64,000 nt of DNA. Source: Chloroflexota bacterium. GTDB taxonomy: Bacteria > Chloroflexota > Dehalococcoidia > Bin125. The stretch covers positions 1-64,000 of the forward strand of contig JAPPFB010000005.1 of NCBI GenBank assembly GCA_028875225.1. Direction: 5' to 3'. This document shows, piece after piece, positions 1 through 64,000 of the stretch (position 1 is the first letter of the stretch; the number at the start of each line of letters is the position of its first letter). The position numbers and the translations under genes were made by a program. A model generated the notes under the pieces. That model saw only the letters and a list, made by a program, of their open reading frames with translations. It ran no database searches and was not told the origin of the DNA.

Positions 1-213
1 CCCCCCCCCAACCCCCCCCCCCACGTTTTTCACCCCTCCCCCGGGGTTTTCCACCCCCCCCCCCCCAAACCCACAAACCCCCCCCCCCCGCCGGGGGGGG
101 CCGCGCCGCCCGTTGACGAATCCCCCGACGAAGACGATGACCCCTTGTAACCAGCCCCCCAACCCGTCCCGTTTTTTCTTTTTCCTGCGAGGCCCCTCCC
201 CTTCAGCCCCGCC
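1..213. other. Low-complexity poly-C contig edge
   Basis: The first ~110 bases are runs of C broken by short A, G and T stretches, followed by ~100 bases that remain strongly C-biased. No reading frame here resembles a protein. This looks like base-calling or assembly noise at a contig end, so nothing upstream of about position 215 should be trusted. From 214 to 309 the sequence looks ordinary but I see no gene in it beyond a possible N-terminal extension of the first CDS. Confidence 0.8.
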
Positions 214-309
214 GTGCCCGTCGCTCATTTCCCGCCGGAGAGGATCAACTCCGACACCCCATCCGATATCGTTCGAGATGACATTCCGTCAACTCACTGG
301 AGCCGAACC

Positions 310-1545
310 ATGGTCCGAATGGACGACCTGCACCCAGACATGGCCAACAACCTGCTCAACCTGCCCTTGCCGGAGATTGAGCCGCAGCCATGGATTACGC
401 CCAGGCCGCTGGCCGAATCGACGATCGCCATTGTCACGACCGCCGGCTTGCACCCGTCCGGCGACCGGCCGTTTAATCCAGGGTCGAATGAGTATCGGTT
501 GATTCCCGGTGAGATCGACTACGCCGATCTGCGCATGTCTCATCTGTCGGTCAACTTCGACCGCTCCGGCTTCCAGCAGGACATCAATACCGTGTTCCCG
601 CTCGAACGTCTCCGCGAACTGAAGAACGATGGCGTAGTCGGCGATGTCAGTCGCTATCACTACTCGTTCATGGGCGCGCAGGGCGATCCCACCAACCTCG
701 AGTCAACCGGCGAAGAGATCGGCCGGCTGCTCGCCGAGGACGGCGTGGACTCGGCCTTCCTGACACCCGTTTGACCGTTCTGCACGCGCTCCGTGTGTGC
801 GCTCAGCCACTACATCGAACGCGGCAGTGAAGGCCGCGTGGCGACGACTGGAATCTCACTGATTCGCAAACATCCCGAAGGGATGAAACCGCCCCGCTCG
901 CTCTGGGTGCCGTTCCCGCTGGGCCGACCGCTCGGCGCTCCGGATCAGCCCGAGTTCCAGCGCAACGTGTTGCTCTCGGCGCTCCGGCTCCTGGAATCCG
1001 CGACCGCGACGACGATCGCCGACTACCCGCACGACGCGCCGATCTCCGGAGACGATCCCTGGGCCTGCGCGATCATGATCACGCCTCCGGAGCCGGCCAA
1101 TGAGACCGAAGCGCTACGCGGCCAGTTGATCGAGGAAGTCCGCCAGCTGGAGCCGTGGCACAACGAGTCGCGCAAGCGGCGCGGCCGAACCACGGTCGGC
1201 ATCTCGGGCGCATCGTTGGAACAGGTCGAGTCCCTCGCGGCGCTATTGGCTGACTTCGCAACCGGCGCGGAATCAAGCGACGGAGAGATTGACTGGAATC
1301 ATCCGATGCCCATGCGGCTCAAGTTCGCCAGCGACGACTTGCGAGCGTTCTATCACGAGGCGGCAACCGCTCAACCGGACGCCAGCTATCCGACCGACGC
1401 CGACCTCAACGACTGGCTGTTCAACCAGACGTTGCTGGGGACAGTGCTCCGTCAGATCGTTGGTCGCATGCGCGAAAGCGACGATCGCCGCCTGTCGGGC
1501 ATGGTGCTGGGCATGATCCCGGCCGGCTTCGCGCGAGCGCGCTAG
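310..1545 (+). CDS. Glycine/sarcosine/betaine reductase selenoprotein B-family protein (selenoprotein, in-frame UGA)
   Basis: Two ORFs of the track (214-774 and 793-1545) lie in the same frame and are separated only by TGA at 772-774. Reading TGA as selenocysteine gives one 411-aa protein with Sec155 in a U-P-F-C redox motif (TPVUPFCTRSVCAL), followed without a break by the rest of the fold. The N-terminal half has the GrdB/PrdB-family signature DLRMSHLSVNFDRSGFQQD and HYSFMGA. Family members use a UxxC centre for reductive cleavage of a substrate such as betaine, sarcosine or D-proline; the substrate of this branch is unknown to me. ATG 310 is chosen because GGAG sits 7 nt upstream; the frame is open back to GTG 214. 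An authentic nonsense mutation is the alternative, but conservation on both sides argues against decay. The stop overlaps the convergent hydrolase gene by 4 bp. Confidence 0.8.
772..801 (+). promoter_or_regulatory. UGA selenocysteine codon with candidate bacterial SECIS hairpin
   Basis: Directly after TGA (772-774) the RNA can fold GCACGC (782-787) with GUGUGC (795-800), six pairs including one G-U, closing a 7-nt loop that contains G residues. Bacterial SECIS elements lie immediately 3' of UGA inside the coding region and bind SelB through an apical loop. Here the loop starts about 13 nt after UGA, slightly closer than in the best-known examples, so the exact fold is tentative. Confidence 0.5.
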
Positions 1546-3152
1546 GCTCCGGGACGAAGCGGATCGTCCTCATCGAATGGATCGGTGAACCTGGTCCCGA
1601 CGAGCGACAGGTCCCCCTGCAGATCGTCACCGGCGGGCGCCAACCCGAATGAAAGCCAACTGACGATCCTGGTGAATGCGCTCAACGCCTCCCGCTCCGA
1701 GAATGTGCAGTGCCCGGCGCGCCGTACCGTCTGCACCACCAGGTTCGAGTCCCAGCCAGACTCCTGCAGCATGACCTGGTAGTCGCGATCCAGATGAATC
1801 GGAGTGAACAGGTCGCCGGTCGTCTTCATGGCCAGCAAGGGGACGCGCAAAGTTCCGGTGGGAATGCCAACTCCGGGATCATGTCGACGGTCTGAGTCCG
1901 ATGCGAAGCGGATCACCTCCTCATTCAGACGCTGCAGATCAATGCCCGCCGCCGGATCGGCAGAATAGATGTGCTCTCTCGTATCCGCCGGCGGCAACTC
2001 TCGGGAGACGGGAATCACCGCGCCGAGATCGGAAGGGCCGGCGGCGACAATGTCGGGCCAGATCGTCACTCCCAGACCGAAGGCGATGTCCCACTGCTGA
2101 CGCAGGCCGTCTGCGAATCCCCAGCGCTCGCCGCCGGTGAAGTCCTCAATCAGCGCCGCAAACTGTTCCCCCAGGGGCGAGAGCGACAGACGCGAAACAT
2201 CGGCCGTTCCCAGCGCTTCGGCCCATTCGAGCATTCCGTCAACATCCATCTGCTCAGGCGGCTCACCAATCAACCAGTGCGCCAGCGCGTGCCAGGCGAC
2301 GGTGTAGTCGACCACCCAGACATTGCCCATCGCCGGACAGAAGGCGAGCGCGGCGGCGATCTCTTCGGGAAACTCCTGCGCCATCAGCTGCGCCGTCGCG
2401 CCACCCATCGAGCCGCCGGCGATGTACGTCCGTCGGGGCGGACGGGCCAGCTCGGCGAACCGATCCTTGACCCGGAGCAGATCGTCAACGCCCACTCCGG
2501 GCACGCAGCCATTGACGCGATACGTCGAGGTCGCCCAACCGAAGCCCTGTCCGATGATCACGTCACGGGCGGGAATGTCGTCGAACGTCAGCCGCCGACT
2601 GATTCCTGTGCCCTCGTCGTCCAGACCGCGAAAGCCATGCGCCCAGAGCACGAGCTCGCCGTTCCACTCCTCCGGCAACTCGATCCGGTAACCACCGCCA
2701 TCGATCTCGCCGAAGTCGACGCGGGCGCCCGAGATCGGTTCAAAGGCCGGATCCTGCAGCTCATGGTCTCCACGGACCACATCAGGGACGAGCAGCCTGC
2801 GTTCGGCCGGAGGTTCGCGCCTGGCCGGCTGCGGACTGGCACGCTCCTGTTTCTGCGCCTGCGCGGCTGGCTGTTCGACTCCAGCCTGTTGCACGGACGA
2901 GTGGGTCTCACTCGCCTGCTCGACCTGTTCTGCCGAATCTGGATCCGGACGCTCACGCTGTGGTGCGATCTGCTGTTGCGTCTGCGGTTGGACGGGTTGT
3001 GGATTCGGTCCTGGCTGCTCGGCGGTCTGTGTCGGCGGCAACTGCGGCCGGTCGACCTGTTCGTCCTCGGCACAGCCGACGAGGGCCGCGGCGACGGCCC
3101 CTCCGGCCAGCCAGCCGGAGCGTTTGACGAACTGCCGCCTGCTCAGTGTCAC
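1542..3152 (-). CDS. Tat-exported lipoprotein, alpha/beta hydrolase fold
   Basis: The N-terminus carries a twin-arginine motif (SRRQFVK), a hydrophobic stretch and a lipobox ALVGC, so the mature protein should be a folded lipoprotein outside the membrane. A Pro/Gln-rich linker of roughly 110 residues follows, then an alpha/beta hydrolase domain with nucleophile elbow AGGSMGG and a C-terminal GHCTFSE that supplies a likely catalytic His. The substrate cannot be told; peptidase, esterase or polyester depolymerase are possible. GTG 3152 is chosen over TTG 3170 because it places the RR motif near the N-terminus and has GGTGGGG upstream. It is divergent from sucC and convergent with the selenoprotein gene. 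Confidence 0.75.
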   Translation of the reverse strand: MTLSRRQFVKRSGWLAGGAVAAALVGCAEDEQVDRPQLPPTQTAEQPGPNPQPVQPQTQQQIAPQRERPDPDSAEQVEQASETHSSVQQAGVEQPAAQAQKQERASPQPARREPPAERRLLVPDVVRGDHELQDPAFEPISGARVDFGEIDGGGYRIELPEEWNGELVLWAHGFRGLDDEGTGISRRLTFDDIPARDVIIGQGFGWATSTYRVNGCVPGVGVDDLLRVKDRFAELARPPRRTYIAGGSMGGATAQLMAQEFPEEIAAALAFCPAMGNVWVVDYTVAWHALAHWLIGEPPEQMDVDGMLEWAEALGTADVSRLSLSPLGEQFAALIEDFTGGERWGFADGLRQQWDIAFGLGVTIWPDIVAAGPSDLGAVIPVSRELPPADTREHIYSADPAAGIDLQRLNEEVIRFASDSDRRHDPGVGIPTGTLRVPLLAMKTTGDLFTPIHLDRDYQVMLQESGWDSNLVVQTVRRAGHCTFSEREALSAFTRIVSWLSFGLAPAGDDLQGDLSLVGTRFTDPFDEDDPLRPGA

Positions 3153-3241
3153 GCGCAATTGCCCCACCAACTGGCCGCAGCTATGTTCGATACCGACAGT
3201 ACCCGACCACCCCTTCAGCAGAGACCATCCGGCTGGCGAAG

Positions 3242-4531
3242 ATGAACATTCACGAATATCAGGCCAAGCAACTGTTCAAATCTCACGGCGTTCCCGTCCC
3301 CGGCGGCGGAGCGGCCACCACGGAGCGAGAGGCCCGCGCCCTGGTCAACGAACACGGCCCGGACGTGGTGATCAAGGCCCAGGTTCACGCTGGTGGCCGG
3401 GGCAAAGGACGGATCGTCAAGCGCGATCGCACGAGCCGAATGTACAACGACTTGCGCCGTGACCCGGAACGCTATGAAGGACAGATCAGCGGGCGTCGCC
3501 GCGGCGGCGTGCGACTGGCCAGCGGCGTCGAAGAGGCGCTCAAGGAGTTCCGGCCGCTGATGGACAAGGACAGCAGACTGGTCAGCGTGCAGACCGGGCC
3601 CGACGGCGCGCCGATCTCAGCCGCGTTGATTGAACAGCAGACGTCGATCGCGAAGGAGTTCTACTTCTCGATCCAGGTTGATGGCGCCAATGGCCAACCG
3701 CTGATTGTCGCCTCGGCCGAGGGCGGACAGTCGATTGAAGAGGTCAACCGAACCAATCCGCGCGCAGTGCTGCGTGTTCCGGTCGATCCCGTTGAGGGCT
3801 TTCCCTCCTTCCGTGGACGTTCATTGGCCAGCAGACTCGGACTTCCGTCCTCCGCCATTCGACCGGCTGGTGAGATGTTCGCCAACCTCTACCGCGTCTT
3901 CATCGACATGGACGCGTCGCTGGTCGAGGTCAATCCGTTCGTGCTCACGAGCGAAGGGACCGTTGTCGCAATCGACGGCAAGGTCGGTCTCGACGACAAC
4001 GCCTCCTACCGTCACGGCGGCTACGAAGAGTGGCGCGATCGATCGCAGGAGAACCCGACCGAGATCGAGGCCGAGGAAGCCAACATCGGCTCCTACATCA
4101 AGCTCGACGGCGACATCGGTTGCGTGGTCAACGGGGCCGGGCTGGCCATGGCGACGATGGACACGCTGAAACTGCACGGCGGCGAGCCGGCCAACTTCCT
4201 CGACATCGGCACGGTCAACCGTAAGGACCGTGTGATTGAGGCATTGCGGATCATCGTTAACGACCCAGACGTGAAGACGATCTTCATCAACATCTTCGGC
4301 GGCCTGGCGCGTGTCGACATCGTTGCCGAGGGCGTCGTCGACGCGGTCAAGGAACTCAACATCCAACAGCCGCTGGTCGTCCGCCTGAACGGCTCCAACG
4401 TCGAAGAAGGCCGGCGGGTGCTGCATGACTCCGGGATCGCCGTGCAGACCGCGGACGAACTGGGCGACGCGGCGGAACTGGCCGTCAACGCGGCGGCCTC
4501 CGGCAAACGGCGTCCCCGTTCAACCGGATAG
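3242..4531 (+). CDS. sucC: Succinyl-CoA synthetase (ADP-forming) beta subunit
   Basis: Begins [20 protein letters not shown], the standard SucC start, followed by an ATP-grasp domain and the CoA-ligase domain ([35 protein letters not shown]). With SucD it forms the TCA-cycle enzyme converting succinyl-CoA to succinate with nucleotide triphosphate formation. At 429 aa it is about 40 residues longer than the E. coli protein, mainly through a basic insert after the KGR motif ([16 protein letters not shown] region). The usual glycine-rich loop GGGA after FLD(V/I)G is replaced by TVNR, which is unusual and might change specificity. ATG 3242 is fixed by homology; the longer ORF start is upstream noise. 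Confidence 0.9.
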
Positions 4532-4540
4532 CGTCGGGGC

Positions 4541-4589
4541 TCGAAACGGCCGAACACAACCGAACGAAACCGAACAACTCCGAACAAGG
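4541..4589 (+). repeat. 10-bp phased CCGAAC repeats between sucC and sucD
   Basis: Four perfect CCGAAC hexamers start at 4550, 4560, 4570 and 4580, exactly one helical turn apart, preceded by a degenerate unit (TCGAAA) at 4541. The last unit merges into AAGGA, the ribosome binding site of sucD. The same coding-strand hexamer in 10-bp phase recurs at 38624-38700, again between two subunit genes. It is not part of either protein. A protein-binding array or an RNA element setting expression of the second subunit is possible; function is unknown. Confidence 0.75.
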
Positions 4590-4598
4590 ATCCGGCTC

Positions 4599-5522
4599 AT
4601 GAGCATCCTCCTCAACAACCGCACCCGATTGCTGATCCAGGGACTCGGCAATGAGGGACAGAACCAGATTCGCCGCTCGCTGGACTACGGCACCAGAGTC
4701 GTGGCGGGCGTACACCCCGGCTTCCGCGGCGGCGACAGCTTTAGCCACGGCAATCACAGCTTCCCCGTCTTTGCCACCGTCTCTGAAGCGGTCGAGGAGA
4801 CCCAGGCGAACTGCACGATCATCTACGTCCCTGCGCCCGGCGCCGCCGACGCGATCCTCGAAAACATCGCCGCGGAAGTGCCATTGATCGTCTGCATCAC
4901 CGAGGGCGTGCCGGTCCACGACATGATTCGCGTCCGAACCGCGTTGGCCGACTCGAAGAGCAGACTGATCGGCCCCAACTGTCCGGGAATCATCCAGCCG
5001 GCATCCAACTGTCGCGTCGGGATCCATCCGCCCGACGTGTTCATGCCCGGCAACGTCGGTGTCGTCTCCCGCTCGGGAACGCTCGTGTATGAGGCGGTCG
5101 ACCAGCTCACCCGCGCGGGCATCGGCCAATCAACCTGCGTCGGCGTCGGTGGCGATCCGATCATTGGCGAGCAGCAGCAAGCGATCCTGCGCCGCTTCAA
5201 CAGCGACCCTGACACCGATGCGGTCGTGCTGATCGGAGAGATCGGCGGGTCGGCCGAGCAGGCGGCGGCCGCCTACATCAAGCGCAGCATGAACAAGCCG
5301 GTCGTCGCCTTCATCGCCGGCGCAACGGCGCCGCCAGGTCGGCGCATGGGCCATGCCGGCGCCATTATCGAGGGCGAGGCGGGTACGGCCGAAGCCAAGA
5401 TTGCGGCGCTCGAAGAGGCTGGGGCGGTGATTTCGCGCAGTCCGGCCGAAATCGGATCGACCATGCGCCGCGTGCTCGAAGAAGCCGGCAAGTATCAACC
5501 GCCCGGCGGGTCCGCCGAGTAA
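4599..5522 (+). CDS. sucD: Succinyl-CoA synthetase alpha subunit
   Basis: A 307-aa protein with an N-terminal CoA-binding Rossmann domain ([12 protein letters not shown]), the proline-rich nucleophile region GPNCPGII, and the active-site histidine in RRMGHAGAI (the residue phosphorylated during catalysis). It partners with SucC just upstream, 67 bp away across the phased CCGAAC array. ATG 4599 is chosen by homology ([15 protein letters not shown]) and has AAGGA 8 nt upstream; the longer ORF reading begins inside sucC in another frame. Confidence 0.95.
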
Positions 5523-5545
5523 CCTGCTCGAGCGAGGATGAGCTG

Positions 5546-5749
5546 ATGAGTGATGAATCGCTGAGCCCGAAGCAACAGGGTCAGATTGCCACGCTGGCGG
5601 GATTCATTGCTCCGCTGATCGGAATTCTGCTGATGGTGGTCCTCGGGCTCGTGGTCGACGTGGTCGTCGGGATCATTGTCGGCGCCGTCGCCGTGCTCGT
5701 GCTCGTCCCGTTGACCCAGCGAATTCTCAAGCGCCGCGCCGGATCCTGA
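5546..5749 (+). CDS. Small membrane protein
   Basis: A 67-aa protein starting 23 bp after sucD, probably co-transcribed. After a hydrophilic 15-residue N-terminus it has two closely spaced hydrophobic segments (about residues 16-36 and 38-57) and ends with a basic tail RILKRRAGS, so an in-in hairpin with both ends in the cytoplasm is likely. GAGG lies upstream of ATG 5546. I do not recognise the family and propose no function. Confidence 0.65.
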   Translation: MSDESLSPKQQGQIATLAGFIAPLIGILLMVVLGLVVDVVVGIIVGAVAVLVLVPLTQRILKRRAGS

Positions 5750-5780
5750 TTTCCGAGTGCTTGATGCGTTTCCGACGGCT

Positions 5781-6767
5781 TTAGTCGGCCGACTCTTCCT
5801 GTTCATCGTTCTCGTCGTCATTGGGCGGCCAGCACTCGTCGTCCGGGTCGGCGCCGGGCGCGAGATTGTGCATCTCTTTTCCGGTAATGCCATGCGGATC
5901 GGCGAGGAAATCAAGGACTTCAGCCACGGCGTCCGGCCCGATCTCCTCGTCGTCGAGGATCTCGGTGCCGTGAAGGTCGGTCTCGTAGAGCACGAAGCGG
6001 ACCGGTTCACCAGCACGCTGGAAGTAGCGATTTGACTGCCAGTACGAGCACTGATTGCGCGCACCAGCGATGTACAGCTTGGGCACCTGGATGTCGGCGA
6101 CCGTGCTCAGGCCATCGAGCTTGTCGAATCCGTCTTCGTCCGCGCGATCGGAGTCCTTGGGCGGTTTGTTGGGGAAGATATTGGGACTCGAGATCGCGCT
6201 GACGGCGACGAACTCGTCGCGATAGGCGGCCACTTGCATCAGGCTAGTGCCGCCCATGCTGACGCCGATGCCGTAGATCTTCTCCGCCCCTTCATCGACC
6301 GCGTAGTCGATCGCTGCCTCCCACTCCAGATAGATCTCGGGCACGTCCTCGATGGGCCGCTTGCTAAAGACGCAAGGCGTATCCCCATGGCAACGGAAGT
6401 CCCAGCGCAGCACCCGATACCCCTCGGCCACGAGCCGGTCGGCGAACTTGTCCCAGATCCCGCGGTGCGTCGGCTTGGTCCGCTTGGTCGGGAACATATG
6501 GCCGAGCAGTACCCAGGTATCGCCGTCGCCGTTGACCTCGGCGACGAACCGCGCGCCATCGGCCGAGCGCAGCACAAACGGATCGTTTTGGTCGCTCTTG
6601 GTGGCAAGCGCCAGGGGCACGACGATGGCCAGGGCCAAGCCGATCGCCACGATCGCGCCGATGAACGGCATCCAGTGATTGGCGGCCAACTGCTGCAATC
6701 GTTGTGGACTGGGCGGGGCCAGGTTGAGCAGGGCGCGGTCAAAGAGATCCAGGAGTCGTTCGCGCAT
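5781..6767 (-). CDS. Membrane-anchored alpha/beta hydrolase
   Basis: A 328-aa protein with one N-terminal transmembrane segment (about residues 33-55, MPFIGAIVAIGLALAIVV) and an extracytoplasmic alpha/beta hydrolase domain. GVSMGG is the nucleophile elbow, LGHMFPT the oxyanion-loop region and DLHGTEIL the probable catalytic His segment. The C-terminal ~25 residues are very acidic (DDENDEQEESAD). ATG 6767 is preferred to TTG 6803. It converges on the small gene after sucD. The substrate is unknown; peptidase- or thioesterase-like activity is equally possible. Confidence 0.75.
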   Translation of the reverse strand: MRERLLDLFDRALLNLAPPSPQRLQQLAANHWMPFIGAIVAIGLALAIVVPLALATKSDQNDPFVLRSADGARFVAEVNGDGDTWVLLGHMFPTKRTKPTHRGIWDKFADRLVAEGYRVLRWDFRCHGDTPCVFSKRPIEDVPEIYLEWEAAIDYAVDEGAEKIYGIGVSMGGTSLMQVAAYRDEFVAVSAISSPNIFPNKPPKDSDRADEDGFDKLDGLSTVADIQVPKLYIAGARNQCSYWQSNRYFQRAGEPVRFVLYETDLHGTEILDDEEIGPDAVAEVLDFLADPHGITGKEMHNLAPGADPDDECWPPNDDENDEQEESAD

Positions 6768-6846
6768 CGTCAGGCCGCCGATCGTGCCCTCTGCAGTGTG
6801 CAATCTCCGCGCAGCATATGGCCCTCCCGCTGCTAATCTCGTACGT

Positions 6847-6936
6847 GGAGGGTTCGCATAGTGGCCTAGTGCGCCCGCCTGCTAAGCGGGTTCGGGGGAG
6901 ACTCCGTCGAGGGTTCGAATCCCTCACCCTCCGCCA
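6847..6936 (+). tRNA. tRNA-Ser (anticodon GCT)
   Basis: A full cloverleaf can be drawn: acceptor stem GGAGGGT/ACCCTCC, anticodon stem CCCGC/GCGGG around loop CTGCTAA (anticodon GCT at 6881-6883), a long variable arm (TTCGGGGGAGACTCCGTC) as expected for class II tRNAs, T-arm GAGGG-TTCGAAT-CCCTC, discriminator G and encoded CCA. It reads serine codons AGC and AGT. Confidence 0.95.
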
Positions 6937-6949
6937 CGCCACTCTCCCC

Positions 6950-6994
6950 TCTCCCCCCGCTGCGCGGGGGGAGATGCCGAAGGCAGAGCGGGGC
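6950..6994 (+). repeat. Two-hairpin repeat, class I copy A
   Basis: CTCCCCCCGC-TGC-GCGGGGGGAG forms a 10-bp hairpin, followed by a second short hairpin TGCC-GAA-GGCA and a G-rich tail GCGGGGC. The same sequence in the opposite orientation is at 38714-38759. It lies between tRNA-Ser and miaB and could act as a tRNA terminator, though it lacks a T-tract. Confidence 0.7.
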
Positions 6995-7008
6995 TTCAGG
7001 AACGATTC

Positions 7009-8403
7009 ATGCCGCAGTATCACATCTGGACCGTCGGTTGCCAGGTCAACACGGCCGATTCGGCCAAGCTGGCCGCGGGCCTGCGACGGTTGGGCATGGA
7101 TCCCACCGACCAGCCGCGCGACGCCGACCTGATCGTGCTCAACACCTGTGCCGTGCGCCAGCACGCTGAAGACAAGGCGCAGGCCAAGCTCGGATCACTC
7201 AAGCATCTCAAACGGACAAATCCCAACCTCAGAATCGCCGTCATGGGCTGCATGGTCGGACCGCGCACCGCCCGCGGCGACGACCCGATTACGAAGCGTT
7301 TCTCCTTCGTCGACACGTGGGCGCAGCCGCAACGCTTCGACCAGGTCGTCAACCTGCTCGATCTGCCGGGCATTCCCGAACCCGAGGATGACGGCGGCGA
7401 ATTCTGGCCGGAGATCTTCCCGGACGAGACGCGGCCAACCGCGTTCGTGCCGGTGATCGAGGGCTGCGACAAGTTCTGTACCTACTGCATCGTGCCGCTG
7501 CGGCGCGGCCGCGAGCGCTCGCGCCCGATCGACGAGATTGCGCGAGAGATTGAAGCGCACACGCAGCGCGGAGTGCGCGAAGTGACACTGCTCGGCCAGA
7601 CGGTCGAGGCGTACGGGAAAGACCAACCACCCGTCGATCCGGTCACCGACCACGCCGACCTCTCCGACCTGATGCGAGCAATTCACGAGTTGCCCAACCT
7701 GCGCCGCATCCGCCAGCTGACCAGCTATCCACCCGACATGACCGACCGCATCCTGGAAGGGATGGCCGAGCTGCCCAAGGTTTGCGAGGCCTTCTCGTTG
7801 CCGGTGCAGGCCGGATCGGACGATGTCTTGACCAACATGCGCCGCGGGTACAGCGTCGCGCAGTTTCGCGAGCGAGTGGACAAGGTTCGCTCGCTCTGGC
7901 CCGATGTCAGCATCTCGACCGATGTCATCGTCGGTTTCCCGGGCGAGTCGGAATCAGAATTCCAGGACACTTTCGACCTGCTCGAAGACATGCGCTTCGA
8001 CAAAGTCCATGTTGCGGCATACAGCCCGCGGACCGGTACCTTCGCCGAACGCAACCAGCCCGACGATGTCCCGCACGAAGTCAAGATGGAACGGTTGCAC
8101 CGCATCGAAGAACTGCAACGCGATATCTCGTTCCAGATCAACAACCGCTACCTGCTCACAGATGTCGAAGTCCTGCTCGAGTCGACCAAACCCTCCGAAA
8201 CGGGAGGCGTGGAGCGTCACACCGGCCGCACGCGGACGATGAAGCTGGTCCACTTCGACGCTCCGGTTGGCAAGTACCAGCCCGGTGACATGCTGGACGT
8301 ATCGATCACGCGAGTCGGCGCATGGAGCTTGCAGGGACAGCCGTCCCTGGGGAGCTTGCAGGGACAGCCGTCCCTGGGGAGCCTGCAGGGCCAGCCGGCG
8401 TGA
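7009..8403 (+). CDS. miaB: tRNA-i6A37 methylthiotransferase
   Basis: A 464-aa radical-SAM methylthiotransferase. The N-terminal UPF0004 domain has the three cluster-binding cysteines (VGCQVN, NTCAVR, MGCMVG), the radical-SAM domain has CDKFCTYC (CxxxCxxC), and a TRAM-like RNA-binding domain ends the protein. MiaB installs the 2-methylthio group on i6A37 of tRNAs reading UNN codons. The ribosome binding site AGGA is 7 nt upstream. The last ~25 residues are a tandem repeat (GSLQGQPSL units) encoded by palindromic 27-bp DNA repeats that appear to have been added to the gene end. Confidence 0.92.
   Translation: MPQYHIWTVGCQVNTADSAKLAAGLRRLGMDPTDQPRDADLIVLNTCAVRQHAEDKAQAKLGSLKHLKRTNPNLRIAVMGCMVGPRTARGDDPITKRFSFVDTWAQPQRFDQVVNLLDLPGIPEPEDDGGEFWPEIFPDETRPTAFVPVIEGCDKFCTYCIVPLRRGRERSRPIDEIAREIEAHTQRGVREVTLLGQTVEAYGKDQPPVDPVTDHADLSDLMRAIHELPNLRRIRQLTSYPPDMTDRILEGMAELPKVCEAFSLPVQAGSDDVLTNMRRGYSVAQFRERVDKVRSLWPDVSISTDVIVGFPGESESEFQDTFDLLEDMRFDKVHVAAYSPRTGTFAERNQPDDVPHEVKMERLHRIEELQRDISFQINNRYLLTDVEVLLESTKPSETGGVERHTGRTRTMKLVHFDAPVGKYQPGDMLDVSITRVGAWSLQGQPSLGSLQGQPSLGSLQGQPA
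8326..8400 (+). repeat. 27-bp tandem palindromic repeat inside miaB 3' end
   Basis: Two identical 27-bp units (8326-8352, 8353-8379) and a diverged 21-bp third unit. Each full unit contains AGGGAC-AGCC-GTCCCT, an inverted repeat able to form a hairpin. The unit length is a multiple of three, so each adds nine residues to MiaB. The stop codon follows the third unit directly. Confidence 0.9.
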
Positions 8404-8407
8404 TCCG

Positions 8408-9082
8408 ATGACGACCGAGATCAGCCACGCGCCCGTCGCCAGGACCACAGCAGCGCGCCGTCCGAGTGTCGCGGTCCTGGTGGTGATCTTCACTGTCGTC
8501 GACGGTGCGCTACAGGTGTTGTTGATCGAACGCTCCGCGCCGCCGGCCGAAGGGCAGTGGGCGATTCCCGGTGGGGCCGTGCAGCACGGCGAGACCATGG
8601 ACGAAGCCGCCGTGCGCAAGCTCGCCGAAGAGACCGGCGTCACCGACGTCTTTCTCGAGCAGCTCTACACCTTTGGCGACCTCGATCCATCGCCCGAAGA
8701 AGGCAGCGTTGGCGTGGCCTGGTTCGCGCTCGTTGAACGCGCTTCGGTCCGCATGGCCCAGCGGACGGCGTGGCGTCCCGAATGGTGGAACCTGGACGAT
8801 CTCCCCCCTCTCGCGTTTGACAACGAGCAGGTGATCGACGTGGCGCGGACTCGGCTGATCAACAAGCTGCAGTACACCGACGCGGCCTACTCGCTGCTGC
8901 CGCCCCATTTCACCATGCGCGAACTGCAAGAGGTGTACGAGGCAATCCTCGGTCGGCCACTGGACAAGCGGAACTTCCGTCGCCGACTGCTGGCGACCGA
9001 CTTCATCGCGGCGACGACCGAACAACGCAAGGAAGGCCGACATCGCCCCGCCCGGCTGTACCGCTTTGTCGGGCGCTCCTAG
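8408..9082 (+). CDS. NrtR-like Nudix-related transcriptional regulator
   Basis: A 224-aa protein with an N-terminal Nudix domain and a C-terminal winged-helix domain (FTMRELQEVYEAILGRPLD, KRNFRRRLL), the architecture of NrtR. The Nudix box is degenerate: GGAVQHGETMDEAAVRKLAEE has Lys where the catalytic RE pair needs Glu, as expected of a sensor rather than a hydrolase. NrtR proteins bind ADP-ribose and repress NAD-synthesis genes; nadABC begins 0.9 kb downstream behind a clear palindrome. ATG 8408 is 4 bp after the miaB stop. An active ADP-ribose hydrolase that is not a regulator is the alternative. Confidence 0.82.
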   Translation: MTTEISHAPVARTTAARRPSVAVLVVIFTVVDGALQVLLIERSAPPAEGQWAIPGGAVQHGETMDEAAVRKLAEETGVTDVFLEQLYTFGDLDPSPEEGSVGVAWFALVERASVRMAQRTAWRPEWWNLDDLPPLAFDNEQVIDVARTRLINKLQYTDAAYSLLPPHFTMRELQEVYEAILGRPLDKRNFRRRLLATDFIAATTEQRKEGRHRPARLYRFVGRS

Positions 9083-9102
9083 AGAGGCGTCGCTACGCGC
9101 GG

Positions 9103-9852
9103 CTACTCGACCACCACTCCGCGCTCGGACAATCCGGCGACGACGGCGTCGTAGATCGCCTGCGCCATTTCGATACCCCAGGCCGCCGTAGGGTCGGTGA
9201 ACTCCTCGTAGCCGAAGGAGTAGCGTGACTTGTCGGCCCAATTCCCGATCTGCTTCAGTTCGTCGTCGGAGCCGGGAATGTTCCAACCCTCGGGGAGCAG
9301 CGCTCGCAACTCAATCAGGTAATGGATCCTCGGCGGATCGATCCTCTCCGCCACCAATGCCGCCTTGAGCGATTTCTCGGCGGACTGCTGCACGTGAAAG
9401 CAAGCCAGCGCCGGCTCCGTTGGATCTGCAGCCATCAGAATCCGCGCCGCGCGCAGATCCATTCGGGACAAGTCCAGCCACTGCAGCACCGATTCAGCCA
9501 CCGGGTCTCCTCTGCCACGGACGTGGAGCGTCTTGCCCTCGACCAATGCCGCGCGCTCGATAGTACCGACAACCGTCGCCTTCCGCACCACTTCCGACGG
9601 TGTGGCGAGCTTGATATCCCGCGGGGTCCTCGTGCATGCCAGCGCGCTGTGGATGGCCAGTTGTTGCTTCGAGTAGCTCTCCACCTCGTCCAGGACGACC
9701 AGGAGGTCGACGTCGCTATCGTCGTGGAAATCTCCCCGCGCCCGCGAGCCGAACAGGATGACCTGCACCGGGTCCCAACCGTCCACGATGATCTCCACCA
9801 TTTGCTTGATGGCGGCATCAACGTCGGGTTGCTGAGTGACCGGCTGGGTCAT
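9103..9852 (-). CDS. Fused MNT nucleotidyltransferase-HEPN protein
   Basis: A 249-aa protein. Residues ~15-100 form a minimal nucleotidyltransferase with GSRARGDFHDDSDVDLLV (GS plus the metal-binding DxD). Residues ~113-245 form a HEPN domain with an Rx4-6H-type stretch near RIDPPRIHYLIEL. The two domains are usually encoded by neighbouring genes as a toxin-antitoxin pair, where the MNT partner adenylylates the HEPN RNase; here they are one polypeptide. It is transcribed toward the NrtR-like gene and divergently from nadA. Whether it is a toxin system or a standalone modifying enzyme cannot be told. Confidence 0.8.
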   Translation of the reverse strand: MTQPVTQQPDVDAAIKQMVEIIVDGWDPVQVILFGSRARGDFHDDSDVDLLVVLDEVESYSKQQLAIHSALACTRTPRDIKLATPSEVVRKATVVGTIERAALVEGKTLHVRGRGDPVAESVLQWLDLSRMDLRAARILMAADPTEPALACFHVQQSAEKSLKAALVAERIDPPRIHYLIELRALLPEGWNIPGSDDELKQIGNWADKSRYSFGYEEFTDPTAAWGIEMAQAIYDAVVAGLSERGVVVE

Positions 9853-9900
9853 GCATCAATCGTACTGATCTCAGTCCGGTGAAAATCGATCAGCGATCCC

Positions 9901-9929
9901 TTGACAACGTCCACTTGATTTGCAACAAT
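9901..9929 (+). promoter_or_regulatory. Sigma-70-type promoter of nadABC
   Basis: TTGACA at 9901-9906 is a perfect -35 hexamer; AACAAT at 9924-9929 matches four of six -10 positions, with 17-bp spacing. The start of transcription would fall near 9936, just before the palindromic operator. Confidence 0.6.
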
Positions 9930-9941
9930 GTTTCGGATTGA

Positions 9942-9960
9942 TAGTGTCAATCTGACACTA
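9942..9960 (+). promoter_or_regulatory. Palindromic operator upstream of nadA (probable NrtR site)
   Basis: TAGTGTCA-ATC-TGACACTA is a perfect 8+3+8 inverted repeat placed directly after the -10 box and 20 bp before the nadA start, where a bound repressor would block transcription. With an NrtR-like gene next door, that protein is the obvious candidate. The match to a lineage-specific consensus could not be checked. Confidence 0.7.
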
Positions 9961-9979
9961 AGTGATGGGTTTGAGAGTC

Positions 9980-11197
9980 ATGTCTGAAGCCGTCGTTGTC
10001 GAAACCAGCTACGTTCCCGAGACCCTGCCACCTGACCTGCCGGATGAGGCATGTGAGACCGACATCGCCACCATCCCGCTGGTGTCTGAACCGCACCTGC
10101 CGGACTGGCAGCCGGAGATTCCGCAGGAGTATCTCAAGCTCTCGGGTGATGAGCTGCGCGAACGCATCCGCGCCGCCCGTTCTGAGCTGGGCGAGCGGCT
10201 GCTGATCCTCGGTCACCACTACCAACGCGACGACATCATTGAGTTCGCCGACTTCCGCGGCGACTCGTTCAAGCTGGCCCAGCAAGCGGCCGAGAACTCC
10301 GAGGCCGACTACATCGTCTTCTGCGGCGTCCATTTCATGGCCGAGAGCGCCGACATTCTGACCACGCCGCAACAAACTGTCATCCTTCCCAACCTCGCTG
10401 CCGGCTGCTCGATGGCCGACATGGCCCAGCCGGAAGACGTCTACGACGCATGGGAAGACCTTGGTGAGGTCGTCGATACCGACGGCGTCATTCCGATTAC
10501 GTACATGAACTCGGCCGCCTCGCTGAAGGCGTTCGTGGGCAAGAACGGCGGCGCGGTTTGCACGTCGTCCAATGCGACCGCAGTGCTCGAGTGGGCCTTC
10601 GAGCAGGGTGACCAGGTGCTGTTCTTCCCCGACCAGCATCTCGGACGCAACACCGGCAAGCGATTAGGTATCGACCCGCGGACAGAGACCGCCGTGTGGA
10701 GTCCTCGCAAGTTGAACGGCGGTCTGCGTGAAGAGCGGATCGAGCAGAGCAAGATCCTGCTGTGGCAGGGACACTGCTCCGTTCACATCCGATTCCGCGT
10801 CGACCAGATCGAGCGGGCCCGCGAGGAGCATCCTGGAGTTCGCGTGGTCGTGCATCCAGAGTGCACTCAACAGGTCGTCGACGCGGCCGACGCCGACGGC
10901 TCGACCGAGTTCATCATCAACTACGTTCGCAACGGTCCTCCTGGCACCTACGCCGTGGGTACCGAGATCAATCTGGTCCACCGGCTCAATGAAGAGGTCG
11001 CCCACGAGGGCAAGACGGCGTTCTGTCTCGACCCGGTGGTTTGCCCCTGTGCGACGATGTACCGGATTCACCCTGCCTATCTGGCCTGGGTGACCGAGGC
11101 TCTGGTCGAGGACCGTGTGGTCAATCCGATCACGGTCGACGATGACACGCGCACATGGGCGCGCGTCGCGCTCGACCGCATGCTGGCGATCACCTAG
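9980..11197 (+). CDS. nadA: Quinolinate synthase
   Basis: A 405-aa NadA, which condenses iminoaspartate with dihydroxyacetone phosphate to quinolinate using a [4Fe-4S] cluster. Conserved segments are LGHHYQRDDIIEFADFRGDS, CGVHFMAESADIL, HPECTQQVVDAAD and VVCPCATMYRI; the three cysteine positions fit cluster ligation. There is an N-terminal extension of ~45 residues before the core. ATG 9980 (MSEAVVV) is preferred to GTG 9962 or ATG 9965, which would place the start on the edge of the operator. First gene of the nadABC operon. Confidence 0.95.
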   Translation: MSEAVVVETSYVPETLPPDLPDEACETDIATIPLVSEPHLPDWQPEIPQEYLKLSGDELRERIRAARSELGERLLILGHHYQRDDIIEFADFRGDSFKLAQQAAENSEADYIVFCGVHFMAESADILTTPQQTVILPNLAAGCSMADMAQPEDVYDAWEDLGEVVDTDGVIPITYMNSAASLKAFVGKNGGAVCTSSNATAVLEWAFEQGDQVLFFPDQHLGRNTGKRLGIDPRTETAVWSPRKLNGGLREERIEQSKILLWQGHCSVHIRFRVDQIERAREEHPGVRVVVHPECTQQVVDAADADGSTEFIINYVRNGPPGTYAVGTEINLVHRLNEEVAHEGKTAFCLDPVVCPCATMYRIHPAYLAWVTEALVEDRVVNPITVDDDTRTWARVALDRMLAIT

Positions 11198-11217
11198 ACA
11201 CAGCGGTACGCGCAGCC

Positions 11218-12714
11218 ATGCACGTCCTGGTCATCGGAAGCGGACTGGCCGGCATCAACGCCGCGCTCCTGGCGTCGGAGTTTGCCGACGTCACGTTGCT
11301 GAGCAAGTCCGACTTGCAGGAAACCAACACGCAGCGGGCCCAGGGCGGAATCGCCGCCGCTGTCGCGGCGCTGGACGATCCCGCACTCCACGCCGAGGAC
11401 ACAATCCGGGCCGGCGCGGGACTTTGCGATCCGGCAGCAGTTCACGCGCTGACCATCGGCGGCGCGAGCGCGATTGAGCGACTCTTGCAGCTCGGCGTCG
11501 ACTTCGACCGCGGCGGCGATGGCGAACTGGCGCTGGCGACGGAAGGCGCGCACTCCACGCCTCGCGTGTTACACGCGGGCGGAGACCGGACGGGTCTGCA
11601 TATCCAGTCGGCGCTCATCGAGCGCCTGGCGGCGGCCAACGTGGACGTTCGAATCGGCGTTGCGGTGACTCATCTCGCGGTCGAGGCCGGTCGCTGCGTC
11701 GGCGCAACGACCGGCGGCGGAGAGACGATCCTCGCCGACGCCGTGATGCTCGCCACAGGCGGGGCCGGGGCGCTCTATCAGACCTCGACCAACCCGGGCA
11801 ATGCAACCGGCGACGGGGTCGCGCTGGCCTTCCGGGCGGGGGCGGTGGTTCGCGACCCGGAGTTCGTCCAGTTCCATCCGACGGCGCTGGTTGGCAGCGA
11901 CAGCGCGTTCCTGATCTCCGAGGCGCTGCGCGGCGAGGGCGCCGTGCTGTTGAACGCCGCCGGCGACCGATTCATGACCGATATTCATGCCGACGCCGAG
12001 TTAGCTCCGCGTTCGGTCGTCGCGCAGGCAATGACGGAGACAATGCGTCGCGACGGCTCCGACCACGTGTCGCTCGATATCTCGCACCGCGACTCGGACT
12101 TCCTGCGCGAGCGCTTTCCAGGGGTCTATCGAGGCGCGTTGCAACGCGGGTACGACATCACGGCCGGACCGATTCCGATCGCTCCTGCCGCGCATTACCA
12201 CATGGGCGGCGTCTACACAGATATCGACGGACGAACGACCGTCCAGGGGTTGTTCGCAGCCGGCGAGTGCGCCTCGACCGGAGCACACGGCGCGAACAGG
12301 GTGGCCTCCAACTCACTGCTCGAGGCGGCGGTGTTCTCCACCAGGGCCATCGCATCAGTCCGACGGCACGCAAGCCAGGCCGAGTTTCCTCACGGCGAAG
12401 TCACGGCGTTGCGGCTCCACCCTCAATTCGGCGCCCCTTCCTGGCGGGCATTGAAGCAAACAATGAATGAGTTCGTCGGCATTTCCCGAACCGAGGAAGA
12501 CCTCCGCTATGCCATGGGACGCTTCAACAGATGGTCGGAGCATCGGGAGGGTTTGATTGATCAATCTCTGGCGCTAGCCACGCTGACCGCAAGACTGATC
12601 GCGGACGCGGCATTGCAGCGGACCGAGACGAGAGGTTCACATCTCCGCCTCGACTACCCAAACGCCAACCCTGACTGGCAGCGCCACAGCCTCTGGCAAC
12701 TGGCCCGCGAATGA
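11218..12714 (+). CDS. nadB: L-aspartate oxidase
   Basis: A 498-aa flavoprotein that oxidises L-aspartate to iminoaspartate for NadA. Visible features are the N-terminal dinucleotide fold VIGSGLAGINAAL, the substrate/FAD motif QRAQGGIAAAV, the fumarate-reductase-like HFHPTAL-type segment (QFHPTAL), HYHMGGVYTD and GANRVASNSLLE. ATG 11218 follows nadA by 20 bp and is the only start giving a complete Rossmann motif. It overlaps nadC by 4 bp (ATGA), indicating translational coupling. Confidence 0.95.
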   Translation: MHVLVIGSGLAGINAALLASEFADVTLLSKSDLQETNTQRAQGGIAAAVAALDDPALHAEDTIRAGAGLCDPAAVHALTIGGASAIERLLQLGVDFDRGGDGELALATEGAHSTPRVLHAGGDRTGLHIQSALIERLAAANVDVRIGVAVTHLAVEAGRCVGATTGGGETILADAVMLATGGAGALYQTSTNPGNATGDGVALAFRAGAVVRDPEFVQFHPTALVGSDSAFLISEALRGEGAVLLNAAGDRFMTDIHADAELAPRSVVAQAMTETMRRDGSDHVSLDISHRDSDFLRERFPGVYRGALQRGYDITAGPIPIAPAAHYHMGGVYTDIDGRTTVQGLFAAGECASTGAHGANRVASNSLLEAAVFSTRAIASVRRHASQAEFPHGEVTALRLHPQFGAPSWRALKQTMNEFVGISRTEEDLRYAMGRFNRWSEHREGLIDQSLALATLTARLIADAALQRTETRGSHLRLDYPNANPDWQRHSLWQLARE

Positions 12715-13586
12715 GCGCTCTTGACCTTGCCATTGTCCAGCGGCTCGTCGACGCCACGTTGGCCGAAGATCGGGCCGATCTTGACGTGACGACCGGCTCG
12801 CTGAGTAAGTGGATCGACTGGCGTCAGGGCAACGCCCTGCTCATGGCGCGAGCCGACGGCGTCGTCTGCGGCCTCGATTTCGCTCTCGCCGCGTTTGCCG
12901 CGCTCGATCCGGACGTCCGCTTCTTGCCCGAAGTCAGCGATGGCGACCGAGTATCGACCGGGCAGCAGATCGCGGTCGTGGGCGGTCAGCTCGACCCGCT
13001 GCTGCGGGCAGAGCGGACGGCGCTCAACTGGCTACAGCGGCTGAGCGGCACGGCCACGTTGACCGCCCAAGCGGTCGACGCAGCAGGTTCAAGGACGAAG
13101 ATCCTCGACACCCGCAAAACCACGCCGGGACTGCGTCCGGCCGAGCGCTACGCCGTCCGCTGCGGCGGCGGACTCAATCATCGCGACTCGCTGGCCGCCG
13201 GGGTGTTGATCAAGGACAATCACATCGCCGCCGTGCGCCAGGCAGGCGGCAGCCTCGCCGAGGCTGTCTCGGCGGCCATAGCCAATGTCGGACCGGCCAC
13301 AGGCGTCGAAGTGGAAGTGACCAACCTCGATGAGGCGCGCGAAGCGCTCGAAGCCGGCGCCAACGCGCTGTTGCTGGACAACTTTGCCATAGACGATCTG
13401 GTCCCAGCCGTGGAAATCGCCCGCGTCTACCACGCCAGGACAGAGGCCAGCGGCGGTATCACGCTGGCACAGATCCCCCAGATTGCCCGAGCGGGCGTGG
13501 ACTACATCTCTCTGGGAGCGCTGACTCACTCAGCCCCGTCGCTCGATATCGCGCTGGACATCGCCCTCGAACTGCCGCCGGACTGA
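12711..13586 (+). CDS. nadC: Nicotinate-nucleotide pyrophosphorylase (carboxylating)
   Basis: A 291-aa quinolinate phosphoribosyltransferase, third step of the de novo NAD pathway. Diagnostic segments are RAERTALNWLQRLSGTAT, DTRKTTPGLR, GGGLNHRDSL and IKDNHI, and near the C-terminus ISLGALTHSAP. The start codon overlaps the nadB stop. Nothing follows in the operon; the next gene is on the opposite strand. Confidence 0.96.
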   Translation: MSALDLAIVQRLVDATLAEDRADLDVTTGSLSKWIDWRQGNALLMARADGVVCGLDFALAAFAALDPDVRFLPEVSDGDRVSTGQQIAVVGGQLDPLLRAERTALNWLQRLSGTATLTAQAVDAAGSRTKILDTRKTTPGLRPAERYAVRCGGGLNHRDSLAAGVLIKDNHIAAVRQAGGSLAEAVSAAIANVGPATGVEVEVTNLDEAREALEAGANALLLDNFAIDDLVPAVEIARVYHARTEASGGITLAQIPQIARAGVDYISLGALTHSAPSLDIALDIALELPPD

Positions 13587-13650
13587 TGCATTTCCGTTGC
13601 GCCCCTCCGATGCCCCACGCTTGACGCAGGGCGGTGCTGACGACCGGTAC

Positions 13651-14115
13651 TTAGCCCCTCCGAGGCCGCTCCAGGTCGGCCGAGTCGATGATCACGGTGA
13701 AGGGGCCGTCGTTGACCAGCTCAACCGACATCATCGCGCCAAACTCTCCGGATTGAACCGGGACTCCCAGGGCTCGCAGCGAGTCGACGAAGTGGTCGAA
13801 CAGGGGCTCGGCCAGCTCTGGGCGCGCCGCACTGGTGAAGCTGGGGCGGCGACCCTTGCGGACGTCGGCATGCAGTGTGAACTGGCTGATGACCAGGGCT
13901 GCGCCGCCGACATCGAGCAGGCTGTCGTTGAAGCGACCCTCGGAATCGGCGAAGATCCGCAGTCTCGAGACCTTGCGCGCCAGCGTCTCAGCCTGCGCCC
14001 GGGTGTCTCCATCGGCGACGCCAACCAGGATCAGCAGGCCACCATCAATGGCGCCAACAACAGCGTCGTCGACGGACACCGACGCCCGGCTGACGCGCTG
14101 GAGCACGACCCTCAT
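13651..14115 (-). CDS. dtd: D-aminoacyl-tRNA deacylase
   Basis: A 154-aa DTD, which hydrolyses D-aminoacyl- and Gly-tRNAs mischarged on tRNA. The protein starts [13 protein letters not shown], carries the SQFTLHAD motif, and ends with a cross-subunit Gly-cisPro motif in [10 protein letters not shown] (usually NGPVT, so the region is slightly altered). Length equals the family norm. It is divergent to nothing close and lies tail-to-tail with nadC. Confidence 0.95.
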
Positions 14116-14151
14116 TGCTTGCTGCTCGTTGGAGAGGAGTTCAGGAACAGA

Positions 14152-14466
14152 TCAGTCGGCCGCGGCGGCAGAGGTTTCGAGTTCGCCTGAGTCGGAACCA
14201 TCGGACGACGCGCCATCTGCGGATGCGCCGTTGGACTCGGGTCCGCCTTCGCTGTCGCGATCTTCGTCGCGCCGCGACTTCCAGTTGCTCTTCTTGCTAT
14301 CGGTCGAGTACCAGCCGGATCCCTTGAAGACGATCGCCGGAGCGCTGGGGATGCGCTGCAGCGTGTGCTCGCACTCCGTGCAGGGTTGCTGCGCGGGCGC
14401 GCTCCAGCCTTCCAGCTTCTCGACCGTGTGGCCGCACTCGAAACACTCGTAGACGTAGCGGGGCAC
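14152..14466 (-). CDS. FmdB-type zinc-ribbon protein
   Basis: A 104-aa protein starting MPRYVYECFECGHTVE, with four cysteines as CFEC...CTEC forming a zinc ribbon of the FmdB/CxxC_CxxC_SSSS family. The tail is long, acidic and Ser/Gly-rich. GTG 14466 is chosen because GGAGG sits 6 nt upstream and because the family starts right before the ribbon; the longer ORF adds unrelated residues. It precedes dtd on the same strand. Function in the family is poorly defined. Confidence 0.8.
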   Translation of the reverse strand: MPRYVYECFECGHTVEKLEGWSAPAQQPCTECEHTLQRIPSAPAIVFKGSGWYSTDSKKSNWKSRRDEDRDSEGGPESNGASADGASSDGSDSGELETSAAAAD

Positions 14467-14620
14467 GTACTTCCTCCGCGCGGAAACCAGACAACATGCG
14501 TAAGTTATCACGAGTCCCGATTCAGTGCGCGTATCGCCGGCACATGCATATACTCGATCCAGTTGCCCGCCTCAGGGACGGGTCCGACGTGACTTGAAGC
14601 CAGATCATCTGAGGAGCCGG

Positions 14621-15376
14621 ATGACGACAACGATCTCAATGCGCGACCTGTTGGAGGCCGGAGTCCATTTCGGTCATCAGACCGGACGCTGGAATCCCAA
14701 AATGGCGCCATTCATCTACGGCGCGCGCAACGGCGTACACATTCTCGATCTGGCCCAGACTGTCACTCGACTGGAAGATGCCACCGAATTCGTCCGTGAG
14801 CTTTCGGGGTCCGGACAGCAAATCCTGTTCGTCGGCACCAAACGGCAGGCCCAGGACGTGATTCGCAACGAGGCCGACCGGGCCAACATGCCCTACGTCG
14901 TCACCCGATGGTTGGGCGGAACCCTGACCAATTTCCAGACCATCCGTCAGCGCGTTGACTACATGATCGAGCTCGAGCGGCGCGAAGAAGCCGGCCAGCT
15001 TGATCTGCTGCCCAAGAAGGAAGCGCTGAAACTGCGCGACAAGCTGACACGACTCCATCGCTATCTCCGTGGTCTGCGCGATATGACCTCGCTGCCCGGC
15101 GCGCTCTTCGTGGTCGACGTCCCACGCGAACACATCGCCGTCGCCGAAGCGCGACGACTGAATATCCCGATCATCGCGGTCTGCGATACCAACTCAGACC
15201 CGAACCTCGTTGATTTCCCGATCCCTTCCAATGACGACGCCATTCGAGCGGTCCGCCTGCTCACTGCACAGATCGCCGACGCCGCGCAAGAGGGCGGGAT
15301 GATGTTGCAGAGCGCCGTCGAGTCCGAGGAACCTTACGAAGCGGCCGAGACCGCCGAGCCAGTTGCCGTCGACTGA
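14621..15376 (+). CDS. rpsB: 30S ribosomal protein S2
   Basis: A 251-aa S2 (ISMRDLLEAGVHFGHQTGRWNP, WLGGTLTNFQTI, LPGALFVVDV, AVCDTNSDPNLVDFPIPSND). ATG 14621 has GAGGAG 5 nt upstream. It opens the conserved rpsB-tsf-pyrH-frr order. The 155 bp before it hold the promoter region; a possible -10 (TATACT, 14549-14554) is visible but I find no convincing -35. Confidence 0.97.
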   Translation: MTTTISMRDLLEAGVHFGHQTGRWNPKMAPFIYGARNGVHILDLAQTVTRLEDATEFVRELSGSGQQILFVGTKRQAQDVIRNEADRANMPYVVTRWLGGTLTNFQTIRQRVDYMIELERREEAGQLDLLPKKEALKLRDKLTRLHRYLRGLRDMTSLPGALFVVDVPREHIAVAEARRLNIPIIAVCDTNSDPNLVDFPIPSNDDAIRAVRLLTAQIADAAQEGGMMLQSAVESEEPYEAAETAEPVAVD

Positions 15377-15447
15377 ACCACGTCGTCCACCGGGGCGGAT
15401 CGACAACCCGCCAACCCACACAGCCAACGACCAGAGGAGCCACCAAC

Positions 15448-15942
15448 GTGCCCGTAACGATTGACCAGATCAAGGCCCTGCGCGCCGAGACCGGCGCGGG
15501 GGTGATGGATTGTCGCCAGGCGTTGACCGAAGCCAATGGCGACATCGACCAAGCTCGGCTCGTGCTCCGCGAGAAAGGCATCGCCACGGCCAGCAAACGA
15601 GCCGACAAGGCCACGGGTCAGGGTCTGATTCACAGCTACATCCATGGTGGACGCATCGGCGTCCTGGTCGACCTGCGTTGCGAGACGGACTTCGTCGCCA
15701 AGACCGAGCCGTTCAAGGAGCTCGCTCACGACATCGCCATGCAGATCGCCTCAATGAACCCTGTTGCGGTCAGCGCCGACGACATTCCCGGCGACGCCGA
15801 CGCCGACGCGGTGGCGCTGCTCGACCAGGAGTTCATCAAGGACGGATCGCAGACCATCAACGACCGGATCAACGACGTCATCGCATCCATTGGTGAGCGC
15901 ATCGAGGTTGCCCGCTTCACTCGCTACGAAATGGGCGAGTAG
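15448..15942 (+). CDS. tsf: Elongation factor Ts
   Basis: A 164-aa EF-Ts, the nucleotide exchange factor of EF-Tu. The N-terminal UBA-like domain (IKALRAETGAGVMDCRQAL) and the core (LVDLRCETDFVAKTEPF, the TDFVA motif) are complete. It is much shorter than the 283-aa E. coli protein because it has a single core subdomain, as in some Chloroflexota. GTG 15448 is preceded by GAGGAG. 71 bp after rpsB. Confidence 0.96.
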   Translation: MPVTIDQIKALRAETGAGVMDCRQALTEANGDIDQARLVLREKGIATASKRADKATGQGLIHSYIHGGRIGVLVDLRCETDFVAKTEPFKELAHDIAMQIASMNPVAVSADDIPGDADADAVALLDQEFIKDGSQTINDRINDVIASIGERIEVARFTRYEMGE

Positions 15943-15980
15943 CCGTACGCGATCGAACTCGCCGGTATTGCGCACGTCTC

Positions 15981-16739
15981 GTGACCGACCAGCCGACCAC
16001 TCCCCGCGTTGTTCTCAAAGTTTCCGGCGAGTCGCTGCAGGGACAACGAGGCTCTGGCATCGATTCCGCCGCGCTCAACGACATCGCCCGCCAGATCGTC
16101 GAGTGCCGAAACCGAGGCGTCGATATTGGCGTGGTCGTCGGCGGCGGGAACCTGTTTCGCGGGCGACTGGCATCCGAGCTGGGCATGACCCAGGCGACGG
16201 CTCACTACGCCGGAATGCTGGCGACGGTGATCAATGGTCTCGCGCTGCAGGACGCGATCGAAGCGGCCGGCGGCGAGGTTCGCACGATGTCGGCGCTGCA
16301 CGTTCGTCAGGTGTCTGAGATCTTCATCCGCCGACGCGCTATCCGCCATTTGCAGAAAGGCCGGGTCGTCCTCTGCGTCGGTGGAACCGGCAATCCCTAC
16401 GTCACCACCGACACTGCCGCCGCACTGCGCGGCATCGAGCTTGACGCCGACCAACTTCTGATGGGCAAGCACGGAACCGATGGCGTCTACACCGCCGATC
16501 CGGCGCATCATCCCGACGCCCGTCGATACTCACGGCTCAACTATCGCGAGGCGCTGCAGCAGAATCTCGGGGTCCTGATGGACGCCTCGGCGCTTGCGCT
16601 GTGCGAGGAGCATTCGCTGCCGATCGTGGTGTTCAACATCGAAGCGCCTGACGCTATCGTGAGCACTGTGATCGACGGTCCCAATCTGGAGCTGGCCGGT
16701 ACTCGGGTCGATCACGGGGCTACGGTCCTCGCCGACTGA
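15981..16739 (+). CDS. pyrH: UMP kinase
   Basis: A 252-aa amino-acid-kinase-fold enzyme phosphorylating UMP to UDP. Signature segments are VVLKVSGESLQG, GVVVGGGNLFRG, GTGNPYVTTDTAAALR and GTDGVYTADP. GTG start 15981. It lies between tsf and frr as in many bacteria. Confidence 0.97.
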   Translation: MTDQPTTPRVVLKVSGESLQGQRGSGIDSAALNDIARQIVECRNRGVDIGVVVGGGNLFRGRLASELGMTQATAHYAGMLATVINGLALQDAIEAAGGEVRTMSALHVRQVSEIFIRRRAIRHLQKGRVVLCVGGTGNPYVTTDTAAALRGIELDADQLLMGKHGTDGVYTADPAHHPDARRYSRLNYREALQQNLGVLMDASALALCEEHSLPIVVFNIEAPDAIVSTVIDGPNLELAGTRVDHGATVLAD

Positions 16740-16783
16740 GGCCAGCCGACCACGTTTGGCCGAAGACTGGCCGGGAGCGGGAC

Positions 16784-17356
16784 ATGTCCGACAACGAGCT
16801 CCTCGACCTTGCATTCGAAGATGCCGATTCCCGCATGAACGGCGCCGTCAGCGCGCTGGAGCGTGACCTTATGGCGGTGCGCACCGGTCGGGCGCACACG
16901 TCGTTGGTCGACCAGCTGCGCGTCGACTATTACGGCACCACCATGGCGCTCAACCAGCTGGCCACGATCTCCACGCCGGAAGCTCGCCTGATCGCCATTC
17001 AGCCCTGGGACAAGAACGCCTTCGACCCGATCACCAAGGCCATCCAGACCTCCGACATTGGCATCAATCCACAATCGGACGGCATCCTGATCCGGCTCGC
17101 GCTGCCCGAGCTGACCGAAGAGCGTCGCCGCGACCTGGTCAAGCTGGTCCACCAGAAGGCCGAGTCCGCCCGCGTCGCCATCCGCAACGTGCGACGGCAC
17201 ATCCACGACGACCTTCGTCACATGCAGCGCGACGGCGATCTCTCGCAGGACGAGGAACGCCGGGCGGAAACCCAACTCGATACGCTAACCGGCCAATTCA
17301 TCGCTAAAGTTGATGCTGCGGGCAATCAGAAGGAGCGCGAGCTCCTCGAGGTCTAG
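16784..17356 (+). CDS. frr: Ribosome recycling factor
   Basis: A 190-aa RRF (full family length). It separates ribosomal subunits after termination together with EF-G. Recognised by ALERDLMAVRTGRAHTSLVD, the ISTPEARLIAIQPWDK segment, SDIGINPQSDG and the C-terminal helix rich in charged residues. The uppS start follows after only 3 bp. Confidence 0.97.
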   Translation: MSDNELLDLAFEDADSRMNGAVSALERDLMAVRTGRAHTSLVDQLRVDYYGTTMALNQLATISTPEARLIAIQPWDKNAFDPITKAIQTSDIGINPQSDGILIRLALPELTEERRRDLVKLVHQKAESARVAIRNVRRHIHDDLRHMQRDGDLSQDEERRAETQLDTLTGQFIAKVDAAGNQKERELLEV

Positions 17357-17359
17357 CAC

Positions 17360-18151
17360 GTGCCAAGCCCATCCGCTTCGACCATCACGCCACCGACCAA
17401 TCACGCTGCGCTGCCCGTCAGGGCAAACGGCGTCCACCGCGTGGACGCCGCCGAAATTCCCCATCACGTCGCCGTGATCATGGACGGCAACGGACGCTGG
17501 GCCGCGCAACGTGGACTGCGGCCCACCGAGGGTCACCGAGCCGGGACCGAGAACATCCGCGCCGCCATCGAAGCGTTCGCCGAGCGCGGCGTGCGCTGCC
17601 TCACCCTCTTCGCCTTCTCGACCGAGAACTGGAAGCGTCCCCGACCCGAGGTGCGCGGCCTGATGCGCATCCTCTCCTCAACCATCGACCGCGAAGTGCA
17701 GCCCCTGCACGAAGCCGGGGTCCGATTGCGTTACATCGGACGGCTGGACGCCCTCGACACCCGCCTGAGGCGCAAGATCGATGACGCCATCAAGCTCACC
17801 CGCGACAACGACCGCATGACGGTCTGCGTGGCCTTCAACTACGGTTCCAGGGCCGAATTGGTCGATGCCGTGCGACGCATGGTCGCCGACGGCGTCAATC
17901 CTGACGATGTGACCGAACACAAGCTCTCGGACTACCTCTACACCCGCGAACTGCCCGACCCTGACCTGATCATCCGCACCGGCGGCGACCAGCGCGTTTC
18001 CAACTTCCTGCTCTGGCAGGCCGCCTACGCCGAGTACGTCTTTTCCGACACCTACTGGCCCGACTTCTGCGAGCAAGACGTCGACCAGGCCCTCGCCGCC
18101 TACGCCCAGAGAACCCGAAACTTCGGCGGACGACCCGCCAATGGACAGTAG
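17360..18151 (+). CDS. uppS: Isoprenyl (undecaprenyl-type) diphosphate synthase
   Basis: A 263-aa cis-prenyltransferase that extends farnesyl diphosphate to the polyprenyl carrier for cell-wall synthesis. Motifs are AVIMDGNGRWAAQRG with the catalytic Asp, FAFSTENWKRP, and RTGGDQRVSNFLLWQ. The first ~30 residues are a variable extension. GTG 17360 follows frr by 3 bp, so translation is coupled. Confidence 0.95.
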   Translation: MPSPSASTITPPTNHAALPVRANGVHRVDAAEIPHHVAVIMDGNGRWAAQRGLRPTEGHRAGTENIRAAIEAFAERGVRCLTLFAFSTENWKRPRPEVRGLMRILSSTIDREVQPLHEAGVRLRYIGRLDALDTRLRRKIDDAIKLTRDNDRMTVCVAFNYGSRAELVDAVRRMVADGVNPDDVTEHKLSDYLYTRELPDPDLIIRTGGDQRVSNFLLWQAAYAEYVFSDTYWPDFCEQDVDQALAAYAQRTRNFGGRPANGQ

Positions 18152-18161
18152 CCACATAGCC

Positions 18162-18262
18162 CCGTCATACCCGCGCTTGCCGCGGGTATCTCGCCGAACC
18201 GAGTACGAACGCCAATACGCACCGAGGCGAGAACGCAGCGTCGGTGTGCGGCAATGACGGAG
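18162..18262 (+). repeat. GTCAT-ended inverted-repeat element, copy A
   Basis: About 100 bp beginning CCGTCATACCCGCGCTTGCC and ending GCGGCAATGACGGAG. The two ends are imperfect inverted repeats and the left arm is itself a hairpin (ACCCGCG...CGCGGGT). Related copies are at 23512-23600 and, inverted, 44859-44951. The ATG in its right end is the start codon of cdsA. Confidence 0.8.
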
Positions 18263-19114
18263 ACTCAGGCGCTGCGCGAACGACTGCTGTCGGGCAATCT
18301 GGCGACCCGGTTGCTGACCGCCGCCGTCGGCATGCCGATCATCATCGCCGCCATCCTGGTCGGAGGACCGCTGTTCGCGGCCCTGATCGCGCTCAGCCTC
18401 GCCATCGCGCTTGGCGAGGTCGCTGTCATCGTCAAGCTGGAACCTCGCAGCGCGCTGTTCCTCGTCGCAGTCGCAGGGATTGGCTCGATCATCGCGGTAT
18501 CGACTCAACCGGACGTCCCGCTGCTGTGGCCAATCCTGGCCACAGGGCTGGGTATCGCCGGGGCAGCGACCATCACCGCAGTCCGCTCGGTTTCACAACC
18601 CGATCCGGCGCAGCTCAGGCCGATCCTCCTGGGCGGAACCACGATGCTCGGCGCTGTCGCCTATCTTGCCATTCCCGGCGCGACGTTCATCCTGGTCCGA
18701 GACTCGCATCAGGGCACTGACTGGGTCCTGCTCGCGGTGCTCGCCGTGATGTCCGCCGACGCGGCGGCCTACGCCGGCGGCCGACTACTGGGCCGTCACC
18801 AACTGGCGCCATCCGTCTCCCCCAACAAGACCATGGAAGGAGCCGTCGCCGGATGGCTCGGCGGCTTCGGTGCGACGCTCGCCCTCGACCAGATCCTCAA
18901 CCTCGACGTCGAGATCTGGCCCCTGGTGCTGCTCGCGCTGGTGCTGCCGATCGTCTCGCAGCTCGGCGACCTCGTTGAGTCCCTGTTCAAGCGCGCCATG
19001 GACGTCAAGGACTCCTCAAACCTCATCCCCGGACACGGCGGCGTGCTCGACCGGCTCGATTCGCTGCTCTTCGGCCTGCCCGTCGTATATTTCTTCTTGC
19101 AATGGACGACCTGA
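18254..19114 (+). CDS. cdsA: Phosphatidate cytidylyltransferase
   Basis: A 286-aa integral membrane protein with about eight hydrophobic segments. The family signature SLFKRAMDVKDSSNLIPGHG(G)..DR is complete near the C-terminus, as is SPNKTMEGAVAGW. It makes CDP-diacylglycerol for phospholipid synthesis. ATG 18254 lies within the right end of the GTCAT repeat element and lacks a clear Shine-Dalgarno; no better start exists before the first helix. It overlaps dxr by 13 bp. Confidence 0.93.
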   Translation: MTETQALRERLLSGNLATRLLTAAVGMPIIIAAILVGGPLFAALIALSLAIALGEVAVIVKLEPRSALFLVAVAGIGSIIAVSTQPDVPLLWPILATGLGIAGAATITAVRSVSQPDPAQLRPILLGGTTMLGAVAYLAIPGATFILVRDSHQGTDWVLLAVLAVMSADAAAYAGGRLLGRHQLAPSVSPNKTMEGAVAGWLGGFGATLALDQILNLDVEIWPLVLLALVLPIVSQLGDLVESLFKRAMDVKDSSNLIPGHGGVLDRLDSLLFGLPVVYFFLQWTT

Positions 19115-20265
19115 ATCACGCACCGATCAACCTCGTCCTGCTGGGTTCCACCGGCAGCATTGGACGGCAAACGCTCGACGTCGTCCGCGCCATGCCCGAT
19201 CGATTCAACATCCTCGGACTGGCCGCCGGACGCAACCTCGACGCCCTCGAAGCGCAGGCGCAGGAGTTTCGACCGAGATACATCTGGGCCGCCTCTGACG
19301 ACGAAGCGCGAATGGCAAGCATGGGACGGGACAGCGGCGCTTCAGTCGCGCCGATGGAAGAGATGGCAGCAGATCCGGACGGCGACGTCCTCGTCGTCGG
19401 TACCGCCGGTCGCGCCGGCCTCGAGCCGACGTTGACGGCGTTGGAGCGCGGCGGCGCCGTGGCGCTGGCCAACAAGGAAGTGGTGGTGATGGCGGGCCAA
19501 CTCGTCCGCGACGCCGTCGACCGCGGCGGCGGCCAGATGCGACCCGTCGATTCGGAGCACTCCGCCATCTGGCAGTGCCTGTGGGGCGAGGAGGACCACG
19601 AGATCCGCCGCATCCTGCTGACCGCATCCGGCGGCGCGTTGCGGCACCTCCCGGCCGAAGAACTCGCCGACGTGACGCCCGAGCAGGCGCTCAACCATCC
19701 CACCTGGAACATGGGCGACAAAATCACGATCGACAGCGCGACGCTGATGAACAAGGGCATGGAAACGATCGAGGCCAAGTGGCTGTTCGACGTACCCTAC
19801 GAGCGAGTCGAGATCGTCCAACACGCCGAGTCCATCGTGCACTCACTCGTCGAGTTCAGCGACGGCTCGGTGAAAGCTCAGCTTGGCTATCCCGACATGA
19901 AGTTGCCGATTCAGCTGGCGCTCGGATATCCGGCGCGACTCGAGCCCACGGTCGAGCCGCTCGACCTCGCCTCCGTCGGAACGCTCAACTTCTCCCGGCC
20001 CGATCTCGATCGCTATCCCTGCCTCAAGCTCGCTCAGCAGGCCGGCCGCGCAGGAGGCACATACCCGGCCGTGATGGCAGCCGCCGACGAAGTCGCGGTC
20101 GAAGCCTTCCTCGAGCGCCGCATCGCCTTCACCGAAATCGCCGACTACGTCAATCAGGCGATGGACGCCCATCGCAACGCGAGCAATCCCGATATCGAAG
20201 CCATCGACGCCGCCGACGCATGGGCCCGAGGCTTCACCACCGGACGAATCGCCGCCGCCGTCTAA
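19102..20265 (+). CDS. dxr: 1-deoxy-D-xylulose 5-phosphate reductoisomerase
   Basis: A 387-aa enzyme of the MEP isoprenoid pathway, converting DXP to MEP with NADPH. Visible are the NADPH motif LLGSTGSIGRQTLD, ALANKEVVVMAG, the metal-binding VDSEHSAIWQ and ILLTASGGAL. It starts inside the 3' end of cdsA and, with uppS and cdsA, forms an envelope-lipid block that feeds the undecaprenyl carrier. Confidence 0.96.
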   Translation: MDDLNHAPINLVLLGSTGSIGRQTLDVVRAMPDRFNILGLAAGRNLDALEAQAQEFRPRYIWAASDDEARMASMGRDSGASVAPMEEMAADPDGDVLVVGTAGRAGLEPTLTALERGGAVALANKEVVVMAGQLVRDAVDRGGGQMRPVDSEHSAIWQCLWGEEDHEIRRILLTASGGALRHLPAEELADVTPEQALNHPTWNMGDKITIDSATLMNKGMETIEAKWLFDVPYERVEIVQHAESIVHSLVEFSDGSVKAQLGYPDMKLPIQLALGYPARLEPTVEPLDLASVGTLNFSRPDLDRYPCLKLAQQAGRAGGTYPAVMAAADEVAVEAFLERRIAFTEIADYVNQAMDAHRNASNPDIEAIDAADAWARGFTTGRIAAAV

Positions 20266-20277
20266 CTCCGAGCCAAG

Positions 20278-20320
20278 ACCTCCCCCGGTGGGGGAGGTGC
20301 CGCGTAGCGGCGGAGGGGGC
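20278..20320 (+). repeat. Two-hairpin repeat, class II copy A
   Basis: 43 bp: ACCTCCCCC-GGT-GGGGGAGGT, then GCCGC-GTA-GCGGC, then GGAGGGGGC. A same-length copy in reverse orientation lies at 45962-46004, in which the second hairpin differs but remains paired. The element is in the 187-bp gap between dxr and rseP, which also holds another hairpin CCCCGCG/CGCGGGG near 20360-20380. Confidence 0.75.
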
Positions 20321-20452
20321 CCGCCGAACGTTCCGCCTCCAACTCCCCTCTCCCGATGCCCCGCGCTCCGACGCGGGGCCCAGACCTCAGCCTCCGCAAT
20401 CACCACTCAAGTACCCCTCACCTCCAACGAACTTCGCTAGTACGCTGGCTCC

Positions 20453-22165
20453 ATGGTTCTGATCGATACAGTTCTACCCTTCGTCGGCATCCTGCTGGGA
20501 CTGGTCGTCCTGCACGAACTCGGTCACTTCGTCGCCGCCAAGCTGGCCGGCGTTCGGGTTGAAGAGTTTGGCGTCGGCCTGCCGCCGCGAATCGGCAAGG
20601 GCTGGCAATTCGGCGAGACGCTCTACTCCTTCAACTGGCTGCCCATTGGCGGCTTCGTCCGCCTGACCGGCGAGGAAGCGTCGGGGCTGCTCATCACCGC
20701 CGTCGACCAGGACTCGCGGATGAAGGACCACTTCGTCGCCGGCGACCGGATCCTCAAGGTCAACGGCAAGCGTGTCGTCACGCCGGATCAGTTCCTCGAC
20801 CGAATCTTCCGCACCCATGGCGAAGAGAAGCGCGAGTTCACCTACGACCACGTCGAGAGCGATGGCAGGAAAACCACGTGGAGCCTGACCCTGACGCCTC
20901 AGGGTGACCCGGACGAGGACGCCCCTGCGCCTCGCAACCTGATCACGACCGAACAACAACGGGCCGAGTTCATGAACGAGCGCGGCGAGGCCACGCTGAT
21001 GGGTCTGACAGTGGGGATCGACCCTCGCTCGCTCGGGTCCAAGTCGCGGTTGACCAGGATCCTGATCCTCGCCGCCGGTGCGATCGTCAACGCCATCCTG
21101 CCGATCATCCTCTTCGCCGTCGGCGCGCTGATCCCCGACAACGTCTCGGCCGGACCGGCTGTGGTGACCAGCACGATCGAGCAGGCGCCTGCGCACCAGG
21201 CCGGCATTCGCGCCGGCGACCGCATCGTGGCAATCGACGGAGAACCGATTCAAAACGCGGCCCAACTCTCCCGCGCCATCCAGCTCAATCTGGGCGAGAC
21301 CCTGCTGGTCTCGGTCGAACGCCCGCCCAGTGGTTCACTCACCGCGAGCCGCGCCTCTCGCGAGCCGGAGCGATTTGATGTGCTGGTGCACGCCCGTCTC
21401 GCGCCGCAACCGCTGACGCACGTGGTTCAGTCCGGAGACTCGGTCCACGACATCGCCGACCGGCTCGGCGTGCCGCCCGCCTCGGTGATCGCCGCCTGGG
21501 GGATCGAGACGGAGAAGCTGAAGGAAGGCCTGGAACTGGAACTTCCCGGCGGCATGACCTATGTGACCGAACAAGACGACACCATGCTCAGCATCGCCAT
21601 CGAAGAGAAAGTCAGGATGGCCTCGGTCTACGCCGCGCTGGACATCGATCCCGTTCATCCGCCGCCCGGAACTCAGATCGAAGTGCCACAGGGCGCCACT
21701 GGAATCAGCATTGCCGACGCCTCACGGTTGGTCGCTCGCGACAGCCCCTCAATCGGCGAGTCCATCGCCGCCGGCTGGACGCAGACACGTGACACCTTCA
21801 TCCTCGTCCGCAATCGGATCCGCTCCTGGATCGCCGGTGGCGAACCAATCGAGTTGTCGGGTCCGGTTGGAATTGCCCGAGTGACCGGCGAAGTCGTCGA
21901 CCGTGCCGGCTGGTCGCGACTGATCGAACTCGCCGCCCTGATCTCGTTGAACCTCGCCATCATCAACATCCTGCCGCTGCCGATGCTCGATGGAGGCCGG
22001 ATCATGTTCGTCCTGATTGAAATCGTTCGCCGCGGCAAGAAGATCAGCCCCGAGCGCGAAGGCCTCGTCCACATGGCCGGATTCGCCGCCCTGCTGATCT
22101 TCGTCGTCGTGATCAGCTACTTCGACATCATCAAGGCCGTCTCCGGCGAACCCGTCATCCCGTAG
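20453..22165 (+). CDS. rseP: RIP (site-2) metalloprotease RseP-like with LysM insertion
   Basis: A 570-aa membrane metalloprotease. HELGH (residues 21-25) is the zinc site and NILPLPMLDGGRIMF carries the second conserved Asp. A PDZ domain (about residues 238-285) follows the central helix. Between the PDZ domain and the C-terminal membrane part, residues ~320-412 look like two LysM repeats (THVVQSGDSVHDIADRLGV and a weaker second copy), which is not usual in RseP. In the family the enzyme cleaves transmembrane anti-sigma factors and leftover signal peptides. Last gene of the core cluster. Confidence 0.9.
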   Translation: MVLIDTVLPFVGILLGLVVLHELGHFVAAKLAGVRVEEFGVGLPPRIGKGWQFGETLYSFNWLPIGGFVRLTGEEASGLLITAVDQDSRMKDHFVAGDRILKVNGKRVVTPDQFLDRIFRTHGEEKREFTYDHVESDGRKTTWSLTLTPQGDPDEDAPAPRNLITTEQQRAEFMNERGEATLMGLTVGIDPRSLGSKSRLTRILILAAGAIVNAILPIILFAVGALIPDNVSAGPAVVTSTIEQAPAHQAGIRAGDRIVAIDGEPIQNAAQLSRAIQLNLGETLLVSVERPPSGSLTASRASREPERFDVLVHARLAPQPLTHVVQSGDSVHDIADRLGVPPASVIAAWGIETEKLKEGLELELPGGMTYVTEQDDTMLSIAIEEKVRMASVYAALDIDPVHPPPGTQIEVPQGATGISIADASRLVARDSPSIGESIAAGWTQTRDTFILVRNRIRSWIAGGEPIELSGPVGIARVTGEVVDRAGWSRLIELAALISLNLAIINILPLPMLDGGRIMFVLIEIVRRGKKISPEREGLVHMAGFAALLIFVVVISYFDIIKAVSGEPVIP

Positions 22166-22166
22166 C

Positions 22167-22198
22167 AGTGTGACCATCTGTGGTCCCCGTTACACTGT
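22167..22198 (+). promoter_or_regulatory. Inverted repeat between rseP and the amidohydrolase gene
   Basis: CAGTGTGAC and GTTACACTG form a near-perfect 9-bp inverted repeat with a 14-bp spacer immediately after the rseP stop. It could be a weak terminator or an operator for the downstream gene; there is no T-tract. Confidence 0.35.
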
Positions 22199-22237
22199 TC
22201 ACAATCCAAATCCGCCTGCTGAACAAAAGGAGCACGC

Positions 22238-23437
22238 ATGGCGTTTGAGACCTTCATTGACGCCGACACGCACATCACCGAACCCGCCGACCTCTGGACT
22301 TCCCGCGTCTCCTCCAAGTGGGGCGACAAGGTGCTCCATGTCAAACAGGACAACAAGGGCATCAACTCCTGGTTCGTCGGTGACGAGAAAGTGGCGGCCG
22401 CGCCCTCGGGCGTCTTCGCCGGCTGGAAGGGCAAGTTCCCCAGCTCGCCGCCGACCTATGAAGAGGCCCACCCCGCGTCGTTCGACGTCCACGAGCGACT
22501 CAAGCTGATGGACGAGACTGGCGTATACGCCCAGGTCCTCTATCCCAACGTGGCCGGCTTCGCTTCACAGCGATTCCTCTCGCTCAAGGATCCCGAGCTG
22601 ATGCTTGAGTGCGTCCGCGCCTGGAACGACTTCCAGCTCGACTGGATCTCCGTCGCGCCTGAGCGCTTCGTGGCCAACATCTCGATCCCGTTCTGGGACG
22701 TCGAAGCCTCGGTCAAGGAGATCGAGCGCGTCGCCCCGAAGGGCATGCGCGGCATCCTCTTCACCGGCGACCCCCAATCGCACGGCGAGCCGTTCCTCGG
22801 CGACCACCACTGGGACCCGCTCTGGAACATCGCCTCCGACGCCGGTCTGCCGATCTCGTTCCACATCGGCTCCGGCGACTTCACCGACGGGTTCACGCCG
22901 GAGCGACTCGCAGTCGACGGCCCGGAAGTCACCTACGCCCGCACATCGACCGTTCTGTTCATGGCCAACGGCCTGCAGATGACCGACCTGCTGCTCTCCG
23001 GCGTGCTGCCGCGCTTCCCCGACCTGAAGTTCATCTCGGTCGAGTCCGGCATCGGCTGGGTGCCGTTCTGTCTCGAGAGCTGCGACTACCACTTCATGGC
23101 CGCCGATATCCGCAAGGCGCGCCCCGAGTTCGAGATGATGCCATCGGACTACTTCCGCCGCCAGGTCTACGCCTGCTACTGGTTCGAGAAAGTCGCCCCG
23201 CGCAAGCTGATCGACGACATCGGCGCCGACAACATCCTCTTCGAAACCGACTTCCCGCACCCGACCTGCCTCTACGGCAACGTGCAGGAGACGATCGAGG
23301 ACGGCCTCGAAGGCCAATCGGAAGAGGTGCGACGCAAGATCCTCTGGGAGAACTCGGCCAAGCTCTACAACATCGACATCCCCGAGGTCATGCCCGCCGG
23401 CCTCGCCGCCGCAGCCGCCGCCGGCGGCGGTGGCTAA
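22238..23437 (+). CDS. Amidohydrolase-2 family metal-dependent hydrolase
   Basis: A 399-aa TIM-barrel amidohydrolase. It begins with the metal-binding FIDADTHITEP (DxH) and contains SFHIGSGDF, ISVESGIGWVPF and ILFETDFPHPTCLYG, the ACMSD/decarboxylase-like branch. Members decarboxylate or hydrolyse aromatic or acidic substrates; the substrate here is unknown. An AAGGAG site precedes ATG 22238. The C-terminus is an Ala/Gly run (GLAAAAAAGGGG). It starts the catabolic region. Confidence 0.85.
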   Translation: MAFETFIDADTHITEPADLWTSRVSSKWGDKVLHVKQDNKGINSWFVGDEKVAAAPSGVFAGWKGKFPSSPPTYEEAHPASFDVHERLKLMDETGVYAQVLYPNVAGFASQRFLSLKDPELMLECVRAWNDFQLDWISVAPERFVANISIPFWDVEASVKEIERVAPKGMRGILFTGDPQSHGEPFLGDHHWDPLWNIASDAGLPISFHIGSGDFTDGFTPERLAVDGPEVTYARTSTVLFMANGLQMTDLLLSGVLPRFPDLKFISVESGIGWVPFCLESCDYHFMAADIRKARPEFEMMPSDYFRRQVYACYWFEKVAPRKLIDDIGADNILFETDFPHPTCLYGNVQETIEDGLEGQSEEVRRKILWENSAKLYNIDIPEVMPAGLAAAAAAGGGG

Positions 23438-23511
23438 GCCGCCGCGGTTCGCCTGCGGAACGACCCAATAGGGGCGCCATTCGCGGGCGCCCGCCTACTC
23501 GCCGTCATACC

Positions 23512-23600
23512 CGCGCTTGCCGCGGGTATCTCGCGGCGCCGGGCACGAACGTCGTAGTGAGATCAGCGAGATTGCCGCGGCAAGCGCGGCAATGACGGAG
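23512..23600 (+). repeat. GTCAT-ended inverted-repeat element, copy B
   Basis: 89 bp from CCGTCATACCCGCGCTTGCC to GCGGCAATGACGGAG. Left and right arms are inverted repeats of about 32 bp differing at a few positions. The terminal GGAG lies 5 nt before the ATG of the downstream SDR gene and is its only visible ribosome binding site. Confidence 0.85.
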
Positions 23601-23605
23601 TTGAG

Positions 23606-24367
23606 ATGGACATCAACGGCAAGGTCGCAGTCGTCACCGGATCATCCTCAGGCGTCGGCGAGGCGACGGCGAAGCTCCTCGCATCCATGGGTGCTTCGGT
23701 CGTCGTCAACTACTTCCGCGGCGCCGAGGCCGGACAGCGGGTCGTCGACGAGATCCACGCCGCCGGCGGCTCCGCCATCGCCGTCCAGGCCGACACGCGC
23801 TCAGACACCGACTGCCGTTCGCTGATCCAGGCCGCCGTCGACGAATACGGCCACCTGGAGATCCTCGTCAACAACGCCGGCATGACTCACTTCATTGCCC
23901 ACGACGACCTCGAAGCGGTCACCGACGATGTGTGGGACGACATCATCGGCGCCAACTTGCGCGGCGTCTTCAACTGCACCCGCGCCGCCGCGCCGCACAT
24001 GCGAGCCACCGGCGAGGGCGCAGTCGTCAACGTCAGCAGCGTCGCCGGAGCCGGAGGCGGCGGCTCCTGCATCCCCTACGCCGCCAGCAAAGCGGGGGTC
24101 AACGTGATCACCAAGTCCCTGGCCAGGGTCCTCGGCCCGGAAATCCGGATCAACACCATCGCCCCGGGATTCATCGAGGGCCGCTGGCTCCGAGGCGGCC
24201 TCGGCGACGACACCTACGAGGCGGGCCGCAAGCGACTCGGAGAGACCGCACCGCTACGCGGGGTCGCGAAGCCGGAGACCTGCGCCGACGCGATCGTGGC
24301 ACTGATTGAGCGAAACGTCTTCGTCACCGGCCAGACCATCACCGTCGACGGCGGCGCGACGCTGTAG
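23606..24367 (+). CDS. SDR-family oxidoreductase
   Basis: A 253-aa classical short-chain dehydrogenase: VAVVTGSSSGVGEATAK (TGxxxGxG), NNAGM, catalytic Ser in NVSSVAG and YAASK (YxxxK), and a C-terminal VTGQTITVDGG typical of 3-oxoacyl-ACP reductase-like members. Substrate unknown. Its ribosome binding site is supplied by repeat copy B. Confidence 0.9.
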   Translation: MDINGKVAVVTGSSSGVGEATAKLLASMGASVVVNYFRGAEAGQRVVDEIHAAGGSAIAVQADTRSDTDCRSLIQAAVDEYGHLEILVNNAGMTHFIAHDDLEAVTDDVWDDIIGANLRGVFNCTRAAAPHMRATGEGAVVNVSSVAGAGGGGSCIPYAASKAGVNVITKSLARVLGPEIRINTIAPGFIEGRWLRGGLGDDTYEAGRKRLGETAPLRGVAKPETCADAIVALIERNVFVTGQTITVDGGATL

Positions 24368-24379
24368 GCCCAGCCCCCA

Positions 24380-24400
24380 GTTCCCGTTTCACACGGGAAC
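24380..24400. terminator. Hairpin between convergent SDR and P450 genes
   Basis: GTTCCCGT-TTCAC-ACGGGAAC is a perfect 8-bp stem in the gap between two convergent genes, where it could serve both strands. There is no T-tract on either side, so terminator function is uncertain. Confidence 0.4.
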
Positions 24401-24452
24401 CCGCTCCCTCCCGGCATCAGAGCGCTCGAGCGCGGCAGGGACTTGGACGACT

Positions 24453-25727
24453 CTACGACCGCACCGCGTACGACACCGGCAGGCGCTTGATTCCGCCGAT
24501 CAGGCCGGAGGAGAGGCGCTCGACTTCACCGCTCAGCTGGAAGTTGTCCAGTTTCTGGATCAGGTGGCGGAAGACGGAGCGCATCTCCAACCTCGCCAGG
24601 TTGGCGCCGAGACAGAAGTGCTCTCCGAAGCCTCCGAATGCCAGATGATCGTTGGGGGTGCGGCCGATGTCGAAGACATCAGGATGCTCGAACACATCCT
24701 CGTCGCGGTTGGCCGACGGATACCACATGGCCAGGGTCTCGCCCGCCTTGATCGGGACGCCGCGGATTTCAGTGTCTGCCGTGACGGTGCGAGCGAAGTG
24801 GACAACCGGTGAGGTCCAGCGCAGCATCTCTTCAACCGCGCTGTTGAGCAGATCGGGCTGACCGCGGAGCAATTCGAACTGGTCGGGATGCTCGATCAGC
24901 GCCTGCATGCCGCCCGAGGTGGCATTCCGAGTGGTCTCGTTGCCGGCCAGGATCAGCAAAATCGCGTAGGAAAGAATCTCGTTATCGGGCATCGGTTCGC
25001 CGTCGATCTCGGCCTGGACGAGCGTGGTCATGACACTGTGGTCTGGGTTGCGTCGTTTGCGTTCGATGTGGGCGCTGAAGTAACCCTGCAGCCCGCGCAT
25101 ACCGGCCTGCCATGTCTCCCGACGCGTGCGCCCCTGCTGGTACTCGGGATCTTCGGAGCCAATGAACTCGTTGGTCCAGCGGAAGATGTCCTCCCAGGAG
25201 TCGCGGTCGACGGCCAGCAGCTCGCAGATCGCGGCCATCGGCATCCTGGCGGCCACGTCGCGGACGAACTCGGCCTCACTGCGGTTGGTCAGTTGATTGA
25301 CCAAGTGAGCGGCGGCCTCATCGATCACGTCTTCGGCGATCTCGTCGATGCGATCCTCCAGCAGCCGCATTCCGCGTGGGGAAAAGCGGCGGCTCGTGGC
25401 GTTGCGGTACTTGCCGTGTTCGGGCGGGTCCATGTTGATCAGGTTGGGCACGGTCAGCGAGGGGTCATTCGCGCCGCCGTCGCCGGAGCCCGCCGACCGG
25501 ATCACGAGCCGCTGGCTGCTGATGAACGTCTCCGGATCGCGCGAGATCTGCTGAATGTCGTCGTACTTCGTGATCGCCCAGAACGGCGTGACGCCCGGTC
25601 GGTCATACCAGTAGACCGGCGCTTCATGTCGCAGTAGCGCCCAGTCATTCCATGGATAGCCGCGCTCGGCGTACCGTTCCGGCGTGACGAGGTCAATCTG
25701 ATCGAGGCCGCTGGTCATCGTCGTCAT
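24453..25727 (-). CDS. Cytochrome P450
   Basis: A 424-aa soluble bacterial P450. The I-helix motif is ILAGNETTRNATSGG, ExxR is in VEEMLRW, and the heme-binding loop is FGGFGEHFCLGANLAR with the thiolate Cys. Such enzymes hydroxylate steroids, terpenes or fatty acids; the substrate is unknown. ATG 25727 has GGAG 6 nt upstream, whereas the longer ORF start lacks support. Divergent from the CocE-like gene with a 90-bp gap. Confidence 0.93.
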   Translation of the reverse strand: MTTMTSGLDQIDLVTPERYAERGYPWNDWALLRHEAPVYWYDRPGVTPFWAITKYDDIQQISRDPETFISSQRLVIRSAGSGDGGANDPSLTVPNLINMDPPEHGKYRNATSRRFSPRGMRLLEDRIDEIAEDVIDEAAAHLVNQLTNRSEAEFVRDVAARMPMAAICELLAVDRDSWEDIFRWTNEFIGSEDPEYQQGRTRRETWQAGMRGLQGYFSAHIERKRRNPDHSVMTTLVQAEIDGEPMPDNEILSYAILLILAGNETTRNATSGGMQALIEHPDQFELLRGQPDLLNSAVEEMLRWTSPVVHFARTVTADTEIRGVPIKAGETLAMWYPSANRDEDVFEHPDVFDIGRTPNDHLAFGGFGEHFCLGANLARLEMRSVFRHLIQKLDNFQLSGEVERLSSGLIGGIKRLPVSYAVRS

Positions 25728-25817
25728 GATCCGCTCCGTTCGCCAGCATGCGCGGCGTATCCTCTTGCTGAGCGTATCAATCCAGACCGCGGCGGACACG
25801 CTGATTCGGGGAGTGTC

Positions 25818-27716
25818 ATGACGGACAAACGATCACTCTTGGGCGTCTACGAGGGTTACACGGAACAGGTCGCAAACGGGTACGAGCGCGAATCGCTGTA
25901 TCTGCCGATGCGCGACGGCTGCCGGATCGCGATCGATGTGTTGCATCCGACGAAGGGCGGCGCGGTGATCGGCGGCCAGACGCCGACCGTGCTGCACACC
26001 ACGCCATACCGCCGCTCCTTCGAGATCTCGGGCCAGGCCGGCACCGCGGCTCGATATGCGGAGCAGTTGCGCAGCATGGAGCCGGGCGAACTCGTGACTC
26101 AGTACGAGGAACGTCCGATTGCTCGCGACCTGATTCATCACGGGTACCGCTTCGTCTCGGTCGACATTCGCGGCACCGGCGCCTCATTCGGCGCCGAATA
26201 CGGCGACTCCTGGCTGGCCGGACACGACGTGGCCGCTGTGATCGATTGGATCTGCGAACAACCCTGGTCGTCGGGACGGGTCGGGATGGTCGGCATTTCC
26301 TATGAAGGGATGATGCAGTTCTTCACGGCCGCGCACCGACCGGCCGGGCTCAAGTGCATCGCACCGCAGTACCCCGGCCTGCCGCACTGTTATGTCGACG
26401 GCGGACTCGCGATCAGCAGCTTCGCCCGCGTCTGGGAGTCCTTGCACAAAGGCATGTCGGAGAATGAACCGGCCGCGCCGGTCGATGGTCCAGACGGTGA
26501 ACGGCTGCGTGCGGAGGCCGAGTCGGAGCGCTCGCCCGACCGCTACCGCTGGGTCGAGACCTTCTCCGAGATGGACCCGCGAGACGTAACCCGAATGTCG
26601 TCGTTCGACGGACTCCAGCGCAGGCGGCCGAGGCCCGACCTCGGCCTCGGAGAGGTCGCGAGCGGCTGGTTCGACTCCTGCGACCTGATCAATGAGAGCG
26701 GCGTGCCTACGTATCTTGTCACCGGCTGGTGGGATCTGACCTTCCCCGGCTACCTGATCGACGCCTTCAATCGCCTTGACGTTCCCAAGAAGCTGATCGT
26801 CGGGCCATGGAATCACGGACAGGGCGGCGATCCAGAGCTGCTGCGCTGGTTCGACTACTGGCTAAAGGACATCGACAACGGCGTGATGGACGAACCGGTC
26901 GTTCACTATGGCGCCAGCGAACCGTCGGGTGCGACCGTCTGGAAGTCCGCGCCGCGTCTGCCGCTGCCCGAAGCGCAGGACCACAGCCGCTGGCTCACGC
27001 TGGACGGACAGCTCTCAGAATCGCAGCCGCAGGAAAGAGGGGCACTCGCCTACGAAATCGACCACGACGTCAGTTTGGGCGAGATGACGCGGCACAGCTA
27101 CTACATCGAGGATCTGTACATCAACACGACCGACCTCAACGCGAGGGCTCAGCAATGCCTGGCCTTCACGACCGAACCGCTCGAGGCGGACATTGAGATC
27201 ACGGGTTGGCCGGCCGTCCAGCTCGAACTGTCAACGACATCGGACAGAGGCGCGATCGAGGTCACCCTCGAGCAGATCGGCCAGGACGGTTCTGCGGCTT
27301 ACCTGTCGGAGGGCTTTCTCAACTTCGCGCACCGCCGGGTCAAGGCCGATCCCGGCGGTCACGAGGGTCCGGTCTGGCACAGCTGGAGCAAGGCCGATCT
27401 CGCTCCGGTTGCGCCCGGCGAGCCGATGGACCTCCAGGTCGAGATGTATCCGATCTCCAGCATCGTCCGGGCGGGCGAGCGTCTGCGACTCACCATTGCC
27501 GCCGCCGACGCCGACAATCTCGTCGTGCCCACCCAGGGCGACGAGGCGACCCTGACCATCACCATCGGCGGCGAACGAGCCGCCAGGCTGGACCTGCCGA
27601 TTGTGAACGAATCGGTGATCCCGACGGCCCAGGTCGTCGAGGGAGGCTTCGACGGCGACTCAGGCGGCTTCGCCTTCCGCCGGCCTGTGGACCCACCAAT
27701 GGTGCGCTCCCGCTAG
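25818..27716 (+). CDS. CocE/NonD-family (X-Pro dipeptidyl-peptidase S15-like) hydrolase
   Basis: A 632-aa serine hydrolase. An alpha/beta hydrolase domain holds the nucleophile in GISYEGMMQF and the likely Asp/His in WWDLTF and WNHGQGG; the C-terminal third is a jelly-roll domain of the PepX_C type. There is no signal peptide. CocE-type enzymes cleave esters or acyl groups on bulky substrates. It ends 6 bp before the convergent crotonase gene. Confidence 0.85.
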   Translation: MTDKRSLLGVYEGYTEQVANGYERESLYLPMRDGCRIAIDVLHPTKGGAVIGGQTPTVLHTTPYRRSFEISGQAGTAARYAEQLRSMEPGELVTQYEERPIARDLIHHGYRFVSVDIRGTGASFGAEYGDSWLAGHDVAAVIDWICEQPWSSGRVGMVGISYEGMMQFFTAAHRPAGLKCIAPQYPGLPHCYVDGGLAISSFARVWESLHKGMSENEPAAPVDGPDGERLRAEAESERSPDRYRWVETFSEMDPRDVTRMSSFDGLQRRRPRPDLGLGEVASGWFDSCDLINESGVPTYLVTGWWDLTFPGYLIDAFNRLDVPKKLIVGPWNHGQGGDPELLRWFDYWLKDIDNGVMDEPVVHYGASEPSGATVWKSAPRLPLPEAQDHSRWLTLDGQLSESQPQERGALAYEIDHDVSLGEMTRHSYYIEDLYINTTDLNARAQQCLAFTTEPLEADIEITGWPAVQLELSTTSDRGAIEVTLEQIGQDGSAAYLSEGFLNFAHRRVKADPGGHEGPVWHSWSKADLAPVAPGEPMDLQVEMYPISSIVRAGERLRLTIAAADADNLVVPTQGDEATLTITIGGERAARLDLPIVNESVIPTAQVVEGGFDGDSGGFAFRRPVDPPMVRSR

Positions 27717-27722
27717 CCGTCG

Positions 27723-28484
27723 CTACTCCCCGACGAATGCCGGGGGACGGCGCTCGAAGAGCGCGCGGATTCCCTCTTTGGCGTCGTTTGAATTTCTGGC
27801 GGCGGCGACGAGTTCGTCCACATCCTCGTGCGGGATGTGATCGCGGAAATCCATCTCTCGGACAATCAGCGCCTTCATCGCCCTGAGGCTGAGCGGCGCG
27901 TTCTTACTCAGCCGGTCGATGACCGCCTCGGCTGCTTCCTCGAGTTCTTCAGCGTTGGCCACACGGGCAATCACGCCCCACTCATGCATTCGCCAAGCGG
28001 GGATCCGGTCGCCCAGCAGCAGGATTTCGCGGGTCGCGACGGGTCCGGCCACCTCGAGCAGCTTCTTCGCCAGGAACCAGGACGGCGCGAGACCGATCTG
28101 CGCCAGCGACATGCCGAACCTGGCGTCAATGCTCGCGACGACGAAGTCGCAGTGCAGCGCCAGTTCGTTACCGCCCGCAATGGCATCGCCCTGGACGACA
28201 GCCACAACCGGCAACGGCCAGTGCTGAATCGCGTCGAGCATTTGCTCAATCGAGACCTCGCCGCCCGGCAGGCCCTCCTCGCGTTCGCGCAGGTCGAGTC
28301 CGGCGCAGAACACGGGACCATTCGCCCGAATCACGGCAACCCGCTCTTCCGCTGACGGCTCGCCGGCGAACGCGGAATGAAGCTCCGTGAGCATCTCGCT
28401 ATTGAGCGCGTTGCGCTTCTCCGGTCGGTTGAGCGTCACGGTTCGCACAGCGCCGTCCACGCCCACTTCAATGATCTCGCTCAT
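27723..28484 (-). CDS. Enoyl-CoA hydratase/isomerase (crotonase) family protein
   Basis: A 253-aa crotonase-fold protein: VTLNRPEKRNALNSEM, FCAGLDL and the oxyanion-loop region QGDAIAGGNELAL are present. Where true hydratases have the first catalytic Glu (PE in FgxPEixLG) this protein has MSLAQIGLAP, so ordinary water addition is doubtful and an isomerase, hydrolase or decarboxylase role is possible. It follows the acyl-CoA dehydrogenase gene on the same strand. Confidence 0.88.
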   Translation of the reverse strand: MSEIIEVGVDGAVRTVTLNRPEKRNALNSEMLTELHSAFAGEPSAEERVAVIRANGPVFCAGLDLREREEGLPGGEVSIEQMLDAIQHWPLPVVAVVQGDAIAGGNELALHCDFVVASIDARFGMSLAQIGLAPSWFLAKKLLEVAGPVATREILLLGDRIPAWRMHEWGVIARVANAEELEEAAEAVIDRLSKNAPLSLRAMKALIVREMDFRDHIPHEDVDELVAAARNSNDAKEGIRALFERRPPAFVGE

Positions 28485-28534
28485 GTTGGAATCCGTTTCA
28501 TGCTCGTCTAGCGGTCGGCGGGCAGCCGGCCCTC

Positions 28535-28562
28535 ACCCTAACCCTCTCCCAGGGGGAGAGGG
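28535..28562. repeat. Hairpin repeat between crotonase and acyl-CoA dehydrogenase genes
   Basis: CCTCACCCTAAC followed by CCCTCTCCC-AGG-GGGAGAGGG, a perfect 9-bp stem with a 3-nt loop. It occupies most of the 83-bp gap between two genes transcribed in the same direction and belongs to the general class of GC-rich intergenic palindromes seen elsewhere in the window. Confidence 0.6.
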
Positions 28563-28567
28563 GATGA

Positions 28568-29737
28568 TCACCCGCTGCTGCCACGGCCCAGTAGGTCGCG
28601 GGCCATGATGATCCGTTGCACTTCGGACGGGCCCTCTCCGATTCGGCGGATGCGCATTTCCCGATACCACCGTTCCAGCGGCAGGTCCTTGGTCACGCCA
28701 ATGCCGCCATGAATCTGGATGGCGCGGTCGACCACGCGGCTCGCGCCCTCGGTCGAGGTCAGCTTGGCCATCGCTGCCTCGAAGCGGAATGGTTCGCCCT
28801 GTTCCGCCTTCTCGGCCGCCGCCAGATACATCATTCGGCCGGTGCGGATATCGATCTCGTTGTCGACGATCATCCACTGGATCGCCTGTCGCGAAGCGAG
28901 CGCCGCGCCAAACGTTTCGCGCTGTTGCGAATACGCGATTGCCATTTCCTGTGCCGCCACCGCGATCCCGACGCAGGTCGCGGAATAGGGAATCCGCTGC
29001 CTGGTCAGGTTGTTGTTGGCCAGTGCGAACCCGCCGCCTTCCTCTCCGACCAGATTGGCTGCCGGCACGCGGACGTCGTCGAACGAGAGCTCGGTGCCAT
29101 AGTTCGCCGAACGCAATGTGTGCACTACGCGCCGCACCTCAAATCCGGGCGAGTCGGTGTCGACGAGAAATGCGGAGATGCCACGGCGCCCTTTCTCCGG
29201 ATCGGTGCGGGCGAAGACCAACCCAAAATCGGCCCGGTCAGCGCCCGAGCTGAACAGCTTCGATCCATTGAGGATCCAGTCGTCGCCGTCCTTGACCGCT
29301 CGGGTCTGTATGGCGCGGGCCGGATCGGAGCCGCCGGAGGGCTCTGTCAGACCGAAGAAGGCTCGCTTCTCTCCGCGCAGCATGGGGTAGAGATAGCGAT
29401 CCTTCTGATCGTCGGAGGCCACATAGAGCTGGGCCAGACCAGCCGACCCGAATGCGCCGTAGCACGGCAGATAGAGACCGGCGCGATGCTGGGACATCTC
29501 TTCGGCGACCAGCCCCCGCGTCGTCAGGGGTAGTCCGGGCCCGCCGTAGTCCTCGGGGACGTCGATGTGGTACAGACCCATCTGCTGCACGATGCCCTTG
29601 AGCCGCTCCAGTTCGCCCGGCGGCAGTTCCACCGCGTCCGGGTCGAGATCGCGTTCCAGCGGCTGAACCTCCTCGCGCACGAACCGCTTGACGGCCTGCG
29701 TAATCATCCGCTGTTCTTCCGACATCAGCGTTTCCAT
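28568..29737 (-). CDS. Acyl-CoA dehydrogenase
   Basis: A 389-aa FAD-dependent acyl-CoA dehydrogenase with the alpha-helical N-domain, the central beta domain (FFGLTEPSGGSDPA, WILNGSKLFSSGAD) and the C-terminal signature YREMRIRRIGEGPSEVQ. It oxidises an acyl-CoA to the 2-enoyl-CoA that a crotonase gene downstream could process. ATG 29737 has GGAGGA upstream. Confidence 0.93.
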   Translation of the reverse strand: METLMSEEQRMITQAVKRFVREEVQPLERDLDPDAVELPPGELERLKGIVQQMGLYHIDVPEDYGGPGLPLTTRGLVAEEMSQHRAGLYLPCYGAFGSAGLAQLYVASDDQKDRYLYPMLRGEKRAFFGLTEPSGGSDPARAIQTRAVKDGDDWILNGSKLFSSGADRADFGLVFARTDPEKGRRGISAFLVDTDSPGFEVRRVVHTLRSANYGTELSFDDVRVPAANLVGEEGGGFALANNNLTRQRIPYSATCVGIAVAAQEMAIAYSQQRETFGAALASRQAIQWMIVDNEIDIRTGRMMYLAAAEKAEQGEPFRFEAAMAKLTSTEGASRVVDRAIQIHGGIGVTKDLPLERWYREMRIRRIGEGPSEVQRIIMARDLLGRGSSG

Positions 29738-29749
29738 CAGATTCCTCCC

Positions 29750-30136
29750 TCAACCGCTCGAACGCTGGATGGACTGAGAGCGTCGCAGCCGTCCTAGCTG
29801 CGGCGTGTCACGCCAGTCGCCGGCGGGATGCGCCGGCGGCCACTCGACGCCTACGTCCCGCTGGAACTGCATCAGCATCTCCAGTCGCTTCGTCGTGTAC
29901 TGCTGGTTCGCCTCCCAGCGAAACTGGGCGGCACGCGCTCGCAACACCGGATTCGGATCGTCGTCGCCAAAGTGCAGGGCAATCCGGGTGCGCAGGCCAA
30001 ACGGCTCGCGGCCGCCGGCCTGGCCGATGTAGAGCAGGTTGCCCTCGGCATCGGCGATTTCATAGACGCCGACGACCGCGGGAATGTCGCGAATCGACTC
30101 CGGCGTGGGAAGCATCCAGGGTTTGCGGATCGGCAT
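29750..30136 (-). CDS. GIY-YIG-like domain protein
   Basis: A 128-aa protein starting MPIRKPWMLPTPESI. Residues ~22-45 contain GVYEIADAEG...LLYIGQA, a recognisable GIY-YIG core, followed by LRTRIALH and a helix with RLEMLM that could supply the catalytic Glu. ATG 30136 has GAGG 5 nt upstream; the longer ORF is antisense noise over the neighbouring gene. It lies 13 bp before the acyl-CoA dehydrogenase gene. Whether it is an active nuclease is unclear. Confidence 0.7.
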   Translation of the reverse strand: MPIRKPWMLPTPESIRDIPAVVGVYEIADAEGNLLYIGQAGGREPFGLRTRIALHFGDDDPNPVLRARAAQFRWEANQQYTTKRLEMLMQFQRDVGVEWPPAHPAGDWRDTPQLGRLRRSQSIQRSSG

Positions 30137-30158
30137 CGTCACCTCATTCTCAACGGGA

Positions 30159-31445
30159 TCAGCGATCGCGCAGCCGGTCGCTGGCCGCGCCCGATGCCAG
30201 CAGATTGGCGATCTGTTCTTCCGAGTATCCCAAGATGTCGCGGAGTACGGGAATCGTGTCGGCGGCGAAGAGTGGCCCCGCGCTCTTCGGCGGTGACGGA
30301 GTCTGCGACAGCCGGAACGCAGCCTGGGGCGCCGGCGACCACCCGACCTGTGGATGTGGGAGCCCGCCGACCGAGTGGCGCGCATGGACATGCTCGTCTC
30401 GCAACAGTGATCTCGCGCCCATCACCGGTGACGCCGGAACACCGGCGTCTTGCAGCCGGTTGGCCAGTACGACCGGATCCTGATCCGATGTAAACGAGCC
30501 CAGCAGGCAGTCAAGCTTGGACCGGTGCTTCCAACGTCTCAAGCCGGTCGCGAAACGACGGTCGCACGCGACCGAAGGATTGTCCCAGACTCGCAGCAGC
30601 GCATGCCATTCATCGTCGTCGCGGCAGGCGATCGCGATCCAGGAGTCGGGATCGTCAAGGAGCGGAGCGGCCGGATAGACGCCGTGCGGCGCCGCCGACG
30701 AGTGCTGATTGCCGATTCGCGTCGGTTCTCGCCCCGTGAGCTGTTGCCCAATGATGGCGTCTCCGATGAGCTGCAGCTCACCTTCCAGCATGGCCAGTTC
30801 AACCGCCTGCCCACCGACTCGATCCCGTGCGATCAGAGCCGCAACGGTCGACAGGGCGGCGCTCAGGCCGGCGTTCTGATCGCAATAGAAGTTTCCTGGC
30901 TTGAGCGGTGATCCGTCCGCGTAGCCCGTCAGCCAGGACATGCCGCTCATCGCGTCGATGCCCGGTCCATAGGAGATTCGGTCACGCCAGGGCCCCGACT
31001 TGCCGAAGGCGGGCATCGAGACGTGGATGATCTCAGGGTTGCGATCGCAAAGCGCATCCCATTCCAGTCCGAAGTTGCCCATCACGCGGGGCGAGTAGTT
31101 TTCGAGCACGACATCCGATCGCTCAACGAGATCGAGAAACACATCGCGCCCGGCCTCGGTCGTCAAGTTGAGGGCGATGGAACGTTTGCTGTGTGCCAGC
31201 TCGTTCTGGCGAGGTTCTCGGTTCCACGGTTCGTCCGGCCCTTCGCCGCGGTACGGCAGCGCTGACGCCGGGCTGCGAGGTTTGGCCCAGGGGGTCTCGA
31301 TTCGTAGCACTTCGGCGCCGAGCGCGCCCAACAGCGTGGTGGCGACGGGCCCCGCGACTGCCGTGGTCAGGTCAAGCACGCGTACGCCGTCGAGTGGACG
31401 ACAGTCGACCCGTGGATATGGATTGAGTCGAGCCTCAGGCAACAC
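30159..31445 (-). CDS. Class III (CaiB/BaiF) CoA-transferase
   Basis: A 428-aa family III CoA-transferase: GVRVLDLTTAVAGPVATTLL, GAEVLRIETP, a SIALNLTTEAGRD segment and VVLENYSPRVMGNFGL, which contains the active-site region after ENF/Y. Such enzymes move CoA between carboxylic acids. The start is GTG 31445, overlapping the stop of the upstream CoA-transferase gene by 11 bp; the two are clearly translationally coupled and may form a heteromer. Confidence 0.85.
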   Translation of the reverse strand: MLPEARLNPYPRVDCRPLDGVRVLDLTTAVAGPVATTLLGALGAEVLRIETPWAKPRSPASALPYRGEGPDEPWNREPRQNELAHSKRSIALNLTTEAGRDVFLDLVERSDVVLENYSPRVMGNFGLEWDALCDRNPEIIHVSMPAFGKSGPWRDRISYGPGIDAMSGMSWLTGYADGSPLKPGNFYCDQNAGLSAALSTVAALIARDRVGGQAVELAMLEGELQLIGDAIIGQQLTGREPTRIGNQHSSAAPHGVYPAAPLLDDPDSWIAIACRDDDEWHALLRVWDNPSVACDRRFATGLRRWKHRSKLDCLLGSFTSDQDPVVLANRLQDAGVPASPVMGARSLLRDEHVHARHSVGGLPHPQVGWSPAPQAAFRLSQTPSPPKSAGPLFAADTIPVLRDILGYSEEQIANLLASGAASDRLRDR

Positions 31446-32637
31446 CGGCGCGCCTCCACTGGACCCGTTGCTTCGGTGTGCCAAGCCGCCCATTGTGCTC
31501 ACCCAGTCGCGGCGCCACACCGTCAACCCATGCGGTTCGACCGAGTCGCAGCGCCGGACCGGGCGCGAGGACATCGCCGCCACGGGGATGGGGCGTCGTC
31601 TGCCAGAAGTCGCGTGCGGCATGATGACCGTCGTCATCGGCCAACACTTCGGACGGCGCCAGCACTTCGGTGAAGGGAATGCGGAGTTCCTGAGCACGAC
31701 GCACGATCTCGCGCCGAGGGGTCGCCGCCAGCACCGGTTCCATCAGCTCGTCCACCTCGTCTGCACGGCCCATCAGACTGGCCAACAGATCAGGCGCGGC
31801 CAATTGGGGCTGGTCAAAGAGGACCGCCATGGCCTCCGGATACCGGTTGTTGCAATGAGCGTGGACCCAGCCGTCCTGGCAGGGCCTGATCGTCGAGGGA
31901 TACAGGTGGCCCGGGCCGAAGCCGACCAGGCGAGCGCCGTTGCGAACCGGCTCGCGGTCGAAGAACCAGGCGTGCTGATGGCCGCCGCCGAGCAAGAACG
32001 CGACCGCCTCGAATATGGCGGTGTCGATCAGCTGGCCGCCGGCCTGGGCGTACAGCGCGGTGACAATGCCTAGCGCCGCATGCAGACCTGCCTGCATGTG
32101 TCCCTGCTCACCCCAGGCCTTGACCGGCTCGCGCTCTGGTTCCCCGCCAATCCGCAGGTATCCGCCGGCGGCGTACAGGGTCAACTCGGAACCGCGCCAA
32201 TCCGACCTGGGGCCTTCCGTGCCGAACGGCGTGATCGTGCAGACCTGAAGATCGGGATGCCGATCAATGACTGCTTCCGGTTGCAACCCGAGATCTTGCC
32301 AGCGACGCCGATCGACGTCGATGATGAGCACGTCGGCTTTTGACAGATGCTGGTCGAGCATTCTGCGACCAGCCCCGCTCGCGACATTCAAGCGAATCGA
32401 CTGCTTGTGCCGTTGTAGATGAAGATGGCTCGCTCCACCTTCGCGATCGGGGACGTCGGCGCGAAATGGACCGCTGCGCCGCATCGGGTGGCCCAATGGG
32501 GGTTCAATCAACGTCACACTGGCGCCCAGTCCGGCCAGTAGCCGCCCGCAGTATGCGCCGGCTGACGTCTCGGAACACTCAATCACCCGGACACCGTCCA
32601 GCGCGCCTGCGGCTTGATCCGGGTCTTGTTCAGTCAC
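31435..32637 (-). CDS. Class III (CaiB/BaiF) CoA-transferase, first of pair
   Basis: A 400-aa paralogue of the following gene: GVRVIECSETSAGAYCGRLL, GASVTLIEPPLGHPMR, SIRLNVASGAGRRML, and a C-terminal IVRRAQELRIPFTEVL. The active-site Asp region reads VLIIDVDRRRWQDLGL rather than the usual VENFxPG form, so this subunit may be degenerate and its partner catalytic. GTG 32637 is chosen by homology; the 590-aa ORF begins antisense to the divergent dehydrogenase gene. Confidence 0.82.
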   Translation of the reverse strand: MTEQDPDQAAGALDGVRVIECSETSAGAYCGRLLAGLGASVTLIEPPLGHPMRRSGPFRADVPDREGGASHLHLQRHKQSIRLNVASGAGRRMLDQHLSKADVLIIDVDRRRWQDLGLQPEAVIDRHPDLQVCTITPFGTEGPRSDWRGSELTLYAAGGYLRIGGEPEREPVKAWGEQGHMQAGLHAALGIVTALYAQAGGQLIDTAIFEAVAFLLGGGHQHAWFFDREPVRNGARLVGFGPGHLYPSTIRPCQDGWVHAHCNNRYPEAMAVLFDQPQLAAPDLLASLMGRADEVDELMEPVLAATPRREIVRRAQELRIPFTEVLAPSEVLADDDGHHAARDFWQTTPHPRGGDVLAPGPALRLGRTAWVDGVAPRLGEHNGRLGTPKQRVQWRRAGVA

Positions 32638-32721
32638 CGAGGCAGGATACCGCTGAGTCGCCGTTAGGCTGCGCGGCAGGGTTTCGCCTCCGGTCAACCA
32701 GGAATCAAGCAGGAGTGGCAT

Positions 32722-33600
32722 ATGTCGGACGTGGGATTCATCGGCGTTGGCAAGATCGGCAATCCGATGTGCGCGAATGTGATCAAGGGCGGACACCGGG
32801 TCGTGGTTCACGATCTGGTCGAAGAACACGCGGCCAATCTGATCGAGCTGGGAGCGATCTGGGCCGAGTCGCCTGCGGCAGTCGCCTCTCAGTCGGAAGT
32901 GGTCCTGACGTCGCTGCCCGGTCCGCCCGAGGTGACCGCCGTCCTCCGCGGCGCGGACGGAATCCTGGAGGGCGCGGAACCGGGGCTGGTCTGCTTCGAC
33001 CTCTCCACCAACCTGCCGTCGACGGTCAAGATGCTGGCCGAGCGAGCCGCGGAACGCGGCGTGGTCTTTCACGACTCTCCGGTTTCCAACGGCGTCCAGG
33101 GAGCAATCGACGCGACGCTTGCCGTCATGGTTGGCGGCGATCAAGCGTCGTTTGAGAAGTACAGGCCGGTGCTCGAGTGCATCGGCAACAACGTCTTCCA
33201 CATGGGCGAACTGGGGATGGGCGCCCTGACGAAGATCACGAACAACATGGTCAGCATCAGCTCAATCCAGCTGCTCGTTGAGGCAACGGTGATCGCCGAG
33301 GCGGCCGGCCTTGACGCGCACAAGGCGTATGAGGTGATGAGCGTCGCTTCGGCCCAGAACTACGTGCAGAACATGCCGACGCTGCTCGAGCGCGAGTTCG
33401 ACGATCCGTCCTTCTTCCTCAAGTGGGCCGCCAAGGACGTTTCGCTCGCTGTGCAAGTGGCACGGGAGCAAGGAGTGCCCTCGCCGATGGCGTCGGCGGC
33501 CAGCGACATGCTCAACCGCGCCAAGAATCGCGGCTACGACCTGCTGTCTCCGATGGCCACGTTGCTCTCGGCCGAGGAGGACGCGGGAGTCTCACATTAG
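32722..33600 (+). CDS. NAD(P)-dependent 3-hydroxyisobutyrate dehydrogenase-family oxidoreductase
   Basis: A 292-aa beta-hydroxyacid dehydrogenase: N-terminal FIGVGKIGNPM dinucleotide fold, substrate segment DSPVSNGVQGA and catalytic Lys in GALTKITNNM. GGAG precedes ATG 32722. Divergent from the CoA-transferase pair across an 84-bp gap that probably holds both promoters, suggesting the three act on a common hydroxy or branched acid. Confidence 0.9.
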   Translation: MSDVGFIGVGKIGNPMCANVIKGGHRVVVHDLVEEHAANLIELGAIWAESPAAVASQSEVVLTSLPGPPEVTAVLRGADGILEGAEPGLVCFDLSTNLPSTVKMLAERAAERGVVFHDSPVSNGVQGAIDATLAVMVGGDQASFEKYRPVLECIGNNVFHMGELGMGALTKITNNMVSISSIQLLVEATVIAEAAGLDAHKAYEVMSVASAQNYVQNMPTLLEREFDDPSFFLKWAAKDVSLAVQVAREQGVPSPMASAASDMLNRAKNRGYDLLSPMATLLSAEEDAGVSH

Positions 33601-33634
33601 TTCCGGCAGCGGCTCCGGCAGCAGTTCCGGCAGC
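33599..33634 (+). repeat. Three 12-bp tandem repeats
   Basis: AGTTCCGGCAGC, GGCTCCGGCAGC and AGTTCCGGCAGC follow each other directly at the stop codon of the dehydrogenase gene, in the 68-bp gap before the CcdA-like gene. Function unknown; replication slippage is enough to explain it. Confidence 0.7.
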
Positions 33635-33668
33635 CTCCTCGCGTTCAATCCTGGCGTACACTTACCAC

Positions 33669-34508
33669 ATGTCGATAGCCACGGGAACCGTCGGGGAGGG
33701 CCAGAACACCGCTCGACGAGTGGTATTCCTCCATGCGGCTGCGTTTGTGCTGGGATTCAGCGTGGTCTTCGTCGCGCTGGGCGCGCTGCTGGGGGCGCTC
33801 GGGTCCGCGTTCCAGAACGAACTGATCTGGTTTCAGCGCGTGGCCGGCGTGCTCCTGGTGATTCTTGGCCTGCATCTTGCCGAGGTCATCACGATCCCGC
33901 TGTTGTACCGCAGCTTCCAGGTCGGCGGACCGGGCGGATCATCGACGGCCGCGTCTGCGGCTGAACCGTCACGCGCTCGCGCAGCAGCCGACTACGGGCG
34001 ATCGCTCGTCGTTGGCGTCGCATTCTCCGTCGGTTGGACGCCGTGCGTAGGGCCGATACTCGCCGGCATCCTGGTGCTGGCACTCGACTCGGCGTCGCTC
34101 ATCCAGGCCATCATTCTGCTGATCTGCTACGCCGCCGGACTGGGAATCCCATTCCTGATCGTCGGCGCTACCTTTGGCGCCTCAACCCAATTCCTGCGCA
34201 AGTTGAATCGCTGGATGCCGCTGATCGGCGTCGTGTCGGGCGTTTTGCTGGTGTTCGTCGGAATGCTGATCGCCCTGGATCGAGTCGTCGTGCTCAACGA
34301 AGCGCTGGGCAGCTTCGGCGTCGATGTGCTCGCCGGTTCTGACGGATCCTCGACGCAGATGCTCGACCTCAATGCCGGTTCCGCGGCGATTGCATTCGCC
34401 GGCGGGTTCGTCAGTTTCATCAGCCCCTGCGTGTTGCCGCTCGTGCCCATCTACCTCGGCCATCTGGCCGGAATCGGTTCCGAGCAAGCATCGATCCGCG
34501 CTGCCTAA
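33669..34508 (+). CDS. CcdA/DsbD-type membrane protein with apparently permuted helix order
   Basis: A 279-aa protein with six hydrophobic segments. CcdA carries electrons from thioredoxin across the membrane through Cys in TM1 (SPCVLP) and TM4 (TPCxGP). Here the protein begins with sequence normally found in TM2 (VVFLHAAAFVLGFSVVFV), has GWTPCVGPILAG in the third segment, and has FVSFISPCVLPLVPIYLGHL only at the very end. Joining C-terminus to N-terminus would restore a standard CcdA. Circular permutation over an even number of helices keeps topology. ATG 33669 has a weak ribosome site. A fusion of two truncated copies or misassembly are alternatives. Confidence 0.75.
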   Translation: MSIATGTVGEGQNTARRVVFLHAAAFVLGFSVVFVALGALLGALGSAFQNELIWFQRVAGVLLVILGLHLAEVITIPLLYRSFQVGGPGGSSTAASAAEPSRARAAADYGRSLVVGVAFSVGWTPCVGPILAGILVLALDSASLIQAIILLICYAAGLGIPFLIVGATFGASTQFLRKLNRWMPLIGVVSGVLLVFVGMLIALDRVVVLNEALGSFGVDVLAGSDGSSTQMLDLNAGSAAIAFAGGFVSFISPCVLPLVPIYLGHLAGIGSEQASIRAA

Positions 34509-36439
34509 AACTCCGTCTCGAACTTCCGCGTGGTTCGCACGTCAACGAACCAGCGGTTGCGCTTCCGCTCCTGGAATCGATTGCTCATCAGGGCCACCGC
34601 CGTCGGTTCGCCGGCCAGGGTCAGGCGGTCGTGAAGGAATATCGTTGTATCGCCCGACGCGACCGAGGAATCGCCGTCACGCATCACGACGAGCACGCGC
34701 ACGTCCCCTTCAAAATCGATCTCACTCAGGGTCTGACCGTCAAACTCCCGGTTGAGGACCTCGACCTCCACGAGTCCGGATTCGGGGTCGCTGCGCGCTG
34801 CGTGCAGGCCCGGGCGGAGCACCGCCTCTTCGAGCGCCAGCGCGGTGACGTCGGAGAGCGAGTAGGCTTCGATGTTCATGTGCTCGAGCTGAGAGTCCGG
34901 ATCGGAGGTCCAGGTGACCACCCGGAGCGTGGGGTGAATGCGCCGCATCGACCTCGCGTAGTCAACCACCTGGTCTGGATGGTCGAAGTCGACCAGAACC
35001 GCGACCTCCGTTTGCAGGAGCCGCACACTGATCAGGGTCAGGGAATCGAGCGGATCTCCAACCACGCCCTCGACGCCAACCGCGCCCCATTTCGCGGGAG
35101 CGTCGGGATCGCGGTCGAGGACAATGACTCGCCGGCCTCCGGCCATGAGTCGTTCGACCAGCGTTCTGGCCAGATCGCCGCCGCCCACGATCAGCGTGTG
35201 CCCATCTTCCTGTTCCGGCGCGCGCCCGGCGATGGTCGAGAACATGAGCGGAGCCAACACCGTGGTCAACAGGGCCATGAGCAACAGCGCGCCGTGCAAT
35301 CCGTCGTCGATCAGACCGAGGTCGGCCGCGATCGCTCCGGCGGCGAGGACCAGCGACAGGTTGGCGCTGAGCAGCGAGCCGCCCGCCAGCCCCGGACGAA
35401 TCCCCCAGGCGGGAACCAGTCCGAGCAATGATGGGACCATCTTTGCTCCAAACGCCACCAACAGCAGGGCCGGGACAAGGATCAGCGATTCGGCGGAGTC
35501 GAAGACCGCGCCGAGGTCGAGCGTCGCGCCGGCGTGAATGAAGAAGATCGGCACGAAGAAGCCGTAGCCCAACGCGTCCAGCTTGCCCCGCAGCGAAGAC
35601 CCGTGGCGCGGAGAGACGACGGTCACCGCCAGTCCGGCAACGAACGCGCCGAGGACCATTTCCGTACCGGCAACCTGGGACAGCGCGACAAAGATGACCA
35701 GCAAAGCCAGCGAGGCGCGAATCTTCAGCTGCGACGATGTCTGAGCCAGCTCATGCATGGTTCGGGGGATGATGGGGAATCTGCCGCTGCCATACCGCGA
35801 GAGCCAGACCAGGATCACGAGGGCTGAGGGAACCGCAAGAATCAGCGCGATCTTCCAGCTGATGCCTTCCCGCTCCAGCGCCGCCACCACGCCAACGCCA
35901 AGGATCGCCACGAATTCGAGCAGAAATCCTCCAACCAGCAATGCTTGCCCCATCCTGCCGAGATCGGGGCGGTCCTTGAGCACCGGCACAATCACGCCGA
36001 CCGCGGTCGCGATCAGGATGAAGAGCAGCATCGGAATCTGCGCCGTGCTGATCAGCCCGACCGTGCTCATCAGTCGCAGTCCGACGAACGTCGCGACCAC
36101 GACAAGCACCAGGAGCACGGTGCCGGAGATCAGCGGGTGCCGCAAAGCGACGCCGGGAATGTACCAGCGCCGGCCCGGGGACTGTCCGAGCAAGCTGAGG
36201 TTGATTTCGAGACCTGAGAGGAACATCAGGTAGGCGAAGCCGAACAGGCCGAGGAAGGTCAGCCACTCATTGTGGTGCGTGATGATGCCGAGGACCGGCT
36301 CGCCGAAGAGGATCCCGACCAGTACCTCGCCAACCACGGCCGGTACGAGGCCGCCGGTCAGTCGCCAGGCGACGAACGGCACCAGGACCGCCAGCACGCT
36401 GACCAGGAGCAGGGGAGTGAAGTCCAGTGTCTCTTCCAC
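34505..36439 (-). CDS. CPA2-family cation/proton antiporter with TrkA-N and TrkA-C domains
   Basis: A 644-aa KefB/KefC-like protein. Residues 1 to ~405 contain about 12 transmembrane segments of the Na+/H+ exchanger fold. Residues ~415-540 are a TrkA-N Rossmann domain (TLIVGGGDLARTLVERL) that binds NAD(H), and the C-terminal ~80 residues resemble TrkA-C (VEVLNREFDGQTLSEI). It is likely a K+ or Na+/H+ antiporter gated by nucleotide. The 3' end overlaps the convergent CcdA-like gene by 4 bp. Confidence 0.9.
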   Translation of the reverse strand: MEETLDFTPLLLVSVLAVLVPFVAWRLTGGLVPAVVGEVLVGILFGEPVLGIITHHNEWLTFLGLFGFAYLMFLSGLEINLSLLGQSPGRRWYIPGVALRHPLISGTVLLVLVVVATFVGLRLMSTVGLISTAQIPMLLFILIATAVGVIVPVLKDRPDLGRMGQALLVGGFLLEFVAILGVGVVAALEREGISWKIALILAVPSALVILVWLSRYGSGRFPIIPRTMHELAQTSSQLKIRASLALLVIFVALSQVAGTEMVLGAFVAGLAVTVVSPRHGSSLRGKLDALGYGFFVPIFFIHAGATLDLGAVFDSAESLILVPALLLVAFGAKMVPSLLGLVPAWGIRPGLAGGSLLSANLSLVLAAGAIAADLGLIDDGLHGALLLMALLTTVLAPLMFSTIAGRAPEQEDGHTLIVGGGDLARTLVERLMAGGRRVIVLDRDPDAPAKWGAVGVEGVVGDPLDSLTLISVRLLQTEVAVLVDFDHPDQVVDYARSMRRIHPTLRVVTWTSDPDSQLEHMNIEAYSLSDVTALALEEAVLRPGLHAARSDPESGLVEVEVLNREFDGQTLSEIDFEGDVRVLVVMRDGDSSVASGDTTIFLHDRLTLAGEPTAVALMSNRFQERKRNRWFVDVRTTRKFETEF

Positions 36440-36465
36440 TGTTCACTCCTTGTACCAGATACGCG

Positions 36466-37260
36466 CTATTGGTACCGATTGAGAAACTCTATTGCGATCC
36501 TATTGAAATCGTCACACGCGCTGATGTTCACGGCGTGGGTTGCGGAGACACGCTCCACACGGAAATTGCCGGCGTGCTCCTCGACCCATTGGCGCGCCGC
36601 GGTGAACGCCTCTTCACGGTCGCCCGCGACCAGCAGCGTCTCGACCGGATTGGTTGGCAGCCGATGGCGAAGCGGCGTATGCGGCGAGGTGTACATCATG
36701 GTTCGGGCGATGCCTGTGGCGTTGCTGAGCAACATGGCGTCGTCGAAGCTGGCCCGCTGGGCATCGCTGAAGGCCCGCGCTCGGCGCGGATTGAGCGGAT
36801 GACGCATGACGGCGTCGATCCCGCCGTCAATCATCTGTTGCGCGCGTTCCCGTGCGGAGGCGGGGTTGCGAATGCGGTCGAGCTCGCCAAAGGCCGAGTG
36901 GGAATTGGTCACGACGTGGGCGATCACTTCGTCCGGGCGCGACATGGCATAGTTGAGCGTCAGCGCCGCTCCCAGGGATTGGCCCACCACGAACCATCGG
37001 TCGGCGTCAACCAGTTCGCGCAGCGCGCTGAACCGGTCGACATAGCGGTCGGGATGGTAGGCGGCTTCATCCTCGGGAGACGGCGACGCGCCGTGCCCGA
37101 GCAGATCGACCGTGATGCTCCTGAATCCGGCCTCGTGGAACGCGGGCAGGTTGAGCAGCCAGTGCGCGTGGCAGGTGAGAATTCCATGGACGAAGAGCAC
37201 CGGCCGACCATCGACCGGCCCATCAATGACGTAGTTGAGGTCGATTTCGGGCGGCGTCAC
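36466..37260 (-). CDS. Alpha/beta hydrolase
   Basis: A 264-aa cytoplasmic alpha/beta hydrolase: oxyanion region FVHGILTCHAHW, nucleophile elbow VGQSLGAA, and SATHAVN near the C-terminus supplying the catalytic His. GTG start 37260. It lies between the di-iron gene pair and the antiporter on the same strand. Substrate unknown; C-C hydrolase or esterase activity is possible. Confidence 0.85.
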   Translation of the reverse strand: MTPPEIDLNYVIDGPVDGRPVLFVHGILTCHAHWLLNLPAFHEAGFRSITVDLLGHGASPSPEDEAAYHPDRYVDRFSALRELVDADRWFVVGQSLGAALTLNYAMSRPDEVIAHVVTNSHSAFGELDRIRNPASARERAQQMIDGGIDAVMRHPLNPRRARAFSDAQRASFDDAMLLSNATGIARTMMYTSPHTPLRHRLPTNPVETLLVAGDREEAFTAARQWVEEHAGNFRVERVSATHAVNISACDDFNRIAIEFLNRYQ

Positions 37261-37309
37261 GACAACATCGTCAGGCCATGCACCGTGCGGAGCCGCGGCG
37301 ACAGTTCAG

Positions 37310-38584
37310 CTAGTTCCGATCGGTCGCGGTCGTGCCGGCGGCAGCGCCTTCAGTCAGCGCCTCGGGATTAAGCGCCTTGAGCAGCGGATCCTGGGTCACC
37401 AGCCCAAGGATGCTGGCCGTTTGACCGATGCGATCGAATCCGTGCTCGTGCAGGCGATGCAGGTAGTCGTGGTACTGCTTCTCGCGCAGCTTGCGCAGCG
37501 ATTCGACGCCGGCGTCCAGCCGCTCGACGCCGTCGGCGTAGAGCACGGCCAGTGCTTCACGCTCGAGCGGCGACTGGGCCAGTTCGGAGGAGAGTCCGCC
37601 CTCGGCCTTGATGAAGAAGATCGGCAGTTCGAGTTCGGCGCGCTCGGCGTAGCGGTTGTACCACTCAAGGTGCTTGAGGCCGTACTCGAGGTGCCGCTTG
37701 CTGTCTTCGGCCAGGCGAGCGAAGAGGTCGCGGTCAAAGTCGGAACGGGCCCAGTCGGTCGCGCACTCGAACGTGGTCAGCTCGTAGGACTTGTAAACCA
37801 CGTCGAGCGCGATGATCATGTCGGTGAACGTCAGCGCGTTGTACCAGCTCTCTGAGACATCCGAGAGCGGAGCCTTGCCGACGATGCCCTGGCCATGCAG
37901 CGCCCGCTTGCGCAGCGCCTCGACCTTGCGACCGGCGTCGTAGACCTGGGTCGCCAGGAAGAGCTTGACCTCGTGGAAGCCGTAGGAGATTTCCTCCAGC
38001 CACTTGGAGATGATCTTCTGCTCGGCGATGCCATAGGTGGAGTAGACGGCGCACAGCTGACCGGTCGCGCGCTCGACTTCGGGTGACAGTTCCTCGCGGT
38101 TCTCCCAGTCCAGGTCGGTCGCGGGAATCCAGCGGTCGCGAATCGCGTCTTCGTAGAGATCGGCAACGCCGTCGGCCCAGACCTCGGTGCGGTCGTAGAT
38201 CGCATACCCGGCGGGCATGTACATGCCGGGCACGGGTCGCGTCCCGCGGGGGAGGTCGTTGCGGTAGTTCCAGACGTCGGGCACGTGCCCGTAGGAACCG
38301 ATATCAACGTCGCTGAGACGCATCCCGTCCGCCGACGGCGTCGGCTTGAGTCCGGTCTCTCCGCCGTCCTCAAACATGATGAACTGCGCACCCGCGGAGG
38401 GATGATCCGGGTTCGACTCCATGAAGTCCAGCCACTTGGCGATCCGGTCTGGCTCGATCGACACGTTGAGGATGTTGTCGATTTGCTTGCCGGAGGCGGT
38501 GGACTGTTCGGCGCGTTCAATCAGTTCGGTGGACCAACCGCGCACCTGCGCGCGCATTTTCTGGGCGGGAGAGAGTGCCGGCAT
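37310..38584 (-). CDS. Ferritin-like protein, apparently lacking di-iron ligands (partner subunit)
   Basis: A 424-aa homologue of the neighbouring di-iron protein, sharing the WADGVADLYEDAIRDRWIPA block and FLATQV..DAGRKVEALRKR. Aligned to that protein, the first ExxH motif is changed (Glu161 to Ala217, His164 to Lys220) and the second has lost its Glu (Glu237 to Ser295) while keeping His298. It therefore probably cannot hold a di-iron centre and may act as a structural or docking subunit, as beta subunits do in bacterial multicomponent monooxygenases. ATG 38584 (MPALSPAQ) has AAAGGA upstream; the longer ORF translates the phased repeat array. Confidence 0.72.
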   Translation of the reverse strand: MPALSPAQKMRAQVRGWSTELIERAEQSTASGKQIDNILNVSIEPDRIAKWLDFMESNPDHPSAGAQFIMFEDGGETGLKPTPSADGMRLSDVDIGSYGHVPDVWNYRNDLPRGTRPVPGMYMPAGYAIYDRTEVWADGVADLYEDAIRDRWIPATDLDWENREELSPEVERATGQLCAVYSTYGIAEQKIISKWLEEISYGFHEVKLFLATQVYDAGRKVEALRKRALHGQGIVGKAPLSDVSESWYNALTFTDMIIALDVVYKSYELTTFECATDWARSDFDRDLFARLAEDSKRHLEYGLKHLEWYNRYAERAELELPIFFIKAEGGLSSELAQSPLEREALAVLYADGVERLDAGVESLRKLREKQYHDYLHRLHEHGFDRIGQTASILGLVTQDPLLKALNPEALTEGAAAGTTATDRN

Positions 38585-38623
38585 GAATTTCCAGTCCTTT
38601 GCGGGCGATCCGTGCGGATTCTT

Positions 38624-38700
38624 GCTCGAACCTGTTCGGTCTTGTTCGGTTTTGTGCGGCTGTTGTTCGAACCGGTTCGGTGTCGTGAGGACTGGTTCGA
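38624..38700 (-). repeat. 10-bp phased CCGAAC repeats between the two di-iron genes
   Basis: On the + strand GTTCGG-type hexamers begin at 38624, 38634, 38644, 38654, 38665, 38675 and 38695, i.e. CCGAAC on the coding strand at 10-bp spacing with one 11-bp step. Three are exact, the others differ at one or two bases. It matches in unit, phase and orientation the array upstream of sucD and ends ~40 bp before the start codon of the downstream gene. Confidence 0.7.
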
Positions 38701-38713
38701 TTGTGTGCGAGCC

Positions 38714-38759
38714 GCCCCCCTCTGCCTTTGGCATCTCCCCCCGCTTCGCGGGGGGAGAT
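38714..38759 (-). repeat. Two-hairpin repeat, class I copy B
   Basis: Read on the - strand: ATCTCCCCCCGC-GAA-GCGGGGGGAGAT (12-bp stem), then GCC-AAA-GGC, then a G-rich tail. Nearly identical to 6950-6994 apart from loop bases. It lies 8 bp after the catalytic di-iron gene and may attenuate read-through into the second gene. Confidence 0.75.
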
Positions 38760-38766
38760 GGGAAGG

Positions 38767-39801
38767 CTAGACCGTGATCAGTTCGCGCATGTCGGGCGAC
38801 ATGCGGTCGAGCCGGTCGCCGAGGCCGACCACCTGGAGGCGGTGGTAGTACTCGTTGATCTGCTTCTTGCGCATCAGCATGACGAGGTTGTAGCCCTCGT
38901 CGAGGTACTCGATGCCGCCGCCGGCGAGCACGGCCAGGGCCTCGCCGGTGATCGGGTTGGTGGTCAGGCCGGCCTGGGTGTTCTGCACGGTCTCGTTGAT
39001 GTCGAGGTAGTGGTGCAGTTCTTCCTTGCGCCAGGGCTGCGTCTCGACGGTGTACTTGGTGTGCGTGACGCCGAAGGCGAGGTGACGCGACTCGTCCTGG
39101 GCGGAGAGTCGGAACATGCGCTTCTCAGCCTCGTTCTGACCGATGAGTTCGCCCATGCGGAAGAGCGACTGGACGAGACCCTCGGCGAAGAGGTGGAGGA
39201 TCGCGGTCATCTCGGTGAAGTCGTCGATGGCAAGCAGGCCAACCGCGCCGAGGCCTGCCGGCGACATGCCGCCGCCGTTGACCAGGACACGCTTGCGGAA
39301 GACATCGAGGTGTCGGGCTTCGTCCATCAACTGGGTGCCGAGGAAGAGCTGGGACTCGAAGAAGTCGGGGTGGACCGACTCGAGGAAGCGGCCGGGCACA
39401 TCGCCGGCGATGAACTCGACCTGAGTCAGGAACGTGCACAGGGTGCACATCGCCTTCTCGATGTCGTCGGGCTGGTCGCCGATCGTGTCCCAGGGGATGT
39501 CGCGGGCCGAGGACCACTGGCGCTGGAGGGCCTCTTCGTAGAGCAACATGGCCGACTCGGACCAGACATCGCCCTTGTCACGGTACTGGCGGGCGTGGGC
39601 GTTGGAGCGCGGGTCGGCCTCGATGCCGCGCGGCGCAAACGAGCGCCAGTCGGCCTGGTCTACGCCTTCGACACCAGCCATTCGCTGGTTAATCGACTGC
39701 AGAGTGACACCCTTGCGGCCGGTCTTGATGTCGAACTCGTCGTCGGTTTCGAGGTTCAGCCAGTCCAGGTTGAGCCCTGGATTCTCAATCGCCGTGACCA
39801 T
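38767..39801 (-). CDS. Ferritin-like di-iron oxygenase (catalytic subunit)
   Basis: A 344-aa helical protein with a complete four-helix di-iron set: Glu129 (QVEFIAG), Glu161-x-x-His164 (DEARH), Glu207 (FAEGL) and Glu237-x-x-His240 (DESRH). This matches the R2-like/ferritin-like oxidase superfamily. The segment MLLYEEALQRQWSSARDIPW is shared with its degenerate neighbour. It lacks features that would mark it as the ribonucleotide reductase R2 itself. A role as an O2-dependent hydroxylase or N-oxygenase is inferred, substrate unknown. No reductase or ferredoxin gene is adjacent. Confidence 0.8.
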   Translation of the reverse strand: MVTAIENPGLNLDWLNLETDDEFDIKTGRKGVTLQSINQRMAGVEGVDQADWRSFAPRGIEADPRSNAHARQYRDKGDVWSESAMLLYEEALQRQWSSARDIPWDTIGDQPDDIEKAMCTLCTFLTQVEFIAGDVPGRFLESVHPDFFESQLFLGTQLMDEARHLDVFRKRVLVNGGGMSPAGLGAVGLLAIDDFTEMTAILHLFAEGLVQSLFRMGELIGQNEAEKRMFRLSAQDESRHLAFGVTHTKYTVETQPWRKEELHHYLDINETVQNTQAGLTTNPITGEALAVLAGGGIEYLDEGYNLVMLMRKKQINEYYHRLQVVGLGDRLDRMSPDMRELITV

Positions 39802-39972
39802 GTTGACTTCCTGTCATGCGTCCATCCTCGTGAGTCACCTGCAGCGTATCAGGGGACAGATGATCGTTGGAATCTGCTTCGGCTCGCTGAAGCATTTCGA
39901 ACAAACGGCGAGGCCGCACTGACACTCTGTGACGTTCCCTGCGCCCAGCTGCGGACAGATTGCCGTGACCGG

Positions 39973-42171
39973 TTACTGCGCGCCAATCGGATCGAAGCTC
40001 GCCCTGAGAAAGTTGACCAGATCCCAACGCTCGTGGTCGGACAGTTGCGGCGACCACGCGGGCATCCCGGTGCCTCGGATGCCATCGGTGATCCAGGCGA
40101 ATAACACGCCGTCGGGGTGAAATGGCACGTGGACGGTGAAGTTGGCCGGCGGGGCCGGCAGCGAATCGGCCAGCGGCCCGTCGCCAGCGCCGGTCTCGCC
40201 GTGGCAGGAGGCGCAGTTGGCCGCGAACAGCACGGCGCCCTGTTCGACCGACTCTGCCGTCCGCTCGATGGGATTCTCCAACGTTCGGCCCGGCTCAACG
40301 TGCAGTCCGGTCAGCAAGACGACGGCCACGATCAGACCGAGGAGTCCGGCGACGAACGAAGCATCACCACCGCGTGGTCCCCAGCTGCGGCGAATGTGCG
40401 GTCGATTGAACCAGGCCAGACCGCCGAGCGTGAAGGCCCAGAGCGCCCCGACGCCGTTCCAGTCCATCTGGGTGAGGGGCAATCCCAGCGCGCCGCCGCT
40501 GTCGGTGGCGAAGGGAGACGCCTGATAACCCGATTCGACGTCGGTCCGAACGGCCATGAGCAAGTCGTCACCCGAAGCACGGCGCAACTCCATCTCGACC
40601 GTCCATTCGCCGGGCAGGCCGAAGTAGGCGCCTTCGAGCTGGAACTGACCGTCAGCAATCGGAGTGGTCGGCACGGTGACCGGTCCGACGCTGGGATCCT
40701 CGTAGCGGAAGCGCAACAGCAGCGCTTCCACGGGGTTCTCGTCGTCGCCGCGAATCGTTGCGGTCCAGGCGTTGAATCCGACCAGGTTGGGTGAGATCTC
40801 TAGCGAAACGACGATCTCCCCTCGAGCGACCGTCTCGACGACCGTATTGTCCTTCTGCTCGATCTCGGGTTGCGCGCTGGCCGGGGAGGGCAGCTGGGTG
40901 AGGATCGCGGACGCCGTGATGACGGCCAAGCCCAGCGCCGCCTCGATCCGCATCATGCGGCCGAAGCGGCGGACGAGCTGGTGATCGTGTCCGTCCGCCG
41001 CCACGTCGCGTGGCCGGAGGAAGAAGGCGTTGGCGCCGGCTGTTGCAAACAGGGCGACGAGGATCACCAACTTGACGATGAATGCGAGACCCCAGTCGGT
41101 TTCGACGATGCCGTTGACGTTCGGGATCTGCACCAGCGCGGAGAGCAATCCGGCCGCGACGAGGATGGGTACTGAGACGGCCGCCGCGATCGAGAATCGC
41201 CGCACCGATTCGATTCTCGCCTCGGTCCGCACTCGAATCGTGAGGATCAGGCTGATCAATCCGCCAATCCACAGCGCCACAGCCACCAGGTGCAGGGCGT
41301 CGAACAACGTTCCCCAGATCCAGCCGGAACCGATCGCGGCGCCGTGCGAAATCGCGGCGGTCGACGCCAACCAGGCAACGGCAAGCAGGGCGAGAACGGA
41401 AAGAGCCAACCGATCCGAAACGAACATGGGCCTGAGCAGTCGCACGCTGACCAAGAGTCCGGCGACGATCAGGGCGTACCAGCGTTGCTGCAGCCAGAGG
41501 CCGTTGCGGGTATCGAACAGGACGTCGCCGAGGAAGCCGATATCGCCCAGCCGCAATGCGCCGGCGATGGACTCGTAACCGGTTGCGGCGATGCCGACGA
41601 CCACCGTCCCTGCGATCAACGGCGTGAGCATCGTGATCGGTGACGGCCGGAGCAGGCATGAGATGAAGACGGCGCCGACGAACAGGACCAGCGCAGCCAA
41701 TCCGACGGCCTTGACCGCGGCGTCGGCGGACACGGGCGGACCGGGCCGGTCGAGGTCGATCTCGAACGCGCTGCCGGCAGGCGCCGATCCGTCGGGGTTC
41801 AGGACGGAGAACACGTACGAGCCGGTCCAGGTGTGCCCGTCTACCTCGGAGAGCGTCTCCCAGGCGACCGTGTAGACGCCGGGCTCCAGCTTGAGTGTGC
41901 GGACGCTCATCTGCGTCGGAACGGCGTCGGAGAACTCGGTCTCGCCGATGTCTCGGCGTTGTCCGGCGCTATCGAGGACCTGGACCGAGCTGTGGCTGCG
42001 CTGCAACTGCTCGGTCATGAACAGCGTGATCGTGGTTGGCGACTCGCGCAGCGAAGCGTTGATCGGCGGGTCGGCGCGCGCGAGCAGCGCGTGCGCGCTT
42101 GCCTCATCGGGCCAGAGGGCGACTCCGATGAGAGCCGCGAGGGCCAGCAACCCCGCGAGTATCCGTCTCAT
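39973..42171 (-). CDS. CopC-CopD-YtkA-cytochrome c fusion protein
   Basis: A 732-aa membrane protein. A signal peptide leads to a CopC domain whose mature N-terminus would be HALLARADPP (His1 is the Cu(II) ligand in CopC). Then come about eight CopD-type transmembrane helices, a YtkA/FixH-like beta domain (about residues 460-560), another helix or two, and a C-terminal class I cytochrome c domain with CASCHG and a distal Met in GTGMPAW. It should bind copper outside, move it through the membrane and sense or pass electrons. ATG 42171 overlaps the upstream stop (ATGA). Last gene of the copper operon. Confidence 0.88.
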   Translation of the reverse strand: MRRILAGLLALAALIGVALWPDEASAHALLARADPPINASLRESPTTITLFMTEQLQRSHSSVQVLDSAGQRRDIGETEFSDAVPTQMSVRTLKLEPGVYTVAWETLSEVDGHTWTGSYVFSVLNPDGSAPAGSAFEIDLDRPGPPVSADAAVKAVGLAALVLFVGAVFISCLLRPSPITMLTPLIAGTVVVGIAATGYESIAGALRLGDIGFLGDVLFDTRNGLWLQQRWYALIVAGLLVSVRLLRPMFVSDRLALSVLALLAVAWLASTAAISHGAAIGSGWIWGTLFDALHLVAVALWIGGLISLILTIRVRTEARIESVRRFSIAAAVSVPILVAAGLLSALVQIPNVNGIVETDWGLAFIVKLVILVALFATAGANAFFLRPRDVAADGHDHQLVRRFGRMMRIEAALGLAVITASAILTQLPSPASAQPEIEQKDNTVVETVARGEIVVSLEISPNLVGFNAWTATIRGDDENPVEALLLRFRYEDPSVGPVTVPTTPIADGQFQLEGAYFGLPGEWTVEMELRRASGDDLLMAVRTDVESGYQASPFATDSGGALGLPLTQMDWNGVGALWAFTLGGLAWFNRPHIRRSWGPRGGDASFVAGLLGLIVAVVLLTGLHVEPGRTLENPIERTAESVEQGAVLFAANCASCHGETGAGDGPLADSLPAPPANFTVHVPFHPDGVLFAWITDGIRGTGMPAWSPQLSDHERWDLVNFLRASFDPIGAQ

Positions 42172-43172
42172 TGCGAGGAGTCCGCGATGTCGTAGACCGA
42201 GTTTCGGACATCCTCCCACTCGGATTCGCTGACGCTGCCGATCCAGTCCAGGCTGCCGTGGAACTCGCCCGGTGCGATCGCAAAGGGCGGATCGGAGGGC
42301 GGATTGGCGACCAGATAGACGCCGAACGCGCCGAAGATCAGCACGTGACGGCCGTCGTCGGAGACCGCGAAGTCTGGCTGGTCTTCGCCAATCGCAGCCA
42401 GCTGGATCAGCTCGCCGGTTGTCAGGCTGAAGCTCCAGATGTCTTCAGGTCCGTTCAACCCGAGCGCGCGGCCGGACGCCTGGGGCAGGAACTGCCCAGC
42501 CGCGAAGACCACGGAGTCGCCATCGGCGGAGAACCGGGGAATGCGGAAGGGTCGTGGTTCCCATTTTCGTTCTGGATCGAGAACCTGTTCTGTATCGTCA
42601 TCCAAATCGCGGATCACGAGGTGAGGATCACCGCCATACGGTTCGTTGACGAACACGATGCGTGAACCGTCGGGCGAGATATCGGCGTCACGGGCATCCT
42701 CTCGCAGGACCTCGACCTCGCGCCGATCGAGGTGCAGACGAACGACGCGGATCATCAGTGATCCCGGTTCGTGGGTGAACATCAGAGATTCGCCGTCGGC
42801 CGTCCAGCGAGGGGTCCAGACGAACTCGGCTTGACGGGAGTGCTGGACCAGGATCTGTTGCCTGGGGTCGTCGATGTTGGCGATGGCCAGGTCGGTGCCG
42901 ATCGTGGCGTCGTCGGACTGGGTGAGCTGGAAGACGATGTAGGCCACCTGCGTGCCATCAGGTGAAATCGCCGGCTGCAGGAGTTGCTGGTCCTGCTCGG
43001 CTGCGAGCAGGAGCCGGGCGCCGTTCTCGTCCTGGATCCAAAGGTCGACGCCTGAGGTGAACACGAATGTGCCGGGCGCGGGGATCCGGCGCTCGGCCGG
43101 CTCAATCGCTCCTCCGCAGCCGACGACCAGGACGGCCAACGTTACGGCAGCCAGCGCGATGACCGTTCGCAT
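42168..43172 (-). CDS. TolB-like beta-propeller lipoprotein
   Basis: A 334-aa protein with a lipoprotein signal (LAVLVVGC) and at least four blades of WD40/TolB type, each with a PDG or ADG turn (AISPDGTQVAYI, RWTADGESLMF, ISPDGSRIVFV, RFSADGDSVVF). Extracytoplasmic and membrane-anchored. It starts 1 nt into the CopC stop (TGATG) and overlaps the CopCD fusion by 4 bp, so all are co-translated. Its role in copper handling is not known. Confidence 0.85.
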   Translation of the reverse strand: MRTVIALAAVTLAVLVVGCGGAIEPAERRIPAPGTFVFTSGVDLWIQDENGARLLLAAEQDQQLLQPAISPDGTQVAYIVFQLTQSDDATIGTDLAIANIDDPRQQILVQHSRQAEFVWTPRWTADGESLMFTHEPGSLMIRVVRLHLDRREVEVLREDARDADISPDGSRIVFVNEPYGGDPHLVIRDLDDDTEQVLDPERKWEPRPFRIPRFSADGDSVVFAAGQFLPQASGRALGLNGPEDIWSFSLTTGELIQLAAIGEDQPDFAVSDDGRHVLIFGAFGVYLVANPPSDPPFAIAPGEFHGSLDWIGSVSESEWEDVRNSVYDIADSSQ

Positions 43173-43852
43173 CACCCTGCCCGTCCTCGGCGACCAAGGC
43201 GATACCCGAGTGCGGCGACGACGACCATTGCGGCGAGCGCGCCCAGCGCGAGCCAGATAATCGGTCCGACGCCGAGTGAGATCTCGGAATCGGCTTCGGC
43301 CGTTCGGACGACTGTCGGTGTCGCAGTGGCCGGAGCGTCGGCGGCGCTCGGGTCTTCTTCCGTATCGCCGGGGTATGCAATCAAGAGCTCCTGCGCGATC
43401 TTGCGATCCTCCTGGATTTGCCAGGGCTCTGGATCGGCGCTCACGTAGAAGATCAGCCAGCCGGAGTCTTCGTCGCCGTCCTCGGCGGAAAGATTGGACC
43501 ACAGGACCGCATAGCGACCTGGGGGGAGCTCGACATTGATGTGTGCGGTCATGACCTTGCGATCGTCGTTGCTGATCTGCACCGGTCCGATCTCGTATAC
43601 GTCAAGCAAATCCGAGCTCGTGGTCCGGGCCAATTCCATGGTGTTGGCGCCCTCGCGGCGGAAGAGCTCCTGGGTGAAACGGATCGTGATCTTGGTCGGC
43701 GATTCGCTCAGTTGCTCGGCGAAGGCCGGGCTCGAGGACTCGTAGGCGGCGTGCGCGGACGTCGGTGAACTGTGAAGCCAGGAGGCCGCTGCAGCCAGGA
43801 TCAGGGCGAGCAGCAGTCGCCGACTATTCGCCGTGAGCGTCGTGTTCGCCAT
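43172..43852 (-). CDS. CopC-domain protein with C-terminal membrane anchor
   Basis: A 226-aa exported protein. After the signal peptide (cleavage probably at SAHA|AY or before HAAYESSSP) it has a CopC-like fold (SPAFAEQLSESPTKITIRF, GRYAVLWSNLSAEDGD), a Pro/Ala/Thr linker and one transmembrane helix with a basic tail (YRLGRRGRAG). It differs from the CopC in the fusion by being a single anchored domain. It overlaps the upstream lipoprotein gene by 29 bp. Confidence 0.85.
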   Translation of the reverse strand: MANTTLTANSRRLLLALILAAAASWLHSSPTSAHAAYESSSPAFAEQLSESPTKITIRFTQELFRREGANTMELARTTSSDLLDVYEIGPVQISNDDRKVMTAHINVELPPGRYAVLWSNLSAEDGDEDSGWLIFYVSADPEPWQIQEDRKIAQELLIAYPGDTEEDPSAADAPATATPTVVRTAEADSEISLGVGPIIWLALGALAAMVVVAALGYRLGRRGRAG

Positions 43853-44372
43853 CGTTACTCTGGCCGCCGTGGCTCTCGTCGTGCATCGGAGGTTCGAGAC
43901 CGGCCAGTTGCGGCACGGCCGGCAGCGATTCGTTGCTCAACCATGCCTCCAGCGTCGCCTCGAACGTGTGCGCCAGGGCATGGACAATCCTGGACGGTTC
44001 GGCCGCCGCGTGGGCGTCGTCGTTGCGGAATGCGGCCAGGAGTGAATCGAGCCACTCGGCGTACTGCTCCACGTGGCCATCCAGCTCGGCCGGCCAGTCG
44101 GTCCAATCAAGCACTTCTCGGGCGCGTCGCGCCCAGATCACAGCGTCGGCGGGGATTCGCTGTTCGTCGCGCACGACTGCGTCGAGATGGTGGTAGCGCA
44201 GTGGATTGAGCGGCTCGAGCGCCGCCAGCACCTGCGCGCGATGCGCGGCTTCCCGGGCCTGCGCAGCGTCGACTTCGATATCGTCGATGTCGTTGACATT
44301 GGGCACCCGACATGCGCTCAAGCTCAACGCCAGCATGATGGCTATCGCAGAGAGTGCGGTGAGGCGTCTCAT
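43824..44372 (-). CDS. Lipoprotein with His-rich C-terminus
   Basis: A 182-aa protein with lipobox LSAC at residues ~18-21, a mostly helical body, and a C-terminal tail rich in His, Asp, Glu and Met (MHDESHGGQSNDGEHDAHGE) that could bind Cu or other metals. First gene of the operon ending in the CopC-CopD fusion. I do not recognise the helical domain; a metal-delivery lipoprotein is inferred from the tail and the context. Confidence 0.75.
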   Translation of the reverse strand: MRRLTALSAIAIMLALSLSACRVPNVNDIDDIEVDAAQAREAAHRAQVLAALEPLNPLRYHHLDAVVRDEQRIPADAVIWARRAREVLDWTDWPAELDGHVEQYAEWLDSLLAAFRNDDAHAAAEPSRIVHALAHTFEATLEAWLSNESLPAVPQLAGLEPPMHDESHGGQSNDGEHDAHGE

Positions 44373-44465
44373 CTACACTGAGCTTACGCGCAGTCCCGTC
44401 GAGCGGGGCGCGGCTCAGACTCAAACCACCTTCAGTCAACCTCATCGGGTAATGCGAGGCGATCG

Positions 44466-44825
44466 ATGTACCTGGCCATGAACCGCTTCAGTGTGAATGT
44501 CGAACGCGAGGTGGAGTGGGAAGAAATCTGGAGGAATCGCGAGACGTATCTGCAGGAGGTGCCCGGGTTTGTGCAGTTCATGTTGCTGCGCGGCGCAGAG
44601 CCGGGCGACTACATCTCATACTCGGTGTGGGAGGATCAGGCGGCGTTTCACGCCTGGACGCAGTCGGAGGCGTTCCGCAAGGGTCACGCCCAGGGGACGG
44701 TCGCCGGCGTGCTGACTGGTCCGCCGCAACTGGGTCTGTACGAGCCGGTGATCAACGAAACGGCGACCTCGCGGGAGCTGATTGACACGGCGCCCGATCC
44801 GAATCGTCGCGGTCCTCGACACTGA
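44466..44825 (+). CDS. ABM-type (heme-degrading monooxygenase-like) small protein
   Basis: A 119-aa protein with the dimeric alpha+beta-barrel pattern of the antibiotic-biosynthesis-monooxygenase family: MNRFSVN, EEIWRNRETYLQEVPGF and YSVWEDQAAFHAWTQSEAF. Members include IsdG-like heme oxygenases and quinol monooxygenases. Starts at 44466 or 44478 are both possible. It stands alone, divergent from the copper operon. Confidence 0.8.
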   Translation: MYLAMNRFSVNVEREVEWEEIWRNRETYLQEVPGFVQFMLLRGAEPGDYISYSVWEDQAAFHAWTQSEAFRKGHAQGTVAGVLTGPPQLGLYEPVINETATSRELIDTAPDPNRRGPRH

Positions 44826-44858
44826 CGAACATTTCGGACTTTGCCGCAAGCCCAACTT

Positions 44859-44951
44859 CGTCATGGCCGCGCCCTGTGGCGGCAATCTCGGTGACAGGGC
44901 GAAGGCCGAGTTCATCACTGCGAGAAACCCGCGGCAAGCGCGGGTATGACG
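44859..44951 (-). repeat. GTCAT-ended inverted-repeat element, copy C
   Basis: About 93 bp from CGTCATGGCCGCGCCC to GCGCGGGTATGACG, in reverse orientation relative to copies A and B and more diverged in the arm next to 44859. It sits in the 231-bp gap before the first tandem SDR gene; the rest of that gap shows nothing else I can support apart from the ribosome site AGAGGA. Confidence 0.7.
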
Positions 44952-45056
44952 ACATCGGGACGGAAGCTACCGAGCCTCGGTGGTAGCCTGTGCCCACCTG
45001 TGAAATTTTTCCCGCAAGCCGGACGTGACGGTGTGGCGGGCTGAGAGGAAACACAC

Positions 45057-45962
45057 ATGGGAATGCTTGATGGCCGGGTGGCGATCGTCACCGGCGCGGG
45101 TCGTGGGATTGGCGCCGAAACGGCCAAGCTGTTCGCCTCCGAAGGCGCCAAAGTCGTGGTCAACGATCTCGGCGGCGCGGTCGACGGCTCCGGCGCGGCC
45201 GCTGCTCCGGCGGATGAAGTCGTGGCGGCGATCCGCGACGCGGGCGGCGAAGCGGTCGCCAACTACTCCTCAGTCGCCGACTACAACGCGGCCGAGGGCA
45301 TCGTCAAGGACGCGCTGGACAACTTCGGCGACCTCGACATCGTGGTCAACACCGCCGGCATCCTCCGCGACCGGATGGTCTTCAACATGACCGAGGCCGA
45401 GTGGGACGCCGTGCTCGACGTCCATCTCAAGGGTCACTTCAACCTGACCAAGTACGCCTCGATCCACTGGCGCTCTGAGCGCAAGGGCCACTACCGGCTG
45501 ATCAACTTCTCCTCGGTCTCCGGCATCTTCGGCGCGCCCGGCCAGCCCAACTACGCAGCGGCCAAGATGGGTATCGTCGGCTTCACTTACAGCTGCGCGA
45601 ACGCGCTGGGACGCTACGGCGCGACCGCCAATGCAATCTCGCCGGGCGCGTCAACTCGCATGACCGACACCGTGCCGGAAGAGCGACGTCGCGCAGGCAG
45701 CGACATCGGCGACTCCTCGGAAGAGGATCCACAGCGCTCACCGGCCAACGTCGCCGTGCCGCTGGTCTACATCGCGTCGGAGGAGTCGGACTGGCTGAAC
45801 GGTCAGATCGTTGGCGCATCGGGCTACGAGCTACAGCTCTTCAACAAGCCTGCCGTGATCCGCCAGGTGCGAGGCACCGAGCGCTGGACGACCGCGGGCG
45901 CAGCCCAGCAAATCGAAGAACTGTTCAAGCCGGCCGTCGGCGGCGGCGGCTTCTACGGTTAG
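45057..45962 (+). CDS. SDR-family dehydrogenase (tandem copy 1)
   Basis: A 301-aa SDR: VAIVTGAGRGIGAETAK, NDLGGAVDG (resembling the dehydrogenase part of multifunctional enzyme type 2), NTAGIL, NFSSVSG and YAAAK. It lies 63 bp before a paralogue of the same length. Probable 3-hydroxyacyl-CoA or related alcohol dehydrogenase; substrate inferred only from the motif. Confidence 0.88.
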   Translation: MGMLDGRVAIVTGAGRGIGAETAKLFASEGAKVVVNDLGGAVDGSGAAAAPADEVVAAIRDAGGEAVANYSSVADYNAAEGIVKDALDNFGDLDIVVNTAGILRDRMVFNMTEAEWDAVLDVHLKGHFNLTKYASIHWRSERKGHYRLINFSSVSGIFGAPGQPNYAAAKMGIVGFTYSCANALGRYGATANAISPGASTRMTDTVPEERRRAGSDIGDSSEEDPQRSPANVAVPLVYIASEESDWLNGQIVGASGYELQLFNKPAVIRQVRGTERWTTAGAAQQIEELFKPAVGGGGFYG

Positions 45963-46004
45963 CCCCCTCCGTCACTTCGTGACACCTCCCCCAGAGGGGG
46001 AGGT
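45962..46004 (-). repeat. Two-hairpin repeat, class II copy B
   Basis: Read on the - strand: ACCTCCCCC-TCT-GGGGGAGGT, GTCAC-GAA-GTGAC, GGAGGGGGC. Stem 1 and tail match copy A at 20278-20320 exactly; stem 2 differs at two pairs that change together. It fills most of the gap between the two SDR genes. Confidence 0.75.
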
Positions 46005-46025
46005 CCGGAACAAGGGAGAGACATC

Positions 46026-46931
46026 ATGGGAATGCTTGATAATCGCGTCGCGATCGTGACCGGCGCGGGACGCGGTATTGGCGCCGAGGTCTCCAAGCTG
46101 TTCGCCGCCAACGGCGCCAGCGTGGTCGTCAACGACCTCGGCGGCGCGGTCGACGGTACCGGCGGCGAATCCGGACCAGCCGACGAGACCGTCGCCACCA
46201 TCCGCGACGCCGGCGGCAACGCCGTCGCCAACTACACCTCAGTCGCCGACTACAACGGCGCGGAGGGCATCATCCAGCAGGCGCTGGACGAGTACGGCCG
46301 CCTCGACATTCTGGTCAATGTCGCCGGGAACCTGCGCGACCGGATGGTCTTCAACATGACCGAAGAGGAATGGGACGCGGTCGTCGCGGTGCACATGAAG
46401 GGCACCTTCAACACGACCAAGTACGCCTCGATCTACTGGCGCGCCAACCGCGAGGGTCATTACCGGCTGATCAACTTCACTTCTGGTTCCGGCCTGCACG
46501 GCGCTCCCGGACAGCCGAATTACGCCGCCGCGAAGCTGGGCATTGTCGGCTTCACTTATAGCTGCGCGAACGCGCTGGGACGCTACGGCGTGACTTCCAA
46601 CGCGATCGGCCCGGGCGCCTCGACGCGGATGACCGACACCGTGCCGACGGAGCGACGCTCGCGGGGCTTCGACGAGGATTCCGAGACCACCGTCGATCCG
46701 CGCCGCTCGCCGGCCAACGTCGCCGTGCCGATTGTCTATATCGCCTCCGAGGCTTCCGACTGGCTCAACGGCCAGGTGATCCAGGCCATGGGCTACGACA
46801 TCGGCCTCTACAACCAGTACGAGATCATCCGCAATCTCTCCAGCAACGAGGGCTGGAGCGTCGAGCGCGCAGCCGAGGAGATTGAGCGGGTCTTCAAGCC
46901 GGCGATCGAGGGCAGCCGCCTGTTCGGCTAA
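46026..46931 (+). CDS. SDR-family dehydrogenase (tandem copy 2)
   Basis: A 301-aa paralogue of the preceding gene, starting identically (MGMLD) and sharing NDLGGAVDG, NVAGNLRDRMVFNMTEEEWD and YAAAK. The segment before YAAAK reads NFTSGSG, so the catalytic Ser position is retained within a changed context. Differences cluster in the substrate loop after TRMTDTVP, suggesting divergence of specificity after duplication. Ribosome site AGGGAGAG. Confidence 0.88.
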   Translation: MGMLDNRVAIVTGAGRGIGAEVSKLFAANGASVVVNDLGGAVDGTGGESGPADETVATIRDAGGNAVANYTSVADYNGAEGIIQQALDEYGRLDILVNVAGNLRDRMVFNMTEEEWDAVVAVHMKGTFNTTKYASIYWRANREGHYRLINFTSGSGLHGAPGQPNYAAAKLGIVGFTYSCANALGRYGVTSNAIGPGASTRMTDTVPTERRSRGFDEDSETTVDPRRSPANVAVPIVYIASEASDWLNGQVIQAMGYDIGLYNQYEIIRNLSSNEGWSVERAAEEIERVFKPAIEGSRLFG

Positions 46932-47013
46932 CCCACCTTCACGGTTCGTTACGCTCAAGCGGCGGCTCGATCGGGCCGCCGCTTCGCGTTTCCAGCGCCT
47001 GAAAGGGCGAACC

Positions 47014-47529
47014 ATGACCGACGACCTGATCATTCGCGCGGCTGTTGACGAAGATGTGCCTCAACTCGCAGATCTCTACAACCACTACATCATCAACACG
47101 CCGGCCACCTTCGACCTCGAACCGCACACGGTTCCGGAAAAACGAGCGTGGTTCGCTAAGTTCTCTGATTCAGGTCCCTACCGCGTGATGGTTGCCGTCG
47201 AGCCAAGCGGCAAGATTGTGGGCCACTCCTATTCCAGTGAGCTCTATCCGAAGGCCGCCTACGACAGCAGTGTCGCGACCAGCGTCTACCTCTTGCCGGG
47301 CGAGGTCGGGCGAGGCGTTGGCACGCGCCTCTGGTATGCGCTCTACGACGAGTTGCTCAAGGTTGACGAGCTCCACCAGATCTTCGCGCTGATCACATTG
47401 CCGAACGAAGCGTCGGTCGGCATGACGGAGAAGGTCGGCTACACGCTCTCGGGAATCTGGAAGGAGTGCGGTCGCAAGTTCGACCAGTACTGGGACGTGG
47501 GCATCTGGCAGCGGCCGATGCGTCCCTGA
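47014..47529 (+). CDS. GNAT-family N-acetyltransferase (phosphinothricin acetyltransferase-like)
   Basis: A 171-aa acetyltransferase: IIRAAVDEDVPQLADLYNHY start, acetyl-CoA loop GEVGRGVGTRLWYALYDEL and the C-terminal GFKxxG-type substrate end. It resembles Pat/Bar-type amino-group acetylases, acting on small amines. ATG 47014 has AAAGGG upstream; the longer ORF begins within the SDR gene. Confidence 0.88.
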   Translation: MTDDLIIRAAVDEDVPQLADLYNHYIINTPATFDLEPHTVPEKRAWFAKFSDSGPYRVMVAVEPSGKIVGHSYSSELYPKAAYDSSVATSVYLLPGEVGRGVGTRLWYALYDELLKVDELHQIFALITLPNEASVGMTEKVGYTLSGIWKECGRKFDQYWDVGIWQRPMRP

Positions 47530-47589
47530 GTATCCGATCTCAGCCACAATCGCAGCGTCCCCGGTAGGATTGAGCCAAGGGAGTCTGTC

Positions 47590-47805
47590 ATGGCCACCTT
47601 TGCCGATATCACGAGGCCGGTCCGACAGCTCATCGGCGTACCGCGCCTGTTGCGGCGCAGGCCTCGGGATCCTCGCATGCCCAAGCCCGGCACGCCCGAG
47701 TGGTCGCGGGAGGCGCGTCGGCAGGCCGCGCACCTTGCGGCAAGCCCCGGCGAAACAGAAGACATTGCCTTTGTCGACAGCCTCTACGAGCCAGAAGACG
47801 AATGA
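47590..47805 (+). CDS. Putative MazE-like antitoxin of toxin-antitoxin module 1
   Basis: A 71-aa basic-then-acidic protein. Its second half (GTPEWSREARRQAAHLAASP, then acidic EDIAFVDSLYEPEDE) resembles small antitoxins paired with MazF/PemK toxins. The stop overlaps the toxin ATG by 4 bp, the usual coupling for such pairs. Confidence 0.72.
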   Translation: MATFADITRPVRQLIGVPRLLRRRPRDPRMPKPGTPEWSREARRQAAHLAASPGETEDIAFVDSLYEPEDE

Positions 47806-48197
47806 CCGAGCTGGTCTGCGGTGATATCTGGTTTGTCGAAGGCGGCGGAGATTATCTGAACAAAGGGCGTCCCGCCGTCGTTCTGCACAACAACGAGTTT
47901 CGGTCTGTTCGGTCGGTCACCGTTTGTCTGCTGACCAGCAACACAGACTCTGCTTCCGATCCGCTGTTGCGAGTTCCGATTCGGCCATCGCTCAAGAACG
48001 GCCTTGAGCGCCCAAGCTGGCTCATGGTCGACAAGATCCAGACAGTCCGCCGCTCACGGCTCAAGCAGCGAATCGGAGAAGCTGAGACGGACGTAATCGA
48101 CGCCGCTATCGAACTTGCGACGCCGTTTCTCAATTGCCAGTCCGGGAGTCTCACGACCTGGCGGCGATTGCGTCGGCTGTTGCGGATTAGTGGTTGA
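47802..48197 (+). CDS. MazF/PemK-family mRNA interferase toxin 1
   Basis: A 131-aa toxin of the MazF/PemK fold: VCGDIWFVEGGGDYLNKGRPAVV start and a central VRSVTVCLLTSN strand. MazF toxins cleave mRNA at short sequences until neutralised by the antitoxin upstream. The C-terminus is basic and longer than in module 2. Related in its GGGD and RPA motifs to the toxin at 51786. Confidence 0.82.
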   Translation: MTELVCGDIWFVEGGGDYLNKGRPAVVLHNNEFRSVRSVTVCLLTSNTDSASDPLLRVPIRPSLKNGLERPSWLMVDKIQTVRRSRLKQRIGEAETDVIDAAIELATPFLNCQSGSLTTWRRLRRLLRISG

Positions 48198-48282
48198 GGC
48201 GCGGACTATCCTACGGATACGGGCTGCTACTCAACGTTTAGGCTGATCGACTGAGAACTCTGACGCGACGGAGGAACCGACG

Positions 48283-49206
48283 ATGAGCGACCGGATCGGG
48301 ATGGGACTGGCCAACTTTCCGTTCTCCGACGTGGAGACGATGTGGCGATGGATTGACCTGTGTGAAGAGCATGACGTCGATTCGATCTGGCAGACCGACC
48401 GCCTGATTTCTCGGGAGCCGATCCTCGAGTCGATGACCTTCATGGCGGCCCTGGCGGCACGCACCGAGAAGCTCAAGTTCGGCATGAACGTGGTCGTGGT
48501 CGGCTTCCGCGACCCGCTGGTGCTGGCCAAGCAGTGCGCGACGATCGACTTCCTCTCCAACGGCCGAATGCTGCCCGCCTTCGGCGTTGGCGGCGCGTTC
48601 GCGCCCGAGTGGAACGTCACTCATCGTCAGCTGCGAGGCCGCGCGCCGATCGCCGACGAGATACTGGACATCATCCACGGACTCTGGAACGAGGACTCGT
48701 TTACCTACCACGGCGAGCACTTCACCTACGACAACGCCACCATCTCGCCGAGGCCGGTCCAGGACCCGCTGCCGCTCTGGATTGGCGGGCATAGCAAGGC
48801 GGCGATCCGGCGCACGGCACGGATCGGCACGGGCTGGGTCGCGGGTGTCCAGTCGGCGCACGAGGTGGGACCAATCATCCAGCAGATCAAGGCAGCGCTT
48901 GCCGAGGCGGGGCGCACGGATTACGAACCGGATCACTTTGGCGCCGGCTTCGCCTACCACTTCGGCTCGTGGGACGACGCGGATGTTCAAGACAGCATCA
49001 CCGCGATCAAGCGACGACTGCCCGACGTCGATCCTGCCACCTTCTATTCGGTGGGGACCGCAGACGACATCCTGCGCCGCGTTGACGAATACCGCGCTGC
49101 AGGCGTGAGCAAGTTCATCATGCGCCCGGTCGCGCGCGGCGACGACGCGATCATGTATCAGTCTCAACGCCTGTTCGACGAGGTGCTGCCCGTCGTGCAT
49201 GCCTGA
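48283..49206 (+). CDS. LLM-class (luciferase-like) flavin/F420-dependent oxidoreductase
   Basis: A 307-aa TIM-barrel enzyme: IDLCEEHDVDSIWQTDR, FGMNVVVVGFRDPLVLAKQ, LSNGRMLPAFGVGGA and PLWIGGHSKAAIRR. Proteins of this group use FMNH2 or F420; the cofactor cannot be decided. Stand-alone gene after toxin module 1. Confidence 0.87.
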   Translation: MSDRIGMGLANFPFSDVETMWRWIDLCEEHDVDSIWQTDRLISREPILESMTFMAALAARTEKLKFGMNVVVVGFRDPLVLAKQCATIDFLSNGRMLPAFGVGGAFAPEWNVTHRQLRGRAPIADEILDIIHGLWNEDSFTYHGEHFTYDNATISPRPVQDPLPLWIGGHSKAAIRRTARIGTGWVAGVQSAHEVGPIIQQIKAALAEAGRTDYEPDHFGAGFAYHFGSWDDADVQDSITAIKRRLPDVDPATFYSVGTADDILRRVDEYRAAGVSKFIMRPVARGDDAIMYQSQRLFDEVLPVVHA

Positions 49207-49218
49207 CCGCCGGAACGG

Positions 49219-50217
49219 CTAGGGGTACGACGGCAATGGCAGATTCGGGAACGCCCGCTTGACGCCCTTCACGGCGGCGCGCTTGGCCGTCGCGGCGACG
49301 CTCTGTTCCTTCTTCAGGTCGGACGCCGAGCTGGGCAACACCGAGGCGTCTCCGGCAACGAGCGGATCGCTCCAGGCGCGTAGCTTGGACATGGTGATCG
49401 GTCCGTCGACACGATCGCAGAAATGCGTGAATGGCCGCCATCCAGCATCTGTTCGCCTCGGCTTCGTGTAGACCGCACGGCCGGCAGCGAGACACAGCGC
49501 AATCCCGCCGGCGACGTCCCAGATCCGGGATCCCTCGAACAGCGCCATCTGGACCGAGCCTTCGGCCGCCAGCGCCAGTTCGGTCGCGGTGCTGCCGAAC
49601 GTTCGGGCGATTCCGAAGCGGCGGCCTGCGGGGCCGGTGACGCCGCCGGTCCCGGCCGGCACCGTGCTCAATCGCGAGGCCGCCTGCAATGCCGGAGCAC
49701 CGCAATCGACTTCCTCGCCGTTGAACATCAGCCCCTGACCCGTGGTGGCGTGGTACACACCCGGGGAGAGAAAGCGATTTGACGGCAGCCACATCGCGCC
49801 GGCGATCGGCGTTCCTCGATGGAGAATGCCGATCGAGCAGGCAAACATACCGATCCCGTTGATGAAGTTCGAGGTGCCGTCGAGCGGATCGACCACCCAG
49901 ACGATGTCCGCATCGCTCGGACCGCCGTTGTCTCGTTCTTCGCCCAGCACGCCATGAGTCGGAAACTGGCGGTGAACCTCCTCACGGATCAGGTCCTCGA
50001 TCGCGTGATCGACCTCTGTCACCGGATCGTGGGCGTTCTGGCCTTTGAACGAGATCTCAATGGTTGCGTGGAAGCCATCCATGAGCGTCTCTCCGCCGCG
50101 TTCCGCCAGCGATCGAGCGACTTCTCCCAGATGAGCTAGCTCATCTGCCGAAAGTTCATCAGGGTCGGATTGAACGGATTTGTCGATGCTTGAATCTGTA
50201 TCAGTCATGTTGCTCAT
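49219..50217 (-). CDS. Inositol monophosphatase-family protein
   Basis: A 332-aa Mg-dependent phosphatase of the IMPase/FIG fold: the metal-binding WVVDPLDGTSNFINGIG and IWDVAGGIALCLAAG motifs are intact, as is EE-type ligand LGEERDN. It may dephosphorylate inositol phosphate, PAP or a sugar phosphate. The first ~25 residues are acidic and variable, so the exact start (50217 or 50208) is open. Divergent from the FIST gene. Confidence 0.87.
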   Translation of the reverse strand: MSNMTDTDSSIDKSVQSDPDELSADELAHLGEVARSLAERGGETLMDGFHATIEISFKGQNAHDPVTEVDHAIEDLIREEVHRQFPTHGVLGEERDNGGPSDADIVWVVDPLDGTSNFINGIGMFACSIGILHRGTPIAGAMWLPSNRFLSPGVYHATTGQGLMFNGEEVDCGAPALQAASRLSTVPAGTGGVTGPAGRRFGIARTFGSTATELALAAEGSVQMALFEGSRIWDVAGGIALCLAAGRAVYTKPRRTDAGWRPFTHFCDRVDGPITMSKLRAWSDPLVAGDASVLPSSASDLKKEQSVAATAKRAAVKGVKRAFPNLPLPSYP

Positions 50218-50273
50218 ATCAGCAGGTTACCCTTTGGTTTGCTACCCGCACCCTCGGCGAAGGACTTACTCAA

Positions 50274-51518
50274 ATGTCTAACCAACCCGCAACATCGGAT
50301 GACACGATCCGTCGCTCGAGTGGTCCCGGCCAAGCTACCGTGCAGACGTCGACGGCCGGCGCATCAGCCGCAGTGGGGTTCGAGGCCGAGTGGGAGGCAG
50401 CGTGCGACTCGGCCCTGAACGGCCTGGACCTCAACGGGCCGCCAGACCTGCTGATGGTCTTTGTCGATTCCCGCTACGCCGCACACTATGACGAGATCAT
50501 CACTCGCTTGCGAGAGCAGACCGGCGCCCGACAACTGATTGGCGCCTCAGGGCAGAGCGTGATTGGGTCATCGCTGGAAGCGGAAGAGGGCTCCGCCATC
50601 GCCGTGCTGGGCGTTCACTTGCCCGAGGCCGAACTGACGCCGATCGCGATCGACCCCCAGTCGATGTCCGATGACGTCTTTGCGCCGCTGCAGGACGGCC
50701 CCGACGTGTGGCTCTTCTTCAGCAATCCATTCACGATCATGACCGACCAGCTCGTTGCGCATCTGCAACAGCTGCGACCGGAGATCACGCTGCTGGGCGG
50801 GATGGCGTCGTCACACCGTCAGCAACAAGGCTGCGCGGTGTTCATCGATCACCAGGTTCTCATGGGCGGCGCGGTGATGATGGGACTGAGCGGCGTCTCG
50901 GTCAAACCGGTGGTCGCCCAGGGCGCTGAGCCGCTGGGCCAGCCCTGGATCGTGACCGAATGCGAAGCCAACACGGTCAAGTCGCTTGGTTCCCGGCCCG
51001 CCCTGGAGGTCCTGCAGGAGACGCTCTGGGAGCTGGACGAATCGACGCGCGACCGCGCCGCGCGAAACCTGCTCGTCGGACTGGCCATGAACGAGTACCA
51101 GGAGAGCCACGAACGCGGCGATTTTCTGATCCGCAACGTGATGGGCGCCGACCGTGAGTCGGGCACGGTCGCGATCAACGCCATCCCCAGGGTTGGGCAG
51201 ACGTTCCAGTTCCAGTTCCGCGACGCCCAGGCGGCCGACGACGACCTGCGCACGCGCCTGTCGGACCTGCGCGACGCGCTGGAGCCCGACGAGGAAGTGC
51301 TCGGAGCACTGCTCTGTTCCTGCAACGGCCGTGGACGCGGTCTCTTCGGCGAGCCGGACCACGACGCGTCAGCGCTGTCCGAGATCTTCGGCCCAGTCCC
51401 CACGGCTGGGTTCTTCTGTAACGGAGAAATCGGCCCGGTCGGAGGCGAGAACTACCTCCACGGCTTCACCGCATCGATCGCGGTGCTGACCGCGCTCTCG
51501 CGTAGCTCGACCGGCTAA
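50274..51518 (+). CDS. FIST N- and C-domain sensory protein
   Basis: A 414-aa protein. Residues ~35-225 form FIST_N (LIGASGQSVIGSSLE, LLGGMASSHRQQQG) and ~230-395 FIST_C (LLVGLAMNEYQ, GRGRGLFGEPDHDASAL, GFFCNGEIGPVGG). FIST domains are thought to bind small ligands such as amino acids and usually sit with signalling proteins; no kinase or receptor gene is adjacent here. ATG 50274 is chosen because FIST proteins start near this point and AAGGA lies upstream. Confidence 0.88.
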   Translation: MSNQPATSDDTIRRSSGPGQATVQTSTAGASAAVGFEAEWEAACDSALNGLDLNGPPDLLMVFVDSRYAAHYDEIITRLREQTGARQLIGASGQSVIGSSLEAEEGSAIAVLGVHLPEAELTPIAIDPQSMSDDVFAPLQDGPDVWLFFSNPFTIMTDQLVAHLQQLRPEITLLGGMASSHRQQQGCAVFIDHQVLMGGAVMMGLSGVSVKPVVAQGAEPLGQPWIVTECEANTVKSLGSRPALEVLQETLWELDESTRDRAARNLLVGLAMNEYQESHERGDFLIRNVMGADRESGTVAINAIPRVGQTFQFQFRDAQAADDDLRTRLSDLRDALEPDEEVLGALLCSCNGRGRGLFGEPDHDASALSEIFGPVPTAGFFCNGEIGPVGGENYLHGFTASIAVLTALSRSSTG

Positions 51519-51543
51519 CGTTGCAGGAGAAGCGAGCGCCCGA

Positions 51544-51789
51544 ATGTCGAAACCACCGTTTGCGTTTAGCTGGTACATGCCCAACTGGGAAGAAATCGAC
51601 GCCCACCGTAAGCAGGGACTGCGACCTGTCGTTCTCTGGCTTCCCAAGAGTGACGATCCAAACTTTGCCTCCGAAGCTCGACGCCAACTGACCGAGTTGC
51701 AGTACGACGAAGCGCATGAGGCAGAAGATGTCGAAAAGTGGATCGAGTCTCACGTTGATGAGGTGTTGTTCGGCGAAGACTCACAGTGA
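51544..51789 (+). CDS. Putative MazE-like antitoxin of toxin-antitoxin module 2
   Basis: An 81-aa protein (HRKQGLRPVVLWLPKSDDP then FASEARRQLTELQ) that resembles the DUF3018-type antitoxins found before MazF toxins. It overlaps the toxin ATG by 4 bp. The SEARRQ motif is shared with the antitoxin of module 1 (SREARRQA), suggesting common ancestry of the two modules. Confidence 0.75.
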   Translation: MSKPPFAFSWYMPNWEEIDAHRKQGLRPVVLWLPKSDDPNFASEARRQLTELQYDEAHEAEDVEKWIESHVDEVLFGEDSQ

Positions 51790-52112
51790 AACGAGGCGAG
51801 CTTTGGACGGTCGCCGGTGGAGGCGACTTCCTGTCAAAGCCGCGTCCGGCCCTGATCATTCAATCCGACGCACACCAAGCGGACCACTCCGTAGTGATCG
51901 TTCCATTGACCTCCGACTTGAATCTGGGCCCTGCGCTCAGGCCAATCGTACGACCGCAGCACGGCAATGGTCTGCGTTTTGATTCTGAGATCATGGTCGA
52001 TCAGACTACAACCGTGCGACCGCAAAGAATGGGTCGATACGTCGGCGTCTTAAGCGAGGATGATCTCGGTGAGGTCTCACAAGCGATTCGAGAGTTCCTG
52101 GATCTCGACTAA
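51786..52112 (+). CDS. MazF/PemK-family mRNA interferase toxin 2
   Basis: A 108-aa MazF of standard length: KRGELWTVAGGGDFLSKPRP, HSVVIVPLTSD and IMVDQTTTVRPQRMG are the conserved strands of the fold, including the Arg-Pro-Ala turn. Function as module 1. The 3' end overlaps the convergent MoaD-like gene by 4 bp. Confidence 0.86.
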   Translation: MKRGELWTVAGGGDFLSKPRPALIIQSDAHQADHSVVIVPLTSDLNLGPALRPIVRPQHGNGLRFDSEIMVDQTTTVRPQRMGRYVGVLSEDDLGEVSQAIREFLDLD

Positions 52113-52378
52113 CTCTCACCGCCGCTGATTTGTGGGACGATTGCGATTTCGGCGCCTTCGGGGACGCGGGTGATCAGGCCGGTCGAGACGACGTCTCCGT
52201 TGATGGCCAGGGAGATGCCTCGACCAATCCGGCTGCCGTCGATGAGACGATCGGCGAGTTCGGGATAGCGCGGGGCCAGATCTCGAATGACGGCTCGGAT
52301 GTTGTGACCGTCAGCCGTCAGGACGGACTCACCGTTGGTGAGGGTCCTGAGCGGCTGCGGGATCAGGACGGTAACCAT
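52109..52378 (-). CDS. MoaD/ThiS-family sulfur-carrier-like protein
   Basis: An 89-aa ubiquitin-fold protein ending VPQISGGES. MoaD and ThiS carry sulfur on a C-terminal Gly-Gly; here two residues follow the GG, so it would need trimming or works differently. It lies 78 bp downstream of the molybdenum hydroxylase large-subunit gene on the same strand, so a role in molybdopterin synthesis for that enzyme is plausible. ATG 52378 has GAGG 7 nt upstream. Confidence 0.75.
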   Translation of the reverse strand: MVTVLIPQPLRTLTNGESVLTADGHNIRAVIRDLAPRYPELADRLIDGSRIGRGISLAINGDVVSTGLITRVPEGAEIAIVPQISGGES

Positions 52379-52392
52379 CAGTGCCCTCACCC

Positions 52393-52445
52393 CCCCGCCT
52401 TCGCGGGGCAGGCTCTTTCCCTCTCCCGGAAGGAGAGGGAAAGAG
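52393..52445. terminator. Double hairpin between MoaD-like and molybdenum hydroxylase genes
   Basis: CCCCGC-CTTC-GCGGGG is followed by a 14-bp perfect stem CTCTTTCCCTCTCC/GGAGAGGGAAAGAG with a 5-nt loop. It occupies most of the 78-bp gap. It may reduce read-through from the hydroxylase operon into the MoaD-like gene; it also resembles the GC-rich repeats elsewhere. Confidence 0.5.
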
Positions 52446-52456
52446 GGGAAGGCGGA

Positions 52457-54760
52457 CTAGTCGCCGCCGAGGACGGTGGCGTCGAGGATCGCGCGCGGGG
52501 ACATCGGCAGCTCGTTCATGTGCACGCCGATGGCGTTGGCGATCGCCGCACGGACTGCCGGGGCCGGCGGAATGATCGGCACTTCGCCGACGCCGCGGAC
52601 GCCGTATGGATGCCCGGGATTCGGGACCTCGACGATGATCGAGTCGATCATCGGCAAGTCGAGCGCCGTTGGCATGCGGTAGTCAAGCAGGCTGGCATTC
52701 TTGAGGTCGCCGGAGTCGTCGTAGTAGTACTCCTCGTTGAGCGCCATCCCGACGCCCTGCGCGACGCCGCCCTGCATCTGTCCTTCGACGTAGGCCGGGT
52801 GAATCGCGGTACCGGCGTCCTGGACGGCGGTGTAGCGGAGCACGTCGACCTTGCCCGTGTCGGGGTCGACCTCGACGTCGACGATGTGGGTCGCGAAGGC
52901 GGGGCCGCTGGAGGTTTTGTTCACGTCGGCGCGACCGACGATGTGTCCGCCGGAAGTGACGAGCTGAGCGGCGAGCTCCTTGAACGTGAACTGCTGGTCG
53001 TTGCCGTCCTCATTCGCCGGCCCGCGAATGATCGCGTCGTCGCCGTAAGAGACGTCGGATGCGTCGCACTCCCAGATCTGGGCGGCGCGCTCTTCCATCT
53101 GGCGGCGAATGTCCATGGCGCACTCGTACGCGGCCCAGCCGCCGGCGAAGGTCGTCCGGCTGCCGCCGGTGACCTGCGTGTAGCCGACCGAGTTGGTGTC
53201 GACGACGTGCGGGTGAACGTCTTCGGCGGAGATGCCCAGCGTCTCGGCGAGCTGCATCGCGATTGAGGCGCGGGTGCCGCCGATGTCGGTCGAGCCGAGC
53301 ACCAGCGGAACGCTGCCGTCTCCGTTGACCTGTGCGTAGGCCGAAGACTCGAAACCAATGTTGAACCAGAAACCCTGCGCGATCCCGCGGCCTCGGTTCG
53401 GTCCTTCAAGCTCCGACTGCCAGTGCGGCGACTCCTTCGCCGCCTGCAGACAGTCGACGTTGCCGATGATGCCATAGGTGAATCCGTCGGCGCGCTGCGC
53501 GCCCTCTTCACAGGCGTTCTGCAGGCGCATCTCGAGCGGGTCGAGGCCAAGCTCTTCGGCGAGTTCGTTCAGTACCGACTCAGTCGCAAACTCGGACTGC
53601 GGCGCGCCGGGCGCCCGGTAGGCAGCGGTCTTTGGCTTGTTGACGACCACGTCGTAGCCGTCGATTCGCTGGTTGGGAATGTCGTAGGGAGCCAGGGCGC
53701 ACATTGCGCCGGCGCCGACCGGTGAGCCGGGATAGGCGCCGGCCTCGAAGGCGAGGTGGACGTCGGCGGCCGTGATTGTCCCGTCTCGCTTGGCCCCCAT
53801 CCGCACGCGCATGTACGTGCCCGACGTGGGACCGGTGGCGAGCAGCACTTCCTCGCGGTTCATGGTCAGTTTCACCGGCCGACCGGTCCTCTGCGAGAGC
53901 AGCGCCGCGAGTGGCTCGAGGTAGACGGGGATCTTGCCGCCGAATCCGCCGCCGATTTCCATCGGCGTGACTTTCACCTGCGACGGTGAGAGCTGCAGCA
54001 ATGGCGCGACGGAGTCGCGAACGACGAACGCGCCCTGGGTCGATGTGTAAATGTCGAGGGTGCCGTCGGCGCGGTAGTAGGCCGTGCCGTTGTGCGGCTC
54101 GATGTAACCCTGGTGCGCCATCGAGGTCTCGAACTCACGCTCGATGACCACGTCTGCGTCGGCGAATCCGGCGTCGAGGTCGCCCTTGGTGAACTGCAGG
54201 TGAGAGGCGGTGTTGCTCGGGTTGTCGCTCTTCGAGCCGTCCATCTCACCGGTGTGCAGGCTGTCGTGCAGGAGCGGTGAGCCGTCGACCATCGCGTCGC
54301 GAACGTCCAGGACCGGGGTCAGGACGTCGTACTCGACCTCAATCAGCTCAACTGCGTCTTCGGCGATGTGATGATCGGTTGCTGCGACGGCGGCCACAGC
54401 GTGACCCTTGTAGAGCACCTTGTCCGAGGCGATCACGTTGTCCAGCACCCAGTTGAGCTGTGCGGTGCCCTCACCGGTGTCGATCACCTCATCCGAAGCG
54501 CGCGGGAAGTCGGCGTTCGTGATCACCGCAAGCACGCCCTCAAGAGCCTCAGCCTTGGACGTGTCGATGCTCACGATCCGTGCGTGCGCGTGCGGACTGC
54601 GCAGAACGCGGCCGGCGAGCATGCCGGGCAGGCTGATGTCGGCGCCGTACTGCGCCGCGCCGGTCACCTTGTCGACGCCGTCATGGCGAATCGGTCGGGT
54701 ACCGATCACGTTGTACTGTTCGGTCTCTTTCGACTGTGGTTGCGATTGTGCGGTAACCAT
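52457..54760 (-). CDS. Molybdopterin-binding large subunit of a xanthine-dehydrogenase-family hydroxylase
   Basis: A 767-aa large subunit binding the Mo-pterin cofactor. Segments IGGGFGGKIPVYLEPLAALL, AYRAPGAPQSEFATESV and, near the C-terminus, GVRGVGEVPIIPP with the catalytic Glu are present. The active-site loop is AYRAPGAPQ rather than the AYxCSFR of form I CO dehydrogenase, so this is an aromatic or N-heterocycle hydroxylase-type enzyme and not a CODH. The first codons carry a degenerate CCG(A/C)ACA repeat-like stretch. Third gene of the FAD-FeS-Mo operon. Confidence 0.92.
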   Translation of the reverse strand: MVTAQSQPQSKETEQYNVIGTRPIRHDGVDKVTGAAQYGADISLPGMLAGRVLRSPHAHARIVSIDTSKAEALEGVLAVITNADFPRASDEVIDTGEGTAQLNWVLDNVIASDKVLYKGHAVAAVAATDHHIAEDAVELIEVEYDVLTPVLDVRDAMVDGSPLLHDSLHTGEMDGSKSDNPSNTASHLQFTKGDLDAGFADADVVIEREFETSMAHQGYIEPHNGTAYYRADGTLDIYTSTQGAFVVRDSVAPLLQLSPSQVKVTPMEIGGGFGGKIPVYLEPLAALLSQRTGRPVKLTMNREEVLLATGPTSGTYMRVRMGAKRDGTITAADVHLAFEAGAYPGSPVGAGAMCALAPYDIPNQRIDGYDVVVNKPKTAAYRAPGAPQSEFATESVLNELAEELGLDPLEMRLQNACEEGAQRADGFTYGIIGNVDCLQAAKESPHWQSELEGPNRGRGIAQGFWFNIGFESSAYAQVNGDGSVPLVLGSTDIGGTRASIAMQLAETLGISAEDVHPHVVDTNSVGYTQVTGGSRTTFAGGWAAYECAMDIRRQMEERAAQIWECDASDVSYGDDAIIRGPANEDGNDQQFTFKELAAQLVTSGGHIVGRADVNKTSSGPAFATHIVDVEVDPDTGKVDVLRYTAVQDAGTAIHPAYVEGQMQGGVAQGVGMALNEEYYYDDSGDLKNASLLDYRMPTALDLPMIDSIIVEVPNPGHPYGVRGVGEVPIIPPAPAVRAAIANAIGVHMNELPMSPRAILDATVLGGD

Positions 54761-54796
54761 GCGAAGAATCCTCTCTGCTGCGGCTGGGTGGTGTCG

Positions 54797-55276
54797 TTAG
54801 ACGACGCTCTGACCGGCGGCTTGCTGAACCGCCTTGATGATTTTGTCGTAACCGGTGCAGCGGCAGAGGTTGCCGGCCAACCAGTAGCGAATCTCGTGCT
54901 CGCTCGGATCCGGATTCTGTTCGAGCAGCGCTTCCGCCGCCACCAGGAAACCGGGCGTGCAGATGCCGCACTGGAGCGCGGCCTGCTCGAGGAACGCGTT
55001 TTGCAGCGGAGAGAGCTGGTCGCCGGAAGCGAGACCCTCCACGGTGCGGACCTCGGCGCCCTCGCACTCAGCCGCCATGACCAGGCAACTGTTGACAATC
55101 CGGCCGTCCATGTTGACGCAACAGGCGCCGCAGTTGCCGTTGTTGCAACCTTCCTTGGCGCCGGTCAGGCCGATGCGGTCTCGCAACGCCTCGAGCAGAG
55201 AATCGCGCTCGTTGGCGAGGAAGGTGGTCTGTTCGCCGTTGATCGTGCAGTTGACGACGATGTGTTCGGTGGCCAT
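54797..55276 (-). CDS. (2Fe-2S)-binding small subunit of molybdenum hydroxylase
   Basis: A 159-aa protein with two [2Fe-2S] domains. The plant-type cluster uses Cys44, Cys49, Cys52 (EGCNNGNCGAC) and Cys64; the helical domain has QCGICTPGF and LCRCTGYDKI. It relays electrons from the Mo centre to the FAD subunit. Middle gene of the operon, 36 bp upstream of the large subunit. Confidence 0.95.
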   Translation of the reverse strand: MATEHIVVNCTINGEQTTFLANERDSLLEALRDRIGLTGAKEGCNNGNCGACCVNMDGRIVNSCLVMAAECEGAEVRTVEGLASGDQLSPLQNAFLEQAALQCGICTPGFLVAAEALLEQNPDPSEHEIRYWLAGNLCRCTGYDKIIKAVQQAAGQSVV

Positions 55277-55315
55277 TGATTACCTGTCCTTAGTCGTTGC
55301 TTCAAACTGGCTCGA

Positions 55316-56182
55316 TCAGGCAGCCCGCTCGGCGGCCTGGCGGATGGTGCGCTCGGTCAGCACGCCGGCGAGGTGGACTCGCTGGCGAATGCTGCCGCGC
55401 ATGTCGGTGATTGGATTGGCCGCCGCGCTTGAGGCAGCTGCGGCCGCAGCGATCGAGTCCTCGCTCAACGGTTGGCCGACGATCGCTGCCGCGGCGTCCG
55501 CGACGAGCAGCGGGGTCGGCGCGACGGCGCCAACCGAAATTCGCGCCCAGGTCACGTTGCCGTCGCCGTCGAGGCGAAGCTGCGTGGCGGCATTGGTGAC
55601 CGCGATGTCCATCTCGTTCCGAGGGATGAACCGAATGAAGCGAGCGCCGGAGCCGGCGGCCGGGGCCGGAAAATGCAGCTTGACGACGAACTCGCCGCTG
55701 TCAAGCACGTTCTGACCCGGTCCCGTGCAGAAGTCTTCCACCGCCACCGTGCGGCGGCCGTTCGGGCCTGCGATCTCGACCTGCGCCTCAAGCACGATCA
55801 GCGACGGGATGCCATCGGCCGCCGGCGAGGAGTTGCACAGGTTTCCGCCGAGCGAGGCCCGGCCCTGGATCGCGGTACCGCCGATCAGCGAGGTCGAGTC
55901 GACCAGAATCGGAAATTTCTCGGCAATCGAATCGTCGCCGTAGATCTCGTAACACGGCGTTGCCGCGCCGATCGTCAGACTGCCGTCGTTGCCATGCTCG
56001 ATCGCGACCACTTCGGCAATGTGCTTGATGTCGACGAACAGGTCGATGTCGCGGGTCCGCTCTCGGGCCTGGACGATGACGTCGGTGCCACCGGCCAGCG
56101 GCCGGGCTCCGGCGCCGCCATCTTGCAGCAGGCTGACCGCCTCTTCCACGCTCTCGGCGCGGGCATATTTCACCGCTTGCAC
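55316..56182 (-). CDS. FAD-binding medium subunit of molybdenum hydroxylase
   Basis: A 288-aa PCMH-fold FAD subunit: ARPLAGGTDVIVQARERT (FAD pyrophosphate loop), TAIQGRASLGGNLCNSSPAAD and the C-terminal CO_deh_flav_C-like region. GTG 56182 has GAGGAGG upstream, and the remaining N-terminal extension of the ORF has no support. First gene of the three-gene operon (order FAD, FeS, Mo). Confidence 0.93.
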   Translation of the reverse strand: MQAVKYARAESVEEAVSLLQDGGAGARPLAGGTDVIVQARERTRDIDLFVDIKHIAEVVAIEHGNDGSLTIGAATPCYEIYGDDSIAEKFPILVDSTSLIGGTAIQGRASLGGNLCNSSPAADGIPSLIVLEAQVEIAGPNGRRTVAVEDFCTGPGQNVLDSGEFVVKLHFPAPAAGSGARFIRFIPRNEMDIAVTNAATQLRLDGDGNVTWARISVGAVAPTPLLVADAAAAIVGQPLSEDSIAAAAAASSAAANPITDMRGSIRQRVHLAGVLTERTIRQAAERAA

Positions 56183-56321
56183 GTATTCCGCCTCCTCAAG
56201 ATTTGCGCCTCCGGAGCGCCCGAATCCAGTTATCTGATCGAATGGACACCACGCCTGCACACGCGGGAACGGTGCTCAACCGCAAGAAGTGTAGCGCACA
56301 CCCTCACTGCGAACGGACCAT

Positions 56322-57674
56322 TCAGTAGCGCGGCCTCACCCAGCGGAGCATGGCGAATCCCAGCACTGCCGCGACGATCGACGCGGCGAAGATGCCGATC
56401 TTTGCGCCCTCGAGCAGTTCCGACTCCCCCGACGCGAAGCTCAGATTGGCGATGAATATGGCCACCGTAAAGCCGATGCCCGCCAGTAGCGCCGCGCCGC
56501 CGAGATGGGACCATCGCAGCTGCTCGGGTTTGAACGCGATCCCGAGGCGGATGGCCAGTGCCGAGGCTCCGACGATTCCGACGAACTTGCCCAGCAACAG
56601 GCCAATGAAGATCCCCCAGGCAATGTTGGAGCTCAATGCGGCGTCGATGCTGTCTCCGGTGATGTGGATGCCGGCGTTGGCCAGAGCGAAGATCGGGACG
56701 ACCACGAAGGCGGAAATCGGCGCCATGTTCTCCTCGAGGCGCTCCAGCGGGCTCAACCCCTCTCGGGCGACATGCTCGACGTTGCGCAGCGCTTCGTGAG
56801 AGTCGTGCTCCCGAACCGCGGGATCGGGATCCTCCTGGACATAGCGCAGACGCTGCAACAGATAGTCGATCCGTCGCGTAATGCCCTTGTCGTCGTACAG
56901 CGCATCGGCCGGGACGATCAGTCCCAGGATCACCCCGGCGAGCGTGGCGTGAACTCCCGCTTCCCAGAGCGTGAGCCAGAGGAACACTCCGCCAATGGCG
57001 TGAATGCCGGAATGCCGGAACCCGGCGCGCTTGAGCAGGAGCAGGAAGGCGATCGCCCCGACCATGCCCAGGATCCACTCGATCTGGATCGAATCCGAGT
57101 AGAAGATCGCAATGATCAGAATGCCGCCGACATCGTCGGCCACCGCCAGGGTGAGCAGAAACACTTTGAGTTGGACCGGGACACCGCGTCCGACGAGCGC
57201 CAACACGCCGAGCGCAAAAGCGATGTCGGTTGCAACCGGAATCCCCCAGCCCGAGGAGCCTTCGCCGCCCGCGTTGAGTGCGGCGTAGAGCGCCGCCGGC
57301 ACAATCATCCCGCCCAGCGCCGCCACGATCGGCAACGCCGCCAGTCGAGGGTTGCGCAGCTCGCCGTGAGTGAACTCTCGTTTGATCTCGGCGCCGACGA
57401 CCAGGAAGAACACAACCATCAAGACATCGTTGATGACGTGCTGCAGCGACTGATCGAACGACCAGATCGACAGGTCGATGCTGATGTGCGTATGCCAGAA
57501 CGAGTCGTAGGACGCAATGTCGAGGTTGGCCCAGAGGATCGCCACGGCCGCAGCCACGACCAGCACAATGCCGCCGGCCGCTTCGATCTCCACGAACCGC
57601 AACGTCGTCTGCACGACGATGCGGCGGAACGGGTCGTCTCCTTCACGCCAGCGCGGTCGGAAGAGGTCAGCCAT
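56322..57674 (-). CDS. nhaA: Na+/H+ antiporter NhaA
   Basis: A 450-aa NhaA with about 12 membrane segments. It carries the family hallmarks GWGIPVATDIAFALGVLAL and VADDVGGILIIAIFYS, the latter with the two adjacent Asp residues that bind Na+. A ~70-residue hydrophilic insertion is present in the middle (QEDPDPAVREHDSHEALRN). It exports Na+ in exchange for protons and is pH-regulated in the family. Confidence 0.95.
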   Translation of the reverse strand: MADLFRPRWREGDDPFRRIVVQTTLRFVEIEAAGGIVLVVAAAVAILWANLDIASYDSFWHTHISIDLSIWSFDQSLQHVINDVLMVVFFLVVGAEIKREFTHGELRNPRLAALPIVAALGGMIVPAALYAALNAGGEGSSGWGIPVATDIAFALGVLALVGRGVPVQLKVFLLTLAVADDVGGILIIAIFYSDSIQIEWILGMVGAIAFLLLLKRAGFRHSGIHAIGGVFLWLTLWEAGVHATLAGVILGLIVPADALYDDKGITRRIDYLLQRLRYVQEDPDPAVREHDSHEALRNVEHVAREGLSPLERLEENMAPISAFVVVPIFALANAGIHITGDSIDAALSSNIAWGIFIGLLLGKFVGIVGASALAIRLGIAFKPEQLRWSHLGGAALLAGIGFTVAIFIANLSFASGESELLEGAKIGIFAASIVAAVLGFAMLRWVRPRY

Positions 57675-57760
57675 GCGACGCCATCGTCTTCACCCTCTGT
57701 GACTCTGCCTGTTCCAAATCACCAGAGCGCAGCCTACCGCCCAGCACGGATAGCGGCCGA

Positions 57761-60700
57761 TTAGATGCTGAAGTACCGAGCCTCGGGATGGTGAACGATC
57801 AGCGCCGATGTCGACTGCTCGGGATGCATCTGGAACTCGTCGCTCAGGGTCACGCCGATTCGCTCGGGTTGCAGCAGATGCCAGAGTTTCGCCTGATCTT
57901 CCAGGTTTGGACAGGCGGGATAGCCGAACGAGTAACGCGCGCCCTGGTAGCTGGTCTTGATCAGTTCCTCAGGCGTCGCGCCGTCCGCGACGTCGATCTT
58001 CAGTTCCTGGCGAATCCGGCGGTGCCAGTACTCGGCCAACGCTTCGGCAATCTCAACGCCGAAGCCGTGCCAGTAGAGATAATCCTGGTATCGGTTGTCG
58101 GCGTACAGCTCCTGGGCGTACTCGCCTACGCGCGATCCCATTGTCACGACGTGGAAGCCGACTACATCCATCTCGCCCGACTCGACCGAGCGGAAGTAGT
58201 CGGCAAGGCAGCGTCCCTGCTTGCCTTCCTGGCGGGGGAACGTAAACCGAATCGCCTCTGCCTCTGAGCCGTCGGGGTGATAGATAACCAGATCGTCGCC
58301 GTCGGACTGGGCCGGGTAGTAGCCATAGACCACTGACGGCTCGAGGATCCCGTCGCGCAGAGCCTGTTGCTGGATTTGCGAGAGCGCCAGTTCCGCTCGG
58401 GCCGCCGTCTCGGCGTCGCGGCCCTTGAACCCCCACTGGCCGCGCAACAATGCGGTGCGATTGAGGTAGGGGAACACGTCTGTGAGCGGCAGACCGCGGA
58501 TCACGCGGGCGCCCAGGAACGGCGCGTTCGGGATGGTTGAAGCAGGAGCCAGGGTTGGACGGACTGCGGTCGCGGTCACCGTCGAAGACGAACTCGTTGG
58601 CGCGGCCACCGGCTCGGTCGGCGAACTGTCCAGCTCAATCCCGTCGCTCAGTGCATTCATGATGCGCAGACCATCAAAGGCATCCTGACCGTAGAAAACG
58701 TCGCCGTGGAATGTGTTGCGCAGGTCCCACTCGACGTACTTGCGCGTCAGGGCGGCGCCACCGAGCAGCACCGGCCAGCGATCAGCCAGTTCGCGCCGGT
58801 TGAGTTCCTCCAGGTCCTCTTTCATCACCAGCGTCGACTTGACCAGCAGCCCCGACAGTCCGATCGCATCGGCATTGTGCTCCAGGGCGGCCTCGATCAC
58901 GTTGGCGATCGGCTGCTTGATGCCCAGGTTGATCGTCGTGAAGCCGTTGTTGGAGAGGATGATCTCGACCAGGTTCTTGCCAATGTCGTGCACGTCGCCG
59001 CGCACTGTGGCCAGCACGATTGAGCCTTTGCTGGTCGATTCCAGCCGGTCCATGTGCGGCTCAAGATGCGCAACTGCCTTCTTCATGGTCTCGGCCGACT
59101 GCAGCACAAAGGGCAGCTGCATGTCGCCCGCGCCGAACAGGTCGCCGACCTCCTGCATGGCGGGCAGCAGCAGATCATTGATGATCGGAATCGCCTCTCG
59201 CTTGACCAACGCGTCGTCGAGATCCGATTCCAGGCCCTCGCGCTGGCCATCCACGATGCGTCGATGCAAGCGCTCCTCCAGCGGCAGGTCGTCGAGGCTC
59301 TCGCGCTGTTGCGTCGCAGCCTGCAGGTCCTCGAACAGCGCCATGAACGCGGGTAGAGGATCGACAGGTCCGTCTGCGCCTTCGGCCCACTCGTCAAAGA
59401 TCAGTCGGCGCGCAGCCTCGAGTTGCTCGTCGGGAATTCGATTGATCGGCAGGATCTGTGCCGCGTGCACGATGGCGGCCTTGAGCCCGCGCTCGACCGC
59501 ATCGTGGAGGAAGACGGAATTGAGCACTTGCCGCGCGGCGGGATTGAGTCCGAATGAGATGTTGGAGATGCCGAGAATCGTCTGGGCTCGCGGAAACTCC
59601 TGTGTGATCGCTTCGACGGCGTCTAGTGTTTCGAGCCCGTCGCGGCGCAGGTCCTCCTGACCGGTGCTGACCGGCAAGGTGAGCGCGTCGAAGAACAGAT
59701 CCTCGGGCGCGAGACCATACTCCTCGGTGGCGATTCGGTAGAGCCGGCGAGCAATTTCCAACTTCCGCTCGCAGGTTCGGGCCTGGCCTTCCTCGTCAAT
59801 CACTAGCGCGACGACGCCGGCGCCAAAGCGAATCGCGGAAGACAGCGTCTGATCCAGCCGCGTGCCGCCGTCCTCCAGGTTGATCGAGTTCACGATCGCC
59901 TTGCCGCCGAGTTGCTTGAGTCCCGCCTCAAGCACTGCCGGCTCGGTTGAATCGAGCATCAGCGGCAGCGTCGAGAGTCCGCGGGCGCGTTGAACCAGCT
60001 CAGCCATGTCGGGAGTGCCGTCGCGGCCAACGAAGTCGACGCAGACGTCCGCGATATGCGCGCCCTCTGCCGCCTGGTCGCGGATGACATTCGCCATCTG
60101 TTCCCATTCCTCGTTCTGCAGCAGACGCTTGAAGCGTCGCGAGCCGTTGGCGTTGGCTCGCTCGCCGACAATCAGAAAAGAGGCGTCCTGCCGGTACGGG
60201 GTCGAGACGAACAGCGACGCCGCCGCAGCTTCGGGTTGAGGAGTTCGCTTGATCGGTTGCAGGCCGTTCATGGCCTCGCGCATCGCGCGGACGTGTTCGG
60301 GCGTCGTGCCGCAGCACCCTCCGACGATCCCCACGCCGTATTCGCTCACGAATGTGCGGTGCGCGTCGGCCAGCTCCGAAGGTTGCAGGTCATAGATCAT
60401 CTGCCCGTCTTCGGTCCGGGGCAGACCCGCGTTGGGCGAGCAGAGCAGCGTCGTCTCGGAATTTCCCGCGAGGTAGCGCAGCGGCTCGTGCATCAGGTCG
60501 GGACCGGTCGCGCAGTTCAGCCCGATTCCGTCCAGACCGAGCGGAGCCAGGGCCGTGAAGGCGGCGCCGATTTCGCTGCCGACCAGCATCTGCCCGGTCG
60601 TCTCGATCGTCACCGTCGCGAACAGCGGCGTGTCGCTCCTGAACTCCGCCAGAGCGTCCTTGCAGGCCAGGATCGCGGCCTTGCCCTGCAGCAAGTCGTA

Positions 60701-61183
60701 GACCGTCTCCACCAGCAGCGCGTCAACGCCGCCATCAAGCAGGCCTCGAGCCTGTTCCAGATACGCGGCATGCAACTCGTCGAAGCCGATGTGTCCGAGA
60801 GAGGGCAGCTTGGTCCCGGGACCGAGTGAGCCGATCACGAAGCGTGGGCGTTCCCCGGTCGAGAATCGGTCGGTGACGGTGCGGGCAATCAGCGCCGACT
60901 CGCGATTGATCTCGCGGGTCCGCTCGGACAGGTCATATTCGCCGAGTGTGATCGATGAGCCGCCGAAGGTGTTGGTCAACACGGCGTCGGCGCCGGCTTC
61001 GAGATACGACTCGTGCAACGCCGCCACCGCGTCGGGACGCGAGACATTGAGAATCTCGTTGCACCCCTCAAGACCGTCGAAGTCCGAGAGCGACAGATCG
61101 AGCAGCTGCAGGCCTGTGCCCGTCGCGCCGTCGAGCACGATTACTCGCTCAGCAGCAGCCGCACGCAGGTCAGGACGTTGCAT
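57761..61183 (-). CDS. metH: Cobalamin-dependent methionine synthase
   Basis: A 1140-aa MetH with all four modules in order: Hcy-binding (ending GGCCGTTPEHV, zinc Cys near residue 290), pterin-binding (about residues 320-610), cobalamin-binding with DVHDIGKN giving the axial His (near residue 731), and the SAM-dependent activation domain at the C-terminus. A Ser/Thr/Pro/Ala-rich linker (about residue 860-890) joins the last two. It methylates homocysteine from methyl-tetrahydrofolate. ATG 61183 (MQRPDLR) is preferred to the longer start. I see no cobalamin riboswitch upstream. Confidence 0.95.
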   Translation of the reverse strand: MQRPDLRAAAAERVIVLDGATGTGLQLLDLSLSDFDGLEGCNEILNVSRPDAVAALHESYLEAGADAVLTNTFGGSSITLGEYDLSERTREINRESALIARTVTDRFSTGERPRFVIGSLGPGTKLPSLGHIGFDELHAAYLEQARGLLDGGVDALLVETVYDLLQGKAAILACKDALAEFRSDTPLFATVTIETTGQMLVGSEIGAAFTALAPLGLDGIGLNCATGPDLMHEPLRYLAGNSETTLLCSPNAGLPRTEDGQMIYDLQPSELADAHRTFVSEYGVGIVGGCCGTTPEHVRAMREAMNGLQPIKRTPQPEAAAASLFVSTPYRQDASFLIVGERANANGSRRFKRLLQNEEWEQMANVIRDQAAEGAHIADVCVDFVGRDGTPDMAELVQRARGLSTLPLMLDSTEPAVLEAGLKQLGGKAIVNSINLEDGGTRLDQTLSSAIRFGAGVVALVIDEEGQARTCERKLEIARRLYRIATEEYGLAPEDLFFDALTLPVSTGQEDLRRDGLETLDAVEAITQEFPRAQTILGISNISFGLNPAARQVLNSVFLHDAVERGLKAAIVHAAQILPINRIPDEQLEAARRLIFDEWAEGADGPVDPLPAFMALFEDLQAATQQRESLDDLPLEERLHRRIVDGQREGLESDLDDALVKREAIPIINDLLLPAMQEVGDLFGAGDMQLPFVLQSAETMKKAVAHLEPHMDRLESTSKGSIVLATVRGDVHDIGKNLVEIILSNNGFTTINLGIKQPIANVIEAALEHNADAIGLSGLLVKSTLVMKEDLEELNRRELADRWPVLLGGAALTRKYVEWDLRNTFHGDVFYGQDAFDGLRIMNALSDGIELDSSPTEPVAAPTSSSSTVTATAVRPTLAPASTIPNAPFLGARVIRGLPLTDVFPYLNRTALLRGQWGFKGRDAETAARAELALSQIQQQALRDGILEPSVVYGYYPAQSDGDDLVIYHPDGSEAEAIRFTFPRQEGKQGRCLADYFRSVESGEMDVVGFHVVTMGSRVGEYAQELYADNRYQDYLYWHGFGVEIAEALAEYWHRRIRQELKIDVADGATPEELIKTSYQGARYSFGYPACPNLEDQAKLWHLLQPERIGVTLSDEFQMHPEQSTSALIVHHPEARYFSI

Positions 61184-61250
61184 CCGTTGATCGTATCCAG
61201 CAACGAACAGCCCGGCAGTATTGCGGGAACAATCCGCCCGGTCGAGACGG

Positions 61251-61877
61251 CTATCCGCGTATTCGACGCCGCAGAGCGCCGCCAATTCCGCCACGGGCCG
61301 CTTCCAGCTCCGACTCTAACTGCTCAACCTGCTTCTGCAGACGCTCATTCTCCCGGCTCAGCCGATTGCGCTCCTGACGAAACTCCTCGTGTCGAGCGTC
61401 AAGCGTCGCCTCCAGCTCCGAAGCCTGGCGCTCCGCCTCCGCCTGGGCAGCCGAAGCAGCAGCCAGCGATGACGACGCCTCCTTGGCCGCCTGCTCGTAG
61501 AACGTGGACTTCTCCGTCAGCGCCTGCTGCTCGTTGCGCAGCCGATCCCGCTCCTGCTCCGCCGTTTCGGCTCGCGTCCGCAGTTGGGCGATCTGCGCGG
61601 CTGCAGTCTCGGCGGACGTCGCCGCCGATTCAGCCGTCTGGCGCAGCGATTCCAGTTCGGATCTGGCGTCGCGTAACTCGTGGCGCAGCGGGTCGATCTC
61701 TTCGCCGGACTTAGCCAGTCGCTCGGCCAGCCGATCGAGATGAGCACGCAGATCCCGTGACTGCTTTTCCGCGCGTTTGGCGCGATCCTCCAGCGAGTTG
61801 GCCCGTTCGACCGCGGCCTTGCGGCCCGCCTCGGCACGCTCCGCTCGGGCGCGTTCCACTCGAAGCTGGTCGGCCAT
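61251..61877 (-). CDS. Coiled-coil protein
   Basis: A 208-aa protein that is almost entirely a heptad-patterned, Ala/Arg/Glu-rich coiled coil, ending in a short basic tail (GALRRRIRG). No enzyme motif or membrane segment is visible. It lies between metH and the isocitrate-dehydrogenase-like gene on the same strand, 8 bp after the latter, so it is probably co-transcribed. Function unknown. Confidence 0.75.
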   Translation of the reverse strand: MADQLRVERARAERAEAGRKAAVERANSLEDRAKRAEKQSRDLRAHLDRLAERLAKSGEEIDPLRHELRDARSELESLRQTAESAATSAETAAAQIAQLRTRAETAEQERDRLRNEQQALTEKSTFYEQAAKEASSSLAAASAAQAEAERQASELEATLDARHEEFRQERNRLSRENERLQKQVEQLESELEAARGGIGGALRRRIRG

Positions 61878-61885
61878 TGCTTGAC

Positions 61886-63100
61886 CTATGACCCCGCGCG
61901 GACAGCCTCGATGGCCGTCGTCCAGCGATCGTCCAGGGTGGAATCGTTGACCGTCGCCAGGACGTAATCACCGAATGCCGCCGTGGTGGCGCCGGTGTCT
62001 CGGCCGGTCATGACGAGCTCTTTCTCGTACTGGCCGCAGAGATCCATTGCCTTGTCCAGCTTGCCGCCGAGCTCCGGGAAGCCAATGTGAGAGAGCATCA
62101 TCGCCCCTGCGCGCAGCATCGAAGAGGGGTCGGCGTAGATGTCGCGGCCCTCGCGCACCATCCGCGGCGCCGAGCCGTGGATCGCTTCGAACATCGCCGT
62201 CTTGGTGCCGATGTTGCCCGCGCCCGCCGTGCCGACGCCGCCCTGGAACTCGGCCGCCTCGTCGGTCAGGATGTCGCCGTACAGGTTGGGCAGAGCGAAG
62301 ACCTGGAAGTTGGTCCGACGCTTGGGGTCGACCAGCTTCGCCGTCATGATGTCGATGTACCAGCCCTCCCACTCGATCCCTTCGTAGTCCTCCGCCACTT
62401 TGCGCGCTGCGTCGAGGAACGCGCCGTCGGTCGTCTTGACGACGTTCGCCTTGGTCACAATCGTGACCGAGTCCTTGCCGTTGGTCTTGGCATATTCGAA
62501 GGCGGCGCGGATGATTCGCTCGGAGCCCGGGTTAGAGAGAATCTTGAAGTCGATGTTCAGGTCGCCCAGCGAGAATCCCTCTGAACCCACGGCGTAGAGG
62601 TCCTCCGTGTTCTCACGGAAGAATGTCCAGTCGATCCCCTCGGCCGGCACTCGCACCGGCCTGACGTTGGCGTAGAGGTCGAGCACCTTGCGCATCGCCA
62701 CATTCGCCGACTCGATGTTCGGCCAGCCGTCGCCCTGTTCCGGCGTGGTGGTCGGACCCTTGAGCGTGACGTCGCACTCGTGGATCTCCTTGAGCACGCC
62801 CTCGGGAATGGCCGCCATTTCTTCGGCGCGCCGCTCGATCGTGAGGCCATCGATGGTGCGGAAGCTGACCCGGCCTGATCCGACCTGATCTTCGAGCAGC
62901 GCTTCGAGCACGCGCTGCGACTCGTGGGCGATCGACGGGCCAATCCCGTCGCCGCCGAGCACACCAATCTCGATGTGGTCGAGCGCGGTGAAGTCGGTCG
63001 GCTCACCCTCTGCCTTGATTGCGTCCACCCGTGTCTGTTGAGCCTCAAGCAGTTCGCCAAACCGCTGTTTGGCCTGCTCGATGGATCCGATGTCGGGCAT
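61886..63100 (-). CDS. Isocitrate/isopropylmalate dehydrogenase-family protein (probable isocitrate dehydrogenase)
   Basis: A 404-aa beta-decarboxylating dehydrogenase: GGDGIGPSIAHESQRVL, FFRENTEDLYAVGSEG, and NLYGDILTDEAAEFQGGVG with the metal-binding Asp residues. FRENTEDLY matches the isocitrate branch more than isopropylmalate dehydrogenase, so it likely feeds the TCA cycle as sucCD do. ATG 63100 is chosen because GAGGAG lies 7 nt upstream, whereas ATG 63106 would leave one base. Confidence 0.85.
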   Translation of the reverse strand: MPDIGSIEQAKQRFGELLEAQQTRVDAIKAEGEPTDFTALDHIEIGVLGGDGIGPSIAHESQRVLEALLEDQVGSGRVSFRTIDGLTIERRAEEMAAIPEGVLKEIHECDVTLKGPTTTPEQGDGWPNIESANVAMRKVLDLYANVRPVRVPAEGIDWTFFRENTEDLYAVGSEGFSLGDLNIDFKILSNPGSERIIRAAFEYAKTNGKDSVTIVTKANVVKTTDGAFLDAARKVAEDYEGIEWEGWYIDIMTAKLVDPKRRTNFQVFALPNLYGDILTDEAAEFQGGVGTAGAGNIGTKTAMFEAIHGSAPRMVREGRDIYADPSSMLRAGAMMLSHIGFPELGGKLDKAMDLCGQYEKELVMTGRDTGATTAAFGDYVLATVNDSTLDDRWTTAIEAVRAGS

Positions 63101-63194
63101 GTTCATTCTCCTCGCCGAAGCTTCTGCGTCGCGCTACCGTCGGCAGTGTACCTGCTGCGCAGATCGGGGTTGGCCCGGTTCGGACGGGGACAGA

Positions 63195-64000
63195 TTACGT
63201 CGCGAGACCCAGCTCGCGCAGAAACGCGTCCGCGTTCGGTTCCCGACCGAGAAAGCGATGGATGAGCTGGTCCGCATCCGCTGTGCCGCCCGGCTCGAGG
63301 ATGTGCCGCCGATACTCCGCGCCCACACTCGACACCGAAGCTCCCGGCGCTTCGAAGCGGGTAAACATGTCGTCGCCGAAGACCCTCGACCAGAGATATC
63401 CGTAGTAGCCCGCGTCGTATCCGAAGAGGTGTCCGAATCCGGCCTGGAAGTGCGTGTCCTCGGGAAACGGGAACCCGGTAATCGGGTGCAGCTCGCGGGC
63501 AATCTCGTCGGTGCTGCGTCCCGACTCTGTGTGATAGGCAAGATCGAGCCGAGAGAAGTAGACCTGCCGCAGCGTCGCAATCGCCGAAGACGTGTGCCTG
63601 GCCTCGATCATCCGGTTGATCAGCGACTTCGGCAGCGGATCGCCGCTCTCGTAGTGACGGCTGAAGCTGCTCAGCATGTTCGGCTGCCAGCACCAGTGTT
63701 CCAGCATCTGCGAGGGCGCCTCGACAAAGTCGCGTTCCACCCGTGTACCGCTGAATCGCGTGTATCGCGAGTTGGTCAGCGTCTGGTGCAAGATGTGACC
63801 GAACTCGTGGAACAGCGTCACCACCTCCGTATGCCGAAGCAACGAGGGCGATGATTCCGTCGGTTTGGTGAAGTTAGCTACGATTGCCGAGATCGGCCGC
63901 TGATAGCCGTCATCGCCGAGCCGTCGTCCGCCGCGCAGCGTGAACGCCGCCGCGTGTCCGAACTTACCCGGCCGCGGGTAGAGGTCCATGTAGAACCGCG
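63195..64000 (-). CDS. M3-family oligopeptidase, C-terminal part (continues past window)
   Basis: About 268 residues of a zinc metallopeptidase. HEFGHILHQ is the HExxH zinc site, and the downstream Glu-containing helix FVEAPSQMLEHW supplies the third ligand, as in thimet oligopeptidase and oligopeptidase A. GYDAGYYGYLWSRVF and FRxxxLxxGGxxD-like HILEPGGTADAD are family features. The 5' end lies beyond position 64000. Confidence 0.9.
   Translation of the reverse strand, partial: RFYMDLYPRPGKFGHAAAFTLRGGRRLGDDGYQRPISAIVANFTKPTESSPSLLRHTEVVTLFHEFGHILHQTLTNSRYTRFSGTRVERDFVEAPSQMLEHWCWQPNMLSSFSRHYESGDPLPKSLINRMIEARHTSSAIATLRQVYFSRLDLAYHTESGRSTDEIARELHPITGFPFPEDTHFQAGFGHLFGYDAGYYGYLWSRVFGDDMFTRFEAPGASVSSVGAEYRRHILEPGGTADADQLIHRFLGREPNADAFLRELGLAT

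Follow-up and report, generated by a model that had tools for sequence, protein, structure and literature searches.

Architecture of the protease

The window, by which we mean the whole 64,000-nucleotide stretch analysed here, contains on its forward strand an ORF (20453..22165) whose translation is a 570-aa RseP-type site-2 protease (P0001). Profile searches with this protein gave 185.2 bits against TIGR00054 (cut-off 147.55), an E-value of 5.5e-49 against Pfam PF02163 and 67 bits against PDZ_6 at aa 237-290, and its nearest solved structures are the RseP proteins of A. aeolicus and E. coli. ORFs resembling frr, uppS, cdsA and dxr, as read from the sequence, lie 5' of the gene, and such frr-uppS-cdsA-dxr surroundings are typical for RseP genes. 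One further M50 protein is present in the genome; since it is CBS-like and has neither PDZ nor LysM, the gene in the window is the sole RseP-type M50 found there.

All features of the protein are encoded on the forward strand. TM1 (20453..20545; model helix 2-31) carries the zinc motif H21-E-L-G-H25 and is followed by a membrane-reentrant beta-loop region (20558..20665; aa 36-71), recognized from model strands 36-46, 51-53 and 56-71 and from the alignment to A. aeolicus RseP. A family-specific insert (20678..21007; aa ~76-185) separates this region from TM2 (21047..21130; model helix aa 199-226). Next comes the first part of an extracytoplasmic PDZ domain (21137..21403; aa 229-317), equivalent to RseP PDZ-C, which the PDZ_6 match and the structure model locate between TM2 and TM3. 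The PDZ is interrupted by LysM domain 1 (21413..21550; aa 321-366) and LysM domain 2 (21551..21688; aa 367-412), the latter degenerate in the genus, and resumes with its terminal strands QGATGISIA.. (21689..21745; aa 413-431; strands 418-422 and 427-430), which include an invariant QG-TGI. A helical region (21752..21832; helix aa 434-460), probably the RseP PCT region according to the RseP alignment, leads to TM3 (21911..21997; helix 487-506) with the LDG motif N505..P508-L-P-M-L-D513-G, and the protein ends in a helix corresponding to TM4 (22049..22141; model helix aa 533-563). Both the HExxH and the LDG motifs are invariant among the aligned relatives.

The ~110-aa insert that follows the reentrant beta-loop and precedes TM2 is itself a PDZ domain in the family of the window protein (f1): the PDZ_6 match is weak here (5e-4), the domain being diverged in this genus, and clear in the relative L028 (47 bits, cut-off 27), and the AlphaFold model has PDZ-like secondary structure. 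From RseP topology it probably lies on the cytosolic side. Among LysM-bearing proteases it is restricted to f1, the alignment showing it to be absent from the LysM-bearing L051, L052 and L104 and from ordinary RseP. Other insertions were seen in this half of the protein elsewhere in the class. A Dehalococcoidales RseP (L118, whose reading contains one stop codon close to its end) has an unrelated ~110-aa insert, located between the GEED motif and TM2, in the place of the f1 cytosolic PDZ. In SAR202-like and other Dehalococcoidia RseP proteins (L080, L081, L084, L087, L096, L098, L099, L106 and L071), insertions of ~60-100 aa lie within the membrane-reentrant beta-loop region, after PPR and before the YS.NWLPLGG strand.

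The window protein shares with group I site-2 proteases, such as E. coli RseP (7w6x), A. aeolicus RseP (9j82) and B. subtilis RasP, the HExxH of TM1, the reentrant beta-loop, an extracytoplasmic PDZ, the NxxPxPxLDG of TM3, four predicted TMs, membership in TIGR00054 and the frr-uppS-cdsA-dxr-like genes on its 5' side. It differs from them in that its single extracytoplasmic PDZ is split by two LysM domains and in that it has an additional PDZ on the predicted cytosolic side. By these sequence features it is an orthologous housekeeping intramembrane protease of the RseP/RasP type, belonging to a peptidoglycan-making Dehalococcoidia lineage, and the LysM-bearing RseP is predicted to carry out intramembrane proteolysis. 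The group III proteases, for example SpoIVFB, likewise combine a site-2 protease with a regulatory accessory domain; in that group the domain is CBS and PDZ is lacking, whereas the accessory module of the window protein is LysM. A 2023 review of bacterial site-2 proteases lists PDZ and CBS as their accessory domains (PMC10202637), and we found no published report in the open-access literature of LysM combined with S2P, RseP or M50.

The LysM pair and its insertion site

The earlier note had described LysM-like repeats in the protease, the second copy weaker than the first, and profile comparison together with structure modelling confirms a tandem LysM pair at aa ~319-413 (21407-21691). The motif THVVQSGDSVHDIADRLGV occupies residues 322-340 of the ORF product. 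Two observations would suit a mere chance resemblance to LysM, shown by low-information sequence or by a degenerate PDZ: on the full-length protein the LysM score is 16.4 bits, under the Pfam cut-off of 20.9, and copy 2 taken alone has no Pfam match in the window protein or its genus. We nevertheless consider such an artefact extremely improbable. On the isolated insert PF01476 reaches 21.4-21.7 bits for copy 1 (gathering score 20.9), and it also matches all 12 of 12 diverse homologous inserts, with a best E-value of 2.2e-12. In the relatives the counterparts of copy 2 score 31.1 and 26.0 bits. A profile built from the 12 relatives' inserts, compared against the PDB, recovered the tandem LysM of a Thermus NlpC/P60 protein (4uz2) with E=1e-11 over positions 4-94 of 95, spanning both copies. 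Finally, the insert recurs in 26 genomes with an unbroken reading frame.

The AlphaFold model of the full protein contains two successive beta-alpha-alpha-beta units, E321-324, H331-338, H342-349 and E361-364 in LysM 1 and E368-371, H378-384, H389-395 and E408-411 in LysM 2, with pLDDT mostly 83-92 within the full protein and 89-95 when the insert is folded alone. The weaker second copy is a real LysM domain as well, and the reading of the insert as an ordinary second PDZ is ruled out by the LysM profile matches and the insert-alone model; the same fold, with the 4uz2 match and the 12 inserts, also refutes the chance reading. The top Foldseek match of the insert in the PDB was again 4uz2 (E=6.1e-4, prob 0.97), with a TM-score of only 0.26-0.31 over the two-domain chain, which is expected if the relative orientation of the two LysM domains differs. 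The LysM pair of the Thermus thermophilus NlpC/P60 endopeptidase (4uz2, 4xcm) is thus the best match to the insert by both sequence profile and structure, and its tandem has the same spacing as that of the window protein. In the Thermus enzyme, however, which is a secreted wall hydrolase, the pair forms the N-terminal module, whereas in the window it is a loop insert of a membrane protease.

The repeats had been placed between the PDZ domain and the last membrane segments. An extracytoplasmic location is supported, but alignment and model put them in a loop inside the PDZ, ahead of its last strands and of the conserved QGATGI. The window family reads ..ARLAP-[95 aa]-QGATGI.., where most other relatives have a short PPEGQG loop (..ARW.PPEGQG.TGI.I..), and when relatives lacking the insert are aligned to E. 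coli RseP, the site falls in the PDZ-C loop SKPGNGK, directly before the IGFVGI strand. Since this loop faces outward in the known RseP topology (PMC12067869), the LysM pair probably faces outward too.

Another ~110-aa insert occurs exactly at the LysM site in family f15 and its relatives (L032, L053-L055, L162 and L163); its copy in L053 matches Pfam NusA_N (28.2 bits, cut-off 23.8).

Distribution and evolution of the insert

We searched 393 Dehalococcoidia genomes with a profile covering the end of the PDZ, the LysM pair and the following segment. Full-length matches were obtained in 26 of them, one broken by a contig end, and the remaining matches in the class cover essentially the protease half only. 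The carriers are all 20 genomes of family f1, four of f59 and two of f50; f59 has the insert only in part, as its members G212 and G271 encode an ordinary RseP. One f15 protein, from G114, gives a weak alignment that spans the site (5-175, E=5.5e-14), but its insert is different. In a sample of 400 Chloroflexota genomes no fused LysM and protease match was found outside Dehalococcoidia, where only the LysM half was matched.

On a tree of the insert-free protease core the presence of LysM needs three parsimony changes, and a single clade of LysM-bearing proteases is rejected (AU p=0.0006); the L110 protein has no LysM insert in its sequence. The f1 insert profile gives 47-50 bits on the f59 inserts, 39 on one of two distinct f50 inserts and 17.6 on the other, against at most 24 bits on other LysM domains of its own genome, a small comparison set. 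The f59 and f50 insert profiles score 61-85 bits on each other. On a joint profile, LysM pairs of the generic kind from other parts of the phylum reach ~60 bits. Because the inserts of the three lineages, bar the one f50 insert, resemble each other above own-genome LysM, we lean towards one origin with losses or transfer over three gains. Within the genus pN/pS is 0.22 for the LysM pair, 0.27 for the outward PDZ, 0.41 for the cytosolic PDZ and 0.08 for the rest of the protein. Purifying selection thus acts on the insert, at about the strength seen for the PDZ.

Glycan binding and the PDZ gate

LysM domains bind peptidoglycan or other GlcNAc polymers. The reading that we develop here starts from the LysM pair in the loop of the extracytoplasmic PDZ of a housekeeping RseP. 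The protease would carry out site-2 cleavage as usual, on single-pass membrane proteins that have already been trimmed, such as anti-sigma factors and leftover signal peptides. The LysM pair would meanwhile bind a GlcNAc-containing glycan, either peptidoglycan or nascent strands close to the membrane. Such binding would tether the PDZ "gate" and concentrate the protease at the wall, and changes in the wall may shift the position of the gate. Anchoring is the likeliest of these steps, and wall-dependent regulation is a further and less certain one. Taken as a whole, tethering of the gate to peptidoglycan or nascent glycan by the LysM pair has in our estimate an even chance of being right. It agrees with the identities of both the RseP and the LysM parts (Pfam, PDB profile, structure model and the Foldseek match to 4uz2), with the position of the insert within the PDZ, as aligned to the PDZ-C loop of E. 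coli RseP, and with its retention throughout f1 under selection about as strong as that on the PDZ. The short linkers to the LysM pair may limit its reach to a distant sacculus and count against a tether.

The pair could instead have kept the LysM fold and lost glycan binding, serving the PDZ as a steric or structural module that adds bulk to a size-exclusion filter or makes protein-protein contacts; we hold this to be possible, though somewhat improbable. The RseP PDZ is held to work as a substrate or size filter (PMC10202637, PMC12067869). The different insert at the LysM site in the peptidoglycan-lacking f15 relatives and in L053-L055 favours the structural module, as it suggests that bulk in this loop may matter above glycan binding. 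The residues that would contact sugar bear on both readings. In the Thermus LysM structure the contacts come from the S1-H1 and H2-S2 loops and are largely main-chain (PMC4356369). Nearly all first copies retain the Gly and Ser/Thr of the S1-H1 loop, which are sugar contacts there: LysM 1 has a conserved GD(S/T) loop in the window family, and GD/E-S/T is found in almost every first copy. This argues for a tether and against a purely structural role. In LysM 2 the GD/E-S/T is kept partly, with an invariant Thr and with GD lost across much of the genus. The Asn after helix 2, in the H2-S2 loop, is missing from both copies in all carriers, unlike in Thermus NlpC/P60 and in most other LysM domains of the window genome. 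The loss of this typical LysM residue and the eroded motif of copy 2 speak for the structural module and against the tether. Yet LysM alanine mutants still bind sugar (PMC4356369, PMC4083421), and since the contacts are mostly main-chain, side-chain changes are expected to weaken binding and not to abolish it (PMC4356369; similarly PMC4083421). From sequence, peptidoglycan binding by the pair is plausible.

Peptidoglycan is ancestral in Dehalococcoidia and was lost in later orders (PMC10284905). Transpeptidase-domain PBPs were found in all 26 LysM-bearing genomes, versus 167 of 393 in the class sample, and none was found in the three f15 genomes tested (G068, G033 and G114). That every carrier is a peptidoglycan maker by transpeptidase content favours the tether over the structural module. 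A further point for the tether is a MurG match that lies within a few kilobases of a PBP locus; at 217.9 bits it is under the curated cut-off of 250 and is for that reason a lead only. Against the tether, most peptidoglycan-making relatives lack the insert, and the association of insert and peptidoglycan is suggestive and phylogenetically weak, coming from three lineages only. Placed in the PDZ gate, the LysM pair would physically couple an intramembrane protease to the wall, which is of interest in a class that lost peptidoglycan in some lineages and kept it in others (PMC10284905), and the LysM-bearing RseP would provide a clean system in which to ask whether the activity or position of a site-2 protease depends on peptidoglycan.

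Beyond tethering, wall binding by the LysM pair might switch the protease directly, so that the enzyme itself senses wall damage or thinning. We conjecture that peptidoglycan-bound LysM would then control substrate access at the gate and link wall state to intramembrane proteolysis with no separate sensor. This appears unlikely: in the literature searched we found no ligand gating of such a kind documented for any site-2 protease. In its favour, the LysM pair is set in the domain that controls RseP substrate access (PMC10202637), and at least one ECF sigma-like gene of the genome is adjacent to a gene for an anti-sigma-like protein with hydrophobic segments. That ECF sigma-like ORF lies at ~164991 of contig C17 of G000 (L169). 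Its neighbour near 165 kb, a membrane-anchored zf-HC2 anti-sigma-like protein that is ~400 aa long and contains two hydrophobic segments, is a possible substrate of the RseP.

Follow-up and report, generated by a model that had tools for sequence, protein, structure and literature searches.

The window analyzed here, a 64,000-nucleotide stretch of a Chloroflexota genome, contains two neighboring genes on the minus strand that encode related proteins. Gene A (38767..39801) was recognized from its open reading frame and translation as encoding a ferritin-like (R2/R2lox-like) dimetal carboxylate protein of 344 aa. Gene B (37310..38584), a paralogue of A according to its open reading frame and translation, the ligand columns of an alignment, and a structural model, encodes 424 aa. 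A 474-aa form of B, from an ORF opening at 38734, was dropped in favor of the start at 38584, because the first residues of the longer form are a translation of the intergenic hairpin and the relatives of B match the 424-aa protein from its residue 1 onward. The genome spans 3.2 Mb with a completeness of 96%, the public genomes closest to it are Dehalococcoidia MAGs, and the organism is a marine, probably sponge-associated member of Chloroflexota.

The 182-nt gap between A and B (38585..38766, minus strand) holds a strong perfect hairpin, CATCTCCCCCCGC-GAA-GCGGGGGGAGATG, with a fold z of -3.2. The 13-base core, GGGGGGAGATGCC, of this GC-rich element (38690-38775) occurs again as an exact copy at 6966-6978, and ORFs in related loci start with the same translated hairpin sequence (MPKA...). 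Taken together, the second copy and these ORF starts suggest that the hairpin is possibly a dispersed repeat. An alpha/beta hydrolase gene (36466..37260, minus strand; Pfam Abhydrolase_1, 4.5e-18) lies 49 nt downstream of B. Within the same lineage, 15 loci have such a hydrolase at the +1 position; there is none beside the pair on contig C17 of the window's genome. Given that it is conserved beside one pair lineage only, we rejected it as a core component, and it probably stands outside the core A-B system. Directly upstream of A is a gene for a 748-aa CopC-CopD-cytochrome c fusion (39973-42219), also kept in the same lineage, and two closely similar 301-aa short-chain dehydrogenases are encoded in tandem at 45057-46931.

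The product of gene A has what defines the ferritin-like dimetal carboxylate superfamily, namely a four-helix bundle that carries two more carboxylates besides a pair of ExxH motifs. In the ligand columns of the alignment, its six ligands are E129, E161, H164, E207, E237, and H240, and the initial annotation, which had reported a complete di-iron set in the 344-aa protein, was right as to coordinates, length, and residues. All six ligands (EEHEEH) are present in 40/40 dereplicated A-type sequences. A has no match of any kind in Pfam; its best NCBIfam match is a weak one to the R2lox model (PRK08326), at E 1e-7 and 31.5 bits where the cut-off is 194, and both of its ExxH motifs line up with their counterparts in an R2lox homologue of solved structure. 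By profile, the best sequence match in the PDB is VlmB/"Protein 60" (8wvr, 6d9f; E 4e-4). In the plasmid collection, a search with P0001 and C gave no match, and distant A-like queries gave only weak ferritin-like matches (in Xenorhabdus, Streptomyces, Rhodococcus, Pantoea, and Nonomuraea). Another Chloroflexota family has distant A-like ferritin-like proteins (L101:6629-7840, L102:1-996, and L099:9299-10714) with acyl-CoA dehydrogenase-like genes nearby; the first of these proteins shows a weak N-terminal TusA-like match together with an AurF match of 28.7 against a cut-off of 29.6.

Protein B shares 27.5% identity with A across 284 aa, with a tblastn E of about 1e-28 among the loci searched; it has no significant Pfam family, a match to YcaO_C being below threshold. 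At the positions of A's ligands, B has G185, A217, K220, K265, S295, and H298. The homology and the substitutions Ala217, Lys220, and Ser295 had been pointed out previously and are confirmed by the alignment; they make up three of the five substituted sites, G185 and K265 having been missed. We compared these columns in an alignment of 120 relatives and in a dereplicated set of 40 A-type and 41 B-type sequences. Glu at 161, 207, and 237 is gone in all 41 B-type sequences, Asp taking its place in 2 of them at 161 and in 13 at 207, and E129 is retained in only one, with first-shell Glu otherwise absent from B. The resulting site strings differ among B subfamilies (GAKKSH, ALHDRM, AYHTLQ, QQHTLH, AAHGKH, NAHDKH, ADADKH, and others).

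This loss does not extend to the surroundings of the site. Of the 29 positions that are invariant in the 40 A sequences, only four are retained in less than 10% of the 41 B sequences, and these are the four Glu ligands, which is beyond chance (hypergeometric p = 4e-5). In fact, D160/D216, D236/D294, R239/R297, and the RKR motif (R225-K226-R227 in B) are conserved in A and B alike. Since only the four Glu ligands have been lost and the neighboring residues kept, the alignments indicate that the loss in B is targeted at the first shell and is due neither to chance nor to decay. One may ask whether B has instead become a catalyst of another kind, using an altered cofactor or no metal at all, so that A and B would perform consecutive steps. 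The window's B subfamily does conserve a set of polar residues of its own close to the former site (E188, K190, K220, E268, and H298), which speaks for such a role, but these are not conserved across B subfamilies, and with first-shell Glu gone from B, apart from the one sequence mentioned, we regard a catalytic B as distinctly improbable. Residues 1-60 of B (P0002) form an extra N-terminal helical segment with no counterpart in gene A, and its pattern, "GWxxxLIxxAL", recurs in many B proteins, including that of locus L105, and in the solo A of locus L078. This segment is possibly a UBA-like docking domain.

AF2 models of A (pLDDT 73.7, pTM 0.76) and B (pLDDT 73.7, pTM 0.65) present the same R2-like helical core, formed by helices 112-140, 145-176, 195-215, and 224-254 in A and 168-194, 204-230, 253-273, and 282-312 in B. 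The fold neighbors reached through the model of A are VlmB and its homologue (Z 23), followed by R2lox and the cyanobacterial aldehyde-deformylating oxygenase (ADO), with Z of about 21; the superposition on VlmB/"Protein 60" has an rmsd of 2.5-2.6 over about 248 residues at 18% identity. For B, they are ADO, MMOH, and VlmB, with Z of about 20, and within MMOH the score is 20 to the alpha subunit and 18.5 to the beta subunit. The helix register of the models matches A's ligands to the B residues that the sequence alignment gives, and the structural comparison placed no intact ligands in B. Both models are of moderate confidence and were built on mixed A+B alignments of modest depth, so they support the ligand register without being an independent test of it.

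Surveys for A, B, and a third protein, C, across Chloroflexota genomes reveal that A and B are not separated in most genomes. The window's genome has three A-B pairs (the window pair, one at C28:32.5 kb, and one at C17:297 kb), we counted 69 adjacent pairs from several families in a phylum-wide sample, all on the same strand with A first, and every complete locus found in the public genome collection reads A then B. The exceptions are splits in family f19, where A genes stand alone in three genomes, each of which carries B and C as a pair at another place. More generally, A lacks an adjacent B in several loci (L078, L081, L082, L084, L086, and others), so some A proteins may act alone or with a trans partner.

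The 83-sequence tree unites all B proteins in a single clade (support 100/100) that is sister to core A, and on this evidence B stems from one old duplication common to many families. The distances among A proteins correlate with those among B proteins (Mantel r = 0.84, 0/5000 permutations), a correlation for which shared species history accounts in part; the nearest neighbor is identical in 18/25 cases, and genomes with multiple pairs retain A and B in pairs. Against close relatives, dN/dS ranges from 0.02 to 0.13 in A and from 0.04 to 0.23 in B, values that place B, too, under purifying selection. A simple tandem duplication whose second copy is decaying would also yield an adjacent paralogue with lost ligands if it were recent. 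This reading is already contradicted by the single ancient duplication across many families, by a B that is intact with the low dN/dS values just given, and by the restriction of losses among invariant residues to the ligands, and we give it almost no credence.

In addition, family f8 has an intact A-like gene followed by a ligand-less copy (QYHNTH and QYHNNH) that groups apart from the B clade (L093:9131-11573 and L154:8504-11020), with C next in both loci. This position in the tree implies that a dead partner evolved twice, independently. In the first of the two loci, genes for a thiolase and an OB-fold (DUF35-like) protein follow C.

These observations bear on whether A needs a partner at all. 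It could be a self-sufficient homodimeric oxidase similar to R2lox or VlmB, with B a co-expressed regulatory or chaperone-like pseudoenzyme outside the active complex. Solo A genes exist, the A of L078 is accompanied by C and a ferredoxin with no B, and R2lox and VlmB-type enzymes are not known to require a paralogous partner. Nevertheless, A and B have been paired over the long term and have co-diversified in adjacent genes, the genomes of f19 with solo A have a B-C pair elsewhere, and a ligand-less partner arose independently in a second lineage; we therefore consider a self-sufficient A unlikely. The initial annotation had likened the pair to the alpha and beta subunits of soluble multicomponent monooxygenases. 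That likeness gains from the conserved order and adjacency, from the fold that both models share, and from the history of B, which arose by a single ancient duplication, diversified along with A under purifying selection, and lost its ligands selectively; it loses from the members in which A and B are split.

It had also been stated that no coupling protein gene is adjacent to the pair, which holds for the window but not for other genomes, where C, a protein of about 150 aa, adjoins A-B and co-occurs with it genome-wide. The presence of this third component tracks A/B across the class. The window's genome has a single copy, unlinked to its A-B pairs (G000:C17:239157-239582; L129:8154-8585); elsewhere, in several families, C follows A-B (L087, L088, L091, L092, L093, L140-L145, L147, L157, L158, and others), either immediately or with an FmdB-like zinc ribbon between, and it also follows a solo A in L078 and a solo B in L103, L104, and L105. 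When we ran A and C profiles against 294 genomes of the class, A was found in 97, C in 96, and both in 93 (Fisher p about 1e-67, relatedness ignored), with A present without C in G403, G413, G421, and G525 and C without A in G404, G493, and G639. Likewise, in the phylum sample, a strong A match was accompanied by a strong C match in 16/16 genomes. C has no Pfam match of note, and none to the PaaB model at E <= 10; the single member scanned against NCBIfam had no match, and the PDB offered none below E 0.3. An SCP2-like lipid-carrier identity, suggested by its residue pattern, was unsupported; a search of the genomes of the family yielded no SCP2 protein. C is thus a candidate orphan family that merits its own study.

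A dedicated reductase of the type used by bacterial multicomponent monooxygenases (BMMs) was sought in the window's genome and none was found, nor is any reductase linked to A-B. The only PF00175 match in this genome lies beside a carB-like ORF, and we take the protein to be a PyrK-like subunit. A 2x[4Fe-4S] ferredoxin gene follows A-C in L078, which has no B; in Rhodococcus, FdxA follows a distant ferritin-like relative; in L143 and L144, a P450 and a Rieske ferredoxin flank A-B-C; and the window's genome encodes Rieske proteins, one of them stand-alone. Given these neighbors and the genome's own Rieske proteins, a ferredoxin donor is plausible. At L143:3731-16308, one contig bears two complete A-B-C operons; genes for two P450s, a luciferase-like monooxygenase, an amidohydrolase, and a Rieske ferredoxin lie between these operons or next to them. 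Acyl-CoA enzymes and luciferase-like monooxygenases are frequent neighbors of A/B, but because such genes are common in these genomes, we draw no substrate from them. A separate AurF-family protein (PF11583), above the cut-off, is encoded at G000:C16:24416-24892.

On balance, we think it likely that A and B together form an undescribed heteromeric dimetal-carboxylate oxygenase or oxidase that activates O2 at a di-iron or Mn/Fe site, A being its catalytic and B its non-catalytic subunit, with a third small protein, C, encoded elsewhere in the genome. The arrangement that we infer comprises an A-B heteromer, a role for C, and an electron donor. In it, the dimetal site in the four-helix bundle of A would activate O2 and oxidize the substrate. 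B, with the same scaffold and the conserved neighbors D216, R225-K226-R227, D294, and R297, would be unable to bind such a site and would probably pack on A, by analogy with PaaC on PaaA, as a structural or docking pseudo-subunit that shapes the surface for the substrate or the redox partner. C would probably be a bridging, coupling, or substrate-delivery subunit, and since the genome has three A/B pairs and one C, the same C would probably serve several pairs. Electrons would probably come from a trans-encoded ferredoxin or Rieske ferredoxin. More tentatively, and with slightly more doubt than confidence, we propose that A/B/C may represent a previously unrecognized class of soluble multicomponent dimetal oxygenases with a catalytic A, a pseudo-subunit B born of one old duplication, and a shared, trans-acting C, in which the pairing of catalytic and dead copies evolved twice and which serves the oxidation of organic compounds in the class Dehalococcoidia.

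Marine SAR202 bacteria and their relatives are thought to oxidize recalcitrant dissolved organic matter through expanded enzyme families. Ferritin-like and di-iron enzymes go unmentioned in the SAR202 pangenome paper that we searched. Should A/B/C prove to be an oxygenase, it would be an undescribed, paralogue-expanded oxidation system present in about a third of the sampled genomes of the class. The family also offers a natural experiment in pseudo-subunit evolution, in which the carboxylate ligands of the partner copy were lost twice and, in the B lineage, the remaining invariant scaffold was kept. We found no earlier description of A/B/C in the openly licensed literature, and subscription journals may hold one.

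Among known systems, R2lox has a similar ligand set, with two ExxH motifs, and a related fold. In contrast, A scores well below the cut-off of the R2lox model, and the positions of the Val-Tyr ether cross-link, which we presume to be 132 and 202 by counting from the ligands as in R2lox, hold A (38) or P (2) and L, M, V, or T, respectively, in the 40 A sequences. R2lox is not known to have a ligand-less partner. VlmB azoxy synthase and "Protein 60" are the closest solved folds to A, but VlmB belongs to an azoxy natural-product pathway, a context not seen around A/B, and no pseudo-subunit has been described for it. Neither A nor B matches the AurF N-oxygenase family (PF11583). The BMM hydroxylases (MMOH and the toluene/phenol hydroxylases) likewise pair a catalytic with a ligand-less paralogue, alike in fold, as their alpha and beta subunits. 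They differ from A/B, which has no match to Phenol_Hydrox (PF02332) and no linked reductase; the window's genome has no PF02332 match and no MmoB_DmpM (PF02406) match at E <= 1. In phenylacetyl-CoA epoxidase, catalysis falls to PaaA, while PaaC, 17% identical and of the same fold, has a structural role and the small PaaB bridges the heterodimers (PMC4498308). However, neither A nor B matches the PaaA_PaaC Pfam model at E <= 1, the fourth ligand of PaaA is Asp126 where A has Glu, no PaaE-type reductase is linked to A/B, and C is unlinked in the window's genome. Thus, judged by these family models, the A/B system is not filed as BMM, PaaABCE, R2lox, or AurF. Its layout nevertheless resembles those of BMM and PaaABCE and, as far as the genes tell, recalls the PaaA/PaaC/PaaB combination of a catalytic ferritin-like subunit, a paralogue of the same fold, and a small third subunit.
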